Assembly (NCBI GenBank): GCA_913776965.1
Contig: CAJYQL010000117.1
Span: forward strand, 1 to 62,250
From: an uncultured Xylophilus sp.
GTDB lineage: Bacteria; Pseudomonadota; Gammaproteobacteria; Burkholderiales; Burkholderiaceae_C
Direction: 5' to 3'
Length of the DNA stretch: 62,250 nt
Shown: one piece after another, positions 1 through 62,250 of the stretch
How the letters are laid out: each line of letters begins with the position of its first letter
Numbering within the stretch: position 1 is the first letter of the stretch
Translations under genes and position numbers: made by a program
The notes under the pieces: model-generated
Told to the model about the DNA's origin: nothing
Databases searched by the model: none
What the model saw: the letters and a program-made list of their open reading frames with translations, nothing else

Positions 1-561
1 GGAGGCGTCGGTCGAGCGGTCCGTTGGGGACACGGGGTCGACAGGCGGGGATGTAGGCGATAAGTCCGCTGGCGGCGGTTCGGACCGCAAGGTGTGGGGT
101 ACGGTATGCAGCACCGCCTGCGCCGCCGGCGAACGGCGCCGCCAGACGGCCGCACCCGGTTCTTCTTCCGACGCCAGGGGCGGACGCGGCACGGGTGGCG
201 GAATCGAGACGGATGCGCCGTTGCGCGGTGGCATTGGCGGGAGTGGCCGCGTTTCCCCCGACGATCCTGACCCACCGATCGACGCGGCGGACGGCACAAC
301 GCGCGATGGCGTGGCGGCCGGAGCGCCTGCGGCTGTCCGCGGCGTCGTCTGCGGCGTCGGCTGAGGCGGTGCCGGGACCGGCGGTGTCGCCGGCCGCATA
401 GCCCCCGCGGCCGATGCAGCGGCCTCGTCGTGCAGTTGGCGCGACGCGTCGAACACCTCGGCACAGCGGCCGCACCGGACCCACCCCTCGGAGATCCTGA
501 GCTGATCGGGGACGACCTTGAACATCGTCCCGCAGGAAGGGCAGCTGGTGATGAGGCTCAT
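1..561 (-). CDS. Zinc-ribbon / DUF3426-type protein, C-terminus beyond the window
   Basis: The frame is open from an ATG at 561 to the window edge (187 codons, no stop), so the C-terminus is missing. The N-terminus has a compact zinc ribbon with two CxxC pairs, CPSC at residues 7-10 and CGRC at 30-33, followed by a VFDA motif. This is the usual opening of Burkholderiales DUF3426 proteins. A long proline- and alanine-rich linker follows; a membrane anchor normally comes next but is not visible here. It lies 55 nt downstream of prmA on the same strand, the usual neighbour. Function is unknown; a zinc-binding envelope or regulatory role is inference. Confidence 0.8.
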   Translation of the reverse strand, partial: MSLITSCPSCGTMFKVVPDQLRISEGWVRCGRCAEVFDASRQLHDEAAASAAGAMRPATPPVPAPPQPTPQTTPRTAAGAPAATPSRVVPSAASIGGSGSSGETRPLPPMPPRNGASVSIPPPVPRPPLASEEEPGAAVWRRRSPAAQAVLHTVPHTLRSEPPPADLSPTSPPVDPVSPTDRSTDAS

Positions 562-616
562 GCGCCACCGATTGTAGGGAGCGGCCCGGGCGGTCGAACG
601 CGCGCCGGGCGCCGGC

Positions 617-1507
617 TCAGCCCGGTCGGCGGCCGGTCATCAGGATCCAGCCGTCTTCCTCGTCCGCCACCTCGATTGCCAGGTAGGGTGCGTAGGCGGC
701 CTGCAGTTCCTCGGCCTGCCGGGACAGAATGCCGGCGAGCACCAGGGCGCCACCCGATGCCACATGGCTGCAGAGCAGCGGCGCCAGCACTTTCAGCGGC
801 GTGGCGAGGATGTTGGCCAGTACGGTCGCATAGGCGCCCTGCGCGCGGTCCGGCAGGCCGGCCTGCAGGCGGGCCTGGTTGGCCTCGGCGTTCAGCCGGG
901 TCGATTCGACCGCCGCCTCGTCGATGTCCACCGCGTCGATCGGCTCTGCGCCGTGCAGCGCCGCGCCGATCGCGAGGATGCCGGAGCCGCAGCCGTAGTC
1001 CAGCGTGCGGCCGAGCGCGCCGGCCGGCTGTTGCGCGATCCAGCGCAGGCACATCCGCGTGGTCGGATGGGTGCCGGTGCCGAAGGCGAGGCCCGGATCG
1101 AGCCGGATCACCTGGCGGGCCGCCGCCGGCGGCTCGTGCCAGGTCGGCACGATCCAGAACGCGGGCGTGATCTCGACCGGCGCGAACTGCGACTGCGTGA
1201 GCCGCACCCAGTCCTGGTCGGCCACCGGCGCGCACTCCAGCATCTCGCAGCCTTCGAAGAAGTCCTGCGCGCCGAGCAGCACGGCCGCTTCCCGCGCCGC
1301 CGCCTCGTCGGCGAACAGGGCGATCACGCGCGACCGCTGCCAGCCGTCCTTGGGCGGCGGCATGCCCGGCTCTCCAAAGAGCGCCTGTTCGGCATCGGTC
1401 TGGGCATCCGCATCCTCGACGCTGACGGACAAGGCATCGAGCGCTTCGAGCGCATCGCTGACGGATTCGATGCGGGTCTCGGGGACCAGCAGACGGAGTT
1501 CGAACAT
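617..1507 (-). CDS. prmA: Ribosomal protein L11 methyltransferase
   Basis: PrmA trimethylates ribosomal protein L11 with S-adenosylmethionine in the cytoplasm. The 296-residue length fits the family. The family signature FGTGTHPTT is at residues 142-150, and the SAM-binding motif I (LDYGCGSGILAIGAA) starts at about residue 169. The N-terminal 100 residues match the L11-recognition domain in size. It lies 67 nt downstream of accC, separated by an intrinsic terminator, so it may be transcribed partly on its own. The start is the ATG at 1507. Confidence 0.96.
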   Translation of the reverse strand: MFELRLLVPETRIESVSDALEALDALSVSVEDADAQTDAEQALFGEPGMPPPKDGWQRSRVIALFADEAAAREAAVLLGAQDFFEGCEMLECAPVADQDWVRLTQSQFAPVEITPAFWIVPTWHEPPAAARQVIRLDPGLAFGTGTHPTTRMCLRWIAQQPAGALGRTLDYGCGSGILAIGAALHGAEPIDAVDIDEAAVESTRLNAEANQARLQAGLPDRAQGAYATVLANILATPLKVLAPLLCSHVASGGALVLAGILSRQAEELQAAYAPYLAIEVADEEDGWILMTGRRPG

Positions 1508-1539
1508 GGACGGGGGCTTCCGCAGGCGTGCCGCAGCAC

Positions 1540-1567
1540 AAAAACCAAAACCGGCCCGAAGGCCGGC
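1540..1567 (-). terminator. Intrinsic terminator between accC and prmA
   Basis: On the minus strand a CCGGCC stem, TTCG tetraloop and GGCCGG arm are followed by a T-rich tail (TTTTGGTTTTT). It sits directly after the accC stop and should end or weaken the accBC transcript before prmA. Confidence 0.8.
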
Positions 1568-1574
1568 AGAGGCA

Positions 1575-2924
1575 TCAGCGCTTGTGGTGCGCGAGCCATT
1601 CCTCGAGGTAGTGGATGTTGGTGCCGCCCTCCTGGAACCGGGCGTCCAGCATCAGCTCGCGGTGCAGCGGGATGTTGGTGCTGATGCCCTCCACCACCGT
1701 CTCCAGCAGCGCGGTGCGCATCCGGGCGATCGCCTGCTCGCGGGTGTCGCCGTGGGTGATCAGCTTGCCGATCATCGAGTCGTAGTTGGGCGGCACGAAG
1801 TAGTTGCTGTAGGCGTGCGAATCGACCCGCACCCCCGGCCCGCCCGGCGCATGCCAGGTGGTGATGCGGCCCGGCGACGGCGTGAACTTGTACGGGTCCT
1901 CGGCGTTGACCCGGCATTCGATCGCATGGCCGCGCAGCACGATGTCGCGCTGGGTGAAGGGCAGCTTCTCGCCGGCCGCCACCATGATCTGCGTCTTCAC
2001 GATGTCGACGCCGGTGATCAGCTCGGTCACCGGATGCTCCACCTGCACGCGGGTGTTCATCTCGATGAAATAGAACTCGCCGTTCTCGTAGAGGAACTCG
2101 AAGGTGCCGGCGCCGCGATAGCCGATCTTCTTGCAGGCGGCGACGCAGCGGTCGCCGATGCGCTCGATCAGCTTGCGCGGGATGCCCGGCGCCGGTGCTT
2201 CCTCGATCACCTTCTGGTGGCGGCGCTGCATGGAGCAGTCTCGCTCGCCCAGGTAGACCGCGTTGCGGTGCTTGTCGGCGAGCACCTGGATCTCGATGTG
2301 GCGGGGGTTCTGGAGGAACTTCTCCATGTAGACCGCCGGATTGTTGAAGGCTGCGCCGGCCTCCGCCTTGGTCATCTGCACCGCGTTGACCAGGGCCGCC
2401 TCGGTGTGCACCACCCGCATGCCGCGGCCACCACCGCCGCCGGCCGCCTTGATGATCACCGGATAGCCGATCGACTTGGCGATGCGGCGGATCTCCACCG
2501 GGTTGTCGGGCAGTTCGCCTTCGGAACCCGGCACGCAGGGCACGCCGGCCTTCAGCATCGCGAGCTTGGCCGAGACCTTGTCGCCCATGATGCGGATCGA
2601 TTCGGGTGTCGGGCCGATGAACTGGAAGCCGCTCTTCTCCACCCGTTCGGCGAAGTTGGCGTTCTCCGACAGGAAGCCGTAGCCGGGGTGGATCGCCTCG
2701 GCGTCGGTGACTTCGGCGGCCGAGATGATCGCCGGCATGTTGAGGTAGGACAGCGCGGAGGGAGCCGGGCCGATGCAGACCGCCTCTTCGGCGAGCTTGA
2801 CGTACTTGGCGTCGCGGTCGGCCTCGGAATAGACCATGACCGCGGTGACGCCCATTTCGCGGCAGGCACGCTGGACACGCAGCGCGATTTCTCCGCGGTT
2901 GGCGACGAGTATCTTCTTGAACAT
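1575..2924 (-). CDS. accC: Acetyl-CoA carboxylase, biotin carboxylase subunit
   Basis: AccC carboxylates biotin on BCCP using ATP and bicarbonate, the first half-reaction of malonyl-CoA formation. At 449 residues it is standard length. The N-terminal [16 protein letters not shown] motif is intact, the ATP-grasp glycine-rich loop ([12 protein letters not shown]) is at about 159-170, and the biotin-carboxylase signature [16 protein letters not shown] is at about 286-301. It starts 16 nt after accB on the same strand, giving a classic accBC operon. Confidence 0.98.
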
Positions 2925-2940
2925 GAAGCGCAGCCCGTCG

Positions 2941-3399
2941 TCAGGCGATGAGGAACAGCGGCTGGCCGTATTCGACGGCTTGGCCGTTCTCGGCCAGGAT
3001 CTGGGTGATGGTGCCGGACTTGTCGGCTTCGATCTCGTTCAAGATCTTCATCGCCTCGATGATGCAGATCGTGTCGCCTTCCTTGACCTGGCTGCCGACC
3101 TCGACGAACGCCTTGGCGCCCGGGCTCGACGCGTGGTACAGGGTGCCGACCATCGGCGACTTGACGACATGGCCTGTGGGTACGTCCGGCACGGCCGGTG
3201 TGCTGGCGGCTGCGGGTGCCGCCGCTGGCACGGCCGCGGCCGGTGCCTGTGCGACGGCGGGGGCCGGCACGAACTGCTGCACCACCACGCCGCCACCCTT
3301 CACGATCCGGACCTTGCCTTCGGCTTCGGTGATTTCCAGTTCGGAGACGTTCGACTCCGACACGAGGTCGATCAGGGTCTTGAGTTTGCGCAGATCCAT
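2941..3399 (-). CDS. accB: Biotin carboxyl carrier protein of acetyl-CoA carboxylase
   Basis: AccB carries biotin between the carboxylase and transferase subunits. It has 152 residues: an N-terminal domain (1-40), a mobile Ala/Pro linker (about 45-75) and a C-terminal biotinyl domain with EAMK at 115-118, where Lys118 is the biotinylation site. The start is the ATG at 3399. Roughly 120 nt of non-coding DNA separates it from the TlpA-like gene; in many Burkholderiales aroQ sits there, and here it is absent. Confidence 0.97.
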
Positions 3400-3520
3400 G
3401 GTGGCCGGGGCATCCGTGAGATGCTTGTAAAAAACAGGCCGCGAATGTACCGCAGAAACGGATTACATCGCCCATTTTTGGACAAATGCCGGGAATTCCC
3501 TCGAAAACAAGGAAACGGGA

Positions 3521-4099
3521 TCAAGCGCCCTTGTGAGTCCCGCCTGTCCATCCGGCCAGATCGCCTTCCGACAGCTGGCCGATTCTACGGTGCAGCACCA
3601 TCCCCTCGCCCGACACGGCCACCGAGAACGGCAGCCCGCCGGCGCCGTTGCCGAGCGCCTTCGACAGGTCAGTCCCCTGCAGCCCCGCCATCGCGATCGG
3701 GAAGGCGACCGGCGTGCGCTCCAGGAACCGGCGGACCGCCGACGGCTGGTCCACCGCCACCCCCAGCACCTGCCAGCCGCCCGGCGGCTGGGCACGGTGG
3801 AAGCGGTCGAGCAGCGGCATTTCCTCCACGCAGGGCGGGCACCAGGTCGCCCAGAAATTCACGATAACCGGCCGGCCGCGCAGCGCCGCGAGGTCGAAGG
3901 GCACCCCTGTCGGCGTCTCGAAGGCCTGCTGCCAGAGCACGTCGGCGGATGCGCCCTCGGCACCGCCCGGCTGCCGCCCGCGCCATGCCCAGCCGGCCCC
4001 GGCGACCGCGGCCGCCACGCCGATGCCGCCCACCAGCCAACGGCGGGTCGGCGGCCGGACGGTGGCGGAAGGGGATGCGGGCAGTTGGGGTTCGGTCAT
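3521..4099 (-). CDS. TlpA/ResA-type membrane-anchored thiol-disulfide oxidoreductase
   Basis: A 192-residue protein with one N-terminal transmembrane anchor (about 20-38) and a periplasmic thioredoxin fold. The active site WCPPC (cysteines 87 and 90) lies in the family motif VNFWATWCPPCVEEMP. Such proteins reduce periplasmic disulfides, for example in cytochrome c maturation or protein quality control; the client here is not known. It overlaps the upstream gene by 4 nt (ATGA), so the two are translationally coupled. Confidence 0.9.
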   Translation of the reverse strand: MTEPQLPASPSATVRPPTRRWLVGGIGVAAAVAGAGWAWRGRQPGGAEGASADVLWQQAFETPTGVPFDLAALRGRPVIVNFWATWCPPCVEEMPLLDRFHRAQPPGGWQVLGVAVDQPSAVRRFLERTPVAFPIAMAGLQGTDLSKALGNGAGGLPFSVAVSGEGMVLHRRIGQLSEGDLAGWTGGTHKGA

Positions 4100-4704
4100 C
4101 GTGAGGCGTCGGAGGAAGAAGGATCGGCGAGCAGCGCGCGCACCGCAGCAGTGTCGCCGCGCGGCGTACGGCCGCGGCTGTCGGGCCGCAGCGCGCCGCG
4201 CAGATCGTCCAGATCGTAGACCAGCAGATGCACGCCGACCACCTCGCCCAGGGCCTGCGAGCGGCCCGGCACCGTCAGGGCCTCGACCGGCTCGCCGTGG
4301 AAGCCGGTGACGGTCTGCGGTTCGTAGTCCACGTGGTGGTCGATCAGCGCGATCTCGGCGGACTTGCAGTCGTCGCAGAACAGCTGGATATAGACGTCCG
4401 ACAGCCGCGTCGCGGTGCCGTGCCAGACCGCCCCGCCCAGGTGCGGGCGGAATTCGCGCATGCGCTCCATCCAGACCAGCGCCACCTCGCGCAGGGCGCG
4501 CAGTTCGGCCGGCTGGGTATCGGCGCAGAACAGCGCGATGTACTCCCGCACCGCGTCCTCGACCGCATCGTTGTCGGGCAGCGCCGAGCGTGCGGGCAGG
4601 CCGAGCTGCTTGACCGCCCGCCGCTTGGCGGCGCCGTACTCCAGGCCTTCTTCGACCACCAGGCGGGCGGCGGTGGCGGCGACTTCGGATTTCAGGGTGT
4701 CCAT
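4096..4704 (-). CDS. Conserved hypothetical protein next to mpl
   Basis: A 202-residue soluble protein without signal peptide or membrane segment. Visible marks are a charged helical N-terminal half and a central stretch with DVYIQLFCDDCKSAEIALIDHHV (about 104-126) that mixes acidic residues, a Cys pair and two histidines, as a metal-binding site might. I do not recognise the family with certainty. It is divergent from mpl and coupled to the TlpA-like gene downstream. It is probably a genuine Burkholderiales-conserved gene given its codon use and position. Confidence 0.75.
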   Translation of the reverse strand: MDTLKSEVAATAARLVVEEGLEYGAAKRRAVKQLGLPARSALPDNDAVEDAVREYIALFCADTQPAELRALREVALVWMERMREFRPHLGGAVWHGTATRLSDVYIQLFCDDCKSAEIALIDHHVDYEPQTVTGFHGEPVEALTVPGRSQALGEVVGVHLLVYDLDDLRGALRPDSRGRTPRGDTAAVRALLADPSSSDASR

Positions 4705-4785
4705 GGCGGTCCTCTGCGGTCGGCCCCCGATTGTCGCGCCCTGCCCTGCCTGCGTGTGTGACGGCGCACCACGCCCTTGGCGTCC

Positions 4786-4818
4786 GCTATGGATTTGATA
4801 GCTATCTGCGCAAGTAGG
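4786..4818. repeat. Dispersed Comamonadaceae-type intergenic element
   Basis: GGATTTGATAGCTATCTGCG followed by CAAGTAG resembles the ATTTGATAGCTGCTNGCGC element scattered between genes in Comamonadaceae. Related copies are at 6265-6306 and 58293-58330. It sits in the 178-nt divergent region upstream of mpl. Confidence 0.55.
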
Positions 4819-4882
4819 ACGGTCGCCGGAAGCCTCTCGGGATCCGAATACCCTCTGCCGGACCGGCTTTTAGAATCGCGCG

Positions 4883-6277
4883 ATGCACATCCACATCCTC
4901 GGCATCTGCGGCACCTTCATGGGCGGCCTCGCCGCACTGGCCCGCGAGGCCGGCCACCGTGTCACCGGCTGCGACGCCGGCGTCTACCCGCCGATGAGCG
5001 ACCAGTTGCGCGCGCTCGGCATCGACCTGATCGAAGGCTTCGGCGCCGAGCAGCTCGACCTGGAGCCCGACATGTTCGTCGTCGGCAACGTGGTGAGCCG
5101 GGCGCGCCAACCCGACGGGACTCCCAAGTTCCCGCTGATGGAGGCGATCCTCGATGCCGGCGCGCCCTATACCAGCGGCCCGCAGTGGCTCGCCGAGCAT
5201 GTGCTGCAGGGCCGCCATGTCCTGGCCGTCGCCGGCACCCACGGCAAGACGACGACCAGCTCAATGCTCGCCTGGATCCTGGAAGACGCCGGCCTTGCGC
5301 CCGGCTTCCTGATCGGCGGCGTGCCGCAGAACTTCGACGTGTCGGCGCGCCTCGGCTGCGGGACATTCTTCGTGATTGAAGCCGACGAATACGACACCGC
5401 CTTCTTCGACAAGCGCAGCAAGTTCGTGCACTACCGGCCGCGCACCGCCGTGCTCAACAACCTGGAATACGACCACGCCGACATCTTCGACGACCTCGCG
5501 GCGATCGAGCGGCAGTTCCACCACCTGCTGCGCACCGTGCCGGCGAGCGGCCGGGTGATCGCCAACGGCGCGGAGGCGAGCATCGACCGGGTGCTGCAGC
5601 AAGGCTGCTGGAGTGCGCTGCGCCGCTTCGGCCCTGCGGGCAGCGACTTTGCGGCCCGGGGCGAGCCCGGTGCTTTCGAGGTATTGCAGGACGGGCAGCC
5701 GGTCGCGCGGGTGGCCTGGGATCTCACCGGCGTGCACAATCAGTGGAACGCGCTGGCGGCGATCGCCGCGGCCGAACATGTGGGCGTCGCACCGGCTGTC
5801 GCAGCGGCGGCGCTCGGCCGGTTCCGCAACGTGCGCCGGCGGATGGAGCTGCGCGGCACGGCGGCCGGCGTGCAGGTGTTCGACGATTTCGCGCACCACC
5901 CGACCGCGATCCGCACCACGCTCGACGGCCTGCGCCGCGACACGACCCGCGCAGGCGGTGGCACCGGTCGCATCCTGGCGGTGTTCGAGCCGCGCAGCAA
6001 CACGATGAAGCTGGGCACCATGGCGTCGCAGCTGCCGTGGAGCCTGGAGGCCGCGGACCTCGCGTTCTGCCACACCGGCGGCCTCGACTGGGATGCGGCG
6101 GCCGCGCTCGCCCCGATGGGCGACCGGGCCCGTACGGCGCCGGACATCGCCACGCTGGTCGACCAGGTCGTCGCGGCGGCGCAGCCGGGCGACCGGGTGG
6201 TCTGCATGAGCAACGGCGGCTTCGGGGGCATCCACGGCCGGCTACTGGACGCTCTCGCCGCGCTATCTAATCGATAG
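4883..6277 (+). CDS. mpl: UDP-MurNAc:L-alanyl-gamma-D-glutamyl-meso-diaminopimelate ligase
   Basis: Mpl recycles peptidoglycan by joining the released tripeptide to UDP-MurNAc in an ATP-dependent Mur-ligase reaction. At 464 residues it matches the family. The N-terminal nucleotide fold begins HIHILGICGTFMGG, which distinguishes Mpl from MurC. The P-loop AGTHGKTTTSS is at 117-127, and the C-terminal FDDFAHHPTAIR motif is typical of Mpl and MurC. It ends at a strong hairpin terminator. Confidence 0.96.
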   Translation: MHIHILGICGTFMGGLAALAREAGHRVTGCDAGVYPPMSDQLRALGIDLIEGFGAEQLDLEPDMFVVGNVVSRARQPDGTPKFPLMEAILDAGAPYTSGPQWLAEHVLQGRHVLAVAGTHGKTTTSSMLAWILEDAGLAPGFLIGGVPQNFDVSARLGCGTFFVIEADEYDTAFFDKRSKFVHYRPRTAVLNNLEYDHADIFDDLAAIERQFHHLLRTVPASGRVIANGAEASIDRVLQQGCWSALRRFGPAGSDFAARGEPGAFEVLQDGQPVARVAWDLTGVHNQWNALAAIAAAEHVGVAPAVAAAALGRFRNVRRRMELRGTAAGVQVFDDFAHHPTAIRTTLDGLRRDTTRAGGGTGRILAVFEPRSNTMKLGTMASQLPWSLEAADLAFCHTGGLDWDAAAALAPMGDRARTAPDIATLVDQVVAAAQPGDRVVCMSNGGFGGIHGRLLDALAALSNR

Positions 6278-6279
6278 CT

Positions 6280-6315
6280 GCTCGCGCCCGTCGTACGGGC
6301 GCGAGCGCCGCTTTT
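6280..6315 (+). terminator. Terminator between convergent mpl and aroG
   Basis: A perfect 12-bp stem (GCTCGCGCCCGT / ACGGGCGCGAGC, loop CGT, 6280-6306) is followed by a T-rich tract. It overlaps a copy of the GATAGCTGCT-type dispersed element that begins inside the last codons of mpl, so the repeat appears to have been co-opted as a terminator. Confidence 0.75.
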
Positions 6316-6319
6316 CTTC

Positions 6320-7447
6320 TTAACCGCGTGCGCGGCGGGCCGCCACGGCGTCCGACAGCACCTGCAGCGTCTCGAGCGACGTGTCCCATCCGAGGCAGGC
6401 GTCGGTGATGCTCTTGCCGTATTCCAGGCCGCCGGCGTCGTCCTTGCCCGGCGTGAACTTCTGGGCGCCGGCGTTCAGGTGGCTCTCGACCATCAGGCCG
6501 AACACGCCGCGCGAACCGCCCGCGATCTGCTGCGCCACGTCCTGCGCGACCACCTGCTGGCGCTCGTGCTGCTTGCTGCTGTTGGCATGGCTGCAGTCGA
6601 CCATCAGCGTGGCCGGCAGGCCCGCCCTGGCGAGGTCGGCGCAGGCAGCCTCGACGCTCGCCGCGTCGTAGTTGGGCGCCTTGCCGCCGCGCAGGATCAC
6701 GTGGCAGTCGGGGTTGCCGTCGGTCTGCACGACCGCGACCTGACCGTTCTTGTGCACCGACAGGAAGTGGTGGCCGCGCGCTGCCGCCTGGATCGCGTCG
6801 GTCGCGATGCGGATGTTGCCGTCGGTGCCGTTCTTGAAGCCGATCGGCGCCGAGATGCCCGAGGCCAGCTCGCGGTGCACCTGGCTCTCGGTGGTGCGTG
6901 CGCCGATCGCACCCCAGCTGATCAGGTCGCCGATGTACTGCGGCGAGATCACGTCGAGGAACTCGCTGCCGGCCGGCAGGCCCATGCGGTTGATGTCGAT
7001 CAGCAGCTGGCGCGCGATGCGCAGGCCTTCGTCGATGCGGTAGCTCTCGTCGAGGTAGGGGTCGTTGATCAGGCCCTTCCAGCCGACGGTGGTGCGCGGC
7101 TTCTCGAAGTAGACGCGCATCACGATCTCCAGCGTGTCTGCGTACTTCTCGCGCTCGGCCTTCAGGCGGCGGGCGTATTCCAGTGCCGCGTGCGGGTCGT
7201 GGATCGAGCACGGGCCGATCACCACCAGCAGCCGGTCGTCGCGGCCGGCGATGATCTCGTGGATCGCGTGGCGGGTGCCGGCGATCAGCGACTCGACCGG
7301 GGTGCCGCGGATCGGGAAGAAGCGGATCAGGTGTTCGGGAGGCGGGAGCACGGTGATGTCCTTGATGCGTTCGTCGTCGGTCGTACTGGTCTTGTCGACG
7401 CTCGCATACCAGGGCTCGCTGGCGGCTTGGGTGGGGGCTGCGTTCAT
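6320..7447 (-). CDS. aroG: 3-deoxy-7-phosphoheptulonate (DAHP) synthase, class I
   Basis: Condenses phosphoenolpyruvate and erythrose 4-phosphate, the first step of the shikimate pathway. It has 375 residues, like E. coli AroF/AroG/AroH. Recognisable family stretches include VVIGPCSIHDP, SEFLDVISPQYIGDLISWGAIGARTTESQ and GFKNGTDG. Which aromatic acid inhibits it cannot be read from sequence by eye. Expression is very likely controlled by transcription attenuation: a leader peptide gene rich in Tyr, Phe and Trp codons and an intrinsic terminator lie directly upstream. Confidence 0.96.
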   Translation of the reverse strand: MNAAPTQAASEPWYASVDKTSTTDDERIKDITVLPPPEHLIRFFPIRGTPVESLIAGTRHAIHEIIAGRDDRLLVVIGPCSIHDPHAALEYARRLKAEREKYADTLEIVMRVYFEKPRTTVGWKGLINDPYLDESYRIDEGLRIARQLLIDINRMGLPAGSEFLDVISPQYIGDLISWGAIGARTTESQVHRELASGISAPIGFKNGTDGNIRIATDAIQAAARGHHFLSVHKNGQVAVVQTDGNPDCHVILRGGKAPNYDAASVEAACADLARAGLPATLMVDCSHANSSKQHERQQVVAQDVAQQIAGGSRGVFGLMVESHLNAGAQKFTPGKDDAGGLEYGKSITDACLGWDTSLETLQVLSDAVAARRARG

Positions 7448-7486
7448 GGTGTGCTCCTGTGCTCGGGGGAAGGTTTCGGGGGCCGG

Positions 7487-7523
7487 AAAAAGAAAAACCG
7501 CCGGGCTTTGCAGCGCCGGCGGT
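7487..7523 (-). terminator. Attenuator (leader terminator) upstream of aroG
   Basis: On the minus strand ACCGCCGG and CCGGCGGT form the complementary arms (7516-7523 and 7497-7504) of a GC-rich hairpin with an 11-nt loop, followed by TTTTTCTTTTT. It lies between the leader peptide stop (7550) and the aroG start (7447), so it ends transcription before the structural gene. Its 5' arm can alternatively pair with an identical CCGGCGG copy within the leader coding region (7569-7575). Confidence 0.85.
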
Positions 7524-7549
7524 ATTTACTGAGATTCGGTGTGCCTGCG

Positions 7550-7621
7550 TTACGCGCGCACTCTCAGTCCGCCGGATGGACGGAACCAAAAGTAAAAGTA
7601 GGCGGCGCTGCGGGTTGGCAT
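7550..7621 (-). CDS. Aromatic-amino-acid-rich leader peptide of aroG
   Basis: A 23-residue ORF whose residues 8-13 read YFYFWF, six consecutive aromatic codons (TAC TTT TAC TTT TGG TTC), followed by 10 more residues and TAA. This matches a ribosome-stalling leader: shortage of charged Tyr, Phe or Trp tRNA would stall the ribosome there. Mutually exclusive pairings can be drawn: GCCGCC (7601-7606) with GGCGG (region 2, within 7569-7575), region 2 with the terminator 5' arm, and the terminator itself. No strong Shine-Dalgarno is seen. A TGC-TACATT extended -10-like element ends only about 9 nt before the ATG, so the leader mRNA may be almost leaderless. Confidence 0.8.
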   Translation of the reverse strand: MPTRSAAYFYFWFRPSGGLRVRA

Positions 7622-7941
7622 GGCGCAGGAATGTAGCACACGCACATGCTGCTGACCGGTCGCTACGACGGTCTTCGGACCTCGGTGGTGCAAAGGCGCA
7701 ACGGCGCCAAGCGTGCCGATCCGCTCGCAATGGACGTCGATTCGTCCTGCGATGGCTCAGCGTACGGAGCAGAAACCCTACATACCCGCCGCGTTCCCGA
7801 CAGATGCAACCTGCTGCGTCCTACACCCAAAAATGATGTTTCCAACCCATTTGTGATGCTTGCGCGCGGAGGATCGCGTTGTCACCGGACGCAGGTTCGG
7901 CGTCGAAAACCACAACGTTCTCATCCACTCGGGAGTTCTTC
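7622..7941. other. Divergent intergenic region between the aroG leader and a membrane protein gene
   Basis: About 320 nt without a convincing gene. On the minus strand it must hold the aroG promoter; a candidate extended -10 (TGCTACATT) is at about 7631-7639 and no good -35 box is visible. On the plus strand a GGGAG Shine-Dalgarno (7931-7935) precedes the ATG at 7942. Confidence 0.5.
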
Positions 7942-8946
7942 ATGCCCATCGTTTCCCCCGCCGCGCCGCTCGACCCGCGTCCCTGGCATTCCGCCATTTC
8001 CTGGGGCGCCGTGTTCGCCGGTTTTGTGCTGTCGCTGGTCGTGTACCTGATCCTGTCGGTGCTCGGCACGGCGATCGGCGCGTCGGCCATCGATCCGATG
8101 GGCGACCGCAATCCGTTCGCCGGCTTCGGTGTCGCCACCGGCGTTTGGGCGGGCGTCACCACGCTGATCGCGATCGCGGTCGGCGGCTACTTCGCCGGCC
8201 ATCTGGCCCGCGCCGAGGGCGGTTTGCACGGCCTGCTGGCCTGGGCCCTGACCACACTGGTCACGGTGTACTTGGTGATCAGCGCCACCGGCAGCGCCCT
8301 GGGCGCCGTCGGCAGCACCGCACGCGCTGGCCTGTCGGCTGCAGGTTCGGTGGCCGGTGCCGGCCTCTCGGCGGCCGCACCGTCGGTCGGCGGCGCGGTG
8401 AAGGGCCAGCTGGAGCAGGCCGGCATTTCGCTCGACATCAACAGTCTGCAGAGCGAATTGGAAAAGCTGCTGCGCCAGACCGGCAAGCCCGAGCTGCAAC
8501 CGGAAAACCTGAAGGGCGAGGCGCAAGCCGCCGCACAGGACGGCCAAGCCCGCGCCAGCGACGCCGCGACCACGCCGCAGAACGCCGACACCGATGCCAA
8601 GGGCTGGCTGGCCAACGTGATCCAGCGCGGCGAGAAGGTGCTGAACGCCGCCGACAAGGAGGCGCTGGTCAACATCATCGTGGCCCGCACCGGCAAGAGC
8701 CGCGCGGAAGCCGAGCAGATCGCCAACAACTACGAGCAGACCTACAACCAGGCCCGGGCCAAGTTCGACCAGGCCAAGGAGCAGGCAGAGCAGAAGGCCC
8801 GTGAAGCCGGCGCCGAGGCCGCCAAGAGCGTCGCCAAGGGCTCCTGGGGCACGCTGGTGGTGCTGCTGATCGGCGCTGCGATCGCCGCGTTCGCCGGCAC
8901 CCTGGGCCTGCGCCGCCAGCGCCGCGACGTCTACGTCGCTGCCTGA
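7942..8946 (+). CDS. Conserved membrane protein (YrzE/PhnA-like type)
   Basis: A 334-residue protein with an N-terminal membrane segment (SAISWGAVFAGFVLSLVVYL), two further glycine-rich segments up to about residue 110, a long hydrophilic coiled-coil-prone middle rich in Gln, Lys and Ala, and a final membrane segment near the C-terminus (TLVVLLIGAAIAAFAGTLGL) followed by RRQRRD. The start at 7942 was chosen for its GGGAG ribosome site; a longer TTG start at 7879 has less support. The function is not known. Monocistronic, with a strong terminator behind it. Confidence 0.75.
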   Translation: MPIVSPAAPLDPRPWHSAISWGAVFAGFVLSLVVYLILSVLGTAIGASAIDPMGDRNPFAGFGVATGVWAGVTTLIAIAVGGYFAGHLARAEGGLHGLLAWALTTLVTVYLVISATGSALGAVGSTARAGLSAAGSVAGAGLSAAAPSVGGAVKGQLEQAGISLDINSLQSELEKLLRQTGKPELQPENLKGEAQAAAQDGQARASDAATTPQNADTDAKGWLANVIQRGEKVLNAADKEALVNIIVARTGKSRAEAEQIANNYEQTYNQARAKFDQAKEQAEQKAREAGAEAAKSVAKGSWGTLVVLLIGAAIAAFAGTLGLRRQRRDVYVAA

Positions 8947-8992
8947 TCCCGCGCTGCCGAATCGACCTACTAAAAAACGCGTCCCCCGAACG

Positions 8993-9027
8993 AAAAAGCC
9001 CGGCGGAGATCCGCCGGGCTTTTTTTT
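8993..9027. terminator. Bidirectional intrinsic terminator
   Basis: AAAAAGCCCGGCGG, an AGAT loop and CCGCCGGGCTTTTTTTT form a perfect stem with A and T tracts on both sides, serving the membrane-protein gene and the convergent tldD. Confidence 0.9.
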
Positions 9028-9066
9028 GGGAACGCGACGGACGGCTGTGACCCCGTCCGCGCGGAA

Positions 9067-10527
9067 TCAGGCGGTGCCGCCTACCGTCAGCCCTTCGATC
9101 CGCAGCGTCGGCTGGCCAACGCCGACCGGCACGCTCTGGCCCTCCTTGCCGCAGGTGCCGACGCCCGGGTCGAGCGCCATGTCGTTGCCGATCATCGTGA
9201 CTTTCTTCAGAGCCTCCGGCCCCGCGCCGACGATCGTCGCGCCCTTCACCGGGTACTGGATCTTGCCGTTCTCGACCCAGTAGGCCTCGCTCGCCGAGAA
9301 CACGAACTTGCCGCTGGTGATGTCGACCTGGCCGCCGCCGAAGTTGGTGGCGTACAGCCCCTTCTCGATGCTCGCCACGATCTCCTGCGGATCCTTGTCG
9401 CCGCCGAGCATGTAGGTGTTGGTCATGCGCGGCATCGGGATGTGGGCGTAGCTCTCGCGGCGGCCGTTGCCGGTCGCCGGCACGCCCATCAGGCGGGCGT
9501 TCATCGAATCCTGGATGTAGCCGCGCAGGATGCCGTCCTCGATCAGCACGTTGCGCTGGCTGGCGGTGCCCTCGTCGTCGACGTTGAGCGAGCCGCGCCG
9601 GTCGGCGATGGTGCCGTCGTCGAGCACCGTCACGCCCTTGGCCGCGACGCGCTTGCCGATCTTGCCGGTGAAGGCGCTCGAGCCCTTGCGGTTGAAGTCA
9701 CCTTCCAGGCCGTGGCCGATCGCCTCGTGCAGCAGGATGCCGGGCCAGCCGGAGCCGAGCACCACCGTCATCTCGCCGGCCGGGGCCGGGCGGGAATCGA
9801 GGTTGACCAGCGCCTGGCGCACTGCGTCGTCCACATACTGGCCGATCAGCGCGTCGTCGAAGTACGCGAGGCCGAAGCGCCCGCCGCCGCCGGCGGAGCC
9901 CACCTCGCGGCGGCCGTTCTGCTCGGCGATCACCGTCACCGACAGCCGCACCAGCGGCCTTACGTCGGCGGCCAGCGTGCCGTCGGCGCGCGCCACCAGC
10001 ACCACGTCGTATTCGGCAGCCAGCCCGGCCATGACCTGGGCGACGCGCGGATCCTTGGCCCGGGCGCGGGCCTCGACCTTGCCGAGCAGCGCGACCTTGG
10101 CATTGCTGTCCAGCGAGGCGATCGGGTCGAGTTCCGGGTACAGCGAGCGGCTGCCCGCTATCTTTTTGCGAGCAACCTTCACACGCCCCGCCTGCGCTAC
10201 CGACGAAATCGACCGCACAGTCCGGGCCGCGTCGAGCAGCGATGCCTCGGAGATGTCGTCGGAGTACGCGAAGGCCGTCTTCTCGCCGCTGACCGCCCGC
10301 ACGCCGACGCCCTGGTCGATGCTGAAGCTGCCGGTCTTGACGATGCCCTCCTCCAGGCTCCAGCCTTCGTGGCGGGTGTACTGGAAGTAGAGGTCCGCAT
10401 CGTCCACCTGGTGGGCGCGGATCTCGTTCAAGGCGCGGGTCAGGTGGGATTCGTCCAGGCCGAAAGGCTCCAGCAGCAGGCGCTGGGCGATCGACAGGCG
10501 TTCGAGGGTGGGTTCGCGGGAGATCAT
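9067..10527 (-). CDS. tldD: Metalloprotease TldD
   Basis: TldD, with TldE/PmbA, is a cytoplasmic zinc protease that degrades unfolded peptides and matures some RiPPs and the CcdA antitoxin. At 486 residues it is full length. The HExxxH metal site (HEAIGH) is at 267-272 within the family motif LLHEAIGHGLEGDF. The C-terminal half has the characteristic glycine-rich GGGQVDITSGKFVFSASEAY stretch. The partner gene is not in this window. Confidence 0.96.
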   Translation of the reverse strand: MISREPTLERLSIAQRLLLEPFGLDESHLTRALNEIRAHQVDDADLYFQYTRHEGWSLEEGIVKTGSFSIDQGVGVRAVSGEKTAFAYSDDISEASLLDAARTVRSISSVAQAGRVKVARKKIAGSRSLYPELDPIASLDSNAKVALLGKVEARARAKDPRVAQVMAGLAAEYDVVLVARADGTLAADVRPLVRLSVTVIAEQNGRREVGSAGGGGRFGLAYFDDALIGQYVDDAVRQALVNLDSRPAPAGEMTVVLGSGWPGILLHEAIGHGLEGDFNRKGSSAFTGKIGKRVAAKGVTVLDDGTIADRRGSLNVDDEGTASQRNVLIEDGILRGYIQDSMNARLMGVPATGNGRRESYAHIPMPRMTNTYMLGGDKDPQEIVASIEKGLYATNFGGGQVDITSGKFVFSASEAYWVENGKIQYPVKGATIVGAGPEALKKVTMIGNDMALDPGVGTCGKEGQSVPVGVGQPTLRIEGLTVGGTA

Positions 10528-10579
10528 CGGCAGATTCTAGGTCGCGGCCCAATGCCGCACCGACCGTCGGGGCAGCGCC

Positions 10580-11812
10580 TCAGACGCCCGCCGCGTCGTC
10601 CTCGGGCGTCGGCCGGCCGCGCGCCACCGGACTGCGCCGGTAGGCGACGAGGCCCATGAGGAGCCACAGGGCGGCCGCGACGAAGATCCAGCCGAACGTC
10701 GCGGCAGCGCTCCAGCCGCGCCGCTGGCCCGCCTCGGCGATCCAGCCGTAGGCCGCCGACACCACCGCCGAGCCGAGGAACACGAAGCTGTTGAGCAGCC
10801 CCAGTCCGCGCCCGCGCAGCGCCGGTCCGATCATTTCGCGGCCGTGCGACATCACCATCGGGTGCAGCATGCCGACGGTACACATCGCCGCCAGCAGCAC
10901 GAGATCGAGCGGCAGCCACAGCCCCGGCGCGGCCGCCAGCGCCAGGCAGAGCAGCAGGCTCGCGCCGCTCCAGCGCTGCACCGTGGTCTTGAGCGACCAG
11001 CGGCGCATCAGCACCGGCAGCACGAAGGCCGAGCCGAAGGCGGTGAGCGTGACCAGGCTGATCGCGATGCCGCGCTGCACCGTCTCCAGGCCGAAGACGG
11101 AAGCGAAGTACGGCCCGCCCCAGGCGCTGCGGAAGCTGGTGCCGGCCGCCAGCGCCATGCACAGCGGGATCAGCGTCCAGAAGGGCCGGATGCGCAGCAG
11201 CCCGGCGCAGGAGCGCAGCACCGCGGCCGGCGACTCCGCCCGCGCTTCGGCATGCCCCCGGTCGTGGAGTGTGCGGGCGACCGCGATGCAGACCACCGCC
11301 AGCCCCGCGGTGGCGCAGAGGATCGGGGCGCGCCAGCCGAACGCGGCGGCCGCCCATCCGAGCGGCGCGGCCGCCACCAGCGCGCCGAGGATGCCCAGCC
11401 CGTTGGTGACCGCCGTGACCCGGTGGAAGCGGGACTCGTCCAGATGCTCGGACGCGTAGTGCAGCAGCCCCATGAAGGCCGGCGCGCAGGCCACGCCCAG
11501 CGCCGCCTGCGCGACCAGCGCCGTGCCGCCGTTCGGCGCCAGCGCGAACAGCGCCCCGCCCGCGATGCCGACGGCCGTGAGCACCGCCGTCGGCCGGCCG
11601 ACACCGTAGCGGTCGAAGGCCACGCCGCAGGGCAGCTGCATCAGGGCGAACGCTCCGAAGAAGGCCGACGACAGCGCGCCGAACCCGGCGGCGTTCAGGC
11701 CCAGGTCGTGCTGCAGTTCGGGTGCGATCACCGCCAGGCAGCTGCGGAAGAACTGGCTCAGCATGACCGCGCCGGTCAGGGCGGCCAGCGCCGGCCCGGT
11801 ACCGGCGGCCAT
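10580..11812 (-). CDS. MFS transporter
   Basis: A 410-residue polytopic protein with about 12 hydrophobic segments and the MFS loop 2-3 motif (GVAFDRYGVGRP, about 61-72). The substrate is not apparent. The ATG overlaps the rodA stop by one base (TGATG), so translation is coupled; the longer frame extending upstream into rodA is an overlap artefact. A charged, proline-rich tail ends the protein. Confidence 0.85.
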   Translation of the reverse strand: MAAGTGPALAALTGAVMLSQFFRSCLAVIAPELQHDLGLNAAGFGALSSAFFGAFALMQLPCGVAFDRYGVGRPTAVLTAVGIAGGALFALAPNGGTALVAQAALGVACAPAFMGLLHYASEHLDESRFHRVTAVTNGLGILGALVAAAPLGWAAAAFGWRAPILCATAGLAVVCIAVARTLHDRGHAEARAESPAAVLRSCAGLLRIRPFWTLIPLCMALAAGTSFRSAWGGPYFASVFGLETVQRGIAISLVTLTAFGSAFVLPVLMRRWSLKTTVQRWSGASLLLCLALAAAPGLWLPLDLVLLAAMCTVGMLHPMVMSHGREMIGPALRGRGLGLLNSFVFLGSAVVSAAYGWIAEAGQRRGWSAAATFGWIFVAAALWLLMGLVAYRRSPVARGRPTPEDDAAGV

Positions 11813-12966
11813 CAGGTCTGGATCAGGCGGCGCGCCCGGGAGATCGACATCAGGATGCCCAGCGCCATGCCGAGCGTGACCATCGCGGTGCCGCCGTAGC
11901 TGATGAAGGGCAGCGGCACGCCCACCACCGGCAGGATGCCGCTCACCATGCCCATGTTCACGAAGGCGTAGGTGAAGAAGATCATCGTCATCGCCCCGGC
12001 CAGGAGCCGCGCGAACAGCGTCGGCGCCTCGGCCGCGATGAACAGGCCGCGCACGATCAGGAACAGGAAGCCGACGATCAGCAGCCCGTTGCCCAAGAGG
12101 CCGAATTCCTCGGAAAAGGCCGCGAAGATGAAGTCGGTGGTGCGCTCGGGGATGAACTCGAGGTGGGTCTGGGTGCCGGCCATGAAACCCTTGCCCCAGA
12201 TGCCGCCCGAGCCGATGGCGATCATCCCCTGGATGATGTGGAAGCCCTTGCCGAGCGGGTCCTTGGCCGGGTCGAGCAGCGTGCAGATGCGCTGCTGCTG
12301 GTAGTCGTGCAGCACCGCCCAGCGCACGCCGGCCGCGCACAGCTCGGGCTCGTACCAGACGATCAGCGCGATGCCGACGGCCGCCAGCAGCACCGGCGGT
12401 AGCACCAGCTTCCAGCTCAGGCCGGCGAAGAAGATCACCGACAGGCCGGCGGCCAGCACCAGCAGCGCGGTGCCCAGGTCAGGCTGCTTCATGATCAGGC
12501 CGACCGGCACCAGCAGCAGCGCGCCGGCGGCGATGAAGTCGAGCGGCCGGAGCTGGCCTTCCCGCTTCTGGAACCACCAGGCGAGCATCAACGGGGTCGC
12601 GATCTTCAGCAGCTCGCTCGGCTGGATCACCACGCCGATGTTGATCCAGCGGGTCGCGCCCTTCTTGGTGATGCCGAACAGCGCCACCGCCACCAGCAGT
12701 GCCACGCCCAGGCTGTAGAGCGGCAGCGCGAAGGACATCAGCCGCTGCGGCGACAGCTGCGCCACCAGGAACATGATTCCGCCGGCGATCAGCATATTGC
12801 GGCCGTGGTCGATGAACCGGGTGCCGTGGTCGAAGCCGGACGAATACATGGCCAGCAGTCCGGCGGCACACAGCAGCAGGACGGCGCAGGCGAGGAGGAA
12901 ATCGAAGCCCTGGAACATGGGCATCAGCCGCTTCGGGAACGAGGGCTTGTCGAAAACGGCGGACAT
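11812..12966 (-). CDS. rodA: Rod shape-determining protein RodA (peptidoglycan glycosyltransferase)
   Basis: RodA is the SEDS-family lipid II polymerase of the elongasome, acting with PBP2. It has 384 residues and about ten membrane segments. The SEDS hallmarks are present: a periplasmic loop near YQQQRICTLLDPAKDPLGKG, the GSGGIWGKG motif, TDFIFAAFSEEFG, and a C-terminal GVPLPFISYGGTAM signature. The usual mreBCD-mrdA neighbours are not next to it. It starts at the ATG at 12966, 24 nt after the HDOD gene, so the two probably share an mRNA. Confidence 0.96.
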   Translation of the reverse strand: MSAVFDKPSFPKRLMPMFQGFDFLLACAVLLLCAAGLLAMYSSGFDHGTRFIDHGRNMLIAGGIMFLVAQLSPQRLMSFALPLYSLGVALLVAVALFGITKKGATRWINIGVVIQPSELLKIATPLMLAWWFQKREGQLRPLDFIAAGALLLVPVGLIMKQPDLGTALLVLAAGLSVIFFAGLSWKLVLPPVLLAAVGIALIVWYEPELCAAGVRWAVLHDYQQQRICTLLDPAKDPLGKGFHIIQGMIAIGSGGIWGKGFMAGTQTHLEFIPERTTDFIFAAFSEEFGLLGNGLLIVGFLFLIVRGLFIAAEAPTLFARLLAGAMTMIFFTYAFVNMGMVSGILPVVGVPLPFISYGGTAMVTLGMALGILMSISRARRLIQT

Positions 12967-12990
12967 CCCGCGATTATCGGACGCGGGCTG

Positions 12991-14571
12991 CTAGCCGCCC
13001 TGCCGGAAGGCCATCAGCGCCTGGTTGCGCAGGGTGCGCAGCAGGGCGAAGCCGCGCTCGTCGAGCACGATGCCGTCGGGCTTCGCGTGGTCGGCATAGA
13101 GCAGTGCGAACGGCTGCCCGCGGGCGACCAGCGGCAGCAGCACGAAGGCACCGGTCCCGGCGAAGGCGGCCCGGTACCAGGCGGGCAGGCGCTGGGCCTG
13201 CGCGGGGTCGGCCAGGTCGGCCATCAGCAGGTCGCCGCCCCGGCGGCAGACCGCCGCAAACAGGTCGCCGGACGCGGCCAGCGGGAACCGCAGCAGGCGC
13301 GACGCATCCTGGTGGCCTTCGCCGAGCGCGAAGCGGCCGGCCATGGTGTCGGTCTTCGCGTCGCGCAGGCAGAACACCACCCGGCGCAGGCCGAGGCCGC
13401 GCAGCATCGTCTCCATCACCATGCGGACCACGTCGTCGACGCGGACGCCGCTGCCGGCCATCGCATCCACGATCTCCTGCACGCCGGCGGCCAGCACCTC
13501 GGCCGGCACGGGCGGCGGCGGCGCATGGCGGGCGGCGCGCGCGGCCGCCAGGGCCCGGCGCTTTTCCTCGACGGTGCGGGATTCGGGCGGCGGGGCGTCG
13601 GCGGCCGGCTCCGGCTGCAGCAGCCGGGCCGCGGCGCTGCCCGCCTCCACCTGCAGCTGCATCGCGTCGGTGAGCCGCAGCGTCTTCTCGCGCGCCGCCT
13701 GGGCTGCCTTTTCCAGCGTGGCCAAGCCGCCGGGCACGACGGCCGCGTAGCGCCGGGCCGCCTCGCGCAGCAGCGCCGGGCGATCCTCGGCGGCCGCCAT
13801 CGCCGCCAGCGCCACGTCGTTGGCGGCGGCGCCGATCCAGCGCAGCCGTTCAACCGGGTCATCGGCGCCCCGGGGCGGCGGCGGGCCGTCGGGTCGGCGC
13901 ATGGCTCGCTGCAGCGCATCGGGCAGTCCCCAGGCCCGCGCGACGCCGACGCCCAGGTCCTCGTAGGGCAGGCCCAGCACCTGCGCCGAGGCGGCCGGCT
14001 CGCCGCCGGGGAAGTCGGGCGTGTCCTGCAGCGCGGCGATGCGGCCGGTCTCGTCCTGGAAATAGAAGCAGCCAAGCATCCGCCCGAGGTTCTGGAACAT
14101 CGCGCCGAGGAAGGCGCCCTCCCCGTCGTGCACGCCGGGCGCCAGCTCGGTGGCGACGGCGCCGGCCATCAGCGCCCGGACGAATTCCTCCTGCATCTGC
14201 CGGGCATGCACCTTGTCCTCCATCTGGTCGAGCATCACCAGGCTGAGCGCCATGTTGCGCACCGTGTTGAAGCCGACCAGGCTGACCGCCCGCGACACGG
14301 TGGCGATCGCGCCCTGGCCGTAGTGGGCGAACTGCACGCTGTTGACGAGGCGCAGCAGCTTCTGGGTGAGCGCCACGTCCTTCAGGATCTCGTGGGTCAG
14401 GTCGGCCAGGCTTTCGCGGTCGGAGGCCGCGGTGCGCAGGATGCTCGCGACCGACTCCGACAGCGCCGGAAAGTCGGTGCGGTGCCGCATCCGCAGGAGC
14501 AGCGCCTGCAGCGCGGCCTCGCGGGGCGAAGGCACGGGGTCGGCGGCGGCAGGCGGAGCAGAATCGGGCAT
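12991..14571 (-). CDS. HDOD-domain signalling protein with C-terminal GAF-like domain
   Basis: A 526-residue soluble protein. The HDOD domain covers about 15-220 (LTQKLLRLVNSVQFAHYGQG and the following SLVGFNTVRNMALSLVML are typical). It is followed by a linker with Pro/Ala stretches (about 280-350) and a GAF-like sensory domain (about 355-520). HDOD proteins are non-catalytic relatives of HD phosphohydrolases used in signalling and cell-cycle or biofilm control. The target is unknown. It is transcribed with rodA. Confidence 0.85.
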   Translation of the reverse strand: MPDSAPPAAADPVPSPREAALQALLLRMRHRTDFPALSESVASILRTAASDRESLADLTHEILKDVALTQKLLRLVNSVQFAHYGQGAIATVSRAVSLVGFNTVRNMALSLVMLDQMEDKVHARQMQEEFVRALMAGAVATELAPGVHDGEGAFLGAMFQNLGRMLGCFYFQDETGRIAALQDTPDFPGGEPAASAQVLGLPYEDLGVGVARAWGLPDALQRAMRRPDGPPPPRGADDPVERLRWIGAAANDVALAAMAAAEDRPALLREAARRYAAVVPGGLATLEKAAQAAREKTLRLTDAMQLQVEAGSAAARLLQPEPAADAPPPESRTVEEKRRALAAARAARHAPPPPVPAEVLAAGVQEIVDAMAGSGVRVDDVVRMVMETMLRGLGLRRVVFCLRDAKTDTMAGRFALGEGHQDASRLLRFPLAASGDLFAAVCRRGGDLLMADLADPAQAQRLPAWYRAAFAGTGAFVLLPLVARGQPFALLYADHAKPDGIVLDERGFALLRTLRNQALMAFRQGG

Positions 14572-14659
14572 GGACCGACGATCCTAGCGGGGCCGCTCGC
14601 GTTTCCGTGGTTCGCGCGCGACGCCGATGCTGCCGGCGCCCTTCTGTCTTTTTCCTGCC

Positions 14660-15253
14660 ATGACGACCACCACCCACCTGCTCTACCTGCACGGCTTCCG
14701 TTCGTCGCCGCAGTCCGCCAAGGCCCGGATGATGGCCGCCCGGATCGCCGAGCGGCATCCGGCGGTGACCTGGTGGTGCCCGCAGCTGCCGCCCTCGCCC
14801 GCCGCCGCCATGGCGCTGTGCGAGGCCGGTATCGCCGGCTGGCCGGCGGAGCGGACGGCGGTGGTCGGTTCCTCGCTCGGCGGCTTCTATGCCGGCTGGC
14901 TGCAGCACCGCACCGGCTGCGCACGGGCGGTGCTGCTCAACCCGGCGGTCGATCCCGCACGCGACCTGGCGCGCCACATCGGCGAGCAGACGACCTGGCA
15001 TGCGCCGGAGGAACGCTTCTACTTCCGGCCGGAATTCGTCGAGGAACTGCGCGCGCTGGAGAGCCCGCCGCAGACCGATCCGGCGCGCCTTTATGCGGTG
15101 ATCGCCCAGGGCGACGAGGTGCTTGACTGGCGCGAGATGGCCGCCCGCTGTGCCGGCGGCACGGTGCGGCTGCTGGCGGGCGGCGACCATGCGCTGTCGG
15201 ACTTCGACCGCCACATCGACGGGGTGTGCGACTTCCTCGACCTGCCAAGGTAG
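14660..15253 (+). CDS. YqiA/YcfP-family alpha/beta-fold hydrolase
   Basis: A 197-residue esterase-like protein. It opens with LLYLHGFRSSPQS, the typical YqiA N-terminus; the nucleophile elbow GSSLGG puts Ser72 as nucleophile; the GDHALSDF stretch near the end supplies the catalytic His. The start at 14660 gives the family N-terminus; an in-frame ATG at 14627 would add 11 unlikely residues. It is divergent from the HDOD gene and 28 nt ahead of the RNB gene. Confidence 0.88.
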   Translation: MTTTTHLLYLHGFRSSPQSAKARMMAARIAERHPAVTWWCPQLPPSPAAAMALCEAGIAGWPAERTAVVGSSLGGFYAGWLQHRTGCARAVLLNPAVDPARDLARHIGEQTTWHAPEERFYFRPEFVEELRALESPPQTDPARLYAVIAQGDEVLDWREMAARCAGGTVRLLAGGDHALSDFDRHIDGVCDFLDLPR

Positions 15254-15281
15254 CCGTGCGGCAATGGGACAATGCCGCCCC

Positions 15282-17348
15282 ATGTACGCACTGTTCGAAG
15301 ACGCCGGCAAGTTCCTCGCCGGCCGCATCCTCTCCGAAGCCGAATCGTCCGCCCAGGTGGAGCTGGAGTCCGGCAAGCGGGTCAAGGTCAAGGCCACCCA
15401 CCTGCTGCTGAAGTTCGAAAAACCCCAGCCCGCCGCCCTGCTGGCCGAGGCCCAGGCGCTGGCCGCCACCATCGAGCTGGAAATGGCCTGGGAGTTCGCG
15501 CCCGACGAGGAATTCGGCTTCGCCGAGCTGGCGCGCGACTATTTCAGCGCCCAGGCCACGACCGTCGAGCAGGCCGCGATGCTGCTGCGCCTGTTCGAGG
15601 CGCCGCACTACTTCCGCCGCGCCGGCAAGGGTCGCTTCCGCAAGGCGTCGGCCGAGGTGGTGCAGCAGGCGCTGGCCGGCATCGAGAAGAAGAAGGCCCA
15701 GCAGCAGCAGATCGCCGACTGGGCACAGGCGCTGGCCGCCGGCGACGCGCCGCAGCCGATCCGCGACCAGCTCTACAAGATCCTGTTCAGGCCGGACAAG
15801 AACGCGCCCGAGTACAAGTCGGTGGTCGAGGCCTCCCGCGCCACCCACACGCCGCCGCTCGACCTGCTGCGCCGCGCCGGCGCGATCGAGTCGGCTTACC
15901 AGTTCCACTGGAAGCGCTTTCTGTTCGACAACTTCCCCAAGGGCACGGGCTTTCCGGCCCTGCAGGCGCCGGCCATCGCCGACGACCTGCCGCTGGCCGA
16001 AGGCGTGGAAGCGTTCTCCATCGACGACTCGCAGACCACCGAGATCGACGACGCGCTGTCGGTCCAGGGCCTGGGCAGCGGCGCGGTGACGGTCGGCATC
16101 CACATCGCGGCACCGGGCCTGGCCTTCATACCGGGCGGCCCGATCGACCAGGTGGCGCGCCAGCGGCTGTCCACCGTCTACATGCCCGGCCACAAGATCA
16201 CCATGCTGCCCGACGAAGTGGTGCAGCGCTACACGCTGGGCGAGGGCGAGGCCCGGCCGGCGGTGTCGCTGTACGTGACCTTCGACGAGGCGACGCTGGA
16301 GATCCGCAGCCGCGAGACGAAGATCGAACGGGTGCCGATCGTCGCCAACCTGCGCCACGATCAGCTCGACGCGGTGGTGACCGAAGCGTGGCTCACCGAC
16401 CCGGCTTTCCAGCATGAAATCGAGCCCCAGCGCACGTCCGGCCTGCGCAAGCAGCTATCGTTTTTATATCGCCTGGCGCGCGACCTGAAGGCCAAGCGCG
16501 AGGTCGTGCGCGGCAAGCCCGAGACTTTCAACCGGCCCGACTACAACTTCCGCCTCGACGGCAACGACGGCGCCGAGCCGACCGGGCAGGAGCAGGTCCG
16601 CATCACCACCCGCCAGCGCGGCGCGCCGCTCGACCTGATCGTGGCCGAGGCGATGATCCTGGCCAACAGCAGCTGGGGCGTCTGGCTGGGCGAGCTGGGC
16701 GTCCCCGGCATCTACCGCAGCCAGGCGAGCCTCGCGCCCGGCATGAAGGTGCGCATGGGCACCAAGGCGCTGCCGCATGCGGGCATCGGCGTGCCGAGCT
16801 ACGCCTGGAGCACCTCGCCGCTGCGCCGCTACGTGGACCTGGTCAACCAGTGGCAGATCATCGCGGCGGCCCGCCACGGCGCCACCGCCGCGCTGGCCGC
16901 GCCCTTCAAGCCGAAGGACGCCGAACTGTTCTCGATCATCTCGGGCTTCGACGCCGCCTACACCGCATACAACGGCTACCAGGCGGGCATGGAGCGCTTC
17001 TGGACGCTGCAGTACCTGCGGCAGAACGGCATCGCCGAGATCGTCGCCTCGGTCATCAAGGAAGGCCCGGCGGGCAGCTTCCTGGTACGGGCCGACGACC
17101 TGCCGCTGGTGCTGCCGGTGCTGGGCGCGCAGGCGCTGCCGCGCGGCGCCCGGGTGCGGGTGCGGCTCGGCGAGATCGACGACATCGCGCTCGACGTCGG
17201 CGGTACCGTGGTCGAGCGGCTGGATTTGGAAGCCGACACGGCGGCCGGCGCCGAGGACGAGGCCGGCGACGACGAGGAAGCGGTGGCCGGCCCGATCGCG
17301 ATCGCGGTCGATGTCACCGAGGAGCCGGCGCCCGCTACGGCCTCCTGA
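15282..17348 (+). CDS. RNase II/R-family (RNB domain) exoribonuclease
   Basis: A 688-residue 3'-5' exoribonuclease of the RNB superfamily. The catalytic aspartate cluster is in SIDDSQTTEIDDALS (about 245-259). The later GIPSYAWSTSPLRRYVDLVNQWQI-type stretch (about 505-528) contains the conserved arginine motif. The N-terminal part (1-200) is the shorter, cold-shock-poor version found in Burkholderiales. A C-terminal acidic tail (DEAGDDEEAV) follows an S1-like segment. An in-frame ATG at 15264 would add six residues. A copy of the dispersed-repeat motif lies within the coding sequence near 16447. Confidence 0.9.
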   Translation: MYALFEDAGKFLAGRILSEAESSAQVELESGKRVKVKATHLLLKFEKPQPAALLAEAQALAATIELEMAWEFAPDEEFGFAELARDYFSAQATTVEQAAMLLRLFEAPHYFRRAGKGRFRKASAEVVQQALAGIEKKKAQQQQIADWAQALAAGDAPQPIRDQLYKILFRPDKNAPEYKSVVEASRATHTPPLDLLRRAGAIESAYQFHWKRFLFDNFPKGTGFPALQAPAIADDLPLAEGVEAFSIDDSQTTEIDDALSVQGLGSGAVTVGIHIAAPGLAFIPGGPIDQVARQRLSTVYMPGHKITMLPDEVVQRYTLGEGEARPAVSLYVTFDEATLEIRSRETKIERVPIVANLRHDQLDAVVTEAWLTDPAFQHEIEPQRTSGLRKQLSFLYRLARDLKAKREVVRGKPETFNRPDYNFRLDGNDGAEPTGQEQVRITTRQRGAPLDLIVAEAMILANSSWGVWLGELGVPGIYRSQASLAPGMKVRMGTKALPHAGIGVPSYAWSTSPLRRYVDLVNQWQIIAAARHGATAALAAPFKPKDAELFSIISGFDAAYTAYNGYQAGMERFWTLQYLRQNGIAEIVASVIKEGPAGSFLVRADDLPLVLPVLGAQALPRGARVRVRLGEIDDIALDVGGTVVERLDLEADTAAGAEDEAGDDEEAVAGPIAIAVDVTEEPAPATAS

Positions 17349-17406
17349 CCTTTCCCTGCTCCGCCCATCTTCCACGACCGACCGACGCCCCGACGGAACC
17401 TGCACC

Positions 17407-18249
17407 GTGCGCCGCCCCAGCCCGCTCCAGATCGCCCTCGGCGTGTCGCTCGCTATCCATGCGGGGCTGCTCGCGCTGCGCTTCGGCGCGCCCGAAACGT
17501 TCGCCCGGGTGTTCCAGGACACCTCGTTGGAAGTGGTGCTGGTCAATGCCCGGTCGAACGAGGCGCCGGACCGTGCCCAGGTGGTCGCGCAGGCCAACCT
17601 CGCCGGCGGCGGCGAGGCGCAGGCCGGCCGCGCCACCTCGCCCCTGCCCTATTCGGCGCTCACCAGCGTCGGCGAGAGCTTCGACGAAGCGCAGCGCCAG
17701 GTCGATGCCTTGCAGGAGCAGCAGATGCAGCTGCTAACCCAGATCCGCCAGCAGGTGGCCGCGCTGCCGCTGGTCGATCCGAAGCAGCCGGCGCAGTCGG
17801 CCGAGCAGATGGCGCGGGAGGAACGGCGGCGGCAGTTGGTCAAGCTGCTGGCCGAGATCGAACGCCGCATCAACGAAGAGAACGCCCGGCCTCGCAAGCG
17901 CTATGTGAGCCCCGCCGCCCGCGAAGGCGTGGAGGCGCTCTACCAGGACCAGATGCGCCGCCGCATCGAGGACCGCGGCACCACCCATTTCCCCGAAGCC
18001 CGCGGCAAGAAGCTATATGGCGAACTGACGATGACGATCACCGTGCAGTACGACGGCAGCGTGATCGCCACCGAGATCGTGCAGAGCTCCGGCAGCCCGA
18101 CGCTCGACCAGCGCGCCCAGGCGATCGTGCGCGGCGCCGGGCCGTTCGGCGCCTTCGACGCGGCGCTGCGCAGCCGGGCCGACCAGCTGGTCACCGTCTC
18201 CCGATTCCGATTCACCCGCGACGCCACCCTGGAAGCCAATGTCCGCTGA
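17407..18249 (+). CDS. TonB-like energy-transducing protein
   Basis: A 280-residue protein starting at GTG (17407). It has an N-terminal membrane anchor (about 7-26), a long periplasmic coiled-coil region rich in Gln, Glu and Arg, and a C-terminal TonB domain (about 195-280) with MTITVQYDGSVIATEIVQSSG and a VSRFRFTRDA ending. It differs from classical TonB by lacking a Pro-Glu/Pro-Lys repeat. No exbB or exbD is beside it. It overlaps aroE by 11 nt, a conserved Burkholderiales arrangement as far as I know. Confidence 0.85.
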   Translation: MRRPSPLQIALGVSLAIHAGLLALRFGAPETFARVFQDTSLEVVLVNARSNEAPDRAQVVAQANLAGGGEAQAGRATSPLPYSALTSVGESFDEAQRQVDALQEQQMQLLTQIRQQVAALPLVDPKQPAQSAEQMAREERRRQLVKLLAEIERRINEENARPRKRYVSPAAREGVEALYQDQMRRRIEDRGTTHFPEARGKKLYGELTMTITVQYDGSVIATEIVQSSGSPTLDQRAQAIVRGAGPFGAFDAALRSRADQLVTVSRFRFTRDATLEANVR

Positions 18250-19120
18250 CGCACCGCCCATCGCTTCGACCGCGACCGAGCCCGACCGCTATTGCGTGGT
18301 CGGCCATCCGGTGGCCCACAGCCGGTCGCCCTGGATCCACGCCCGCTTCGCCGCGCTGACCGGCGAGCCGGTGGCCTACGGCGCGCAGCTGCTGCCGCTC
18401 GAAGGCTTCGCCGACGGCATCCGGCGCCTAGCGGATGCGGGCTTCCGGGGCTGCAACGTGACCGTGCCGTTCAAGTTCGACGCGATCGCGCTGTGCGACC
18501 GCCTGACCGACCGGGCCCGCATCGCAGGCGCCGCCAACACGCTGCGCTTCGAGGACGGCGAGATCCACGGCGACAACACCGACGGCGCCGGCCTGGTGGC
18601 CGACATCGAACGCAACCTCGGCCTGCCGATCGCCGGGCGCGAGGTGCTGCTGGTGGGGGCGGGCGGTGCCGCCGCGGGCGTGCTCGGGCCGCTGCTGGCC
18701 GCCCGGCCGGGCCGGCTGATCGTCACCAACCGGACCCACATGCGCGCGGTGGAGCTGGTCGCGGCCCACCAGCCGCTGGCCTTGCTATCGGAAACGGAGC
18801 TGGTCGCGCAGGCCCAACCTGCGTTGGAGGGCGATTTCGACATCGTGATCAATGCCACCGCCAGCAGCCTGGCGGGCGGCATGGTGCCGGTGCCGTCGAG
18901 CGTGCTGCGGCCGGGCGCGCTGGCGCTCGACATGATGTACGGCCCCGCCGCGCAGGTCTTTCTCGCATGGGCGCTGCGCCACGGCGCCCAGCCCCGCGAC
19001 GGCCTGGGCATGCTGGTCGAGCAGGCGGCCGAGGCCTTCCTGTACTGGCGCGGCGTACGGCCGCCCTCGGCGCAGGTGCTGGGCGAGCTGCGCGCCCACC
19101 TCGCCGCGACCGCGGCGTGA
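18239..19120 (+). CDS. aroE: Shikimate 5-dehydrogenase
   Basis: Reduces 3-dehydroshikimate to shikimate with NADPH. It has 293 residues, within family range. The substrate site SRSP (28-31), the catalytic lysine in NVTVPFK (Lys79), the NTDGAG motif (113-118) and the dinucleotide-binding GAGGAAAGV loop (about 142-150) are all present. It lies in the tonB-aroE-mtgA block, translationally coupled upstream and 10 nt ahead of mtgA. Confidence 0.96.
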   Translation: MSADAPPIASTATEPDRYCVVGHPVAHSRSPWIHARFAALTGEPVAYGAQLLPLEGFADGIRRLADAGFRGCNVTVPFKFDAIALCDRLTDRARIAGAANTLRFEDGEIHGDNTDGAGLVADIERNLGLPIAGREVLLVGAGGAAAGVLGPLLAARPGRLIVTNRTHMRAVELVAAHQPLALLSETELVAQAQPALEGDFDIVINATASSLAGGMVPVPSSVLRPGALALDMMYGPAAQVFLAWALRHGAQPRDGLGMLVEQAAEAFLYWRGVRPPSAQVLGELRAHLAATAA

Positions 19121-19130
19121 GGCGGCGGTC

Positions 19131-19865
19131 GTGCTGAGGGCGGCGCTGCGCTGGCTCGGCCTGGTCGCGGTCGCGGCGGTCGCGCTGCAGCTGTTCCTCG
19201 TCGCGCGCATCGCGCTGATGGCGGCGGTCGATCCGCAATCCACCGCGTTCCAGCGCTCCGAGGCCTTCCGGCTCGCCACGGCCGGCGACCTCGGCCGCTG
19301 GCGCCAGGAGTGGGTGCCCTACGCCACCCTGCCCGATACGTTGAAGCGCGCGGTGATCGCATCGGAAGACAGCGACTTCCGCAGCCACGACGGCGTCGAG
19401 TGGGAGGCGATCGAGAAGGCCTGGCAGCGCAACACCCGTGCGGAAGAATCGGCAGCACGCCGTGCCGCCCAGGCCCGGGGCCCGGCGCGGCCACCCCGGG
19501 TCTACGGCGGCTCCACCATCACCCAGCAGCTGGCGAAGAACCTGTTCCTCTCCGGCGAACGGACCTTGCTGCGCAAAGGGCAGGAGCTGCTGCTGTCCTT
19601 CCTGCTGGAAGCACTGCTTGACAAGCAGCGCATCCTGGAGCTCTACCTCAACAGCGTCGAATGGGGCGACGGCATCTTCGGGGCGGAGGCGGCGTCGCAG
19701 CGTTATTTCCGCAAGCCTGCGGCACGCCTGTCACCCGCGGAGGCGGCGCGGCTCGCGGTGATGCTGCCGCGACCGCGCTACTTCGAGAAGATGCCCCAGT
19801 CCGCGTACGTTGCGGGCCGCACGGCCGTGGTGGTCGCACGGATGGGCGCGGTCGCGTTGCCGTGA
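19131..19865 (+). CDS. mtgA: Monofunctional biosynthetic peptidoglycan transglycosylase
   Basis: A GT51 enzyme that polymerises lipid II in the periplasm. It has 244 residues, a GTG start at 19131 and an N-terminal membrane anchor (about 5-25). The catalytic EDSDFRSHDGVEWEAI motif (about 82-97) and GGSTITQQLAKNLFL motif (about 124-138) are intact. Last gene of the core block before the tad locus. Confidence 0.95.
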   Translation: MLRAALRWLGLVAVAAVALQLFLVARIALMAAVDPQSTAFQRSEAFRLATAGDLGRWRQEWVPYATLPDTLKRAVIASEDSDFRSHDGVEWEAIEKAWQRNTRAEESAARRAAQARGPARPPRVYGGSTITQQLAKNLFLSGERTLLRKGQELLLSFLLEALLDKQRILELYLNSVEWGDGIFGAEAASQRYFRKPAARLSPAEAARLAVMLPRPRYFEKMPQSAYVAGRTAVVVARMGAVALP

Positions 19866-20274
19866 GTTGATTTACAGGTGTGCAGGCACTTGCACACACG
19901 GGTAAACCCTTATACACTCGCGCCCCGCTGCGGCCGAAAGTAAGACTTATCCTACATTAGCAAAGCCGAGCTGGCCGAGTCTTGGGCGCAATCATGCTGT
20001 GACGGCACAGATGTTGCGAATACTCGTCATTTATTCGATGGCCTCTTCTCCATGGTAACCCCGGTTACTTGGGGGGTTTACGCACACGCGAAAGTCTTGC
20101 TACGATCTTTACAAGACTTGACCGAGTGACCCCATCGATTAGTTGTCAGACGCCGGCAAAAAGAAAATTATCGAACTGCAGTGCATCCGTGCAGTGAGGG
20201 GAAACAGCATCGAGCGCCGTGGTGGCGCCCGGTTTCAGCCCGTTTGGGTTATTTTTCTATTATCTGGAGTTGAG
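19866..20274 (+). promoter_or_regulatory. Leader/promoter region of the tad locus with three inverted repeats
   Basis: About 410 nt, clearly lower in GC than its surroundings and without a gene. Inverted repeats: GTGTGCA-6-TGCACAC (19878-19897), GTAACC-2-GGTTAC (20055-20068), AAGTCTTG-12-CAAGACTT (20092-20119). A possible promoter is a -10-like TATACA/TACACT at 19911-19918. A good ribosome site (GGAG, 20266-20269) precedes flp. The repeats are plausible operator sites or a structured 5' UTR; the regulator is unknown. Confidence 0.55.
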
Positions 20275-20445
20275 ATGAAACAGTCGATCATGAAATTCTG
20301 GCGCGCCGAAGAAGGCGCCACCGCCATCGAATACGGTCTGATCGCCGGCCTGATCGCCGTGGTGCTGGTCGGCACCCTGACCAACGTCGGCACCTCGCTG
20401 CGCACCGTGTTCCAAACCATCGTCACCGCCCTGACCCCCGCCTGA
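20275..20445 (+). CDS. flp: Flp-type major prepilin
   Basis: A 56-residue class IVb/c prepilin: a short basic leader, then the Flp motif EEGATAIEYGLIAGLIAV, with cleavage expected between G and A and the conserved Glu-Tyr pair directly after. The hydrophobic helix forms the pilus core. An ATG preceded by GGAG decides the start. First gene of the tad operon; the subunit of the fibre built by the downstream products. Confidence 0.94.
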   Translation: MKQSIMKFWRAEEGATAIEYGLIAGLIAVVLVGTLTNVGTSLRTVFQTIVTALTPA

Positions 20446-20455
20446 CCGGCCGGAC

Positions 20456-20980
20456 GTGCGCCTGTTCCTGCTGGCCTGGCTGCTGACGGTGATCGTCGGC
20501 GACCTGCGCCGGCGGCGGGTGCCCAATGCGGTCGTGCTCGCGGGCGCGGTCGGTGCGGTGGTCGCCTGGTGGCCCGGGTGGCAACCCTGGGGACTGTCGC
20601 CTGGACACAGTCTGGCGGCGAGTCTGGCAGGATTTGCCGGGCTGATCCTCTTCTACGCGTGGGGCTGGATGGGTGCGGGCGATGTGAAGGCAGCAGCCGT
20701 GCTCGGATTATGGGTGGGCCTGCACCATTTGCTGTGGTCGAGCATATTCGCTGGAATCATGGCAGCGGCACATTCAATCGCGTGGCTTATATGCAGACAC
20801 AGGGATATCCCGAGGTGGCTGCATCATTTTATCTCCGGCGCTGAGCGGCAAGCCTCGCCCCACCCGTCAAATGCCACAAGTGGCATGGAAAGCTCAGAAA
20901 TAACTTCGCGTCCAAAACCTATACCGTATGCTGCCTATTTGGCAGCAGGGGCCATTTTGCAGGCTTACCTTCATTTATGA
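20456..20980 (+). CDS. cpaA: Prepilin peptidase of the tad pilus (CpaA/TadV)
   Basis: A 174-residue membrane aspartyl protease (A24 family) that cleaves Flp-type prepilins. The two catalytic aspartates are visible: Asp16 in VGDLRRRRVPN, and the GxGD motif (GAGDVKAA) at about 72-79. The start is GTG at 20456, 10 nt after flp. The C-terminal third, from about 20790, is hydrophilic, lower in GC and poorly conserved, but ends with another hydrophobic segment. Confidence 0.88.
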   Translation: MRLFLLAWLLTVIVGDLRRRRVPNAVVLAGAVGAVVAWWPGWQPWGLSPGHSLAASLAGFAGLILFYAWGWMGAGDVKAAAVLGLWVGLHHLLWSSIFAGIMAAAHSIAWLICRHRDIPRWLHHFISGAERQASPHPSNATSGMESSEITSRPKPIPYAAYLAAGAILQAYLHL

Positions 20981-20997
20981 GAGAGAAGGCCCCATAA

Positions 20998-21501
20998 ATG
21001 ATCCAAAAACGTTATTTGGAATTGCCGTTAGCCAAGGCTCGTCGTGCACAGCGCGGTAATGCCGCCATCGAATTCGCACTGCTCTTCCCCGTCTTCTTCC
21101 TGGTCTTCTATGCCATCGTCACCTACAGCCTCGTGTTCGCCACCCAGCACACCCTGACGCTCGCCGCAGCCGAAGGCGCCCGTGCGGCATTGCGCTACCA
21201 ACTGGTGTCCGGCTCGGGCAGTGCGGCGGCCGCGGCGGCCCTGGAAGAACGGCGTCGGATGGCCCAGACCACGACCGGCCGGGCGCTGCTGGCGCTGAAC
21301 AGCTACGGCGTCCCCGAAGCACGGGTGACGTCGGCCTGTGCCGATCCGGTGGGCTACGCCTGCATCGAGGTCTCGGCCCGCTACGACTACCGCGCCCATC
21401 CGCTGGTGCCGCCCCTGTTCGGGCCGCTGCTGGCGCTGCCGACGCCTGCGGTCCTGGCGGCCCGGTCGGTCGTCCAGATCAACCGGGCACATCTGCTGTG
21501 A
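20998..21501 (+). CDS. tadE: TadE-family pseudopilin
   Basis: A 167-residue pilin-like protein with the TadE motif QRGNAAIEFALLFPVFF (about 19-35) and a single N-terminal hydrophobic helix. It is expected to be processed by CpaA and to take part in pilus initiation. The C-terminal part is periplasmic with two cysteines (near 115 and 121) that could form a disulfide. Confidence 0.88.
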   Translation: MIQKRYLELPLAKARRAQRGNAAIEFALLFPVFFLVFYAIVTYSLVFATQHTLTLAAAEGARAALRYQLVSGSGSAAAAAALEERRRMAQTTTGRALLALNSYGVPEARVTSACADPVGYACIEVSARYDYRAHPLVPPLFGPLLALPTPAVLAARSVVQINRAHLL

Positions 21502-21550
21502 GTGCCTCCCTTCGCATCGTTCTCTGCCCGCCCTTCGGCGGCCGGCTGCC

Positions 21551-22450
21551 ATGCGCCATGTGATCAAGGCGGCCGCGGTGTTGCTGGTGCTGCTCGCCCT
21601 GCTGCTGGCGGGTTTCGCCTGGATGCTCGGCCGGCCGGCCGAACCGCCGTCGGCCGGCCATGCAGCGGCCGCCGCTCCCGCCGTGCCGCTGCTGGTGGCC
21701 GCGCGGGATGTGCCGGCAGGCCGCGTGCTGGAAGCCGCCGACCTGCGGCTGGCATCGCTGCCGGTCGCGCTGGCCGGCGCGCTCGCGACGCCGGCCGCCG
21801 CGGTCGGCAGGATCGCGATGCAGCCGCTGCCGGCCGGCACACCGGTCCTGGAAACCCATCTGGCCTCGGGCCTGGCCGCACAGTTGGCCGTGGGCGAGCG
21901 TGCGGTCTCGGTGCGGGTGGACGAATCCAGCGCCGCCGGCCACCGGATCAAGCCGGGCGACGTGGTCGATGTGCTCGTGATGCTGCGGCGCGACGGCGCC
22001 GAGGTCGGCGACAGCCAGACCCGCCTGCTGTCGGCACGCCGGCGGGTGCTGGCCTTCGGCCAGGCGTCGGTGGATGCGCCGGCCGACAACGCCCGCGGCG
22101 AACCGGCGCGCACCGCTGTGCTGGCGGTGCCGGCCGACGAGGTGCCGGTGTTGGCGCTCGGTGACAGCGTCGGGCGCGTCGTGCTCGCGCTGCGCAACCC
22201 GGCCGACGACGGGGCGACGCCCGACCGGGGCACGGCCCTGCAGACCGTGGCCCGGGCACCCGCAGGCCTGGCGACGGCCGCCGCCGTACCTGCGCGCCCT
22301 GACGTATCGATTCCGCTGCCCGCGTCTGCGCCGGCGACCCTGCCGTCAATGGCCATACCGGCCCGCGGCACGGCGGCCGCGCCACCGGCACCGCCGACCC
22401 GAAGCGTCGAAATCTTCCGCGGCGAGCGCCGCGATATCGTGACCTACTGA
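21551..22450 (+). CDS. cpaB: Flp pilus assembly protein CpaB (RcpC)
   Basis: A 299-residue periplasmic protein with an N-terminal anchor (about 5-25), an SAF/beta-clip domain starting VPLLVAARDVPAGRVLEAADLR, and a carbohydrate-binding-type core with AVSVRVDESSAAGHRIKPGDVVDVLV. It links the secretin to the inner-membrane machinery. The ATG at 21551 gives the usual CpaB N-terminus. The C-terminal 60 residues are Pro/Ala rich. Confidence 0.9.
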   Translation: MRHVIKAAAVLLVLLALLLAGFAWMLGRPAEPPSAGHAAAAAPAVPLLVAARDVPAGRVLEAADLRLASLPVALAGALATPAAAVGRIAMQPLPAGTPVLETHLASGLAAQLAVGERAVSVRVDESSAAGHRIKPGDVVDVLVMLRRDGAEVGDSQTRLLSARRRVLAFGQASVDAPADNARGEPARTAVLAVPADEVPVLALGDSVGRVVLALRNPADDGATPDRGTALQTVARAPAGLATAAAVPARPDVSIPLPASAPATLPSMAIPARGTAAAPPAPPTRSVEIFRGERRDIVTY

Positions 22451-22473
22451 GCCGCCGAGGAACTGCACAGAAG

Positions 22474-23817
22474 ATGGCCTTCTTTGCCTCACACGCTCCG
22501 CGGTTGCTGCGGCTCCGCCGGCCCGCCCTGCTCGTCGGTTGCGCAGCGGCGGTCCTGGCCTGGCACGGCGCGGCGCGACCGCAGGCGGCCGATGCCGTGC
22601 TCGAGCTCGCAGTCGGCGCGCAGGAAGCACTGGTGCTGGAGCGCGGCGTGGACCGGATCGCCGTGGCCGACGACCGGATCGCCGGCGTGACGCTCGGCCG
22701 TACGGCGCCCGGATCGTCGGCGGCGCACGTGATCCTGACCGGCAAGGCGCCGGGCGCTACGACGGTCCTGCTCTGGCCCCGCGGCGGCGGCGCGGTGCAG
22801 CGACATGTGGTGGAGGTGCGCCGGCCGGTGCTGGTGCTCGACCGCACGCTGCGCAGCCTGCCGGAACACCGCGAGGCGCTGGCGACCGCCGCCGCCGAAC
22901 AGGGGCCGGACCGCCCGGTGCTTGACCGCATGCAGGTCGGGGTCCGTAGCCACACGGTGCAGGTCGATGTGCGGGTGGTGGAGTTCAACCGCAACGTGCT
23001 GCGGCAGGCAGGGATCAACCTGTTCGGCACCGGGCCCAACAGCCACGGCTTCAACTTCGGGCTCTTCTCGCCCTCGTCGCTGCGCAGCAGCACCTTCGGG
23101 CCGGCCGGCGCGATCGCCACCGATGCTTCCGCGCCGTTCGCGCAGGCCTTCGGTCTCTTGCTGAATTTCGGAAAGGCCGGCATCGGCGCCAACCTGGGCC
23201 TGCTGGAAAACCAGGGCCTCGCGCGGGTGCTGGCCGAGCCGACGCTGGTCGCCCTGTCGGGCCAGAGCGCCAACTTCCTCGCCGGCGGCGAAATCCCGGT
23301 GCCGGTGCCGCAGGGCCTGGGCACCACCAGCATCCGTTACAAGTCCTTCGGCATCGGCCTCACGGTAACGCCGACGGTGCTGGAGGACGACCGCATCGTG
23401 CTGAAGGTCGCACCCGAGGCGAGCGACCTCGACTACACCAACGCGGTCACGCTCAACGGCGTGTCGGTACCGGCGATCACGACCCGGCGCGCCGACACCA
23501 CGGTGGAGCTGGGCGACGGTGAGAGTTTCCTGATCGGCGGCCTGGTCAGCCGCCGCACGCTGTCGAGCGTCGACCAGGTGCCGCTGCTCGGCGACCTGCC
23601 GGTAATCGGCGCCTTTTTCAAGCGGCAGAACTACCAGCGCAACGAGTCCGAACTGGTGATCGTCGTGACGCCGCGGCTGGTCAAGCCGCTCGCGCGCGGC
23701 ACCGAACTCGACGCCCGCCTGCCCGGCCAGGCGGCCGAGCGGACCGCCGAACCGGGCTGGCGCTCCTATCTCCTGGGTCGACCGGACGACGAGGCCCTGC
23801 CGGGCTTCTCGCGCTGA
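22474..23817 (+). CDS. cpaC: Outer-membrane secretin of the tad pilus (CpaC/RcpA)
   Basis: A 447-residue secretin with an N-terminal signal/anchor region (about 14-33), a BON/pilus-formation N domain (about 35-115) and the secretin core from about 250, with VLAEPTLVALSGQSANFLAGGEIPVPV and the end motif VPLLGDLPVIGAFFKRQNYQRNESELVIVVTPRLV. It forms the outer-membrane channel for the Flp fibre. It sits between cpaB and the ATPase genes as usual. Confidence 0.93.
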   Translation: MAFFASHAPRLLRLRRPALLVGCAAAVLAWHGAARPQAADAVLELAVGAQEALVLERGVDRIAVADDRIAGVTLGRTAPGSSAAHVILTGKAPGATTVLLWPRGGGAVQRHVVEVRRPVLVLDRTLRSLPEHREALATAAAEQGPDRPVLDRMQVGVRSHTVQVDVRVVEFNRNVLRQAGINLFGTGPNSHGFNFGLFSPSSLRSSTFGPAGAIATDASAPFAQAFGLLLNFGKAGIGANLGLLENQGLARVLAEPTLVALSGQSANFLAGGEIPVPVPQGLGTTSIRYKSFGIGLTVTPTVLEDDRIVLKVAPEASDLDYTNAVTLNGVSVPAITTRRADTTVELGDGESFLIGGLVSRRTLSSVDQVPLLGDLPVIGAFFKRQNYQRNESELVIVVTPRLVKPLARGTELDARLPGQAAERTAEPGWRSYLLGRPDDEALPGFSR

Positions 23818-23833
23818 ACGGCCGCTGCCTCCC

Positions 23834-25096
23834 ATGAACGCCACCGATCCGTCCCGCCCCTCCGCCGCCCCACCGGAGGCCCGCTACGTCCTCGCCTCGG
23901 ACCACGAGATCCACATCGCCTGGCTGAGCCGTGCGCTGGCGCCCCTCGGCCGCGTGATCGCAGTGCCCGCGCACGCCGCGAGCCTCGACGAGAGCATCGC
24001 CCGCCACCAGCCGCGCGCGGTCTTTCTCGACTTCGGCGACGCCCGTGCCGGCCAGTGGGACGAGACCGTCGCAGCGCTGCGCCGCGAATGGCCGGCGCTG
24101 CCGCTGATCGGCGCCGGCACGACCGGACAGCCGGGCACCGTGGTCGCGGCCCTGCGCGCCGGCGTGGACGAATTCGTCGATCTGTCCGGCAGCGAACTGG
24201 ACGTCACTGCGACGGTGCAGCGGCTGCAGGCACGCCGTACCGAGCCCGGGCAGGCGGGGCCCGGGCTGGTGCTGCTCGGCGCCCGCGCGGGCCTGGGCAC
24301 GACGACGCTGGCGGTGCACCTGACCGTGGCCCTGCAGGAGATGCTGGGCCGCCTGCCGGCCGAGGCGGGCACCCGTCCGCGCGGCGCGACGCTGCTCGAC
24401 CTGGGCGTGCCCGAGCGGGATTCGCTGCTCTACCTGAACCTGCAGAGCAATTTCAGCTTCGTGGACGGCGTGCACAACCTGCGCCGGCTCGACCGCACCC
24501 TGCTGCAGACCGCCCTCACCTGGCACCCGAGCGGCGCCGGCGTGCTGCCACTGCCGGCCAACCTGTCGGAGATCCGGCAGATCTCCCACTCGGATTCCGC
24601 GGCACTGATGCAGCGGTTCAACGATTTCTTCGCCTACCAGATCGTCGACCTGGGCGGCTGCAACATTCCCGAGTTCATCTCCCAGACGGCACGGGCGGCC
24701 CGCAAAGTCTGGGTGGTCTGCGATCAGGGCATCGGCGCCATCGTTTCCACCGCGGCGATGCTCAAACGGCTGCGGGGCCGGGGCGTGGACACCACCACGT
24801 TCGGCCTGGTGGTGAACCGCTTCGAAAAAACCGCCGGGCTGGATGCCCGCGACATCGCCGAACGGCTCGGCGTGCCGCTGGCCTTCGTGCTGCCCGCGCG
24901 CGGCATCGCGCTGGCCGCGGCCGCCAGCCGCGGCGAACTGCTGCTGCAGCGCCCGCGCCACGACCCGTACGGCCACACCGTCCACGAGATGGCCCGCGCG
25001 CTCTGGCCCGATGCCGCGCAAGGCGTTCCGGCCGCGCCGCCGGACGGCGACTGGAAAAGCGTCATGGGCCAGATCCTCGGTCGTCTGAAGACCTGA
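23834..25096 (+). CDS. cpaE: TadZ/CpaE-family localisation ATPase
   Basis: A 420-residue protein with an N-terminal atypical receiver-like domain (about 17-135) and a MinD/ParA-like domain (about 143-370). CpaE/TadZ places the pilus machine at the cell pole. The P-loop region reads ARAGLGTTTLA (150-160): the usual lysine of GKT is replaced by Thr, so ATP hydrolysis may be impaired, as is common in TadZ proteins. Confidence 0.88.
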   Translation: MNATDPSRPSAAPPEARYVLASDHEIHIAWLSRALAPLGRVIAVPAHAASLDESIARHQPRAVFLDFGDARAGQWDETVAALRREWPALPLIGAGTTGQPGTVVAALRAGVDEFVDLSGSELDVTATVQRLQARRTEPGQAGPGLVLLGARAGLGTTTLAVHLTVALQEMLGRLPAEAGTRPRGATLLDLGVPERDSLLYLNLQSNFSFVDGVHNLRRLDRTLLQTALTWHPSGAGVLPLPANLSEIRQISHSDSAALMQRFNDFFAYQIVDLGGCNIPEFISQTARAARKVWVVCDQGIGAIVSTAAMLKRLRGRGVDTTTFGLVVNRFEKTAGLDARDIAERLGVPLAFVLPARGIALAAAASRGELLLQRPRHDPYGHTVHEMARALWPDAAQGVPAAPPDGDWKSVMGQILGRLKT

Positions 25097-25124
25097 CGGC
25101 GCGCCCACTATCGGCGGAGACGGC

Positions 25125-26436
<1,312 letters not shown>

Positions 26437-26444
<8 letters not shown>

Positions 26445-27408
26445 CGCGGTCGGGCTGCTGCTGGCGGCGCTGGCGTTGCTGTGCGCAGCGGGCGCACTGC
26501 TGTTGTGGCGCGCGGCGGAGAACCAGCGCGCACGACAGGCCACCACGCGGCGGCTCGACGCCCATTTCCGCGACAGCGGCATCGCGGTCGACGACGGCCC
26601 CGACGGTGCCTGGCGGCCCGTCGGCTCGGCCGGCGCGGCCGGCGCGGAACGCTCGCTGGTGGCGGCGCCGCTGGCCGCCCGCTGGCGCAGCGCCTTACCG
26701 GATGGACTGGTCGACGCCGTCGATGTCCGCGCGGCGGGCCTCGCGGCGCTGCTGGCAGCGGCGTCTGCGGCGCTCGCGGGCGCCTTCGGCGGTTTGCCGG
26801 CCGCCGCCGGAGCACTGGTGGCAACCGGCCTGCTGTCGGCCTTCGCGGCCGGGCTGCGCCGGCAGCGGCGCCGCCAGCGCATCGTCGCGCAGCTGCCGGC
26901 CTTTCTCGACATGCTGGTGCGGCTGGTCACCATCGGCCACTCCCTGCAGTCAGCGTTTCCGCAGGCGCTCGCCGGTGCGCGGGCACCGCTCGCGGACCAG
27001 CTGGGCAACGCCGCAGCCCTGGTACGTGCCGGCGTGGACCTGGACCAGGCGCTGGCGCAGTCGGCGCGCGGCAGCGGCATTCCCGAACTCCACCTGCTCG
27101 CGTCCATCACCGGACTGGGCCTGCGCTATGGCGGCCGGGCGGATCTGGTACTCGAGCGCATGGCCGCCTTCATGCGCGACCGCGAACAGGCCGAGCAGGA
27201 GCTGGCGGCCATGTCGGCCGAGACACGGCTGTCGGCCTGTGTGCTCGGCCTGCTGCCGGTGCTGGTCGGCAGCGCGATCGTGGTGCTCAATGCGGGCTAT
27301 TTCGCCCGCATGTGGGCCGACCCCACCGGCCGGTGGCTGCTGCTGGGTGCGCTGGCGCTGCAGGCGACCGGTGCGGTTCTGCTGTACCGGCTGGCCCGCC
27401 TGGACTGA
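26437..27408 (+). CDS. tadB: Tad inner-membrane platform protein TadB
   Basis: A 323-residue T2SSF-domain protein: N-terminal membrane segment, two central membrane segments (about 95-130), a cytoplasmic GspF-type domain (about 155-280; LPAFLDMLVRLVTIGHSLQSAFPQAL) and two C-terminal membrane segments. With TadC it forms the assembly platform on which CpaF acts. The start overlaps cpaF. Confidence 0.92.
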
Positions 27409-27415
27409 AGCCGCG

Positions 27416-28381
27416 ATGGACCCGACCGCCCGCATGCTCCTCGTCCTGGCTGCGACGCTGCTCGCCCTGGCCGCGCTGCTGGCCGCCGGCCTGCTGCTGG
27501 CACGCGACCGCGAGCGCCGCCGGACCCGCGCGGCGATCGACCGGCTGCTGCACACGACCGTCGAGTCGGTGCCGCTCGACGAGGACGAAGCGCCGCCCGC
27601 CGCTTCGGACGCCGGCGCGGACGGGGGCCGCCGGGCGCTGCCGGCCCGGTGGCTGGAGCATGCGCTCGGACGGTGGCTGGTGGCGGACGAGGACCGCCGG
27701 CTGATCCAGCAGTGCGGTTATCCGGCGGTGCCGGCGCAACTGGCCCTGCTGGGAGCGCGGTTGGTGCTCACGCCGCTGCTGCCGCTGGCGCTGTGGCTGC
27801 TGCTGCCGGGTGTGGTCGCCGGCGGTTTCGGCACGCTCGCCCTGGCGGTGGCGGTCGGCACCGGCTTCATGGCACCGAAATGGTGGATCGTGCGCCGCGC
27901 GGCGGCGCGGCGCCGGCGGGTGGAGGACGAACTGCCCCTGCTGGTGGACCTGCTGCGGCTGCTGCAGGGCGTGGGCCTCGGGATCGACCAGAGTCTGCAG
28001 GTGATCGCCGAGGAATTCGACACGGTGCTGCGGGTGCTCGGGCCGGAACTGGTGCTGGCCGACCGCCAGTACCGCCAGGGCCGCAGCCGCGAACAGTCGC
28101 TGCAGCGGCTGGCCACGCTGCACGGCAACGATGCGCTGGCGGCGTTGGTCGCGCTGATCGTGCAGACCGACCGCCACGGCGGCCCGGTGCAGGAGCCGCT
28201 GCGGCAGTTCGGCGAGCGGCTGCGGGAAGCCCGGCGCGCCGGCATGAAGGCCCGCATCGGCCGCATCACGGTCCAGATGACCGCCGTGATGGTGACCACG
28301 CTGCTGCCCGCACTGGTCATCGTCACCGCCGGCCCCGGCTTCCTCGCGATCATCCGCGCCCTGGGGCGCATCGGCACATGA
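27416..28381 (+). CDS. tadC: Tad inner-membrane platform protein TadC
   Basis: A 321-residue second T2SSF protein. The GspF-type core reads VEDELPLLVDLLRLLQGVGLGIDQSLQVI (about 165-193), with membrane segments near 8-25, 105-145 and the C-terminal end. The ATG at 27416 lies 7 nt after tadB. The stop overlaps the tadD start (ATGA). Confidence 0.92.
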   Translation: MDPTARMLLVLAATLLALAALLAAGLLLARDRERRRTRAAIDRLLHTTVESVPLDEDEAPPAASDAGADGGRRALPARWLEHALGRWLVADEDRRLIQQCGYPAVPAQLALLGARLVLTPLLPLALWLLLPGVVAGGFGTLALAVAVGTGFMAPKWWIVRRAAARRRRVEDELPLLVDLLRLLQGVGLGIDQSLQVIAEEFDTVLRVLGPELVLADRQYRQGRSREQSLQRLATLHGNDALAALVALIVQTDRHGGPVQEPLRQFGERLREARRAGMKARIGRITVQMTAVMVTTLLPALVIVTAGPGFLAIIRALGRIGT

Positions 28382-29133
28382 GCACTCTTTTCCCCTCTTG
28401 CCTTCGGAGGCACCGGACGCTGCCCGCACTCGTCCTGCTGGCCGTGCTGGCTGCGCTGGCCGGCTGCACCGCAGCGCCGAAGTCCGGCTACGGCCTGGCC
28501 CCGGCCGACCGGGCTCCCCCGGCCGCGGCCGAACCACCGGCGGTCCCGGCGGACGGACGCGGCCCGTACCTGGCGCTGGTGGCACGGATGCAGGAGCAGG
28601 GACTCTGGTACGCATCGCTCGCGCATCTCGATGCGCTGGAGCAGCGCCACGGCGCCGGCGACGATTCGACCGCGCTGCGGGCCGATGCGCTGCGGCAGAC
28701 CGGCCGCGCCGCCGACAGCGCAGCGCTCTACCGCCGGCTGACGCAGAGCTCGACGGACGCAGCGGCCGGCTGGCGCGGGCTGGGCCTGCTAGCCGCGGCG
28801 GACGGCGATTTCAATCAAGCGGCGGAGCACCTCGACAAAGCGCGCCAGCGCCTGCCGACCGACGCCCTGCTGCTGAGCGACCTGGGCTACGCCCTGCTGC
28901 GGGCGGGCCGGCTCGACGACGCCCGCATGCCGCTGATGCAGGCCCGCGAACTGCGGCCGGACCATCCCAAGGTGGCGGCCAACCTGGCGCTCTATCTGCT
29001 GGTGCGACAGCAGGCGGCGCCGGCCGAAACGCTGATGGCCGAGCAGCGCATGACCGGGCCAGTCCGCGCCGGTATCCGTGCGGAAGCCCGCCGCCTGCGC
29101 GCCGATGGCGGTTCCGCGTCGACCAGCCCCTGA
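28378..29133 (+). CDS. tadD: TadD-like TPR lipoprotein
   Basis: A 251-residue lipoprotein with a lipobox LAGC at the end of a signal sequence (about 26-30) and three to four tetratricopeptide repeats (about 100-230; AAGWRGLGLLAAADGDFNQAAEHLDKA, DALLLSDLGYALLRAGRLDDARMPLMQA). TadD is thought to help secretin assembly as a pilotin-like TPR protein. Translationally coupled to tadC. Confidence 0.88.
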   Translation: MSTLFPSCLRRHRTLPALVLLAVLAALAGCTAAPKSGYGLAPADRAPPAAAEPPAVPADGRGPYLALVARMQEQGLWYASLAHLDALEQRHGAGDDSTALRADALRQTGRAADSAALYRRLTQSSTDAAAGWRGLGLLAAADGDFNQAAEHLDKARQRLPTDALLLSDLGYALLRAGRLDDARMPLMQARELRPDHPKVAANLALYLLVRQQAAPAETLMAEQRMTGPVRAGIRAEARRLRADGGSASTSP

Positions 29134-29162
29134 TTGCACCGCCGTTGTCGAAAGGACGACCT

Positions 29163-29477
29163 ATGCCCTCGCCGCTTCACCGCCTCGCCCCCGTACTGGT
29201 CGTCTTGACGGCGACCGTCGCCGCCCACGCGCAGCCGGCCGACCGCCCGGCCGCGGTGCTAGCGTCGTCTTCGGTCCCGCAGCCGGGAGCACGCATCGGC
29301 GACGCTGCGCGGGCGTTGCGCGACTTGCAGTCCGGCGGCAGTGCCGCATCGACCACGCCGCGCCCGATCGCGGGGGACGTCGCGGGGCTCAGCTACCAGC
29401 GGTACCTCGACACCTTCAAGCAGCCGATTCCGCCCAGCTTCACACCGACCGTTGCGGGTGTTGAATCCTCCCGATAG
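29163..29477 (+). CDS. DUF3613-type small exported protein of the tad locus
   Basis: A 104-residue protein with a cleavable signal peptide (cleavage near AHA-QP, about residue 22). Conserved features are IGDAARALRDLQSGG, RPIAGDVAGLSYQRYLDTFKQPIP. I recognise this pattern from DUF3613 proteins found in Burkholderiales tad loci. Its precise role is unknown; a periplasmic accessory of pilus assembly is inferred from position. Confidence 0.8.
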   Translation: MPSPLHRLAPVLVVLTATVAAHAQPADRPAAVLASSSVPQPGARIGDAARALRDLQSGGSAASTTPRPIAGDVAGLSYQRYLDTFKQPIPPSFTPTVAGVESSR

Positions 29478-29488
29478 GTAGCGCGTCC

Positions 29489-31432
29489 GTGCGTCGCCGG
29501 CCCCCGCTTCCCGCCCAGGCACGGCGCCGCGACGCGCGCGGGGCCATCGGGGTACTGGGAGCCCTCTGGATCGGAGTGGCGGCCACCTGCCTGATGGCGA
29601 TCGACATCGGCCACGTGTTCTGGCAACAGCGCGAGGTGCAGCGGATCGCGGACCTGGCCGCGCTGGCCGGCGCGAGTGCCGAAGCGGCCCAGTGCGCCGA
29701 CCATGCGCGCGACAACGCGGTCCGCAACGGCGCGCGGCCTGCCGACACGCTCGTCGTCGAATGCGGCCTGTGGGACCCGCGCAGCGAGAACGCCGGCCCG
29801 TCGGCAGGCGGCGCGGTGCAGTATTTTCAGGCGGCGCGCCAGCCGTTCAATGCGGCACGGGTGCGGCTGGAACGGCAGGTGCCGTACTTCTTCGTCTTCG
29901 CGAGCGGCAGCGCGGCGCGCACTGTCTCGGCCCGGGGCACCGGCGCGCGGGCGCGGCCACGGGCCGCCCTCACGATCCGCAGCACCCTGGTCGCGGTGGA
30001 CGGCGGCATGCTCAACGCCGTGCTCGGCAGCCTGCTCGGCGGGTTGATCGCGGTGAGTGCCGCAGGATGGCAGGGGCTGGTGGACAGCCAGATCCGCCTG
30101 CTCGACTACATCGACCAGCTGGGCGTGAACCTCGGCATCGGCGCAGGCCAGGTGGACCGGGTGCTGGCGACCGACATGCGGCTGAACGAACTTCTGCAGG
30201 GCGCGATCGACGTGCTGCGCCGCCAGGGCACAAGCCGCCCGGCCGCCGATGCGGTGGGGGCGCTGCAGGCGCTGCAGGGCCTGGCCGGCAGCGGCACGGT
30301 GCTGCGGCTGGGCGACCTGCTCACCGTCGCCGGCCGCACGCCCTCGTCGGCCCTGCAGGCGGACATCCAGGCTTTCCAGCTGGCGCAGATGCTCGCGCAG
30401 CTCGCCAACCGTCGCTCGGCCCTGACGGCGGACGTGCCGCTCGCCACCATTCCCGGCCTGGCATCGGTCCGGCTGCGGACCCGGGTGATCGAGGCACCGC
30501 AGTTCGCGATCGGCGACCCCGAACGCGCCCGGCTGCAGCCGCTCGGTCCGGACGGCATCCAGGTGCGCACCGCCCAGGTCCGCACCCTGCTGACCGCCGA
30601 CGCCCCGGCGCTGGCGGTGGTGCCCGGCCTGCTGTCGGCGGTCGGCAACCTGCTGGCGCCGGTGACCGGCCTGCTCAACAGCGTGTTGCGGCTGGACCTG
30701 GGTGCCGTGCTGTGCGTGGTGAGCTGCACCACCACCGAGACCCGCGCGGTGCCGGTGCCGGCCACCGCGAACCTGAGCGTCCACCTGGAAGTGGCCCAGG
30801 CGGAGACCCACGTCACCGACGTGGACTGCCGGAGCGCGAGCCGCGCGCTGACCGCCCAGGCGAACACCGCCGCGGCCAGCCTGAGGATCGGCTCGATGAC
30901 GGCGGCCCAGCAGACCGCGGCGATCGCCTCTTCTGCGCCGCCCGCGATGACGCCGATCCCGGTCCTGGACGTGGAAACCCGCAGATGCACCAAGACGCTT
31001 CTCGGCCTGGTCTGGAGCTGCGACGCCTGGGCGCCCTATTCCCGCACCGGCTTGGCCGCGGCGGCCCAGGTGGCGAGTACGGCCACCCTCGCCCGCTGGA
31101 ACGACCCGCCGGAGATCGGCCGTCCACCCGCATTCCAGACCTTCTCCACCACGCAGATCGCCGCGAGCCTGCGCAGCACGCTGACCGGCGTGCAGCTGCA
31201 GACCTACCGGTACAACACGGCCGCGCCCAATGCGCTGGGGGAGGCCATCGGCAGTGCGACGCAGCTGGTGGGCAGCGCTGCCGTGGCGGTCCGATCCCTG
31301 GTGGACGCCCTGCTGGCGCCGCTGCTGGACCGGCTGGTGGCGGTGCTGCAGACCGCCCTGGGCATCGACCTGGCGCAGGTCGGCGTCGGCGCCAACCTCA
31401 GCTGCGGCAAGGACGTGGAACTGGTGCACTGA
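29489..31432 (+). CDS. tadG: TadG-family pilus/adhesion-associated protein
   Basis: A 647-residue protein starting at GTG. It has an N-terminal TadG/TadE-like hydrophobic helix (GAIGVLGALWIGVAATCLMAID, about 19-40) followed by the motif QQREVQRIADLAALAGA, typical of pilus-assembly TadG N-termini. The remainder is a large, Ala/Leu-rich secreted domain with several cysteines (around 405-415 and 500-515) that could form disulfides. Last gene of the operon. Confidence 0.88.
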   Translation: MRRRPPLPAQARRRDARGAIGVLGALWIGVAATCLMAIDIGHVFWQQREVQRIADLAALAGASAEAAQCADHARDNAVRNGARPADTLVVECGLWDPRSENAGPSAGGAVQYFQAARQPFNAARVRLERQVPYFFVFASGSAARTVSARGTGARARPRAALTIRSTLVAVDGGMLNAVLGSLLGGLIAVSAAGWQGLVDSQIRLLDYIDQLGVNLGIGAGQVDRVLATDMRLNELLQGAIDVLRRQGTSRPAADAVGALQALQGLAGSGTVLRLGDLLTVAGRTPSSALQADIQAFQLAQMLAQLANRRSALTADVPLATIPGLASVRLRTRVIEAPQFAIGDPERARLQPLGPDGIQVRTAQVRTLLTADAPALAVVPGLLSAVGNLLAPVTGLLNSVLRLDLGAVLCVVSCTTTETRAVPVPATANLSVHLEVAQAETHVTDVDCRSASRALTAQANTAAASLRIGSMTAAQQTAAIASSAPPAMTPIPVLDVETRRCTKTLLGLVWSCDAWAPYSRTGLAAAAQVASTATLARWNDPPEIGRPPAFQTFSTTQIAASLRSTLTGVQLQTYRYNTAAPNALGEAIGSATQLVGSAAVAVRSLVDALLAPLLDRLVAVLQTALGIDLAQVGVGANLSCGKDVELVH

Positions 31433-31490
31433 GCGCTCGACCGCCTCCGCGCAGAAAAGGCCCGAAACCACGCTATACTCGTGGGCTTGT

Positions 31491-31566
31491 TCCTCGATAG
31501 CTCAGTCGGTAGAGCGCCGGACTGTTAATCCGTAGGTCCCTGGTTCGAGCCCAGGTCGAGGAGCCA
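31491..31566 (+). tRNA. tRNA-Asn (anticodon GUU)
   Basis: A 76-nt cloverleaf with encoded CCA. The acceptor stem pairs TCCTCGA with TCGAGGA; the anticodon GTT is at 31524-31526; the T-loop GGTTCGAGCC is intact. A -10 box TATACT lies at 31474-31479. The island-like region starts directly behind it. Confidence 0.98.
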
Positions 31567-31589
31567 CCTATAAGCCGCAAGGCGCTGAC

Positions 31590-31623
31590 AAAGCCTGCTA
31601 TGTTTTGCATAGCAGGCTTTTTT
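31590..31623 (+). terminator. tRNA-Asn terminator, left copy of the island-bracketing repeat
   Basis: AAAGCCTGCTATG, loop TTTTG, CATAGCAGGCTTT then a T tract. Together with the preceding CCGCAAGGC (31575-31583) it is about 79% identical over 48 nt to 48357-48404, and the stem differences are compensatory T-A/C-G exchanges. Confidence 0.85.
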
Positions 31624-32174
31624 CCTGCGCACTTGCATGTAGGGGCGGATGTAAGGCCGTTTGCACAACCTTCAATTGCCTGACGATGAAGCGTGTGCGG
31701 ATTGTGGAGCGGTACAGCTCAAGCTTGTTTCTGAGCTGCGCCCGAGACGAAAGGGCATCCGAGCGACGGTCCCGGCTGACCTGATCAAAACGCGTGTTGG
31801 ACGTCGACCCGCACATTCTTGACGTAAGACCGCGTCGAACGGTCACGGCGCTTACCTAAAGCCTATGCTCTGTAGGCTTTGCCAGCGTCACGCAGTTGGT
31901 CGTCTTCAATGACCGCAACGCTTACACCACCCAGAACATGGTGGTCGAGATGCAGGTCGAAGTTGAAGGAAAAGGCAATCTAATCAACAGGTTACGACGG
32001 CAATCCAAGCCTTTTCGCGGGCAAATGAGCTGCCATAGGCTGCGTATGACCTAAGCCATTGATTCTTAAGAGATCTTTTAAATACAAAGGGGTGCTTCTC
32101 AGTGGACAGATTACCAAAGATGCCTAAGGAACTTGATCAAACTTGAGGCTCCATCAACTCAGTTGGAGCCCACC
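31624..32174. other. Gene-poor left end of the accessory island
   Basis: About 550 nt, lower in GC than the flanks. I see no recognisable gene. An open stretch at 31661-31822 (53 codons) and another from about 31880 to 32050 have no clear starts and may be decayed coding DNA. A hairpin AAAGCCTA-7-TAGGCTTT lies at 31858-31880. No tyrosine integrase can be identified. Confidence 0.5.
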
Positions 32175-32411
32175 GTGCGCATCCCTTCCGCTTCGCCAGA
32201 CCCTGCATCTTCCCGCGCTTTTCCGCCGCTCGACGGTGTAACCAGCCCGACTGTCGACACCGGCCTCGCAGCCTTCTACCTCAATCGCCAGCCCCAGACC
32301 CTGCGGGCCTGGGCCTCCCTCGAGAACGGGCCGATCCGCCCTGTACGTGTCCACGGCCGCCTCGCCTGGAAGGTCGCTGAGATCCGCAAGCTCCTGGGAG
32401 TGGACCAATGA
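32175..32411 (+). CDS. Small helix-turn-helix protein typical of mobile elements
   Basis: A 78-residue protein starting at GTG (32175) with a GGAG ribosome site 6 nt upstream. The C-terminal half reads DTGLAAFYLNRQPQTLRAWASLENGPIRPVRVHGRLAWKV, a MerR/excisionase-like recognition fold that I associate with small regulators in Burkholderiales prophages and integrative elements. It overlaps the next small ORF (ATGA). DNA binding is inferred. Confidence 0.65.
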   Translation: MRIPSASPDPASSRAFPPLDGVTSPTVDTGLAAFYLNRQPQTLRAWASLENGPIRPVRVHGRLAWKVAEIRKLLGVDQ

Positions 32412-32539
32412 TCCGCCTCAAGGAGATCAAGCAGGCCGGCGGCATCCTCGCCGCCTCCCGCCACAATAAACGCTTCATCCAGCGCGAGTGGGGCGCCAAC
32501 TGGTGGCAAAGGTGCCGCGGGACGGGAGGCCTCCACTGA
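32408..32539 (+). CDS. Small hypothetical protein coupled to the HTH gene
   Basis: A 43-residue ORF starting in an ATGA overlap with the preceding gene. It is basic at its N-terminus (MIRLKEIKQAGG) and rich in Trp near its end. It has no known domain. The coupling to the HTH gene supports expression. Confidence 0.45.
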   Translation: MIRLKEIKQAGGILAASRHNKRFIQREWGANWWQRCRGTGGLH

Positions 32540-32617
32540 CGTGCACTTGCATGCAAGCTACGGCGGTTGCAAAACGCGGCTGTAAATCCCGCTGCCCGCC
32601 ATGGCGAATGCTTTAAA

Positions 32618-32633
32618 CTGTATGCAAATACAG
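32618..32633 (+). promoter_or_regulatory. LexA (SOS) box upstream of the imuA remnant
   Basis: CTGTATGCAAATACAG fits the CTGT-N8-ACAG LexA operator of Beta- and Gammaproteobacteria. It is 14 nt before the imuA ATG, and imuA genes are SOS-regulated. Confidence 0.8.
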
Positions 32634-32647
32634 GTGTACGCATATCC

Positions 32648-33142
32648 ATGTCTGCCCAGCTTCTTCTGCTCTCGCCCACTGCACCCGGCCGCAGTGCAGA
32701 TAATGCGCTGGCCGCGATCGAGGGCCTCTAGCGCCGCTCCGACATCAAGCCCCTGCATTCCCGTATCGTCCCCACCAGCTGGCCTGCGCTGGATGCCGAG
32801 CTACCGGGCGGTGGCTGGCCCTGCAATGCGCTGACCGAATGCCTCACTGCGCAGCCGGCCGTCCTCGAATGGCGGCTTGTCGGTCCCTTGCTGGCACCGC
32901 TCGCCGCTGGCGGCCGTCCGATTGCCTTGGTCGGTGCGCCCAAGATCCCGCATGTCGTCGGCTTGAGGCGCCTCCGCCTGCAGCCGCGCATGCCGGTCCA
33001 CATGGCCGCATCGGCGCCTGCTGAACGGCTGTGGAACCCACTACGCACCTTGGACATAGCCTCATTGCGCAGCGGTTACACCGCTCGTCACCTGCCCCTC
33101 AACATCGCGGATATTCTTCTGACGTCTCACGGTAGTTTGTGA
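32648..33142 (+). pseudogene. imuA: Broken imuA (SOS translesion-synthesis accessory)
   Basis: Reading from ATG 32648, the frame matches ImuA: a short N-terminus (MSAQLLLLSP), then after an in-frame TAG at 32729-32731 the hallmark LDAELPGGGWP, followed by ALTE and VGPLLAPLAAGGRPIALVGAPK, and later APAERLW. The reading frame continues to TGA at 33140-33142 (about 165 codons), shorter than usual ImuA, so it carries both a nonsense codon and a diverged or lost C-terminus. imuB and dnaE2 are not present. ImuA is a RecA-like partner of the ImuB/DnaE2 mutasome. Confidence 0.75.
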
Positions 33143-33157
33143 TTCAACGAAGAAATC

Positions 33158-34264
33158 ATGACCACCTCCTATCCGTTAGACCGCCGAAAGCGTGCAGGTC
33201 ACCTCCCAAGGCAGATATACCTGCCGCGTGCTCTAGGCTTCGGACTGGGCTGCCTGGGAATGGCGGTGGCACTCGGAGAGCACGGCGCACCTCGGTGGGT
33301 GTGGTTAGTCTTCATCTTCGGAGCCTATGTCTGGCCCCACATCGCGTTCCAGATTTCCTCTCGCGCCCATCGCCCAGGTCGCGCGGAGCGGCGGAATCTC
33401 CTGATCGACGCTGCACTCGTCAGTTTTGCCATCTATGCGACGGGCGCCAACATTGTCCCGAGTGCGACGGCTTTCACCATCGTCGCGATGAACAACATCG
33501 CAGTCGGCGGCTGGAACATGTGGCGCCGCGGCTTCCTCGGCGTCGCCGCAGGTATCGCCATCGGCGCCGCGCTTCTGCCCTGGAAATTCAATCCCGGATC
33601 CAGCCTCGAGGTTCAATACGCGTCGATGGCTGTACTGCTGATCTACTTCACCGCCTTCGGCGCGACGATGTGGGACGTCTCCACCCGGCTACAGCGCAAG
33701 CGCGATGAGCTGCAGGTGGCGGCGGAGGTGGATTCGCTGTCGGGCGTGATGAATCGCGGGACGTTCGAGACCCACCTGTGGAAGCGCTTTGCCAAGGCCA
33801 AAGCGGAGACGGGCGGTCGGTTCTTCGCGGTGCTCATGATCATCGACCTCGACCATTTCAAGAACGTCAACGATGCTTTTGGGCATGCCGCAGGGGATGC
33901 GGCGATCCGGCGTTTCGGCTTCGCCCTTCGTTCGGCCACTCGTCGCGGAGACATGTGCGGGCGGTACGGCGGGGATGAGTTCGTGATGTTGCTGATCGAT
34001 GCGGACCGGCAGGATGCGGAAGCCTTCGCTGCGCGGCTTCAACGCGTCCTGATGAACGAACGTCGGCCTACCGATGGGTTTGGAGAGATTTCTTGCAGCA
34101 TCGGCGCCGCTGCATATCGGTCGGAATTTCTCAACGCTGGAGAGTGGCTGGAGCGTGCAGATGCGGCGCTGTACAGCATCAAGGAGACTCGACGGGGCGG
34201 ATTCGAGTTTTTCGACGAGTGCGATGCAGTTCTGCAGCCGGTCAATGTTGGGCCTGCGGTCTAA
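33158..34264 (+). CDS. Membrane diguanylate cyclase, MASE2-GGDEF
   Basis: A 368-residue AdrA-type enzyme making cyclic di-GMP from two GTP. The MASE2 membrane sensor domain covers about 18-175 (YLPRALGFGLGCLGMAVAL, WPHIAFQ, NIAVGGWNMWRRGFLG). The GGDEF domain covers about 190-355 with an intact GGDEF at 271-275 and an inhibitory I-site RxxD at 262-265. It is expected to be active and product-inhibited. It lies 15 nt after the imuA remnant on the same strand. Confidence 0.92.
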   Translation: MTTSYPLDRRKRAGHLPRQIYLPRALGFGLGCLGMAVALGEHGAPRWVWLVFIFGAYVWPHIAFQISSRAHRPGRAERRNLLIDAALVSFAIYATGANIVPSATAFTIVAMNNIAVGGWNMWRRGFLGVAAGIAIGAALLPWKFNPGSSLEVQYASMAVLLIYFTAFGATMWDVSTRLQRKRDELQVAAEVDSLSGVMNRGTFETHLWKRFAKAKAETGGRFFAVLMIIDLDHFKNVNDAFGHAAGDAAIRRFGFALRSATRRGDMCGRYGGDEFVMLLIDADRQDAEAFAARLQRVLMNERRPTDGFGEISCSIGAAAYRSEFLNAGEWLERADAALYSIKETRRGGFEFFDECDAVLQPVNVGPAV

Positions 34265-34408
34265 GCGCGAATCGATGCACTGACAGTTGTTGTTGTTCAG
34301 TCGGCTGCACCCAGGATACGACCTCCGTTGTTGAGTTGCGAGCCTTTCGCCTACGTAGTCGGACTACCCTGGCAACGAACATGGCGGGAACTCCTATTCA
34401 CACCCGCC

Positions 34409-35575
34409 ATGCCTTCCAACCTCATCTCCGCCGTCGGCCCCACCACCAGCCGGTCCTACCGGTGCGTCTGCGGCAAGCCTGTCTTCCTGCGCAATTCCCT
34501 GTGCCTAAACTGCGGCCACTCCTTAGGGTACGACCCGGTACTGCGAACCGTCGTGGCGCTCGAGCCCGGCCCTGCATCCGGCGACTGGTCCATCGCAGGC
34601 GACACGAGCGGCCGAATCGTCCACCGGTGCGCCAACCTGGAGTCGCCCGCATCGTGCAACTGGCTCATCCCGGGCGGAACGCAGGAACACCGGCAGGTGC
34701 CCGGCAACCTGACGCCCTCGTTCTGCCTGTCCTGCAGCACGACCGATACCATCCCCGACCTGTCGAAGGAGGTGAATCGCGAACTGTGGGGACGGCTGGA
34801 ACTGGCGAAGCGCCGACTGCTGTCCCAGCTCCTCGCCCTGGCCCTACCGATCGAGACGCGCAAAGAGCGGCCGAACGGCCTGGTGTTCGACATGCTCGAG
34901 CAGCTGCCCGATGGCCCCAAGGTCCTGACCGGTCATGACGAGGGCCGCATCACGCTGAACATCGCCGAAGCGGACGACGCCCAGCGGGAAGAAATCCGCG
35001 CCGAGATGCACGAGTCGTATCGGACGCTCCTGGGTCATTTCCGCCATGAGGTGGGCCACTACTACTGGGACCGCCTGGTGCTCGATACGCCATGGCACGC
35101 ACCGTACCGTGTGCTGTTCGGCGATGAATCGGTCGACTACGGCGAATCCCTGAAGCGCCATTACGAGAACGGACCGCCGGCCGATTGGCCGCTCACCTTC
35201 ATCTCGAGCTATGCGACGACGCATCCGTGGGAAGACTGGGCGGAAACCTGGGCCCATTACCTCCACATGGCCGATACGGTGGATACCGCCGTCAGCTTCG
35301 GCATCGACGCGACCAATGTGGAGATCGAGAGCGAGCCCTACACCCAGCAGGATCTGTGGGAGCCCGACCACCCGGACGCATTCGGCTTCCTGTCGTTCCT
35401 CAATTCGTGGGTCGTCCTCACCAATGCGCTCAACGAGTTGACCCGCAGCATGGGCCAGCCCGACTTCTACCCGTTCGTGCTGCCGCGAAATGCCGTGGCG
35501 AAGCTGCAGTTCATCCACGAACTCATTCGGTCGGCCAGCCAGCCGGTCGCGGTCGTGGATGGCATCAGCGGCTGA
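34409..35575 (+). CDS. Zinc-ribbon-containing putative metallopeptidase
   Basis: A 388-residue soluble protein with an N-terminal zinc ribbon (CVCG at 19-22 and CLNC at 32-35), a further CxxC (about 106-109), and a metalloprotease HExxH (HEVGHYYWD, residues 213-217) inside LGHFRHEVGHYYWDRL. A later ATTHPWEDWAETWAHYLH block (about 270-287) is typical of the DUF2248/Mx-type zinc-binding metallopeptidases. The start at 34409 is preferred over an upstream TTG. The substrate is unknown. Confidence 0.85.
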   Translation: MPSNLISAVGPTTSRSYRCVCGKPVFLRNSLCLNCGHSLGYDPVLRTVVALEPGPASGDWSIAGDTSGRIVHRCANLESPASCNWLIPGGTQEHRQVPGNLTPSFCLSCSTTDTIPDLSKEVNRELWGRLELAKRRLLSQLLALALPIETRKERPNGLVFDMLEQLPDGPKVLTGHDEGRITLNIAEADDAQREEIRAEMHESYRTLLGHFRHEVGHYYWDRLVLDTPWHAPYRVLFGDESVDYGESLKRHYENGPPADWPLTFISSYATTHPWEDWAETWAHYLHMADTVDTAVSFGIDATNVEIESEPYTQQDLWEPDHPDAFGFLSFLNSWVVLTNALNELTRSMGQPDFYPFVLPRNAVAKLQFIHELIRSASQPVAVVDGISG

Positions 35576-35699
35576 CCGTTAACGGTGCGGCGAACACCGC
35601 TTTGCAGTACCGGATCCGGTGGCATCAGTGATAACCGTGATCCGCCTTGACGATTCGCAGCAGCATGGCCGTCAGTGAATCCGCATCGGCATGGCTCGG

Positions 35700-36038
35700 T
35701 TAATTGATCAATGGAACGATCAGCTGATCTGCAAACGGCATGGCGGCATACCCCATCGTCCAGAGCGCAAAGGAGCGGATCGCCTTCGGCTCGTGATAGA
35801 CCAGGGTAAACGACTGATGACGCAGGTCCATACGGATCTTGCTCAGCAGCATTTCGACGTTTTCCTCGGGACCCTCGAGTACTTGGCAAAAGTGGATCCC
35901 GGTGAACACGAGGCCACCGGTGATGCCGAGCTTCGCGTTGCGTTCACGCGACCCTGCGAGGATGTCCTCGGCGCGGGTGCCTTTCTGGGTGACCCGGCTG
36001 GCGTAGAAAGCTTGAGACAGTTGAGGTTGAGCGGGCAT
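35700..36038 (-). CDS. Short BLUF-domain blue-light sensor, C-terminus cut by a nonsense codon
   Basis: A 112-residue BLUF protein binding FAD. Photocycle residues are present: Tyr12, Asn34, Gln52 (QVLEGP), and Trp93/Met95 in ALWTMGY. The start is the ATG at 36038; an upstream ATG at 36107 is possible. It ends in PLIN and TAA (35700-35702). Reading on in frame gives 24 more codons to TGA (35625) that resemble the tail of the BLUF protein at 40705-41088. So the stop looks like a recent nonsense mutation removing the C-terminal cap; the photoactive core is intact. Confidence 0.88.
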   Translation of the reverse strand: MPAQPQLSQAFYASRVTQKGTRAEDILAGSRERNAKLGITGGLVFTGIHFCQVLEGPEENVEMLLSKIRMDLRHQSFTLVYHEPKAIRSFALWTMGYAAMPFADQLIVPLIN

Positions 36039-36170
36039 GGGCGTCTTTCGGTAGATGCTGCCCAGTCTGTCGATACGCCACGGTCCATTCGTAGGACGTA
36101 GCGTCATAACTTCGCGAGTAGTCGCCCTGGCGGGCCGTGTTCAGTTTCTGCCTGAGTCCGTCGTGTAGAT

Positions 36171-36605
36171 CTACGCGAGGCCCGTGTCCTCTTGCTGCCA
36201 CTTCTGCTTCCAGGTCGTCGCAGCTGCAATGCTGCAGCCGTGTTGGAAACAGAATGCCTCGAGCGTGAGATCGGTGGACAGTGCCTTCCGGCGCTCCTCC
36301 CACCAGTTGTCCCAGGTCCATCGGGATCCGATCGCACGGCGAAAACTTCTCATCTGCCGCGGATAGGCGGGCAGTGCTCCAAGCGGATTGCTGTAGTCCG
36401 AGAGATAGTGCGCCAACTCGATCGTCAGGATCGGTACCTTGATACCGCGGACAGAGCCACGCTCCGACGCCACCCAGGTGCCAGCCACCAAATCGAAGCC
36501 GGCGCCAGTCTTCCAGCGGGCATACACCACCCATTCCTCGCCCCGCCAGTCGCTCGCGAATCCCGAGAACGTGCCGGTCTCGTACGTTTTAGGTCTCGTT
36601 GCCAT
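36171..36605 (-). CDS. Hypothetical protein
   Basis: A 144-residue soluble protein starting at ATG 36605, with no signal peptide. It is rich in aromatic residues (SDWRGEEWVVYARWK, WTWDNWWEERRKAL), and the C-terminus (LEAFCFQHGCSIAAATTWKQKW) may be an HTH-like element. I do not recognise it. It lies between the BLUF gene and another small ORF on the same strand, downstream of two LexA-type palindromes. Confidence 0.55.
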   Translation of the reverse strand: MATRPKTYETGTFSGFASDWRGEEWVVYARWKTGAGFDLVAGTWVASERGSVRGIKVPILTIELAHYLSDYSNPLGALPAYPRQMRSFRRAIGSRWTWDNWWEERRKALSTDLTLEAFCFQHGCSIAAATTWKQKWQQEDTGLA

Positions 36606-36620
36606 ACGAGTGCCGGCTGG

Positions 36621-36878
36621 CTATCGGAAGCTGGATCCCGCCTTCGCCCTACGATGGGAGGCCAGATCAGTAAGCGCTTTATGGCCTTCTCGCGTCAGAG
36701 CAGTGACCGTGGCCCTGGGCTTGATTCCATTGCCTCCGACGGCCGTACCTGGGACCAGACCTGCAGCAAGATAGGACCGGACCATGGCAACGGTTTTAGA
36801 GTGCTGGGAACTGAAAGGAAATTGGCTGTGAGACAACGCCTGCAGAAGCGACATACGCTTTTTGGGTGGTTGCGGCAA
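36621..36878 (-). CDS. Small hypothetical protein, possible winged helix
   Basis: An 85-residue frame using TTG at 36878, or ATG at 36854 (MSLLQALSH). The C-terminal half (HSKTVAMVRSYLAAGLVPG, ATVTALTREGHKALTDLA) resembles a winged-helix fold. A strong ribosome site (AGGAG) instead precedes an ATG at 36894 in the neighbouring frame, so a frameshift between the true start and this frame is possible. It is 15 nt upstream of the 36171-36605 gene, probably co-transcribed. Confidence 0.4.
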   Translation of the reverse strand: MPQPPKKRMSLLQALSHSQFPFSSQHSKTVAMVRSYLAAGLVPGTAVGGNGIKPRATVTALTREGHKALTDLASHRRAKAGSSFR

Positions 36879-36980
36879 GGTAGTGCGTTCTCATGAATCG
36901 CTCCTACCGCACCATTAATCCGTGGGTTCAACCGATCTTGCGATAACAGTTGGTCAGTCGCGGCTCGCAACCGCCAGAAT

Positions 36981-37026
36981 CTGTTTAAATGTACAGCCCC
37001 GATAAAAGCACTGCAAATACATACAG
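36981..37026 (-). promoter_or_regulatory. Tandem LexA-type palindromes
   Basis: CTGTTTAAATGTACAG (36981-36996) is a perfect CTGT-N8-ACAG. CTGCAAATACATACAG (37011-37026) has one mismatch. The two are spaced 30 nt start to start, about three helical turns. They are about 90 nt upstream of the minus-strand small ORFs at 36621-36894, the only genes they could sensibly control. Confidence 0.6.
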
Positions 37027-37080
37027 TCTTTAAGGTCTCTGGCCCGAGGAATCGAAACAGATGACCTTTGTTGCAGGCGT

Positions 37081-37106
37081 GTCAGTTTCTCGGGTGAGAA
37101 ACTGAC
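37081..37106. repeat. Perfect 11-bp hairpin behind the GAF-GGDEF gene
   Basis: GTCAGTTTCTC-GGGT-GAGAAACTGAC. It lies 23 nt past the stop of the minus-strand gene at 37130. No T tract follows on that strand, so it may protect the mRNA end or act as a weak terminator. Confidence 0.5.
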
Positions 37107-37129
37107 AATGGTGTCGAGGGGAACCGGAC

Positions 37130-38518
37130 TCAGGCGTCGACGACCATCGCGAAGTGCTGCTGGCGATTCCGCTTTGCCCGGTACATCGCAGCATCGGCCG
37201 ATTGCATCAGCTGCGTGGCAGTCGTCTGGAACCGCGTGCAGGTTGCGAAGCCGATGCTGCATGCGGGCGTGATGGTCGTCTGGCCTACTTCGAGCGGCAT
37301 GTTGACCTTCGCACTGATGTTGATGGCGATCTTCTCCAACCAGCCGGTGTTCTCTCCTGCGTCTTCCAGGCACATGACGAACTCATCGCCGGCTAGGCGC
37401 GCCACGTAGTCGTTCGCTCGCAGTGCCTGTCGCAGCCGCTGACTGACTTGCCGCAGCACCTCGTCTCCCGCGGCATGGCCATAGTTATCGTTGATGGCCT
37501 TGAATCCATCCAGATCGAGAAATCCGACCGTCAGTGGCTTGTGGTGCCGCCGAGCTCTTGCCAGTGCACGGTCCAGTTCTGACATCCAGGCTGCCCGGTT
37601 CGGTAGACCTGTCAATTCGTCGGTGAGGGCCATCTTCTCCAGAATCCGGTTCAAGCGGATCTGTTCGGTGACGTCGTGCATGGTGCAGGCGGCGCCGAGG
37701 ATGGCCTGGCCGATTCCACGCAGAGGTATCGCGTTGCAGCTGACGGTCCTGGGTTCCATGTTGGGTGTGCGAATCACGATCACCTGACCGAGGACGCGCT
37801 CGCCCGACCAGGCACGTGCCAGCGGCACTTCGTGGGACTGCAGCAGTTGCTCTCCGGACGCCTCGTAGAGCCCGAAGTGCTTCGGCCAGTCATCGGAAGA
37901 TAGTGCACGTGGATCGACGCCGTGCCATTCGCGGGCTTTCGCATTGAACTCGCCCAGCCTTCCGTCCGCGTCGCAGGTCACGATTCCGTCGGGCAAAAGC
38001 TCCAGCAGTTCTTTGAGAGCGTTCGCACGGCCTCGCGCCACGGTGCTTTGCCGGCGGGCTTCGAGGTAGCTGCTGGTACGCCTTGACAGGCGCGTGAGCG
38101 CCTCTCGCTGTCTGGCGTCCAGCGCACGTACTTTCGTGTCGAGCACGCACAGCGTTCCTATCGGATATCCGTCGGCGTCGTGAATCGGAGCGCCGGCGTA
38201 GAACCGAATATGCGGCTCACCTGATACCGTCGAGAAATTCTGGAACCGCGGATCGACAGTGGCATCAGGCACTTCAAGGATTTCGGTCTGCTGGACCGTG
38301 TAATGGCAGAACGCTTCACTCCGAGCCGTACTGCCTTGGTCAACGCCTATCTGCGCAACGAAGTATTGAAGGTCTGTATCGAGCAGAGTTACGAGCGAAA
38401 TCGGGGTTTCGCATATCTGGCAGGCCAGCCACACCATGTCATCCAGGATCTCATCCGATGCGAGGATCTGCGTGTTCAGTGCATCGAGCGCTGCGGGACG
38501 GTCTTGTTCGGAGTCCAC
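37130..38518 (-). CDS. GAF-PAS-GGDEF diguanylate cyclase (AGDEF variant)
   Basis: A 462-residue cytosolic signalling protein: GAF (about 20-150), PAS (about 165-285) and GGDEF (about 295-455). The active-site loop reads AGDEF (376-380) instead of GGDEF; some AGDEF enzymes are active. The I-site RxxD (RAND, 367-370) is kept. The GTG at 38518 gives the family-type N-terminus; upstream ATGs as far as 38734 would add a poorly conserved extension. No transmembrane segment. The ligand of the GAF domain is unknown; the surrounding photoreceptors suggest light signalling (inference). Confidence 0.87.
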   Translation of the reverse strand: MDSEQDRPAALDALNTQILASDEILDDMVWLACQICETPISLVTLLDTDLQYFVAQIGVDQGSTARSEAFCHYTVQQTEILEVPDATVDPRFQNFSTVSGEPHIRFYAGAPIHDADGYPIGTLCVLDTKVRALDARQREALTRLSRRTSSYLEARRQSTVARGRANALKELLELLPDGIVTCDADGRLGEFNAKAREWHGVDPRALSSDDWPKHFGLYEASGEQLLQSHEVPLARAWSGERVLGQVIVIRTPNMEPRTVSCNAIPLRGIGQAILGAACTMHDVTEQIRLNRILEKMALTDELTGLPNRAAWMSELDRALARARRHHKPLTVGFLDLDGFKAINDNYGHAAGDEVLRQVSQRLRQALRANDYVARLAGDEFVMCLEDAGENTGWLEKIAINISAKVNMPLEVGQTTITPACSIGFATCTRFQTTATQLMQSADAAMYRAKRNRQQHFAMVVDA

Positions 38519-38920
38519 ACGTAGGTCTTTCAAAAAAGATGATGAAGGTGGGACGAGTCGACATTCGATACCTGTAGTCAGTCGACTGCAATGGCGGCTA
38601 TACGCAAGATCTGCGGTCGTAGATGCCATCTCCCGGTCTATGAATACAGCAACGCAGTGCTGCCATAGGGACAAGGATGGTGATGAGCAACGTTGGCACG
38701 CTTTTTCACCTTGAAGACGCATTCCTGATCGCACTGCCGCTTAGATTAACCCGGCAAAACATCACGCATGCCGAGCACCGCTGCGATGGGCGTTGCAAAC
38801 GCCACGCCATCCTGTGCTCTTGAATAGGGCCACTCATCACGCCAACTTGAACAACGTGTTCAACAACGGCGTCGCACACGATCCCTCGTGTTTGCGGCAG
38901 GAGTGTCCGACGCGCGGGTA
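38519..38920. other. Intergenic region between the LOV kinase and the GAF-GGDEF gene
   Basis: About 400 nt with no convincing gene. It holds two perfect dyads: GGCGTT-3-AACGCC (38789-38803) and TTGAACA-3-TGTTCAA (38847-38863). The second lies 58 nt past the LOV kinase stop. They may be operators for the GAF-GGDEF gene; no clear terminator tail is present. Confidence 0.4.
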
Positions 38921-40591
38921 TTACCCTGGCTGCAGGTTCGACCCCGTCGCTCCGTCGATCACCATGCGCACTTTGCGCGCAAGATCCTCCTGGCGATACG
39001 GCTTGAAGATCACGTCAAACTCCGAACCCATGTCAGCATTCCGTGCGGACACGTCGCCTGCATAGCCGGTGGTCAGCAGCACGTGAATTCCCGGTACCTT
39101 CTCCCGCATCGCCCGCGCCAGCACGATGCCGTTGATGCTGCCAGGCATGATGATGTCGGTGAAGAGCAGCTGAGGTTTCTGGTCCGCGGGCAGCGCATCC
39201 ACCGTGGCCAGTGCTTCATGTGCGCTCAGGACCGTCTGTACCTGATAACCCAGGCTTTCCAACAGATCCTGCGCGACCTGTGCCACTTCGGGACGATCAT
39301 CGACTACCAAGACCCGTTCGTGCCCGCCGCGTACACCCATGCGCGGCAAGTTTTCGTGTGCCTCGCGCACTTCCGACGCGGTGGCCGGGAAGAACAGTCT
39401 GACCGTCGTGCCAAGACCCACTTCGGAATAAATTTGGGTGGTGCCGCCGGATTGCTTGGTGAAGCCGTAGACCATGGACAGGCCAAGCCCCGTGCCCTTG
39501 CCTTCTTCCTTGGTCGTGAAGAACGGCTCCATCACCCGCTGAACAATTTCCTTTGGAATGCCGCCGCCGGTATCCGTCATGGAGATCGAAACGTAATCGC
39601 CTTCGGGCAACCCGCCGAACGACACGCTGTCGCTGCGCTCGACCGAGACGTTCGCTGTCTTGATCGTGATGCTGCCGCCTGCGGGCATCGCATCACGTGC
39701 GTTGAGCAGTACGTTAAGCATCGCCACTTCCAGCTGGCTCGGATCAATCTGGCAGTTGCGCAGCGTCGGATCGAGGCGAAGGTCTACCGTGATCTGCGCG
39801 TCAGGCGCACGATTGGTGAAGGACTGCTCGATCATCTCCACGATGCCCGAGGCAGACGTGTTGAGGTTGATCGGTCGCCCTTCAAGCCGCTGCTTGCGCG
39901 AGAAAGCGAGCAACTGCTGCGTAAGGGTGGCAGCGCGGCTGACGGACTGGCGTGCGCCTTCGACATTGCGAAGAGCCTTTTCCCGGTCGATCTCAGGCGC
40001 CCGCAGCTTGAAGTTGAGCAGGTCGAGTTGGCCGGCGATCACCTGCAGCAAATTGTTGAAGTCGTGCGAGATACCGCCCGTCAGCTGCCCGAGTGCCTCC
40101 ATCTTCTGCGACTGCGCAAGTGCTTCTTCGGCGTCCCGTCGGCGGCTCACGTCGAGCTGCGATGCGAAGTAGTAGACCAGTTCCTTCCGCTCATTGAAGA
40201 CCGGCGACAGGAAGAGCGCATTCCAAAAGGTCGAGCCATCCTTGCGGTAGTTCAGGATCTCCGTGGAGTGTTCCCGGCGCTGCTCAATCGCTTCACGAAT
40301 GCCGGCAACGGTCAGACGATCAGTGTTCGGGCCTTGAAGAAATCGGCAGTTCAGCCCGACGATCTCGTCGGCCGCGTAGCCTGTCATCGACAGGAAGGCG
40401 CGATTGGCAAAGATGATCGGGTTATCGAGCTTATGCGGGTCCGTGACGATCATCGGCATACGCGTCGTCTCAATTGCCGCGAAGAAGATGTCGTTGCGGT
40501 GGTCCCGTATCGCTGTCGGGCTCGAGTCCTGGGAACTGACGTGGGGCTTCGGAGAGCCGGTGATGGGAGGCTTTTCGCTGGAAGTTGCCAT
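38921..40591 (-). CDS. LOV-domain blue-light histidine kinase with C-terminal receiver
   Basis: A 556-residue hybrid kinase. The LOV domain (about 33-150) has the diagnostic GLNCRFLQG with the adduct-forming Cys82, FMN-contacting Asn in NYRKDG and FWN, and Gln in ASQLD (about 145). HisKA has GGISHDFNN with phospho-acceptor His176. The HATPase carries the N box (NVLLNARDAMP), DTGGGIP, EPFFTTK and GTGLGLS. A receiver domain (about 430-545) has VVDD, phospho-acceptor Asp in FTDIIMPG and the KPY lysine. No membrane segments. A separate output regulator is not apparent nearby. Confidence 0.94.
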   Translation of the reverse strand: MATSSEKPPITGSPKPHVSSQDSSPTAIRDHRNDIFFAAIETTRMPMIVTDPHKLDNPIIFANRAFLSMTGYAADEIVGLNCRFLQGPNTDRLTVAGIREAIEQRREHSTEILNYRKDGSTFWNALFLSPVFNERKELVYYFASQLDVSRRRDAEEALAQSQKMEALGQLTGGISHDFNNLLQVIAGQLDLLNFKLRAPEIDREKALRNVEGARQSVSRAATLTQQLLAFSRKQRLEGRPINLNTSASGIVEMIEQSFTNRAPDAQITVDLRLDPTLRNCQIDPSQLEVAMLNVLLNARDAMPAGGSITIKTANVSVERSDSVSFGGLPEGDYVSISMTDTGGGIPKEIVQRVMEPFFTTKEEGKGTGLGLSMVYGFTKQSGGTTQIYSEVGLGTTVRLFFPATASEVREAHENLPRMGVRGGHERVLVVDDRPEVAQVAQDLLESLGYQVQTVLSAHEALATVDALPADQKPQLLFTDIIMPGSINGIVLARAMREKVPGIHVLLTTGYAGDVSARNADMGSEFDVIFKPYRQEDLARKVRMVIDGATGSNLQPG

Positions 40592-40675
40592 TTTTTATTG
40601 ATGCAATCCGCTCACGCCCGCCGTGCCGGAGGTGATTGGAGGTATGCCTGCTGTCGGCACGGCAGAACACAAAGA

Positions 40676-40691
40676 CTGTACATGTTTACAG
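40676..40691 (-). promoter_or_regulatory. LexA-type palindrome upstream of the LOV kinase gene
   Basis: CTGTACATGTTTACAG, a perfect CTGT-N8-ACAG embedded in a 20-nt dyad with 7-bp arms (GACTGTA / TACAGTC). It lies 85 nt before the LOV kinase ATG and 14 nt after the BLUF stop, so it could repress a separate kinase promoter. Confidence 0.6.
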
Positions 40692-40704
40692 TCCACTATG
40701 CTGG

Positions 40705-41088
40705 TCAGTGAGTGCCATGCCCCCGACGAAGTTCGCGCAGCATCATGCTGCTGATGATCTTTGCTCGCTCTTCATCCGTGAATTTCAGCAACGGCATCAA
40801 CAACTGGCCTGCCTGAGGAAGTGCGACGTAACCCATGGTCCACAGCGCATAGTGGCGGACGCCCGTCTGTTCCTTCAGAACACGCTTCATCTGCTTGTGC
40901 CGGCTGCTTGTCTCGATGCGGTCCATCAACGCGTCTACCTGCGATTCGGGACCTTCCAGCACCTGGAAACGGTACTCGCCGCAAGACATCAGGGCACTGG
41001 TAATTCCGTGCTGCGCATTGCGCTGCCGTGAGTCTTCGAGGATCCCCAACATTTCGCCGTCTTCCAATTGCGAAAAGCTGACGTACAT
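40705..41088 (-). CDS. Short BLUF-domain blue-light sensor
   Basis: A 127-residue FAD-binding photoreceptor. Key residues: Tyr2, Asn24, Gln42 (RFQVLEGP), Trp83 and Met85 (ALWTMGY). The protein starts right at the first beta strand (MYVSF); an in-frame stop upstream excludes a longer version. The C-terminal helix (DEERAKIISSMMLRELRRG) is complete, unlike the paralogue at 35700-36038. It has no output domain, so it should signal by protein contact. It is 114 nt upstream of the LOV kinase gene on the same strand. Confidence 0.92.
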   Translation of the reverse strand: MYVSFSQLEDGEMLGILEDSRQRNAQHGITSALMSCGEYRFQVLEGPESQVDALMDRIETSSRHKQMKRVLKEQTGVRHYALWTMGYVALPQAGQLLMPLLKFTDEERAKIISSMMLRELRRGHGTH

Positions 41089-41474
41089 CTGGCGCGAGAG
41101 GACGGGAAGATTTACGTGGGCTTGGCAGGCATCTTAGATAGATGCAGTGCGTTAAATGACATTACCGGTTCTGTAGAACTTCAGGACCAAACCTAGCCGG
41201 CCTCGCTTGGCGCACACATCAGAGGGCGCTGCGCCGTGCGGCAGGCGTCATGGCTTCATAGAACGGGCCGGTCAGCCGCTCTGGTCCGCGTCGTCGGGCG
41301 GCATTAAACGCTGGCAAGTTTTTGCCGGTACTGCACTGCATCTCGAGTGCGGCCGGCATAACGTGCAGTTGGTTGCTTTCGACTTTGCCAAATGATCCCA
41401 TCATCAGCACTAGTCACCACGAATTCGTGACTTGGTGGACTCTCACGATTTTCCGATAAAGCATTACAACAGCT
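41089..41474. promoter_or_regulatory. Divergent promoter region, BLUF gene / hydrolase-GMC operon
   Basis: About 385 nt without a credible gene. Dyads: GCATCT-5-AGATGC (41129-41145), near the BLUF start, and the perfect palindrome CACGAATTCGTG (41418-41429), 45 nt before the hydrolase ATG, a good operator candidate. The regulator is unknown. Confidence 0.45.
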
Positions 41475-42824
41475 ATGAATCACAAACCCACTTTGTTCCT
41501 GCTTCATGCACTCGGCAGCAGCCGAAAGGCATGGGGCGAACTGGTTCGACACTTTGAGGACGACTTCCACGTCGTTGCCCTGGATCTGCCCGGCTTCGGA
41601 GATGCACGCGAATCACCAGACCTGACCGTCGACGGGATGGTCGAAGTCGTAGTGCAAGCCATCCGGACGAGCGGCGCCACTCGTTGGCTCCTGGTGGGTC
41701 ACAGCATGGGAGGCAAGGTTGCAACGCTGGTGGCCTCCCGTGCGCTTGCCGGCGAAAGCGGCTTGTTCGGGCTGAACGGCGTCGTACTGCTGGCGGGTTC
41801 GCCTGTTTCGCCAGAACCCATGGATGAAGACCGACGCCGAAAAATGATTGGCTGGGCCAAACAGGCAACGATCACATCTGTAGCTGCACGCGAGTTCATC
41901 GACGAAAACGTTGGCGCGCCGTTGCCTTTTTATCGCGATCAGTTAGCTCTCAGCGACATTGTTCGCAGTGCGCCGCAAGCCTGGCTTGCATGGCTGGAGC
42001 GTGGGAGTCTGGAAGATTGGTCACGGGAAGTAGGTTGCCTGGATGTGCCTGCGCTCATCATGGTGGGCGATCAGGATGGCGATCTGGGAGAGCAAGGGCA
42101 GTTGCGCACAAATGCCAAGACCTACCCGCGTGCTGAAGTGCGAGTGCTCGAAGGCGCTGGACATATGTTGCCGCTCGAACGACCCGAGACGATCGCAGCC
42201 GGCATTCGAGATGTGTGGAATGCCGTCGCCACTGCGGCTCCGCAAATTCCCGCAGCTTTCGCCCGCACGGTCGCCTCCGCGCGCGTGAGTCGCAGAATGC
42301 GCGCCATTCTCGCCAAACGTGCCATTGCAGACCCGGAAACCTACGTGGCCAAGGCTCTGAACTCCAGTCAGCTACAAACCTTGCGCGCCATCGCAAAGTG
42401 TGTCGTCCCGCAGTGCGGACCGGAAGTCGATCTGGCCATCAGGCTCGATGCACAACTAGGTGCAGGCAAGGGCGACGGCTGGCGGCATGCAGAGATGCCC
42501 AGCGACCTTGACGCATACAGGCGCGCATTGGATGGGCTCGCAGGCTTCGAAAATCTCCCGGGACCAGCACAGATAGCACGCCTGCATCGCATAGCGCAGG
42601 GCGATGACCATGATCCAGCCTGGTCCGCCGACAAGATGAAGCTCTGGTTCCAGGACGCATGCGCAGACCTGGTACGACTCTGGATCGCGCATCCCGCGAC
42701 CATGGCGCGGATTGGGTTCGATGGCTTCGCCAACGGCGGAGACGGTGTACGCAAGCAAGGTTTCGAACGCCTGGCAGCGGGAGAACGCGAACCCTGGGAA
42801 CCGTCGATCGAGGTGCAGTCATGA
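41475..42824 (+). CDS. Alpha/beta hydrolase fused to a gluconate 2-dehydrogenase subunit 3-like domain
   Basis: A 449-residue protein. Residues 1-265 form an alpha/beta hydrolase: LFLLHALGSSRKAW opening, nucleophile elbow GHSMGG (Ser about 76), Asp in GDQDGD and His in GAGHMLPLE. Residues about 290-445 (SSQLQTLRAIAKCVVPQ onward) resemble the small subunit of membrane GMC dehydrogenases (Gluconate_2-dh3 type). The next gene, overlapping by 4 nt, is a GMC oxidoreductase, the expected partner of that domain. The fusion is unusual. No Tat signal is present, so a cytoplasmic location is inferred. Confidence 0.82.
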   Translation: MNHKPTLFLLHALGSSRKAWGELVRHFEDDFHVVALDLPGFGDARESPDLTVDGMVEVVVQAIRTSGATRWLLVGHSMGGKVATLVASRALAGESGLFGLNGVVLLAGSPVSPEPMDEDRRRKMIGWAKQATITSVAAREFIDENVGAPLPFYRDQLALSDIVRSAPQAWLAWLERGSLEDWSREVGCLDVPALIMVGDQDGDLGEQGQLRTNAKTYPRAEVRVLEGAGHMLPLERPETIAAGIRDVWNAVATAAPQIPAAFARTVASARVSRRMRAILAKRAIADPETYVAKALNSSQLQTLRAIAKCVVPQCGPEVDLAIRLDAQLGAGKGDGWRHAEMPSDLDAYRRALDGLAGFENLPGPAQIARLHRIAQGDDHDPAWSADKMKLWFQDACADLVRLWIAHPATMARIGFDGFANGGDGVRKQGFERLAAGEREPWEPSIEVQS

Positions 42825-44365
42825 ACTTCGACGCAATGCAGCGTTTCGAGGATGGCGAGTGCGTCGATGCTGTCGTCGTCGGCACCGGAGCAGGTGGCGC
42901 GCCCCTGCTGGCAAGCCTGGCAGCGCGCGGTCTGCGTGTACTGGCCTTTGAGGCGGGTCGCAATTGGGAGCCCGGCGACCATGTGGCCGACGAAGCCGAA
43001 GGTTGCGACATCAACTGGATGGAAGAACGCCTGAGCGGAGGCGCCACGCCAACCGCATTCGGGCCGAACAACAGCGGTATCGGTGTGGGAGGCTCCACCC
43101 TGCACTGGGGCGCCTTCACGCCCCGTCCGGATCCACGCGACCTGCAGCTCCGAACATTGCAAGGTGTTGGTGAGGACTGGCCCCTGGAACATGCAGAACT
43201 GCTGCCCTACATTGAGCGGGTCGAGCGATTCATCGGCGTTTCTGGCCCCGCCGCTTATCCCTGGGATCCGGAGCGGCGGTATCCCTTGCCGCCTGCCAAG
43301 CGAAATGCCTCGGCCGATGCCATGGCACGGGGTTGTGCATCGCTGGGCATCCGCACCGCGGACGCCCCGGCCGCGCTGGTCTCGCGCGACTGGCACCAGG
43401 AAGGCGGTGGCCTTCGTCAGGCCTGCGTGAACTGCGGGTCATGCCATCAGGGTTGCCGCAATGCATCCAAGGCGAGCATGGACACAACCTACCTTCCGCT
43501 GGCGGTCGCAAAAGGCGCCGAAATACGAACGGAGTGTCGTGTCACTGGTTTCGAGCGCAATGGCGACGGAAGAATTACTGCTGTCATCTATCGCGGTCAG
43601 GGTCGGGAACGGCGGCAGCGCTGCAGCGCGGTCTTTTTGTGTGGTGGCGGTGTGGAGACACCGCGCCTGCTGCTGCATACCGGACTCGCCAACAGCAGTG
43701 GCCAGGTCGGCAAAAACTTCATGGCCCATGGCGCCGCACAAGTGTGGGGCAGGTTTGACGACGAAGTCCGCTCTTACCGTGGCTACCCGTCCTCCCTGCT
43801 CACAGAAGATACGGTGCGTCTGCCCGGTGTCGACTTTGCGGGCGGCTATCTCATCCAGAGCCTGGGCGCCATGCCCGCCACGCTGGCCACTTCGCTGGTG
43901 CGCGGCGCGGGGCTATGGGGGCAGCCGTTGGTTGATGCGATGGACGACTACCGCTTCATGGCCGGTGTCGGCATCAATGCCGAATGCCTGCCCGCGGAGC
44001 GCAACCGGCTGACGCTGTCGGCAGAAGTAGACGATTACGGCGTACCGAAGGCCGTGGTGCATTTCACCGCAGGCGAGAACGAAAAAGCCATCGACCGGCA
44101 CGCCATCGGGCTCATGCACCACATCCTGCAAGCCGCCGGCGCGAAAAGGACCATCGCGGTCTCCCGCACGGCGCACACCATTGGTACCTGTCGTATGGGA
44201 GCCGACCGCGACACGGCTGTGGTCGACGCCGGCGGCCGAAGTTTCGATATCGACAACCTCTGGATCTGCGACAACTCTGTTTTTCCCAGCGCGTTGATCG
44301 CCAACCCAGCCCTGACCATCATGGCGCTCTCGTTGAGAACCGCAGACCGGTTCCTGAAAGCCTGA
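42821..44365 (+). CDS. GMC-family FAD oxidoreductase
   Basis: A 514-residue flavoprotein with the FAD-binding motif VVVGTGAGGAPLL near residue 20, the GMC signature GVGGSTLHWG (about 88-97), a cysteine-rich ACVNCGSCHQGC stretch (about 204-215) and the C-terminal IGTCRMG and NPALTIMALSLR motifs of GMC enzymes. It oxidises an alcohol or sugar; the substrate is unknown. Coupled by ATGA overlap to the fusion protein that carries a small-subunit-like domain. Confidence 0.9.
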   Translation: MNFDAMQRFEDGECVDAVVVGTGAGGAPLLASLAARGLRVLAFEAGRNWEPGDHVADEAEGCDINWMEERLSGGATPTAFGPNNSGIGVGGSTLHWGAFTPRPDPRDLQLRTLQGVGEDWPLEHAELLPYIERVERFIGVSGPAAYPWDPERRYPLPPAKRNASADAMARGCASLGIRTADAPAALVSRDWHQEGGGLRQACVNCGSCHQGCRNASKASMDTTYLPLAVAKGAEIRTECRVTGFERNGDGRITAVIYRGQGRERRQRCSAVFLCGGGVETPRLLLHTGLANSSGQVGKNFMAHGAAQVWGRFDDEVRSYRGYPSSLLTEDTVRLPGVDFAGGYLIQSLGAMPATLATSLVRGAGLWGQPLVDAMDDYRFMAGVGINAECLPAERNRLTLSAEVDDYGVPKAVVHFTAGENEKAIDRHAIGLMHHILQAAGAKRTIAVSRTAHTIGTCRMGADRDTAVVDAGGRSFDIDNLWICDNSVFPSALIANPALTIMALSLRTADRFLKA

Positions 44366-44498
44366 TCGACGTGGGGCCGCGCAACATGATGTGCTCGCGC
44401 AGTCGCTGTATGCCTACGCTACACCGTCGCATTTTCTGCCGCGATGGCAGCAAATGAAGATCAAGAATCAGTCACGAACCAACCATTGGAGTGACAAC

Positions 44499-45392
44499 TT
44501 GGCCGACCGACTCGTCATGCAGGACCCACGGACGCAGTACCCCCAGCCGCCTTTCCCCCGGCAACCCCAGGCAGCCCCCGGCTGTGCTTCAGCGATGGAT
44601 CCGCTCCCTGACCACGGGGAGACCAGCTATCAGGGCACCGGTCGTCTCAAGGGCAGAAAGGCCCTCATCACCGGAGGAGACAGCGGTATCGGCCGCGCTA
44701 CTGCGATCGCCTATGCCCGCGAGGGCGCGGACGTCGCTATCTCCTACCTTCCCACCGAACAAGCGGACGCCGACGAGGTGATCGAACTCATCAAGGCCGA
44801 AGGTGTAAAGGCGGTGGCGCTACCGGGCGATGTGACCGACGAGCAATGGTGCCAGGAACTGGTTGCCCAGACGGTGAAGTCGTTGGGCGGGCTGGACATC
44901 CTGGTGATCAATGCCGGCCGGCAGCAAAACCGGCCGGACATTTCGAAGGTCACGTCGGAAGATTTCGACAAGACCTTGAAGACCAACCTTTATGCGATGC
45001 ACTGGATTGCACAGGCGGCGGTGCCGCATTTGCCTGCCGGTGCCTCGGTGATCACTACCGCGTCGATTCAGGCATACGACCCGTCGGCCATCCTTCTGGA
45101 TTACGCCACGACCAAGGCCGGCATCGTGGCGTACACGAAAGCGCTGTCGAAACAGCTCATCGAGAAAGGCATCCGGGCGAACGTCGTGGCACCGGGCCCG
45201 TTCTGGACCCCTCTTCAATCCTCCGGCGGCCAACCGCCGGAAAAAGTCATGAAATTCGGCGAGGAAAGCGTCTACGGACGTCCCGGCCAACCGGTGGAGG
45301 TTGCGCCGGTCTATGTGCTGCTCGCAAGCCAGGAGGCCAGCTACATCACGGGCGAGGTGCTTGGTGTGACTGGCGGGGCGGGCGTCGCTTGA
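44499..45392 (+). CDS. SDR-family oxidoreductase (general-stress GSP39/YghA type)
   Basis: A 297-residue classical/extended SDR. The start is placed at TTG 44499 after a GGAG site because homologous proteins begin with a short leader before MQDPRTQYP. Cofactor motif ITGGDSGIGRA (about 61-71), NAG in VINAGRQQ, catalytic Tyr-Lys in YATTKAG. The N-terminal proline-rich arm with MDPLPDHGETSY is typical of this stress-linked subgroup. The paralogue at 47299 shares the layout. Confidence 0.87.
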   Translation: MADRLVMQDPRTQYPQPPFPRQPQAAPGCASAMDPLPDHGETSYQGTGRLKGRKALITGGDSGIGRATAIAYAREGADVAISYLPTEQADADEVIELIKAEGVKAVALPGDVTDEQWCQELVAQTVKSLGGLDILVINAGRQQNRPDISKVTSEDFDKTLKTNLYAMHWIAQAAVPHLPAGASVITTASIQAYDPSAILLDYATTKAGIVAYTKALSKQLIEKGIRANVVAPGPFWTPLQSSGGQPPEKVMKFGEESVYGRPGQPVEVAPVYVLLASQEASYITGEVLGVTGGAGVA

Positions 45393-45403
45393 CTGCCGCG
45401 GTC

Positions 45404-47233
45404 ATGCAAGGGCCTGCGGCAGACACCGAATGGTGCGCGGCTGTTTCTGCCTCAACCTCCGAACGATCCGAGGGAGAACTTCCGCTGGAAAGCTACGCCG
45501 CGCTGGGCGACGGCCGCGCCGTGGCCTTGTCCGGCGCCGATGGGTCGATCGACTGGTGGTGCGTGCCTAACCTGGACTCGCCCCCGCTTTTCAACCGTTT
45601 ACTGGACCCGCCCGAGGGCGGACGCTTCGCGCTCACGCCCCAAGGCCCATATCAGTCTTACCAACGCTACTTGCCCGACAGCAATGTGTGCGAGACAGTG
45701 TTCGTCACACCCCAGGGTTCTGCACGGGTGGTGGAGTCGCTCAACAGCGGCACCGCTGGCCGCCTGCCCTGGGCCGAGTTGGCACGCCGCATCGAGGGGT
45801 TGACTGGCGAGGTCACCTTTTCGCTGGAACTGTTGTTCAGCCGCCGCGCAAATGCGGTGAGCCCCTACCAGTCGACCATCGGCAAGCATGCGGTGTTTCA
45901 TGTCGAGCGGGTGCTCGGGCTGTTTTTGCACTCCGCCGGCTTCGAGGTCGAGCGCAGCGACGAAGGCGTGCGTGGCATGGTCCAGATCCGTGCCGGTTGC
46001 CGGGAGTTGGCGGCCGTCGTAGCGGGGCAGGACGAACCGCTGGTGGTGCCCAGCATTGCGGAAATCGATGCGCGTATCGACACTTCCCACGACGAATGGC
46101 AGCGCTGGGCCGAAGGTGTGCAATACGACGGCGCTCATCGCGAGCAGTTCGTACGTAGTGCCTTGGCCTTGAAGCTGTTGCTGTACTCGCCGACCGGTGC
46201 GATTGCGGCGGCCGCCACTGCAGGGCTCCCCGAGCGCATAGGCGGCGACAAGAATTACGACTACCGCTATGCATGGGTGCGCGACGCCGGATACACGGTC
46301 AAGGCCTTCCTGGCGGCAGGGGCTCATGCAGAGGCGAAAGCGGCGTTCAGTTGGCTGCTCAAACGCCTGTACGAATACGGCCCGCGGGTATGTTTCACCC
46401 TTCAGGGTGCACCCGTCCCCGACGCTACGTCTGTCGATATTCCGGGTTATCGGCACAGCCAGCCAGTCTTGGCAGGGAACGCGGCAACCCTGCAGCGGCA
46501 GCAAGGCGTGTACGGCGACATTTTCGAGACCGCCCACCGTTTTGTGGAATGCGGCAACATCCTCGATTCATCCAGCGCCCTGGTCTTGGCGCAACTGGCC
46601 GACCAATGTGCAGACGGCTGGCGACAAAAGGACTCCGGCATTTGGGAACTGCCTGTTCCGCAGCATTACACCAACTCCAAGATCAGTTGCTGGCAAGCGC
46701 TGGCCCGTGCGGTCGAACTGGCTGACGGCGGCCAGTTGCCCACCACTTGTCGGGATCGGTGGCAACGCGAAAGCGACCGAATAGCCGAGTGGATCGACGC
46801 GAATTGCTGGTCTGAGAACCTACAGGCGTACGAGTTTTATCCGGGTTCCGGAAAGCTCGACGCATCCTTGGCGCTCGCGGTGCGCTTCCGCTTCGACGGA
46901 CGAGACCGCCTGGCGGCTACCCTGGATGCGATCGACCGCGCGCTCGGCTGTGGCGATTTTCATTATCGGTACAGCGGCGCCGACCAGGAAGAAGGATGTT
47001 TCGTGGCCTGTACGTTCTGGATGGCCGAAGCCCGCATGCTGCTAGGCCAGCACGCTCAGGGCACTTCGACCTTGTTGCGCGCGCAGGAAGCGCTCGCGCG
47101 GCGCGGCGTGGGTGTCTTCTCCGAAATGGTCGATGCGAAGTCAGGCGCGTTTCTCGGCAACCTGCCGCAAGGTCTTTCGCATCTGGCACATGTGATGGCT
47201 CTCGATGTCATGACGTCGCAGAAGCCCTGTTGA
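45404..47233 (+). CDS. Glycoside hydrolase family 15 protein (glucoamylase/trehalase type)
   Basis: A 609-residue cytosolic GH15 protein. The N-terminal beta domain begins ESYAALGDGRAVALSGADGSIDWWCVPNLDSP, characteristic of bacterial GH15. The catalytic (alpha/alpha)6 barrel has NYDYRYAWVRDAGY (about 284-297). GH15 members hydrolyse alpha-glucans or trehalose; which one cannot be decided here. The ATG at 45404 is used; a TTG overlapping the preceding stop is an alternative. It lies between two SDR genes. Confidence 0.88.
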   Translation: MQGPAADTEWCAAVSASTSERSEGELPLESYAALGDGRAVALSGADGSIDWWCVPNLDSPPLFNRLLDPPEGGRFALTPQGPYQSYQRYLPDSNVCETVFVTPQGSARVVESLNSGTAGRLPWAELARRIEGLTGEVTFSLELLFSRRANAVSPYQSTIGKHAVFHVERVLGLFLHSAGFEVERSDEGVRGMVQIRAGCRELAAVVAGQDEPLVVPSIAEIDARIDTSHDEWQRWAEGVQYDGAHREQFVRSALALKLLLYSPTGAIAAAATAGLPERIGGDKNYDYRYAWVRDAGYTVKAFLAAGAHAEAKAAFSWLLKRLYEYGPRVCFTLQGAPVPDATSVDIPGYRHSQPVLAGNAATLQRQQGVYGDIFETAHRFVECGNILDSSSALVLAQLADQCADGWRQKDSGIWELPVPQHYTNSKISCWQALARAVELADGGQLPTTCRDRWQRESDRIAEWIDANCWSENLQAYEFYPGSGKLDASLALAVRFRFDGRDRLAATLDAIDRALGCGDFHYRYSGADQEEGCFVACTFWMAEARMLLGQHAQGTSTLLRAQEALARRGVGVFSEMVDAKSGAFLGNLPQGLSHLAHVMALDVMTSQKPC

Positions 47234-47298
47234 GATGGTCATGTCTCGTGGACCCGGCTCAACGCGCCGGGCTCTTTTCCCACTTAGGAGCAAATAGC

Positions 47299-48195
47299 AT
47301 GTCGCGCGACCAATACAGCTTCACGAATCCGGTCGAGCAGTACGACCGTGTCGAGCCACCCGTGCAACACCAGCCGGTACCTGGCGTACAGGCGCGGATG
47401 ACGCCGGTGCCCGATCTGGGCGAGACCACATACCGTGGCAGCGGACGCCTCGCGGGGCGCAAGGCTTTGATCACCGGCGGCGATTCCGGCATCGGCGGTG
47501 CGGTCGCCATCGCGTTCGCGCGCGAGGGCGCCGACGTCGTGATCGTGCACCTGCCTGCCGAACAGGAGGATGCCGCTCACGTCCTCGACCAGATCGAGAA
47601 AGCCGGCAGAAAGGGCCACGCCATTGCCGCCGACATCACGGACCCCACTAGATGCCGCGCGCTCGTGTCGGAAGCCGTAAGTGTCCTTGGAGGACTCGAC
47701 ATTCTTGTGAACAACGCTGGCAAGCAGGTCGCAGTCGCGCAGATCGCCGATCTGTCCGACGAGCAGTTCGAGCTGACCTTCCGCACCAACGTTTTCGCGA
47801 ATTTCTGGATCACCAAGTCGGCTTTGGATCATATGTCGGCAGGTGCCAGCATCATCAACACTGCATCGCTGGAGGCCTACAAGCCCTCGCCGGAACGCAT
47901 CGACTATGCGGCCACCAAAGCAGCGATCAACAATTTTTCGAAGGGTCTCGCGCTGCAATTAGCCTCGCGCGGCATTCGGGTCAACGTAGTCGCACCGGGA
48001 CCGGTGTGGACTGCGCTACAGATCTCCGGCGGTGTGTCCGATGAGCAGATGAAGGCTTTCGATGACGAGAGTACTTACAAGCGTTCCGGTCAGCCTGCAG
48101 AACTGGCGCCTGCCTATGTATTTCTGGCTTCCGCAGAATCGAGTTACGTTTCGGGGGCAACACTGAACGTCAACGGCGGCATGGTCACGCCATAG
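47299..48195 (+). CDS. SDR-family oxidoreductase, paralogue of the 44499 gene
   Basis: A 298-residue SDR with an AGGAG site 8 nt before ATG. ITGGDSGIGGAVAIAF cofactor motif, NNAGKQ, and catalytic Tyr-Lys in YAATKAA; C-terminal YVSGATLNVNGG. It shares the proline-rich arm (TPVPDLGETTYRGSGRL) and most of its core with the upstream SDR, indicating duplication. Last gene of the apparent 41475-48195 operon. Confidence 0.9.
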   Translation: MSRDQYSFTNPVEQYDRVEPPVQHQPVPGVQARMTPVPDLGETTYRGSGRLAGRKALITGGDSGIGGAVAIAFAREGADVVIVHLPAEQEDAAHVLDQIEKAGRKGHAIAADITDPTRCRALVSEAVSVLGGLDILVNNAGKQVAVAQIADLSDEQFELTFRTNVFANFWITKSALDHMSAGASIINTASLEAYKPSPERIDYAATKAAINNFSKGLALQLASRGIRVNVVAPGPVWTALQISGGVSDEQMKAFDDESTYKRSGQPAELAPAYVFLASAESSYVSGATLNVNGGMVTP

Positions 48196-48370
48196 ATTTA
48201 CAGACACCAAGTGGTCGTATGTTTTTCTAGACTGCAGCGTGCGCCAAAACGTCGCTAGTTGATCAGGCGGCCACAAGGGTCGCTGCCAGCAACCGCATCG
48301 CGAGCAACACCGATCCTCGGTTAGCAATGAGCACTGATCAGGGAGTCATCAACTAACCGCAAGGCCTTTG

Positions 48371-48405
48371 AAAAGCCCGCCATGTTCTGCATGGCGGGCT
48401 TTTTG
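48371..48405 (+). terminator. Terminator, right copy of the island-bracketing repeat
   Basis: AAAAGCCCGCCATG, loop TTCTG, CATGGCGGGCTTTTT. With the preceding CCGCAAGGC (48357-48365) it matches the terminator behind tRNA-Asn. It also closes the SDR operon, whose stop is 175 nt upstream. Confidence 0.85.
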
Positions 48406-48466
48406 TTTGTGCGTGCGAAGGCGGAACGGTATGCGGCGGCCGCCGTTCCCGACGACACTGGCGCGC

Positions 48467-48733
48467 ATGCACGACGCGTCCACCATCGAAGCGACGATCC
48501 ACCGCCTGCTCGCCGAACGCCGGCCGGGCGCGACCGTCTGTCCATCCGAGGTGGCGCGGGCGCTCCTGCCCGACGCGCAGGACTGGCGGTCGGCGATGGA
48601 ACCGGTGCGGCAGGTGGCAGGCCGCATGGCCGACGCGGGCCGGCTGGTCGTCACCCGCGGCGGCCTCCCGGTCGAGGCGACTGCACCGGGCGGCCCGATC
48701 CGGCTGGGCCTTCCGCGCCGCCACGGGCGTTAG
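48467..48733 (+). CDS. DUF3253 protein
   Basis: An 88-residue protein, winged-helix-like: IEATIHRLLAERRPGATVCPSEVARALLP, then RQVAGRMADAGRLVVTRGGLPVE and GPIRLGLP, matching DUF3253. The start at 48467 fits the family; an ATG at 48431 would add 12 residues. It converges with the LysR gene, overlapping it by 4 nt. Function unknown. Confidence 0.8.
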   Translation: MHDASTIEATIHRLLAERRPGATVCPSEVARALLPDAQDWRSAMEPVRQVAGRMADAGRLVVTRGGLPVEATAPGGPIRLGLPRRHGR

Positions 48734-49650
48734 CCGGGCAGATCGCCTTCCGATACGGTTCCCGACACGCCTTCCAGCACGCTTTCCAGAAACCGCTGGG
48801 CGGCCGAGGTCTGGCCCTGCGGCGGCAGCGCGATCGCGATGCCGATCGCGGTCTGCGCACCGGGGCCCGACAGCGGCCGGAATGCCACCGCCCGCGTCGT
48901 ATGGCGCGCCGCCACCGACGGCACCAGCGCCACGCCCATGCCGCTCTCGACCAGGCTGATCAGCGTCTGGACCTGCACCGCCTCCTGGTGCACGTCCGGC
49001 ACGAAGCCCGCCTGCTGGCAGGCCAGCAACGCCGCAGCATGCAAACCGGGGACGGCATCGGCCCCGTACATCACGAACGGCTCCTGCGCCAGATCGGCCA
49101 GCGCGACCCGACGTCTTCGCGCCAGCGGATGGTCCACCGAAAGCGCAGCCATGAACACGTCGCGCTCGGCCGGGAACACCCGGACCCGCCCGGCGCGGCC
49201 GAGCGGGAAGCGTACCAGTCCGACGTCCACATCGCCGGACTCGACCATCGCCACGATCCGCGCGGTGGTCGACTCGCCGAGCTGCAGCTGTACGCCCGGA
49301 TAGCGCGCCCGGAAACGCGGCAGCACCCGCGGCATCAGCGCGTAGGTGGCCGAGCCGACGAAGCCGACGCGCAGCACCCCCGATTCGCCGCGGGCCGCGG
49401 CCTGGGCCGTGCGCGCGAACTGCTCGGCATGGAACACCGCGCGGCGGGCGTCATCCACCGCCGCCACGCCGGCGGCGGTCAGTTCGGTGCCGCGCCGGTT
49501 GCGGCTGAACAGTTCGACCCCGAGCTGCGCCTCCAGCCGCCGGATCGAGGCCGACAGCGGCGGCTGCGCCATGTGCAGCCGCTCGGCCGCGCGATGGAAG
49601 TTGAGCGTGTCGGCCAACGCGAGAAAGTGCCGAAGCTGGCGGATGTCCAT
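48730..49650 (-). CDS. LysR-family transcriptional regulator
   Basis: A 306-residue regulator. The winged HTH is at about 1-60 (LRHFLALADTLNFHRAAERLHMAQPPLSASIRRLEAQLGVELFSR), followed by the effector domain (about 88-295). The start at ATG 49650 (MDIRQLRHF) fits the family better than the ATG at 49677. It is divergent from the CoA-transferase gene across an 81-nt spacer, so it probably controls the catabolic cluster in response to a pathway intermediate. Confidence 0.92.
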   Translation of the reverse strand: MDIRQLRHFLALADTLNFHRAAERLHMAQPPLSASIRRLEAQLGVELFSRNRRGTELTAAGVAAVDDARRAVFHAEQFARTAQAAARGESGVLRVGFVGSATYALMPRVLPRFRARYPGVQLQLGESTTARIVAMVESGDVDVGLVRFPLGRAGRVRVFPAERDVFMAALSVDHPLARRRRVALADLAQEPFVMYGADAVPGLHAAALLACQQAGFVPDVHQEAVQVQTLISLVESGMGVALVPSVAARHTTRAVAFRPLSGPGAQTAIGIAIALPPQGQTSAAQRFLESVLEGVSGTVSEGDLPG

Positions 49651-49731
49651 GGTGCCGAAAAGTATCACAGAGCGCATATTTGATATTGGACGGCGCTAGG
49701 CACCCTCCGCAGAATCGGCGCAGGAGACCCC
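49651..49731. promoter_or_regulatory. LysR / CoA-ester cluster divergent promoter
   Basis: A short AT-rich core (GCATATTTGATATTGG, about 49674-49689) contains T-N11-A-like spacing typical of LysR operators. An AGGAG ribosome site follows 7 nt before the ATG at 49732. Confidence 0.5.
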
Positions 49732-50961
49732 ATGACAATGCTTCCCCTGCAGGGTGTGAAGGTGCTCGACCTGTCGAGCGTGGTGTTCGGACCGCTGGCC
49801 AGCCAGTCGCTGGCCGACTACGGCGCCGAGGTGACGAAGATCGAGCCGCCGGAGGGCGATTCCACCCGCCACACCGGCCCGGCGACCGAGCCCGGTATGT
49901 CTGCCGTCTTTCTCGGCAGCAACCACAGCAAGCGCAGCGTGGCGCTCGACCTGAAGCGCCCCGCCGCCCGCGAAGCCCTGCTGGCCCTGCTGGCGGATGC
50001 CGACGTGTTCATGCACAGCATGCGGCCGCAAAAACTCGCGCCCCTGGGCCTAGACGCCGACACGATCACCGCGCGTTTTCCGCGGCTGGTCTATGCCGGG
50101 CTGCACGGCTTCGCACAGGGCGGGCCCTACGCCGGCCGGCCCGCCTACGACGATGTGATCCAGGGCATGTCGGGGCTGGCCTCCCTGATGGAGCTGCAGG
50201 GCGGCGACGCGCTCTATTTGCCGACCATCGCGGCCGACAAGACCTGCGCTCTGGTGGCGGCGCAGGCGATTCTTGCCGCGCTGTTCCGGCGCGAACGCAC
50301 CGGCCGCGGCGGCTTCGTCGAGATCCCGATGTTCGAGACGATGGTGTCGTTCAACCTGGTCGAGCATCTCTACGGCCGGCATTTCGAGCCGGCCCTCGCG
50401 CCGACCGGGTATCCGCGGCTGCTGACGCCGTGGCGGCGGCCCTGGCGGACTGCCGACGGGCACGTCTGCATGATGCCGTACACCACCCAGCACTGGCAGC
50501 GCTTCTTCGCCGAAGTCGGCGCGCCGCAGTTGGCGGACGACCCGCGCTTCGCCGACATGGCCGCCCGCACCCGCCACATCGGCGAGCTGCTGGCGCTGGC
50601 CGGCGGCTTCGTCGAGCGCGGCACGACCGCCCACTGGCTGTCGACCTGCGAACGGCTGGAAATTCCGGCCGCCCCGGTTACCCGCCTGGCAGATCTGCCG
50701 GAAGACCCGCACCTCGCCGCCACCGGCTTCTTCCAGGAACTGGACGACCCGCACATGGGCCGCCTGCGCTTTCCCGGCGTGCCGGTGAAGTTCGACGGCC
50801 AGCGTCCGCCGGTCGGCATGCCGCCGCGGCTCGGCGAACACACCCGCGCCAGCCTCGCGGCCGCCGGCCTGCCCGCCGAGGCGGTCGAGCGCCTGATCGC
50901 CGACGGCGCGGCCCGCACCTCCGACCCCCGACCTGCCCCTGTTGCCGCCACCCACCCATGA
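49732..50961 (+). CDS. CaiB/BaiF-family CoA-transferase
   Basis: A 409-residue class III CoA-transferase that activates a carboxylic acid by moving CoA from a donor thioester. It opens LPLQGVKVLDLSSVVFGPLASQSLADYGAEVTKIEPP. The catalytic Asp is expected in YDDVIQGMSGL (about 141-151). The C-terminal domain has the usual GELLALAGGFVERG and LADLPEDPHL stretches. First gene of the cluster; the acid substrate is unknown. Confidence 0.93.
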   Translation: MTMLPLQGVKVLDLSSVVFGPLASQSLADYGAEVTKIEPPEGDSTRHTGPATEPGMSAVFLGSNHSKRSVALDLKRPAAREALLALLADADVFMHSMRPQKLAPLGLDADTITARFPRLVYAGLHGFAQGGPYAGRPAYDDVIQGMSGLASLMELQGGDALYLPTIAADKTCALVAAQAILAALFRRERTGRGGFVEIPMFETMVSFNLVEHLYGRHFEPALAPTGYPRLLTPWRRPWRTADGHVCMMPYTTQHWQRFFAEVGAPQLADDPRFADMAARTRHIGELLALAGGFVERGTTAHWLSTCERLEIPAAPVTRLADLPEDPHLAATGFFQELDDPHMGRLRFPGVPVKFDGQRPPVGMPPRLGEHTRASLAAAGLPAEAVERLIADGAARTSDPRPAPVAATHP

Positions 50962-51458
50962 CCACACCCGCCCCCTTCGACCCCCGCGATACCGCCCTGC
51001 CTCGCCTGGGCCAGGGCTTCGTCTGGCAGGACCTGTCGGTCGGCCAGCGGCTGCGCACCTACCGCCGTACCGTGACGGAGACCGATCTGGTGAACTTCAT
51101 CGGCGTCACCGGCATGCTGGAGGCGATCTTCATCGACGCCAGCCACGACGGCGGCGCAATCGCCGGCCGCCCGGTACCGGCCGCGTTGACCTACACGCTG
51201 ATCGAGGGCTTCATCCTCCAGACCATGATCCAGGGCACCGGCCTCGCCATGCTGGAGCTGGTGCAGAAGATCCATGCGCCGGTGCTGGTCGGCGACAGCA
51301 TCGAAGCGGTGGTCGAGGTCACCGGCATCCGCCCGACCTCGAAACACGGCCGGGCCGTGGTCGATTCGCGGATCACGGTCTTCAACCAGCACGGGCGCTG
51401 CGTCATGCACTACGACGCACGCCGGCTGCTCGCCGGGCGCCCGGACACCGGCGCCTGA
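50958..51458 (+). CDS. MaoC-family hydratase/dehydratase
   Basis: A 166-residue hot-dog-fold protein beginning GQGFVWQDLSVGQRLRTYRRTVTETDLVNF, the typical MaoC N-terminus. It is expected to hydrate an enoyl-CoA. The Asp/His dyad of R-hydratases is not obvious, so it may be a variant. It overlaps the CoA-transferase by 4 nt (ATGA). Confidence 0.87.
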   Translation: MTTPAPFDPRDTALPRLGQGFVWQDLSVGQRLRTYRRTVTETDLVNFIGVTGMLEAIFIDASHDGGAIAGRPVPAALTYTLIEGFILQTMIQGTGLAMLELVQKIHAPVLVGDSIEAVVEVTGIRPTSKHGRAVVDSRITVFNQHGRCVMHYDARRLLAGRPDTGA

Positions 51459-51501
51459 CGACATCCCCCCACCGATAAAAAACGACAGGAGACAAACCAC
51501 C

Positions 51502-52527
51502 ATGCCACCTACCACCTTCGCTTCCCTCCGTTCCGCACTATCCACGCGGCGGCGCGCCTGCGCGATCGCTGCTGCTCTGGCCGTCGCCGCCGGCGGCCTG
51601 GCCGCCCCGGCGGCGGCCGTCGCGCAGGGCGCGTATCCGTCGAAGCCGATCACGCTCGTCGTCCCCTTTCCGCCCGGCGGCCCGACCGACCTGGTGGCCC
51701 GGGTGCTGGCACAGAAGCTCGGCGAACAGCTCGGCCAGAACGTGCTGGTGGACAACCGCGGCGGCGCCAACGGCAACATCGGTGCGCAGCTGGTCGCCAA
51801 GGCGCCGGCCGACGGCTACACGCTGCTCTACAACACCTCGTCGATCACGCTCAGCCCGGCGCTCTACAAGAGCGTGCCCTACGACCTGCAGCGCGACTTC
51901 GCGCCGGTGGCGCTCACCGCCGTGGTGCCGCTCGCCCTGGTGACGCATCCGTCGGTCCCGGCGAACAATGTGAAGGAATTCGTGGCCTATGCGCGCGCCC
52001 ACCCGCAGAAGCTGTCGTACGGCTCGGCGGGCAACGGCAACGTCACCCACTTGGGTGCCTTCCAGTTCGTGCAGGCCAACGGCATCGAAGCGACGCACAT
52101 TCCGTACAAGGGCAGTGCCCCGGCCGACGTGGACCTGGCCGGCGGGCAGATCCAGTTCATGACCGATACGGTGAACTCGGTGATGAGCTTCGTGCGCGAC
52201 AAGCGCATGAAGATGCTGGCCGTGACATCGGCCAAACGCATGTCGCTGTTCCCCGATGTGCCGACCCTCGCCGAATCCGGCATGCCGGGCTTCGAGGTCG
52301 GGGCGTGGCAGGGCGTGATGGTGCCGGCCGGCACGCCGGCGGCGGTGGTGGACCGCCTGAACGCCGAGATCGTCAAGGCGCTGAAGTCGCCCGACGTCCG
52401 CGACCGGCTGGCGCTGCAGGGTGCCGAGCCGCTGGGCTCGACGCCGCAGGAATACGCGGCCTACGTGAAGAAGGAATCGGCCCGCTGGGCCACCGTGGTC
52501 AAGGCCACCGGCATCACGCTGGACTGA
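51502..52527 (+). CDS. Bug/TctC-family periplasmic binding protein
   Basis: A 341-residue exported solute-binding protein. A signal peptide ends near AVAQGAYPSKP (about residue 43). Family hallmarks: ITLVVPFPPGGPTDLVARVLA, NRGGANGNIGAQLVAKAPADGYTLL, and VPTLAESGMPGFE. These proteins bind carboxylates for tripartite tricarboxylate transporters or act as orphan sensors. No tctAB is in the cluster. An AGGAG site precedes the ATG. Confidence 0.93.
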   Translation: MPPTTFASLRSALSTRRRACAIAAALAVAAGGLAAPAAAVAQGAYPSKPITLVVPFPPGGPTDLVARVLAQKLGEQLGQNVLVDNRGGANGNIGAQLVAKAPADGYTLLYNTSSITLSPALYKSVPYDLQRDFAPVALTAVVPLALVTHPSVPANNVKEFVAYARAHPQKLSYGSAGNGNVTHLGAFQFVQANGIEATHIPYKGSAPADVDLAGGQIQFMTDTVNSVMSFVRDKRMKMLAVTSAKRMSLFPDVPTLAESGMPGFEVGAWQGVMVPAGTPAAVVDRLNAEIVKALKSPDVRDRLALQGAEPLGSTPQEYAAYVKKESARWATVVKATGITLD

Positions 52528-52537
52528 GGCCCGCCCC

Positions 52538-53521
52538 ATGCGCCGCCGCCCCTTCCTCGTCTCCGCCCTGCGCGCCGCCGCCGGCACGGGCGCCCTGCTG
52601 GCCGCCGCCTGGCCGGCGGCCGCCCAGGACGCCACCGCCCGGACCCTGCGCTTCGTCGTCCCGTTTCCCCCAGGCAGCGGGACCGATACCTCGGCCCGCT
52701 ATTTCGCGCGCAAGGTCACCGAGCTGACCGGCCAGACGGTCGTCGTCGACAACCGGCCGGGTGCCAACGGCTTCATCGCGGTCAAGGCGGTGCTGTCGGC
52801 CCCGGCGGACGGCAGCACCGTCTTCGTCGGCAGCAATTCGACGCTGGCGGTCAACGCGGCGCTGTTCAAGTCGCTGCCCTACGACCCGATGGCCGACTTC
52901 GCGCCGCTCACGATGATGATGCGCTCGCCCGCCCTGATCGTCGTGCCGGCGGCATCGGCCGCGCGGACGCTGCCCGAACTGATTGCCACCGCCCGCGCAC
53001 GGCCGGGGGCCCTGAACTACGGTGCGGGTTCGGCCGGCTACCAGCTGATGGCGGAGCTGTTCAACGAATCGGCGCGGCTGCAGACGGCCCACGTGCCGTT
53101 CAAGGGTGCGGGCGAGGCGGTCGTCGCGGTCGTGGCCGGCACGGTCGACTACGCTTTCGCCGAAGTCACCAGCGTGCAGGAACTGGCCCGCGGGGGCAAG
53201 CTGCGGGCGCTGGCCGTCGCGGCCGACCGCCGCATGCCCGTGCTGCCGGACGTGCCCACCGCCGCCGAGGCAGGCCTGCCCGGCTTCACCGCCTACACCT
53301 GGGTCGGCGCGATGGTGGCCGCAAAGACGCCCAAGGCCGAGACCGACCGGCTCGCCGCCCTGCTCACCCGGATCGAGACTCTGCCCGAGACCCGCGAGTT
53401 CTACGAACGGATCGGCGCGGAGACGATGCAGGGCGGCCCCGAGGAGATGCGGGCCTTCCAGGCCGCCGAGATCCGGCGCTGGAAACGCATCGCCACGCAG
53501 GCGAATGTGGAGCAACAGTGA
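52538..53521 (+). CDS. Bug/TctC-family periplasmic binding protein, second copy
   Basis: A 327-residue paralogue starting 10 nt after the previous gene. The signal peptide ends near WPAAAQDA (about residue 30). It keeps FVVPFPPGSGTDTSARYFA, NRPGANGFIAVKAVLSAPADG and VPTAAEAGLPGF. It is diverged enough from its neighbour to bind a different ligand. No membrane subunits adjacent. Confidence 0.92.
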   Translation: MRRRPFLVSALRAAAGTGALLAAAWPAAAQDATARTLRFVVPFPPGSGTDTSARYFARKVTELTGQTVVVDNRPGANGFIAVKAVLSAPADGSTVFVGSNSTLAVNAALFKSLPYDPMADFAPLTMMMRSPALIVVPAASAARTLPELIATARARPGALNYGAGSAGYQLMAELFNESARLQTAHVPFKGAGEAVVAVVAGTVDYAFAEVTSVQELARGGKLRALAVAADRRMPVLPDVPTAAEAGLPGFTAYTWVGAMVAAKTPKAETDRLAALLTRIETLPETREFYERIGAETMQGGPEEMRAFQAAEIRRWKRIATQANVEQQ

Positions 53522-53537
53522 ACGACGGAACCACACG

Positions 53538-54695
53538 ATGAGCGAGCTGAGTGCATTGCCGATGACGGCCATCCCGCCGGAGGACGAGGCCCTGCGCGGC
53601 CCGGTCCGGGCCTTCCTGCGCGAGGCGCTGGCCGGTGTACCGGCGCAGGTGCGCGCCAAGTCCTGGTCGGGCTACGACAGCGCCTTCAGCCGAGAGCTGG
53701 GCCGCCGGGGCTGGCTGGGCATCACGCTGCCGCCGGAATACGGTGGCGGTGGCCGCAGCGCTTTCGCCCGCTACGTGCTGGTGGAGGAATTCCTGAACGC
53801 CGGCGCGCCGGTCGGCTCCCACTGGATCGCCGACCGCCAGAGCGGCCCGCTGATCCTGAAGTACGGCACCGAGGCCCAGAAGCGCCGCTACCTGCCGCCG
53901 ATCTGCCGCGGCGAATCGTTCTTCTGTATCGGGATGAGCGAGCCCGGCGCCGGCTCCGACCTGGCGAGCGTGCGGACCCGCGCGGTACGTACTGCCGCCG
54001 GCTGGACGCTCAACGGCCAGAAGATCTGGACCACCAACGCCCACCACTGCCAGTACATGATCGCGCTGGTCCGCACCTCGGGCGAGCCGCAGGACCGGCA
54101 CCGGGGGCTGTCGCAGCTCATCGTCGACCTGAGCCTGCCCGGCGTGACGGTGCGGCCGATCACCGATCTGTCGGGCGACGCGCATTTCTGCGAGGTGTTC
54201 TTCGAGGACGTGCAGCTCGGCGCCGACGCGCTGATCGGCGCGGAAGGCCACGGCTGGGAACAGGTGACCGCCGAGCTCGCCTTCGAGCGCAGCGGCCCGG
54301 AACGGCTGTATTCCAGCATCGTGCTGTTCGACGAATGGCTCGCCTTCGTGCGCACCCCGGCCGGCCGCACGCCGGCGTCGGCCAAGCTCGCAGGGCGCAT
54401 CCTGGCGCAGCTCGCGCCGTTGCGGGCGATGTCGCTGGCGGTGACCGACAAGGTCGCGCAGGGCGGCAGCCCGGTGGTCGATGCCGCACTGGTCAAGGAC
54501 CTCGGCACCGGCGTCGAGCAGCTGATCCCCGCGGCGATCGCCGACGACCTGTTCTCCCGCGACGGGCAGGACATTCCGCTGGAACTGCTGCACACCCTGG
54601 ACTACGTGACGCAGGTCGCGCCGTCCTTCTCGCTGCGCGGCGGCACCCGCGACATCCTGCGCGGCATGATCGCCCGCGGCCTCGGCCTGCGCTGA
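53538..54695 (+). CDS. Acyl-CoA dehydrogenase, larger subunit type
   Basis: A 385-residue FAD enzyme. GWLGITLPPEYGGGG, CIGMSEPGAGSDLAS (flavin-binding signature) and NGQKIWTTNAHH are typical. The C-terminus ends SLRGGTRDILRGMIARGLGLR, as in CaiA-like partners of heterotetrameric dehydrogenases. It is followed 14 nt later by a shorter dehydrogenase, and the two probably form an alpha2beta2 enzyme. Confidence 0.92.
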   Translation: MSELSALPMTAIPPEDEALRGPVRAFLREALAGVPAQVRAKSWSGYDSAFSRELGRRGWLGITLPPEYGGGGRSAFARYVLVEEFLNAGAPVGSHWIADRQSGPLILKYGTEAQKRRYLPPICRGESFFCIGMSEPGAGSDLASVRTRAVRTAAGWTLNGQKIWTTNAHHCQYMIALVRTSGEPQDRHRGLSQLIVDLSLPGVTVRPITDLSGDAHFCEVFFEDVQLGADALIGAEGHGWEQVTAELAFERSGPERLYSSIVLFDEWLAFVRTPAGRTPASAKLAGRILAQLAPLRAMSLAVTDKVAQGGSPVVDAALVKDLGTGVEQLIPAAIADDLFSRDGQDIPLELLHTLDYVTQVAPSFSLRGGTRDILRGMIARGLGLR

Positions 54696-54709
54696 CCGGA
54701 GACGACGAC

Positions 54710-55699
54710 ATGCATGACGATCTCTACGCCGACGCCCTGCGCGCCCTGCTCGCCGACCACTGCACGCCGCAGACGGTGCGGGCGATCGAGCACGGCGGCT
54801 CGCCGACGGCACTGTGGACCGCCATCGAGGCTTCGGGTTTCGCCGACGCGCTGGTGCCCGACGACCAGGGCGGTGCCGGCCTGACGTGGCCCGAGGCCTT
54901 CCCGCTGTTCGAACTCTGCGGCAGCGTGGTGCTGCCGGTGCCGCTGGCCGAGACGATGGCCGCACGGGCGCTGCTGGCGCAGGCCGGCGTGGCGCCGCCG
55001 GCCGGCAGCATTGCGCTGGCACAGGGCGTGCGGACCGACGACGGCGGCGTGACTTGCTGCCGCGTGAGCGCCGGCGGCGTCGCCGACTGGGTGCTGGCCG
55101 GCGTCGGCGACACCGGCCAGCTGCTGCCGACCGCTGCGGCGACATCGGCGCCCGCCGTCGCGCCGCTCGACGCCACGCTTGCCTGGGCACCCGCCGCGGT
55201 GGCCGCGGCGCACACGCTGGCCTGCGGCGCCGACGCGCTGCGCACCGTGCAGGCCGGCGTCGTCGCCGCGCAGCTGGCCGGCGCGCTCGGCGCGGTGTTC
55301 ACCCGCACCCTGCAGTTCGCCAACGAGCGGCAGCAGTTCGGCCGGGCCATCGGCAAGTTCCAGGCGATCCAGCACCAGCTGGCGGTGATCGCCGAGCACG
55401 TCTTCGCCGCCCGCATGGCCGCCCAGCTCGGCTGCGGCGGCGACCGGCTGCGGGTCGCGGTCGCCAAGGCCCGCACCGCCGAAGCCGCGCTGGAAGTCGC
55501 GTCGCTCAGCCACGCGATCCACGGCGCCATCGGCTTCACCGAGGAATTCGACCTGCAGCTCTACACCCGCCGGCTGCACGCCTGGCGACAGGCGGCCGGC
55601 GCCGAGTCGTACTGGCAGGAGGTGCTGGGCACCGCGCTGCTGGACGGCACCGACGGCCCGGCGCTCGACCTGCTGCGCACCCTGACCGATCCGGCCTGA
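54710..55699 (+). CDS. Acyl-CoA dehydrogenase, shorter subunit type
   Basis: A 329-residue relative with a shortened N-terminal and middle domain and a preserved C-terminal helical domain (RTLQFANERQQFGRAIGKFQAIQHQLAVIAE; SHAIHGAIGFTEEFDLQLYTRRLHAW). The lack of the full flavin signature fits the smaller partner of a two-subunit dehydrogenase. Confidence 0.88.
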   Translation: MHDDLYADALRALLADHCTPQTVRAIEHGGSPTALWTAIEASGFADALVPDDQGGAGLTWPEAFPLFELCGSVVLPVPLAETMAARALLAQAGVAPPAGSIALAQGVRTDDGGVTCCRVSAGGVADWVLAGVGDTGQLLPTAAATSAPAVAPLDATLAWAPAAVAAAHTLACGADALRTVQAGVVAAQLAGALGAVFTRTLQFANERQQFGRAIGKFQAIQHQLAVIAEHVFAARMAAQLGCGGDRLRVAVAKARTAEAALEVASLSHAIHGAIGFTEEFDLQLYTRRLHAWRQAAGAESYWQEVLGTALLDGTDGPALDLLRTLTDPA

Positions 55700-55725
55700 C
55701 GTTCACGACCACGACTGCCATTGCC

Positions 55726-56529
55726 ATGACGAACCCTTCCTTCCTCCACACCGACCGCCAGGGCGCGGTCGTCACGCTCACGATGCGCCAGCCGGAGACG
55801 CGCAACGCGCTGACCGGCAACAGCGCGGTCGACGAGATCGTCGCGGCCTGCGCCGCCATCGCCCGGGACCCGGGCGTGCGGGCGGTCGTGCTGACCGGCA
55901 ACGATCCGGCCTTCAGCTCGGGCGGCAACGTCAAGGACATGCGCCGCTACGAGACCGAGGACACCGACCCCGAGAAGATCCGCGAGGAGTACCGCCACGG
56001 CATCCAGCGGATACCGAAAGCGCTCTACCACCTCGACGTGCCGGTGATCGCCGCCGTCAACGGACCGGCGATCGGGGCCGGCCTGGACCTCAGCTGCATG
56101 TGCGACATCCGCATCGCCTCCGAGCGGGCGACATTCGCCGAGAGCTTCGTCAAGGTCGGCATCGTGCCGGGCGACGGCGGCGCCTGGCTGCTGCCGCGGG
56201 TGGTCGGCATGTCGAAGGCGTCGGAGATGGCCTTCACCGGCGACACGCTCGATGCGGCGCAGGCGCTCGCCTGCGGGCTGGTGTCGCGCGTCGTGCCGCA
56301 CGACGATCTGCTGCCGGAAGCGCTGCGGCTGGCGGAGCGGATCGCCGCCAATCCGGGCGGCGTGCTGCGCATGACCAAGCGCCTGCTGCGCGAGGGCGAA
56401 CGCAGTTCGCTCGAGACCCTGCTGGAAATGTCGGCCGCCTACCAGGCGATCGCGCACCGCAGCCCCGACCACCACGAAGCGGTGCGCGCCTTCATCGAGA
56501 AGCGGCGGCCGGTGTTTCGCGTCAGCTGA
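55726..56529 (+). CDS. Enoyl-CoA hydratase/isomerase family protein
   Basis: A 267-residue crotonase-fold protein. Oxyanion-hole segments DPAFSSGGNVKDM (about 63-75) and NGPAIGAGLDLSCMCDIRIAS (about 111-131) are present; FVKVGIVPGDGGAWLLPRVVG follows. One catalytic position has Asp (PGDGG) where hydratases often have Glu, so isomerase or another crotonase activity is possible. Last gene of the catabolic cluster. Confidence 0.9.
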   Translation: MTNPSFLHTDRQGAVVTLTMRQPETRNALTGNSAVDEIVAACAAIARDPGVRAVVLTGNDPAFSSGGNVKDMRRYETEDTDPEKIREEYRHGIQRIPKALYHLDVPVIAAVNGPAIGAGLDLSCMCDIRIASERATFAESFVKVGIVPGDGGAWLLPRVVGMSKASEMAFTGDTLDAAQALACGLVSRVVPHDDLLPEALRLAERIAANPGGVLRMTKRLLREGERSSLETLLEMSAAYQAIAHRSPDHHEAVRAFIEKRRPVFRVS

Positions 56530-56647
56530 ACGGCTGTCGGCGGGCGCCCGCTGCGGGGCGACGGATCGGACCGTCGGTGTGCTACAACGCGCGTTGCGCT
56601 GTCCCGCCGCCCGGACCCCACGGCGACCGCCGCCACGCCTTCGCCGC

Positions 56648-56941
56648 ATGTCTTTTTCCATCACGCTGCACGATTTTCCCGATGCGGACCCCCAGCATCG
56701 TCGGGCGGCGGAAACACGCTACCGCAGCGTGCTGGAGGAAGCCTTCGGCTCGACCGCGGCCATCGTCACCGCGGTGAAGGCCTGGCAGGCGGTGACCACG
56801 GCCTCCGACGACGCCCAGGTCACGTCCGACGAGCGGGCCCTGGCGCTGCGATTTTTCCAGGTGTCGGTGCAGGCGCGCAAGGCGGTGCTGCGGCGTGCGA
56901 GCGATCCCTCCCACGCCTATTTCGAAGTCACACTGCACTGA
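56648..56941 (+). CDS. Small conserved hypothetical protein
   Basis: A 97-residue soluble protein, start MSFSITLHDFPDADPQH at 56648. It is mostly helical, with no cysteines and no signal sequence. I cannot place it in a family; its GC-rich codon use agrees with the neighbours. An in-frame ATG 23 codons upstream gives an implausible Arg/Pro extension. Confidence 0.6.
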   Translation: MSFSITLHDFPDADPQHRRAAETRYRSVLEEAFGSTAAIVTAVKAWQAVTTASDDAQVTSDERALALRFFQVSVQARKAVLRRASDPSHAYFEVTLH

Positions 56942-57057
56942 CTGAACGCGGACACGCTGCGCATGGCGTGTGCGCCGACAGGCAGGCGCGCCCATCGATG
57001 GCGCCCGCGCCGTTCCGCGCTCCTAGGCTGTGGGCTTTTGCCAGGGAGATGCCCGCC

Positions 57058-57285
57058 ATGACCGTCCGCTACGTGGTGTCGATCGCCGACACGCTGCTGT
57101 ATTTCGATGCCGACCGCCAGCCCTCCGCGCCGTTGCCCGATGGGCAGGGCGGGGTCGCCGCCAAACCCGCACTGCGGTTGATCCCGCCGTCGGAGCATCC
57201 CGCGGCCGACCCGGCCTGGGATGCCGTCCTCGCCGACTACACCGACGACCAGCGCCGGTCGGCCGAGGTCAGCGAAGTGCTCTGA
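57058..57285 (+). CDS. Small hypothetical protein
   Basis: A 75-residue ORF preceded by AGGGAG at about 57043-57048. Starts MTVRYVVSIADTLLYFDADRQ and has an acidic C-terminus. No known domain and no membrane segment. It converges with metQ; the 160-nt gap between them is GC-rich with short hairpins but no clear T-tailed terminator. Confidence 0.5.
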   Translation: MTVRYVVSIADTLLYFDADRQPSAPLPDGQGGVAAKPALRLIPPSEHPAADPAWDAVLADYTDDQRRSAEVSEVL

Positions 57286-57447
57286 CCGCCCGCCCCGGCC
57301 AGCGCCGCCGGGGCGACCGCTTGTCCCCGCTTTCCGTGGGCAAGCCTGTGGACAACCGCCTGCACAACCCGCCGGAGCCTTGTCCGGCGCGGCCTGCAGC
57401 GCGGTGCCCGTCCGGCAGGCACCGGGCAGCGGTGCCCGGTCGGGCGA

Positions 57448-58248
57448 TCACCAGCCCGGCAGCACCTCGCCCTTAAAGGTGGTCTGGATGAACTGCTTGA
57501 CCGGTTCCGAGTGGTAGGCCTTCACCAGCTTGGCGACCCACGGCTTGTCCTTGTCGGCGGTACGCACCACGATCACGTTGACGTACGGGCTCTTGGCGCT
57601 CTCGCGGGCGATCGCGTCGCGGGTCGGCGACAGGCCGGCCGACACCGCGTAGTTGGTGTTGATGCCGGCGGCGTCCACGTCGTCCAGCGTGCGCGGCAGT
57701 TGCGCCGCGTCGACCTCGACGAAACGCAGCTTCTTCGGGTTCTCCGTCACGTCCAGCGGCGTGGCCTTCAGGCCGGCACCCGGCTTGAGCTTGATCAGGC
57801 CCTGGTCCTGCAGCACCAGCAGCACCCGGCCGCCGTTGGTCGGGTCGTTCGGCAGCGCGACGCGGGCGCCGTCCTTCAGGTCGGCCAGCTTCTTGACCTT
57901 CTTGGAATAAATGCCGATCGGGAAGTTGACGGTGTAGCCCACGTCGGTGAAGGCATAGCCGCGGTCCTTGACCTGCTGGTCCAGGTAGGGCTTGTGCTGG
58001 TAGCTGTTGGCGTCCAGGTCGCCAGCGGCCAGCGCGGCGTTGGGTTGCACGTAGTCGCTGAACTCGACGATCTGCAGCTGCAGGCCGTCCTGGGCAGCAA
58101 TCTTCTTGACCTGCTCCAGGATCTGGGCGTGCGGGCCGCCGGTGGCGCCGATGCGGATCGGCTTGTCCTGCGCGGACGCGGGCAGGTGCAGCAGGGCCGC
58201 CGTGGCGGCCAGGGCCAGGCCGGTGCGAAGGAAGGTACGGGTACGCAT
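57448..58248 (-). CDS. metQ: D-/L-methionine-binding protein of the MetNIQ importer
   Basis: A 266-residue NlpA/MetQ-family substrate-binding protein. The signal peptide ends near PASAQDKP (about residue 27) without a lipobox cysteine, so it should be soluble periplasmic rather than a lipoprotein. IRIGATGGPHAQILEQVK, DYVQPNAALAAGDLDANSYQHKPYLDQQ and ALPNDPTNGGRVLLVLQ are typical. Third gene of metN-metI-metQ, after a 93-nt gap holding a dispersed repeat. Confidence 0.94.
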   Translation of the reverse strand: MRTRTFLRTGLALAATAALLHLPASAQDKPIRIGATGGPHAQILEQVKKIAAQDGLQLQIVEFSDYVQPNAALAAGDLDANSYQHKPYLDQQVKDRGYAFTDVGYTVNFPIGIYSKKVKKLADLKDGARVALPNDPTNGGRVLLVLQDQGLIKLKPGAGLKATPLDVTENPKKLRFVEVDAAQLPRTLDDVDAAGINTNYAVSAGLSPTRDAIARESAKSPYVNVIVVRTADKDKPWVAKLVKAYHSEPVKQFIQTTFKGEVLPGW

Positions 58249-58279
58249 GAGGATGCCTTTCGGAGGAAGAGTTGAGAAG

Positions 58280-58335
58280 GAAATCGGGCTCCTGCGCAGG
58301 TGTTACCTGCGCAAGCAGCTATGTTTTCGATAGCA
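58280..58335. repeat. Dispersed Comamonadaceae-type element between metI and metQ
   Basis: A perfect 9-bp hairpin TGCGCAGGT-GTT-ACCTGCGCA (58293-58313) followed by AGCAGCTATGTTTTCGATAGC (to about 58334). On the minus strand this reads GCTATCGAAAACATAGCTGC then TTGCGC, the same element type as at 4786 and 6265. Confidence 0.6.
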
Positions 58336-58341
58336 AACGGA

Positions 58342-59007
58342 TCACCGGTGCCGCAGCCGCCGCACCACCCAGTCGCCCGCGGCCTGCAGCGCCTGCACGA
58401 AGACGACCAGCACCACCACCACCGCCAGCATCACTTCAGGCAGGAAGCGCTGGTAGCCGTAGCGGATGCCCAGGTCGCCCAGACCGCCGCCGCCGATGGC
58501 GCCGGCCATCGCCGAATAGCCGGTCAGGCTGACCAGGGTGATCGTCACGCCGGCGACGATGCCGAGCAGTGCTTCGGGCAGCAGCACCTTGCGTACGATC
58601 TGCGCGGTGCTGGCGCCCATCGCCTGCGCCGCCTCGACCAGGCCGGTATCGACCTCGCGCAGCGCCGTCTCGACCAGCCGCGCGACGAAGGGCGCCGCCG
58701 CGATGGTCAGCGGCACGATCGCCGCTGCGGTGCCGATCGACGATCCCGCCAGCAGCCGGGTGAACGGGATGATCGCCACCAGCAGGATGATGAACGGCGT
58801 GGACCGCACCGCGTTGACGACGAAGCCGAGCACGCCGTTGACCGGCCGGTTCTGCAGCACGCCGCCCGGTGCGGTCAGGTGCAGGTACACGCCCAGCGGA
58901 ATGCCGATCAGCGACGAAATCAGACCCGAGACGCCGACCATCAGCAGCGTCTCGCCGAAGGCGGTGGCGAAGAGTTCGAGCATCGGCCCGGTGAAGGTCT
59001 CAAGCAT
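58342..59007 (-). CDS. metI: Methionine ABC transporter permease
   Basis: A 221-residue permease with five membrane segments. The EAA loop reads [21 protein letters not shown] (about 113-133). Typical MetI elements [22 protein letters not shown] and [16 protein letters not shown] are present. It overlaps metN by 8 nt. Confidence 0.95.
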
Positions 59008-60073
59008 GGTCCTGCTCCCCGACAGTGGCGGCCTGCGGATCGACCGGTTCGACCGCGACCCCGACGGCCTGCAGCGCGGCGGCCGCGTCGGCGAGCGCTG
59101 CGGGCGCGCCGCGCAACAGCAGCGTCAGCGCGCCGTAGGGCGTGCCCTGGATCTCGTCGATCTGGCCGTGGACGATGGCGACGCCCACCGCATGGCGGCG
59201 CGCCAGGTCCGCTAGCAGCGGCCCGTCGGCCAGACCCGCGCCGGAAAACGCCACGCGCAGCGCCTGCGCATGGCCGGCGGGCGCGGCGGCGATCTGCTGG
59301 CGCAGCCGTTCCAGCACGCTCGGCGGCAGGGCCTGCGGCACGATCTCGTCGAGCAGGCTGCGGGTCGTCGCATGCTGCGGCCGGGTGAAGACCTCGGTCA
59401 CCGCGCCCTGCTCCACGATGCGGCCGGCATCGATCACCGCGACGCGCTGCGCCACCTGGCGGATCACCTGCATCTGGTGGGTGATCAGCACGATGGTCAG
59501 GCCGAGCTCGCGGTTGATCCGCTGCAGCAGCGCCAGGATCGAGCGGGTGGTCTCGGGGTCGAGCGCGGACGTCGCCTCGTCCGACAGCAGCACGCCGGGC
59601 CGGCTGGCCAGGGCGCGCGCGATGCCCACCCGCTGCTTCTGCCCGCCGCTGATCTGCGCCGGATAGCGGTCGCGCAGCCCGGACAAGCCGACCAGGTCGA
59701 GCAGCGGCAGCACCCGCGTGCGGATCGCGGCGCGGTCCATGCCGGCGATCTCCAGCGGCAGGGCCACGTTGTCGTAGACGGTGCGCGAGGCCAGCAGGTT
59801 GAAGTGCTGAAATACCATGCCGATGCTCCGGCGGGCGGCACGCAGGGCCGCATCGGGCAGCGCGGTCAGTTCCTGCCCGCCGACCCACACCCTGCCGGCC
59901 GACGGCCGGTTCAGCAGGTTGATCGTGCGGACCAGCGAACTCTTGCCGGCACCGCTGCGGCCGATGATGCCGAACACCTCGCCGGCCGCGACCTCCAGGT
60001 CGATGCCGCGCAGCGCCTCGACCGGGCCGTGGGCACTCTGGTAAGTCTGGTGGATGCCTTCGAGCTGGATCAC
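59000..60073 (-). CDS. metN: Methionine ABC transporter ATP-binding protein
   Basis: A 357-residue ATPase starting at GTG 60073 (reading [12 protein letters not shown]). Walker [10 protein letters not shown], signature [15 protein letters not shown], Walker [16 protein letters not shown], switch His in ITHQMQVI. Residues about 275-350 form the C-terminal NIL domain, through which methionine inhibits transport. The longer frame upstream is not supported by family alignment. Confidence 0.95.
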
Positions 60074-60400
60074 GGTGCGGGGCGGCCGGGGCCGAATACA
60101 GCGATGGAGGGGAACAGCGAACCGCGGCGGCGCTGCAGGCGCCCGGCGGAAGCGAGAGAGAAAAGGGACACGGCGATTGGAACGGCCCGGAAGGACCGCC
60201 CCCACAAAAAAGAACGCCCATGCTAAACCGATGGAGCAGCGATCTTGCCGCTTCCAAAAACGAATTTCGCATAAGCATCTGCCTGCCTTCAGTCCTGCCG
60301 GCCGCAGAACAGCCTCTGGATGGTCAGCTTGGCTATCGCGGCCGGTCAAGCGTCGAGGCGATCAGTCCTGGGACCGCGGGCACGCCCCGGTCCTCGGCAT
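60074..60400 (-). promoter_or_regulatory. Upstream region of metNIQ
   Basis: About 330 nt with no gene. On the minus strand ATGCTTATGCGAAATTCG (about 60261-60278) is an AT-rich island with the small palindrome CGAATTTCG and is the best promoter or regulator-site candidate. I see no SAM riboswitch-like structure and no clear -35/-10 pair. Confidence 0.4.
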
Positions 60401-62194
60401 TCAGTGGTCGAACCGGTAGTCCTGCGCCGCATGCAGCGTCCAGCGGCCGCCGCCATGCAGTTCCAGCACATGGGTGTGGTACTGCAGCACCGCGGCCCGG
60501 TGCGCGATGCTGACCAGCGTCACGCCGTTGGCGCACAGCCCGCGGTAGAGCGACGCCTCGTTGCTGCTGTCGAGCGCGCTGGTCGCCTCGTCCAGGATCA
60601 CCACCTGCGGCCGGCGCACCAGCACCCGGCCGAAGGCGAGCCGCTGCTGCTCGCCCATTGACAGCTGCTTTTCCCAGTCGTGCTCGGCATCGAGCCCGCC
60701 GACACGCGCGGCCAGGTCGCCGAGGTGCACCTCGTCCAGGATCGCGAGCAGCCGCTCGTCGCTCAGCTCGCACTGCAGGCTCGGATAGACCAGCTGGCTG
60801 CGCAGCGACCCGAACTGCATGTACGGCCGCTGCGGCAGGAAGAACACGTCCTGCGGCGGCAGCCGCTCCACCGTGCCGGTGCCGTTGCGCCAGAGGCCCG
60901 CGATCACCCGCAGCAGCGAACTCTTGCCGCAGCCGCTGGGGCCGGTGATCAGCAGCCCGTCGCCAGGCTTGATCGCGAGGTTCAGCCGTTCGACCAGCAG
61001 GCGGTCGAACTGCGGGGTGTAGATGGTCAGGTCTTCCAGCGCCAGCCGGGTGCCGACGCGGCTCTGAATGATGCGTGGTTCCGGCACGGCCGCAGGGGTG
61101 TTGTCGTCGTTCTTCAGCACCACCTGCGCCAGGGTGTGCAGCCGGTCGATGCCGGCGACGAAGCGGCTCAGGCTCTCGAAGTTGTCGACGATCAGCGATA
61201 CGGCAGCGAGCACCGCGGTGAAGGCGCCGGCCGCCTGCACGGCCCGCCCCACTTCCAACTCACCGGACAGCACGCTATCGGCCAAGATGATGCTGGGCAC
61301 CACCAGCGTCAGCTGGCTGAACGCCCGCTGGAACATGTTGAGCGAGCGCTGCTTCTTGATCAGCCGGGCGTAGTTGCTGAAGATCGCGCCGAACTGGCCG
61401 TCGACCTGCTGGCGCTCCTGCGATTCGCCCCGGTAGAAGGCGATCGATTCGGCGTTCTCGCGCAGCCGCATCAGGCCGAAGCGGAAATCGGCTTCCCGCC
61501 GCAGTTGCCAGAAGTTCAGCCGTATCAGGGGCGCGCCGAACAGCCAGAGCGCGAGGAACGTCCCGGTAAAGGCGTAGAGCGCCAGGAAGCCCACTAGCAC
61601 TTTTGAGATCGACCAGAGCACCGCGCTGAAGGCGACCAGCTGCATGATCGACCCAAGGAAGATCAGCAGGAAGTGGATCGACCGGCCGGTGAAGGTGTTG
61701 ATGTCCTCGCTGATCCGCTGGTCGGGGTTGTCGATCTCGCCGCCGGCGCCGAGCTCGTAGTACTTGCGGCCGTCGAGGTACCCGTCCAGGAACCGCCCGG
61801 TGAGCCAGCGCCGCCAATGGTTGGCGAACGTGTCCCGCATGTAGTAATAGAACGCGTAGGTCGGTGCAGCGAAGGCCAGGATGAGCAGCGTGCTGCGCAC
61901 GGCGTCCCAGAACCGTTCGCGCTCGCGTCCGGCCAGTGCGCTGGTCATCTCGCCGGCGCGGTCGACCAGCATGACCGCCAGCTGGGTTTCCAGCAGCATC
62001 AGCGCGATCAGCAGCGCCAGCAGGGACCAGGCGATGCGCTTGCGGTCGCCCTTCCAGTAAGGCAATGCGATCTGCATGAACTGCCGCCAGGCAGCCAGCG
62101 AGAGGGTCGGCGGGCGCCGGACGAATTTCCTGCGGCGGGTTTCGGGGGCGGCGGCCACGGAGGCGGGACTCGGCATCGAGTGGGACAAGGACAC
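60401..62194 (-). CDS. SbmA/BacA-like ABC transporter with fused ATPase (ABCD type)
   Basis: A 597-residue half-transporter. The membrane domain (about 50-360) has the SbmA/BacA-like features YYMRDTFANHWRRWLTGRFLDGYLDGRKYYEL and NPDQRISEDI. The ATPase (about 385-590) has Walker A GPSGCGKSS, signature LSMGEQQRLAFGRVL, Walker [13 protein letters not shown] and a switch His in SIAHR. Such proteins (YddA type) are thought to move peptides, fatty acyl compounds or cobalamin; the substrate here is unknown. Probably a homodimer. Confidence 0.9.
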   Translation of the reverse strand: MSLSHSMPSPASVAAAPETRRRKFVRRPPTLSLAAWRQFMQIALPYWKGDRKRIAWSLLALLIALMLLETQLAVMLVDRAGEMTSALAGRERERFWDAVRSTLLILAFAAPTYAFYYYMRDTFANHWRRWLTGRFLDGYLDGRKYYELGAGGEIDNPDQRISEDINTFTGRSIHFLLIFLGSIMQLVAFSAVLWSISKVLVGFLALYAFTGTFLALWLFGAPLIRLNFWQLRREADFRFGLMRLRENAESIAFYRGESQERQQVDGQFGAIFSNYARLIKKQRSLNMFQRAFSQLTLVVPSIILADSVLSGELEVGRAVQAAGAFTAVLAAVSLIVDNFESLSRFVAGIDRLHTLAQVVLKNDDNTPAAVPEPRIIQSRVGTRLALEDLTIYTPQFDRLLVERLNLAIKPGDGLLITGPSGCGKSSLLRVIAGLWRNGTGTVERLPPQDVFFLPQRPYMQFGSLRSQLVYPSLQCELSDERLLAILDEVHLGDLAARVGGLDAEHDWEKQLSMGEQQRLAFGRVLVRRPQVVILDEATSALDSSNEASLYRGLCANGVTLVSIAHRAAVLQYHTHVLELHGGGRWTLHAAQDYRFDH

Positions 62195-62250
62195 TGCAGG
62201 ATCGCACCTCCACGATAGGCATTCCGGCGGCCCCGCCGTGTCGGACGGCG

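What the first reader, a model, noticed from the sequence alone, without database searches (positions are those of the whole stretch)
7487..7621. Aromatic leader-peptide attenuator in front of the DAHP synthase gene
Upstream of aroG on the minus strand is a 23-codon ORF with six consecutive aromatic codons (YFYFWF), a stop, then an 8-bp GC hairpin with a T tract, then aroG. A CCGGCGG copy inside the leader coding region is identical to the 3' arm of the terminator and can pair with its 5' arm (antiterminator), and GCCGCC upstream of the aromatic codons can pair with that copy. This is the full logic of ribosome-mediated attenuation. In E. coli DAHP synthase genes are controlled by repressors rather than attenuation, and a mixed Tyr/Phe/Trp leader would let one sensor read all three end products. 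The near absence of a 5' UTR before the leader is also odd.
Basis: partly seen in the sequence, partly recalled or inferred. Interest (0 to 1): 0.78.

Follow-up and report, generated by a model that had tools for sequence, protein, structure and literature searches.

The report
Leader-peptide switch before aromatic-pathway gene aroG
A tiny peptide gene rich in tyrosine, phenylalanine and tryptophan codons, followed by a transcription stop signal, sits in front of the gene for the first enzyme of aromatic amino acid synthesis; it very probably works as a switch that turns the pathway on when these amino acids run short, and related copies occur in several major groups of Proteobacteria.

Summary
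On the minus strand, 7621-7550 encodes MPTRSAAYFYFWFRPSGGLRVRA. An 8-bp GC hairpin with a T tract follows (7523-7493), then aroG (7447-6320), the only DAHP synthase gene found in this genome. No shuffle of the upstream region gave leader plus terminator (0 of 5000). Selecting relatives by AroG protein alone, 61 of 80 loci carry an aromatic leader and a terminator, Xanthomonadales among them. A model built from these also finds the element before a DAHP synthase gene in 18 of 18 fetched genomes outside the window's class.

Best explanation: ribosome-mediated transcription attenuation. A conserved GGCGG plus GAGAG-like box inside the leader pairs with the terminator's 5' arm and the stretch before it. 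Two amendments: the protector is mainly a local hairpin between the end of the aromatic run and the box, and the near-absent 5' UTR recurs in about half of the relatives. The box is read in all three frames and the aromatic residues vary, so RNA pairing and codons are kept, not a peptide.

Attenuation of a DAHP synthase gene is known from Corynebacterium (Phe-Tyr-Phe leader). This is a proteobacterial, mostly Phe/Tyr/Trp, apparently leaderless variant. No experiment was done; phylogeny-corrected covariation is too sparse to be significant.

The parts
7630..7638 (-). Extended -10 promoter element TGCTACATT (hexamer TACATT 7635-7630), 8 nt before the leader ATG; implies a 5' UTR of about 0-2 nt
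   Evidence: Sequence; a -10-like hexamer of score >=5.5 ending 5-10 nt before the leader ATG in 83 of 159 elements, 100 mononucleotide shuffles 6.6 +/- 2.7, maximum 14. Start site itself not mapped; the two-hexamer scan found no promoter.
7550..7621 (-). Leader ORF, 23 codons, MPTRSAAYFYFWFRPSGGLRVRA, stop TAA
   Evidence: aromatic leader plus terminator in 61 of 80 AroG-selected loci
7583..7600 (-). Sensor: six consecutive aromatic codons TAC TTT TAC TTT TGG TTC
   Evidence: Phe codon TTT makes up 64% in leader runs against 16% in the aroG genes
7579..7594 (-). Region 1 (protector 5' strand) TACTTTTGGTTCCGTC: end of the aromatic run plus following codons, folds back on the box (partner strand 7573-7559)
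   Evidence: Minimum-energy folds; hairpin supported in the window's spacing class, 211 of 230 cells paired against 194.6 +/- 2.7
7562..7575 (-). Region 2: box CCGGCGG (7575-7569) plus ACTGAGA (7568-7562); strand shared by protector and antiterminator
   Evidence: GGCGG exact in 146 of 160 elements, read in three frames, and in 66 of 71 AroG-selected ones
7516..7534 (-). Region 3: TCTCAGT (7534-7528) plus ACCGCCGG (7523-7516); antiterminator 3' strand and terminator 5' arm
   Evidence: Fold of 7590-7515: -32.4 kcal/mol, z -3.42; own partners pair better than exchanged partners, 0 of 2000 permutations
7497..7504 (-). Region 4: terminator 3' arm CCGGCGGT
7493..7497 (-). T tract of the terminator (followed by C and further T)
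6320..7447 (-). aroG, type I DAHP synthase, the controlled gene
   Evidence: NCBIfam TIGR00034; only DAHP synthase found in the genome

Best explanation
It is a ribosome-mediated transcription attenuator of the trp/phe type that senses charging of aromatic tRNAs (Tyr, Phe, Trp) and controls the only DAHP synthase gene found in this genome. Shown by sequence and comparison: a short leader ORF with an aromatic codon run, a terminator between it and aroG, and a conserved box (GGCGG plus GAGAG-like) in the leader that can pair either with the terminator's 5' arm and the bases before it (antiterminator) or with the end of the aromatic run (protector). Inferred: transcription starts at or within about 2 nt of the leader ATG and a ribosome loads on the RNA end. 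When charged tRNAs are plentiful the ribosome runs to the stop codon and covers the GAGAG half of the box, the antiterminator cannot form, the terminator forms and transcription ends before aroG. When a charged aromatic tRNA is scarce the ribosome stalls in the run, disrupts the protector, the box pairs with region 3 before region 4 is made, and polymerase reads on into aroG. That each of the three amino acids alone can trigger it (an OR gate) is the least certain step; I would give that part about one chance in two.
For: Anatomy and chance test. Conservation in loci chosen by AroG protein only: 61 of 80; Comamonadaceae 19 of 19, Oxalobacteraceae 8 of 8, Sphaerotilaceae 7 of 7. Model R1 has one full-length match in the own genome, this one. 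In the order 87 of 300 genomes match; of 85 loci examined 79 have aroG next. In the phylum 46 of 348 match, and the 18 of these outside the class have a DAHP synthase gene next. The last aromatic codon ends 8-12 nt before GGCGG in 107 of 146, and the box lies in frames 2/0/1 in 100/40/6 (AroG-selected only: 45 of 66, and 36/28/2), with at least 12 frame changes on the AroG tree: RNA and codons are kept, peptide is not. Antiterminator partners look co-adapted (own -15.13, exchanged -14.08 +/- 0.16, 0 of 2000; within leader class -14.52 +/- 0.13, 0 of 2000), so does the protector (-12.41 against -11.45 +/- 0.18, 0 of 2000). RNA behind a stalled ribosome, made up to region 3, folds into the antiterminator core in 122 of 143 (first codon) and 124 of 143 (last codon). 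No Trp repressor match in the genome (TyrR was not searched), only one DAHP synthase.
Against: No expression data; start site and termination are not measured. On the AroG tree only 5 independent pairs differ at the one covarying triple position; the box base follows in 2.3-3.4 of them and never opposes, which cannot reach significance, and in the AroG-selected subset there are only 2 pairs. The GGCGG:CCGCC core hardly varies, so it gives no covariation evidence. With region 4 included the minimum-energy fold behind a stalled ribosome keeps the antiterminator core in only 13 and 11 of 143; without any ribosome the box is in the antiterminator in 56 of 143, so untranslated RNA might read through. 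The switch must therefore be kinetic, which no fold here tests. No single protector alignment fits all spacing classes: the window's class is clear, one other is weak (25 of 1000), one gives a different structure, three give none. Permutations are not corrected for phylogeny and include loci found with R1. Three R1-found leaders of one genus keep the box but only 1-3 aromatic residues. 18 of 79 evaluable AroG-selected loci lack the element. In C. glutamicum the Tyr codon of the aroF leader is reported not to make expression respond to Tyr.
Confidence: 0.9

Rival explanations
1. The leader encodes an arrest peptide: the nascent chain itself stalls the ribosome in response to a free aromatic amino acid or other ligand (as in TnaC-like systems, recalled), and codon charging is not the signal.
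For: The aromatic run is strongly conserved and leaders are of similar length.
Against: Order and identity of aromatic residues vary freely (YFYFWF, FYFAYFWF, FYFYFFW, FFTGYFYF, FYWYYF, SYFWYFSY). Residues after the run change completely because the same RNA box is read in three frames.
Confidence: 0.04
2. Attenuation, but by a different switch: coupling of leader translation to Rho or to aroG translation, with the hairpin acting only as an mRNA structure.
For: Minimum-energy folds of the full leader favour the hairpin or other structures over the antiterminator; not every spacing class has a clear protector.
Against: The hairpin is GC-rich and followed by a T tract in the window and, by construction of the filter, in every element counted. 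In the window the leader stop lies 102 nt before the aroG ATG, and 15-48 nt before the hairpin in the 160 elements, so stop-start coupling is unlikely.
Confidence: 0.04
3. Chance or degenerate remnant: a fortuitous ORF before a terminator.
For: Terminator-like matches by themselves are common (five partial matches elsewhere in the genome).
Confidence: 0.01

Closest known systems
Corynebacterium glutamicum aroR-aroF attenuator (Neshat et al. 2014, not seen; passages of PMC11802643, and of PMC4046766)
   Same: Leader peptide with Phe-Tyr-Phe in front of a DAHP synthase gene; reported to be induced by ribosome stalling under Phe limitation.
   Different: Actinobacterium; three aromatic residues without Trp; reported not to respond to Tyr. 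Relation by descent was not tested here.
trpL-trpE, pheL-pheA, pheM-pheST attenuators of enterobacteria (passage; details recalled)
   Same: Leader ORF with regulatory codons, mutually exclusive protector/antiterminator/terminator.
   Different: Those read one amino acid and have a 5' UTR with ribosome-binding site (recalled); this has codons for three and seems to start at or next to the ATG.
Leaderless trpL attenuator of Sinorhizobium meliloti (passages of PMC10117765)
   Same: [quoted passage not shown] terminated RNA is a small mRNA.
   Different: Trp only, upstream of trpE; its RNA and peptide also act in trans, which is untested here.
uORFC-13-1 motif before aroF in Acholeplasma (section read, PMC8632094)
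   Same: Predicted Phe-containing uORF with terminator before a DAHP synthase gene.
   Different: 24 sequences, Acholeplasma plus environmental sequences; has a ribosome-binding site. The two RNA structures were not compared here.
Predicted attenuators before aroA-I-alpha>tyrA of Vibrio (table passage in PMC1173090) and the Shewanella aroF motif, annotated there with an attenuator sensing Tyr-tRNA after E. coli work of 1980 (table passage in PMC2659441)
   Same: Predicted attenuation of a DAHP synthase operon in Gammaproteobacteria.
   Different: Listed predictions; no leader sequence or relation to this element seen in the passages read.

Membership tests
Ribosome-mediated transcription attenuators (trp/phe/his/leu leader class) | Short leader ORF with a run of codons for the pathway's end products | tested here: met
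   Six aromatic codons in a 23-codon ORF; 0/5000 shuffles with terminator; 61 of 80 relatives
Ribosome-mediated transcription attenuators (trp/phe/his/leu leader class) | Intrinsic terminator between leader and structural gene | tested here: met
   8-bp hairpin plus T tract at 7523-7493; same in relatives. Termination itself not measured
Ribosome-mediated transcription attenuators (trp/phe/his/leu leader class) | Mutually exclusive antiterminator using the terminator's 5' arm | tested here: met
   Met as pairing potential: fold z -3.42; 95.7% of cells paired in 50 sequences; partner permutation 0/2000. Phylogeny-corrected covariation too sparse
Ribosome-mediated transcription attenuators (trp/phe/his/leu leader class) | Protector (1:2) structure | tested here: inconclusive
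   Clear in the window's spacing class; no common consensus in the others
Ribosome-mediated transcription attenuators (trp/phe/his/leu leader class) | Geometry: stalled ribosome frees the box, ribosome at stop masks it | tested here: inconclusive
   Run-to-box 8-12 nt in 107 of 146; box end to stop end <=30 nt in 144 of 146, <=19 in 83; the footprint of 10 nt past the A site is an assumption
Ribosome-mediated transcription attenuators (trp/phe/his/leu leader class) | Read-through rises when the cognate amino acid or charged tRNA is scarce | not testable with these tools
   Needs expression data
Rfam families (release 15), leader families among them | Covariance-model match | tested here: not met
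   Window at gathering thresholds: only a tRNA elsewhere; seven relatives at E<=0.1: one match, a microRNA family under its threshold
C. glutamicum aroR-type leader | Common descent of the leader RNA | not tested
   C. glutamicum sequence not fetched

The most novel reading that the evidence does not exclude
One leaderless attenuator, shared by Beta- and Gammaproteobacteria and by at least one further class (probably Alphaproteobacteria), is an ancient three-input OR gate for the first step of aromatic synthesis: a single RNA reads Tyr-, Phe- and Trp-tRNA charging, and the TyrR/TrpR repression of E. coli DAHP synthases would be a later replacement in one gammaproteobacterial branch. Horizontal spread is the alternative that the data do not exclude.
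Probability: 0.35. Interest if true: 0.65.

Novelty: new variant of a known kind. Interest (0 to 1): 0.55.

Why it matters
E. coli is the textbook case for control of DAHP synthase, by TyrR and TrpR. A regulon survey states that these regulators are well conserved in many gammaproteobacterial groups but absent from other classes (passages of PMC5343134), which leaves open how many Proteobacteria control entry into the aromatic pathway. An RNA switch with codons for up to three end products is a concrete answer that can be tested with a reporter. It is also a natural test case for leaderless initiation in attenuation, where a ribosome must load on the RNA end behind RNA polymerase. No Rfam family matched it here, and leader ORFs of this size are commonly left out of annotation (recalled).

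Tried and rejected
GCCGCC (7606-7601) as the protector strand: present, but not paired with the box in the minimum-energy fold; upstream 5-nt complements of the box occur in 31 of 61 leaders against 15.4 in shuffles, without correction for relatedness. An arrest peptide: judged unlikely because the box is read in three frames and the aromatic order varies. Use of alignment A1 to prove the antiterminator by covariation: core pairs hardly vary; the single covarying triple is lineage-clustered and not significant on the tree. A common protector consensus over all spacing classes: failed. The second PF00793 match in the genome as a second DAHP synthase: rejected, it is a KDO-8-phosphate synthase. 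Other full-length matches of R1 in the own genome: none, the other five are partial and cover the terminator end of the model. Papers: ten searches, seen as listings, and passages of eleven papers showed no description of this element in Burkholderiales, Xanthomonadales or Alphaproteobacteria. Vitreschak et al. 2004 (asked for by a DOI from memory, not held) and Lopatovskaya et al. 2010 (seen only as a reference) may list it.

Full report
What is there. The minus strand at 7640-7440 holds an extended -10 element TGCTACATT (7638-7630), a 23-codon ORF from ATG at 7621 to TAA ending at 7550, a hairpin ACCGCCGG (7523-7516) / CCGGCGGT (7504-7497) with a T tract, and aroG from 7447. Residues 8-13 of the peptide are YFYFWF. 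The gene is a type I DAHP synthase: TIGR00034 at 530.5 bits, cut-off 173.2; the narrower AroG model scores under its cut-off. The genome, 136 contigs, has no type II match, one AroG match, and its other PF00793 match is a KDO-8-phosphate synthase. AroG of Xylophilus sp. Leaf220 is 91% identical in the best segment.

Chance. In the whole window, both strands, two ORFs of 10-45 aa have at least 6 F/Y/W in 10 residues; only this one has a terminator within 110 nt. In 5000 dinucleotide shuffles of the 330 nt before aroG, 1 gave such an ORF and 0 gave ORF plus terminator.

Conservation without selection for the feature. An aromatic leader (at least 4 F/Y/W in 9 or 10 residues) plus terminator is present in 61 of 80; L022 has too little upstream DNA, so 61 of 79 (second filter, 60 distinct plus L060, which repeats L059). 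Of the 71 distinct AroG-selected elements, window included and ten added from the protein search, 63 have at least 6 aromatics in 10 and 8 have 4 or 5. By named family: Comamonadaceae 19 of 19, Oxalobacteraceae 8 of 8, Sphaerotilaceae 7 of 7, Burkholderiaceae 10 of 16 (11 with the duplicate), Burkholderiales without family 6 of 6, other Betaproteobacteria 3 of 5, unnamed 3 of 4; one of one each in Alcaligenaceae, Rhodanobacteraceae, Lysobacteraceae and Devosiaceae; Methylophilaceae 0 of 3, Zoogloeaceae 0 of 2, and 0 of 1 each in Gemmataceae, Rhodocyclaceae, Anaerolineae, Ectothiorhodospiraceae, Vibrionaceae and Chitinibacteraceae. The misses include three Polynucleobacter loci, where aroG follows what looks like the end of tldD by a few tens of bases, and two Cupriavidus copies (one on chromosome 2).

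Conservation by model. R1 was built from 50 of the 62 elements then in hand (window included); the 12 left out were mostly Oxalobacteraceae with another spacing, one duplicate and outliers. Matches to R1 are biased towards its sequences. Own genome, E up to 10: one full-length match, this one; five partial matches. Class: 19 of 370 genomes at E<=0.01, of which 7 full-length. Order: 87 of 300 at E<=0.001, while AroG at E<=1e-60 is in 230 of the 300. I examined the loci of 85 of the 87: 79 have aroG, 75 of these pass an independent leader-plus-terminator filter. Of the four that do not, L198 has a plain aromatic leader and falls short of the filter's window, and L176, L177 and L191, one genus, keep the box but only 1-3 aromatic residues. 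Six of the 85 have no AroG. The other two of the 87 are terminator-end matches; one (L096) has no AroG, one was not fetched. Phylum: 46 of 348 at E<=1e-4; the 24 loci L234-L257 held from that search all have AroG and leader plus terminator, including all 18 matching genomes that lie outside the window's class, with leaders such as MITVATSYFWYFSYDSSLAAGGSRSI. The genomes of the genome search are unnamed, so their lineages are inference; the one named alphaproteobacterial case is the Devosia MAG L072, whose box is not an exact GGCGG.

What is conserved. Across 160 distinct elements the aromatic run contains F, Y and W in 101, F and Y in 52, F alone in 5, F and W in 2; among the 71 AroG-selected ones 49, 20, 2 and 0. 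Phe is written TTT in 190 of 299 leader codons against 90 of 557 in the aroG genes; the leader fraction is higher in 67 of 71 loci and lower in 3. Whether this reflects slow decoding or avoidance of structure is open. GGCGG stands between run and terminator in 146 of 160, 8-12 nt after the last aromatic codon in 107 of 146, in leader frames 2, 0 and 1 in 100, 40 and 6 cases; for AroG-selected elements 66 of 71, 45 of 66, and 36, 28 and 2. The frame changed at least 12 times on the AroG tree of 141 rows (FastTree). The same RNA is thus read as PGGREA, PLAEEG, TAVE or SLAAGG. This argues for RNA pairing plus codon identity and against a functional peptide sequence.

The switch. In the window the antiterminator is CCGGCGG-ACTGAGA pairing with TCTCAGT-AAATA-CCGCCGG; the fold of 7590-7515 has -32.4 kcal/mol, z -3.42. 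In 50 aligned sequences 95.7% of the antiterminator cells and 97.8% of the terminator cells pair. The core is invariant but for one G-U. At the variable neighbour the Watson-Crick states C-G-C, T-A-T and A-T-A (box, 5' arm, 3' arm) make up 51 of 65 AroG-selected elements, a G-U antiterminator pair 3, mismatches with the box 11; the terminator pair is kept in 65 of 65, which the filter favours. On the tree this rests on few events: five independent pairs, concordant in 2.3-3.4, never opposed, not significant; two pairs in the AroG-selected subset. As a broader test the box region pairs better with its own region 3 than with exchanged ones (n 143; -15.13 against -14.08 +/- 0.16, 0 of 2000; within classes of leader tail -14.52 +/- 0.13, 0 of 2000). 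The 30 nt before the box fold better with their own box region than with others (the 146 elements with a box; -12.41 against -11.45 +/- 0.18, 0 of 2000; within classes -11.63 +/- 0.14, 0 of 2000). These permutations are not corrected for phylogeny and contain R1-selected loci. In the window's spacing class (23 sequences) the protector consensus is TTCTC with GAGAG and GTCC with GGAC, 211 of 230 cells paired against 194.6 +/- 2.7 (0 of 1000). Of the five other classes tried one gave a weak hairpin (25 of 1000), one a different structure (83 of 1000) and three no consensus.

Geometry and kinetics. If a stalled ribosome covers 10 nt past its A-site codon (assumed), the RNA made up to region 3 forms the antiterminator core in 122 of 143 (first codon) and 124 of 143 (last codon). 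With region 4 included the minimum-energy structure contains it in only 13 and 11 of 143, so commitment must happen before region 4 is made, as in other attenuators (recalled). [quoted passage not shown] Without a ribosome the box pairs with region 3 in 56, with the stretch before the run in 18, otherwise or not in 69 of 143; the basal state is therefore unclear (all). A ribosome at the stop codon would overlap the box or its GAGAG half: box end to stop end is at most 30 nt in 144 of 146 and at most 19 in 83.

Start. A -10-like hexamer of score 5.5 or more ends 5-10 nt before the leader ATG in 83 of 159 elements, against 6.6 +/- 2.7 (maximum 14) in 100 mononucleotide shuffles. So in about half of the elements, the window included, the leader is probably translated from the very end of the RNA. 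Four printed Burkholderia-like examples (L047, L048, L057, L062) instead have TATAAA 36-38 nt upstream. The two-hexamer sigma-70 scan found no promoter in 6400-8600.

Comparison with what is known. The C. glutamicum aroR leader (Phe-Tyr-Phe) before aroF is the closest precedent; I read passages on it in PMC11802643 and PMC4046766, not the original paper. The review reports induction under Phe limitation and no effect of Tyr availability, a warning against reading every codon in a leader as a working input. Breaker's group describe a Phe uORF before aroF in Acholeplasma and mention an earlier hypothesis for E. coli aroF (section read). Predicted attenuators before DAHP synthase operons of Vibrio and Shewanella appear in table passages. 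S. meliloti trpL is a leaderless attenuator ORF (passages). TyrR and TrpR are reported as absent from other classes than Gammaproteobacteria (passages); the window's genome has no Trp repressor match while the control E. coli has; TyrR was not searched. Rfam gave no match to the element. Ten paper searches and the passages read showed no description of it, but most subscription papers, including main comparative surveys of attenuation, are not held.

Verdict. A genuine attenuator by sequence and comparison, new variant of a known kind: proteobacterial, codons for three amino acids, mostly without 5' UTR, on the entry enzyme of the pathway. Steps that remain inferred: start site, termination, starvation response, which of the three amino acids count, and kinetic order of folding.

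Noticed in passing
L171, L172, L173 (three genomes of one genus in the same order; wider context L231-L233): Full-length R1 matches whose aromatic leader (e.g. MITFSAVFNAYFYWYRSSRRLQGASLD) and terminator stand before an unidentified ~200-aa protein (MNEVSDA...) followed by a DUF4870-like membrane protein instead of aroG; for the two proteins scanned (one each from L171 and L172) Pfam gives nothing above its cut-off.
   Followed up: partly
L176, L177, L191 (one genus of the same order): Leaders before aroG that keep the GGCGG box but have lost most aromatic codons (1-3 left), as if the sensor had changed or decayed.
   Followed up: no
L073, about 1795-1965, before aroG: An Anaerolineae MAG has an aromatic leader MSRYFSFFSWYGYFAAGQ... 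before aroG, with a long GC hairpin but no T tract found by the filter and, by eye, no GGCGG box: possibly the same sensing logic with another output structure.
   Followed up: no
L034, L035, L155, L166: aroG copies without the leader (Cupriavidus L034 on chromosome 2 and L035; G514 contig 15; G588 contig 34); the other copy of G514 and of G588 has it.
   Followed up: partly
Leader runs of 71 elements; window 7600-7583: Phe codon TTT is strongly preferred in leaders (64%) against the aroG genes (16%); in three window genes TTT:TTC is 1:40.
   Followed up: partly
window 20222 (+): GTG-started ORF MAPGFSPFGLFFYYLELR with 6 aromatic residues in 10 but no terminator within 110 nt.
   Followed up: no
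window 7879-8946 (+): A 355-aa Ala-rich ORF without an NCBIfam match lies on the opposite strand between aroG and tldD; in several relatives aroG follows the end of tldD directly.
   Followed up: no
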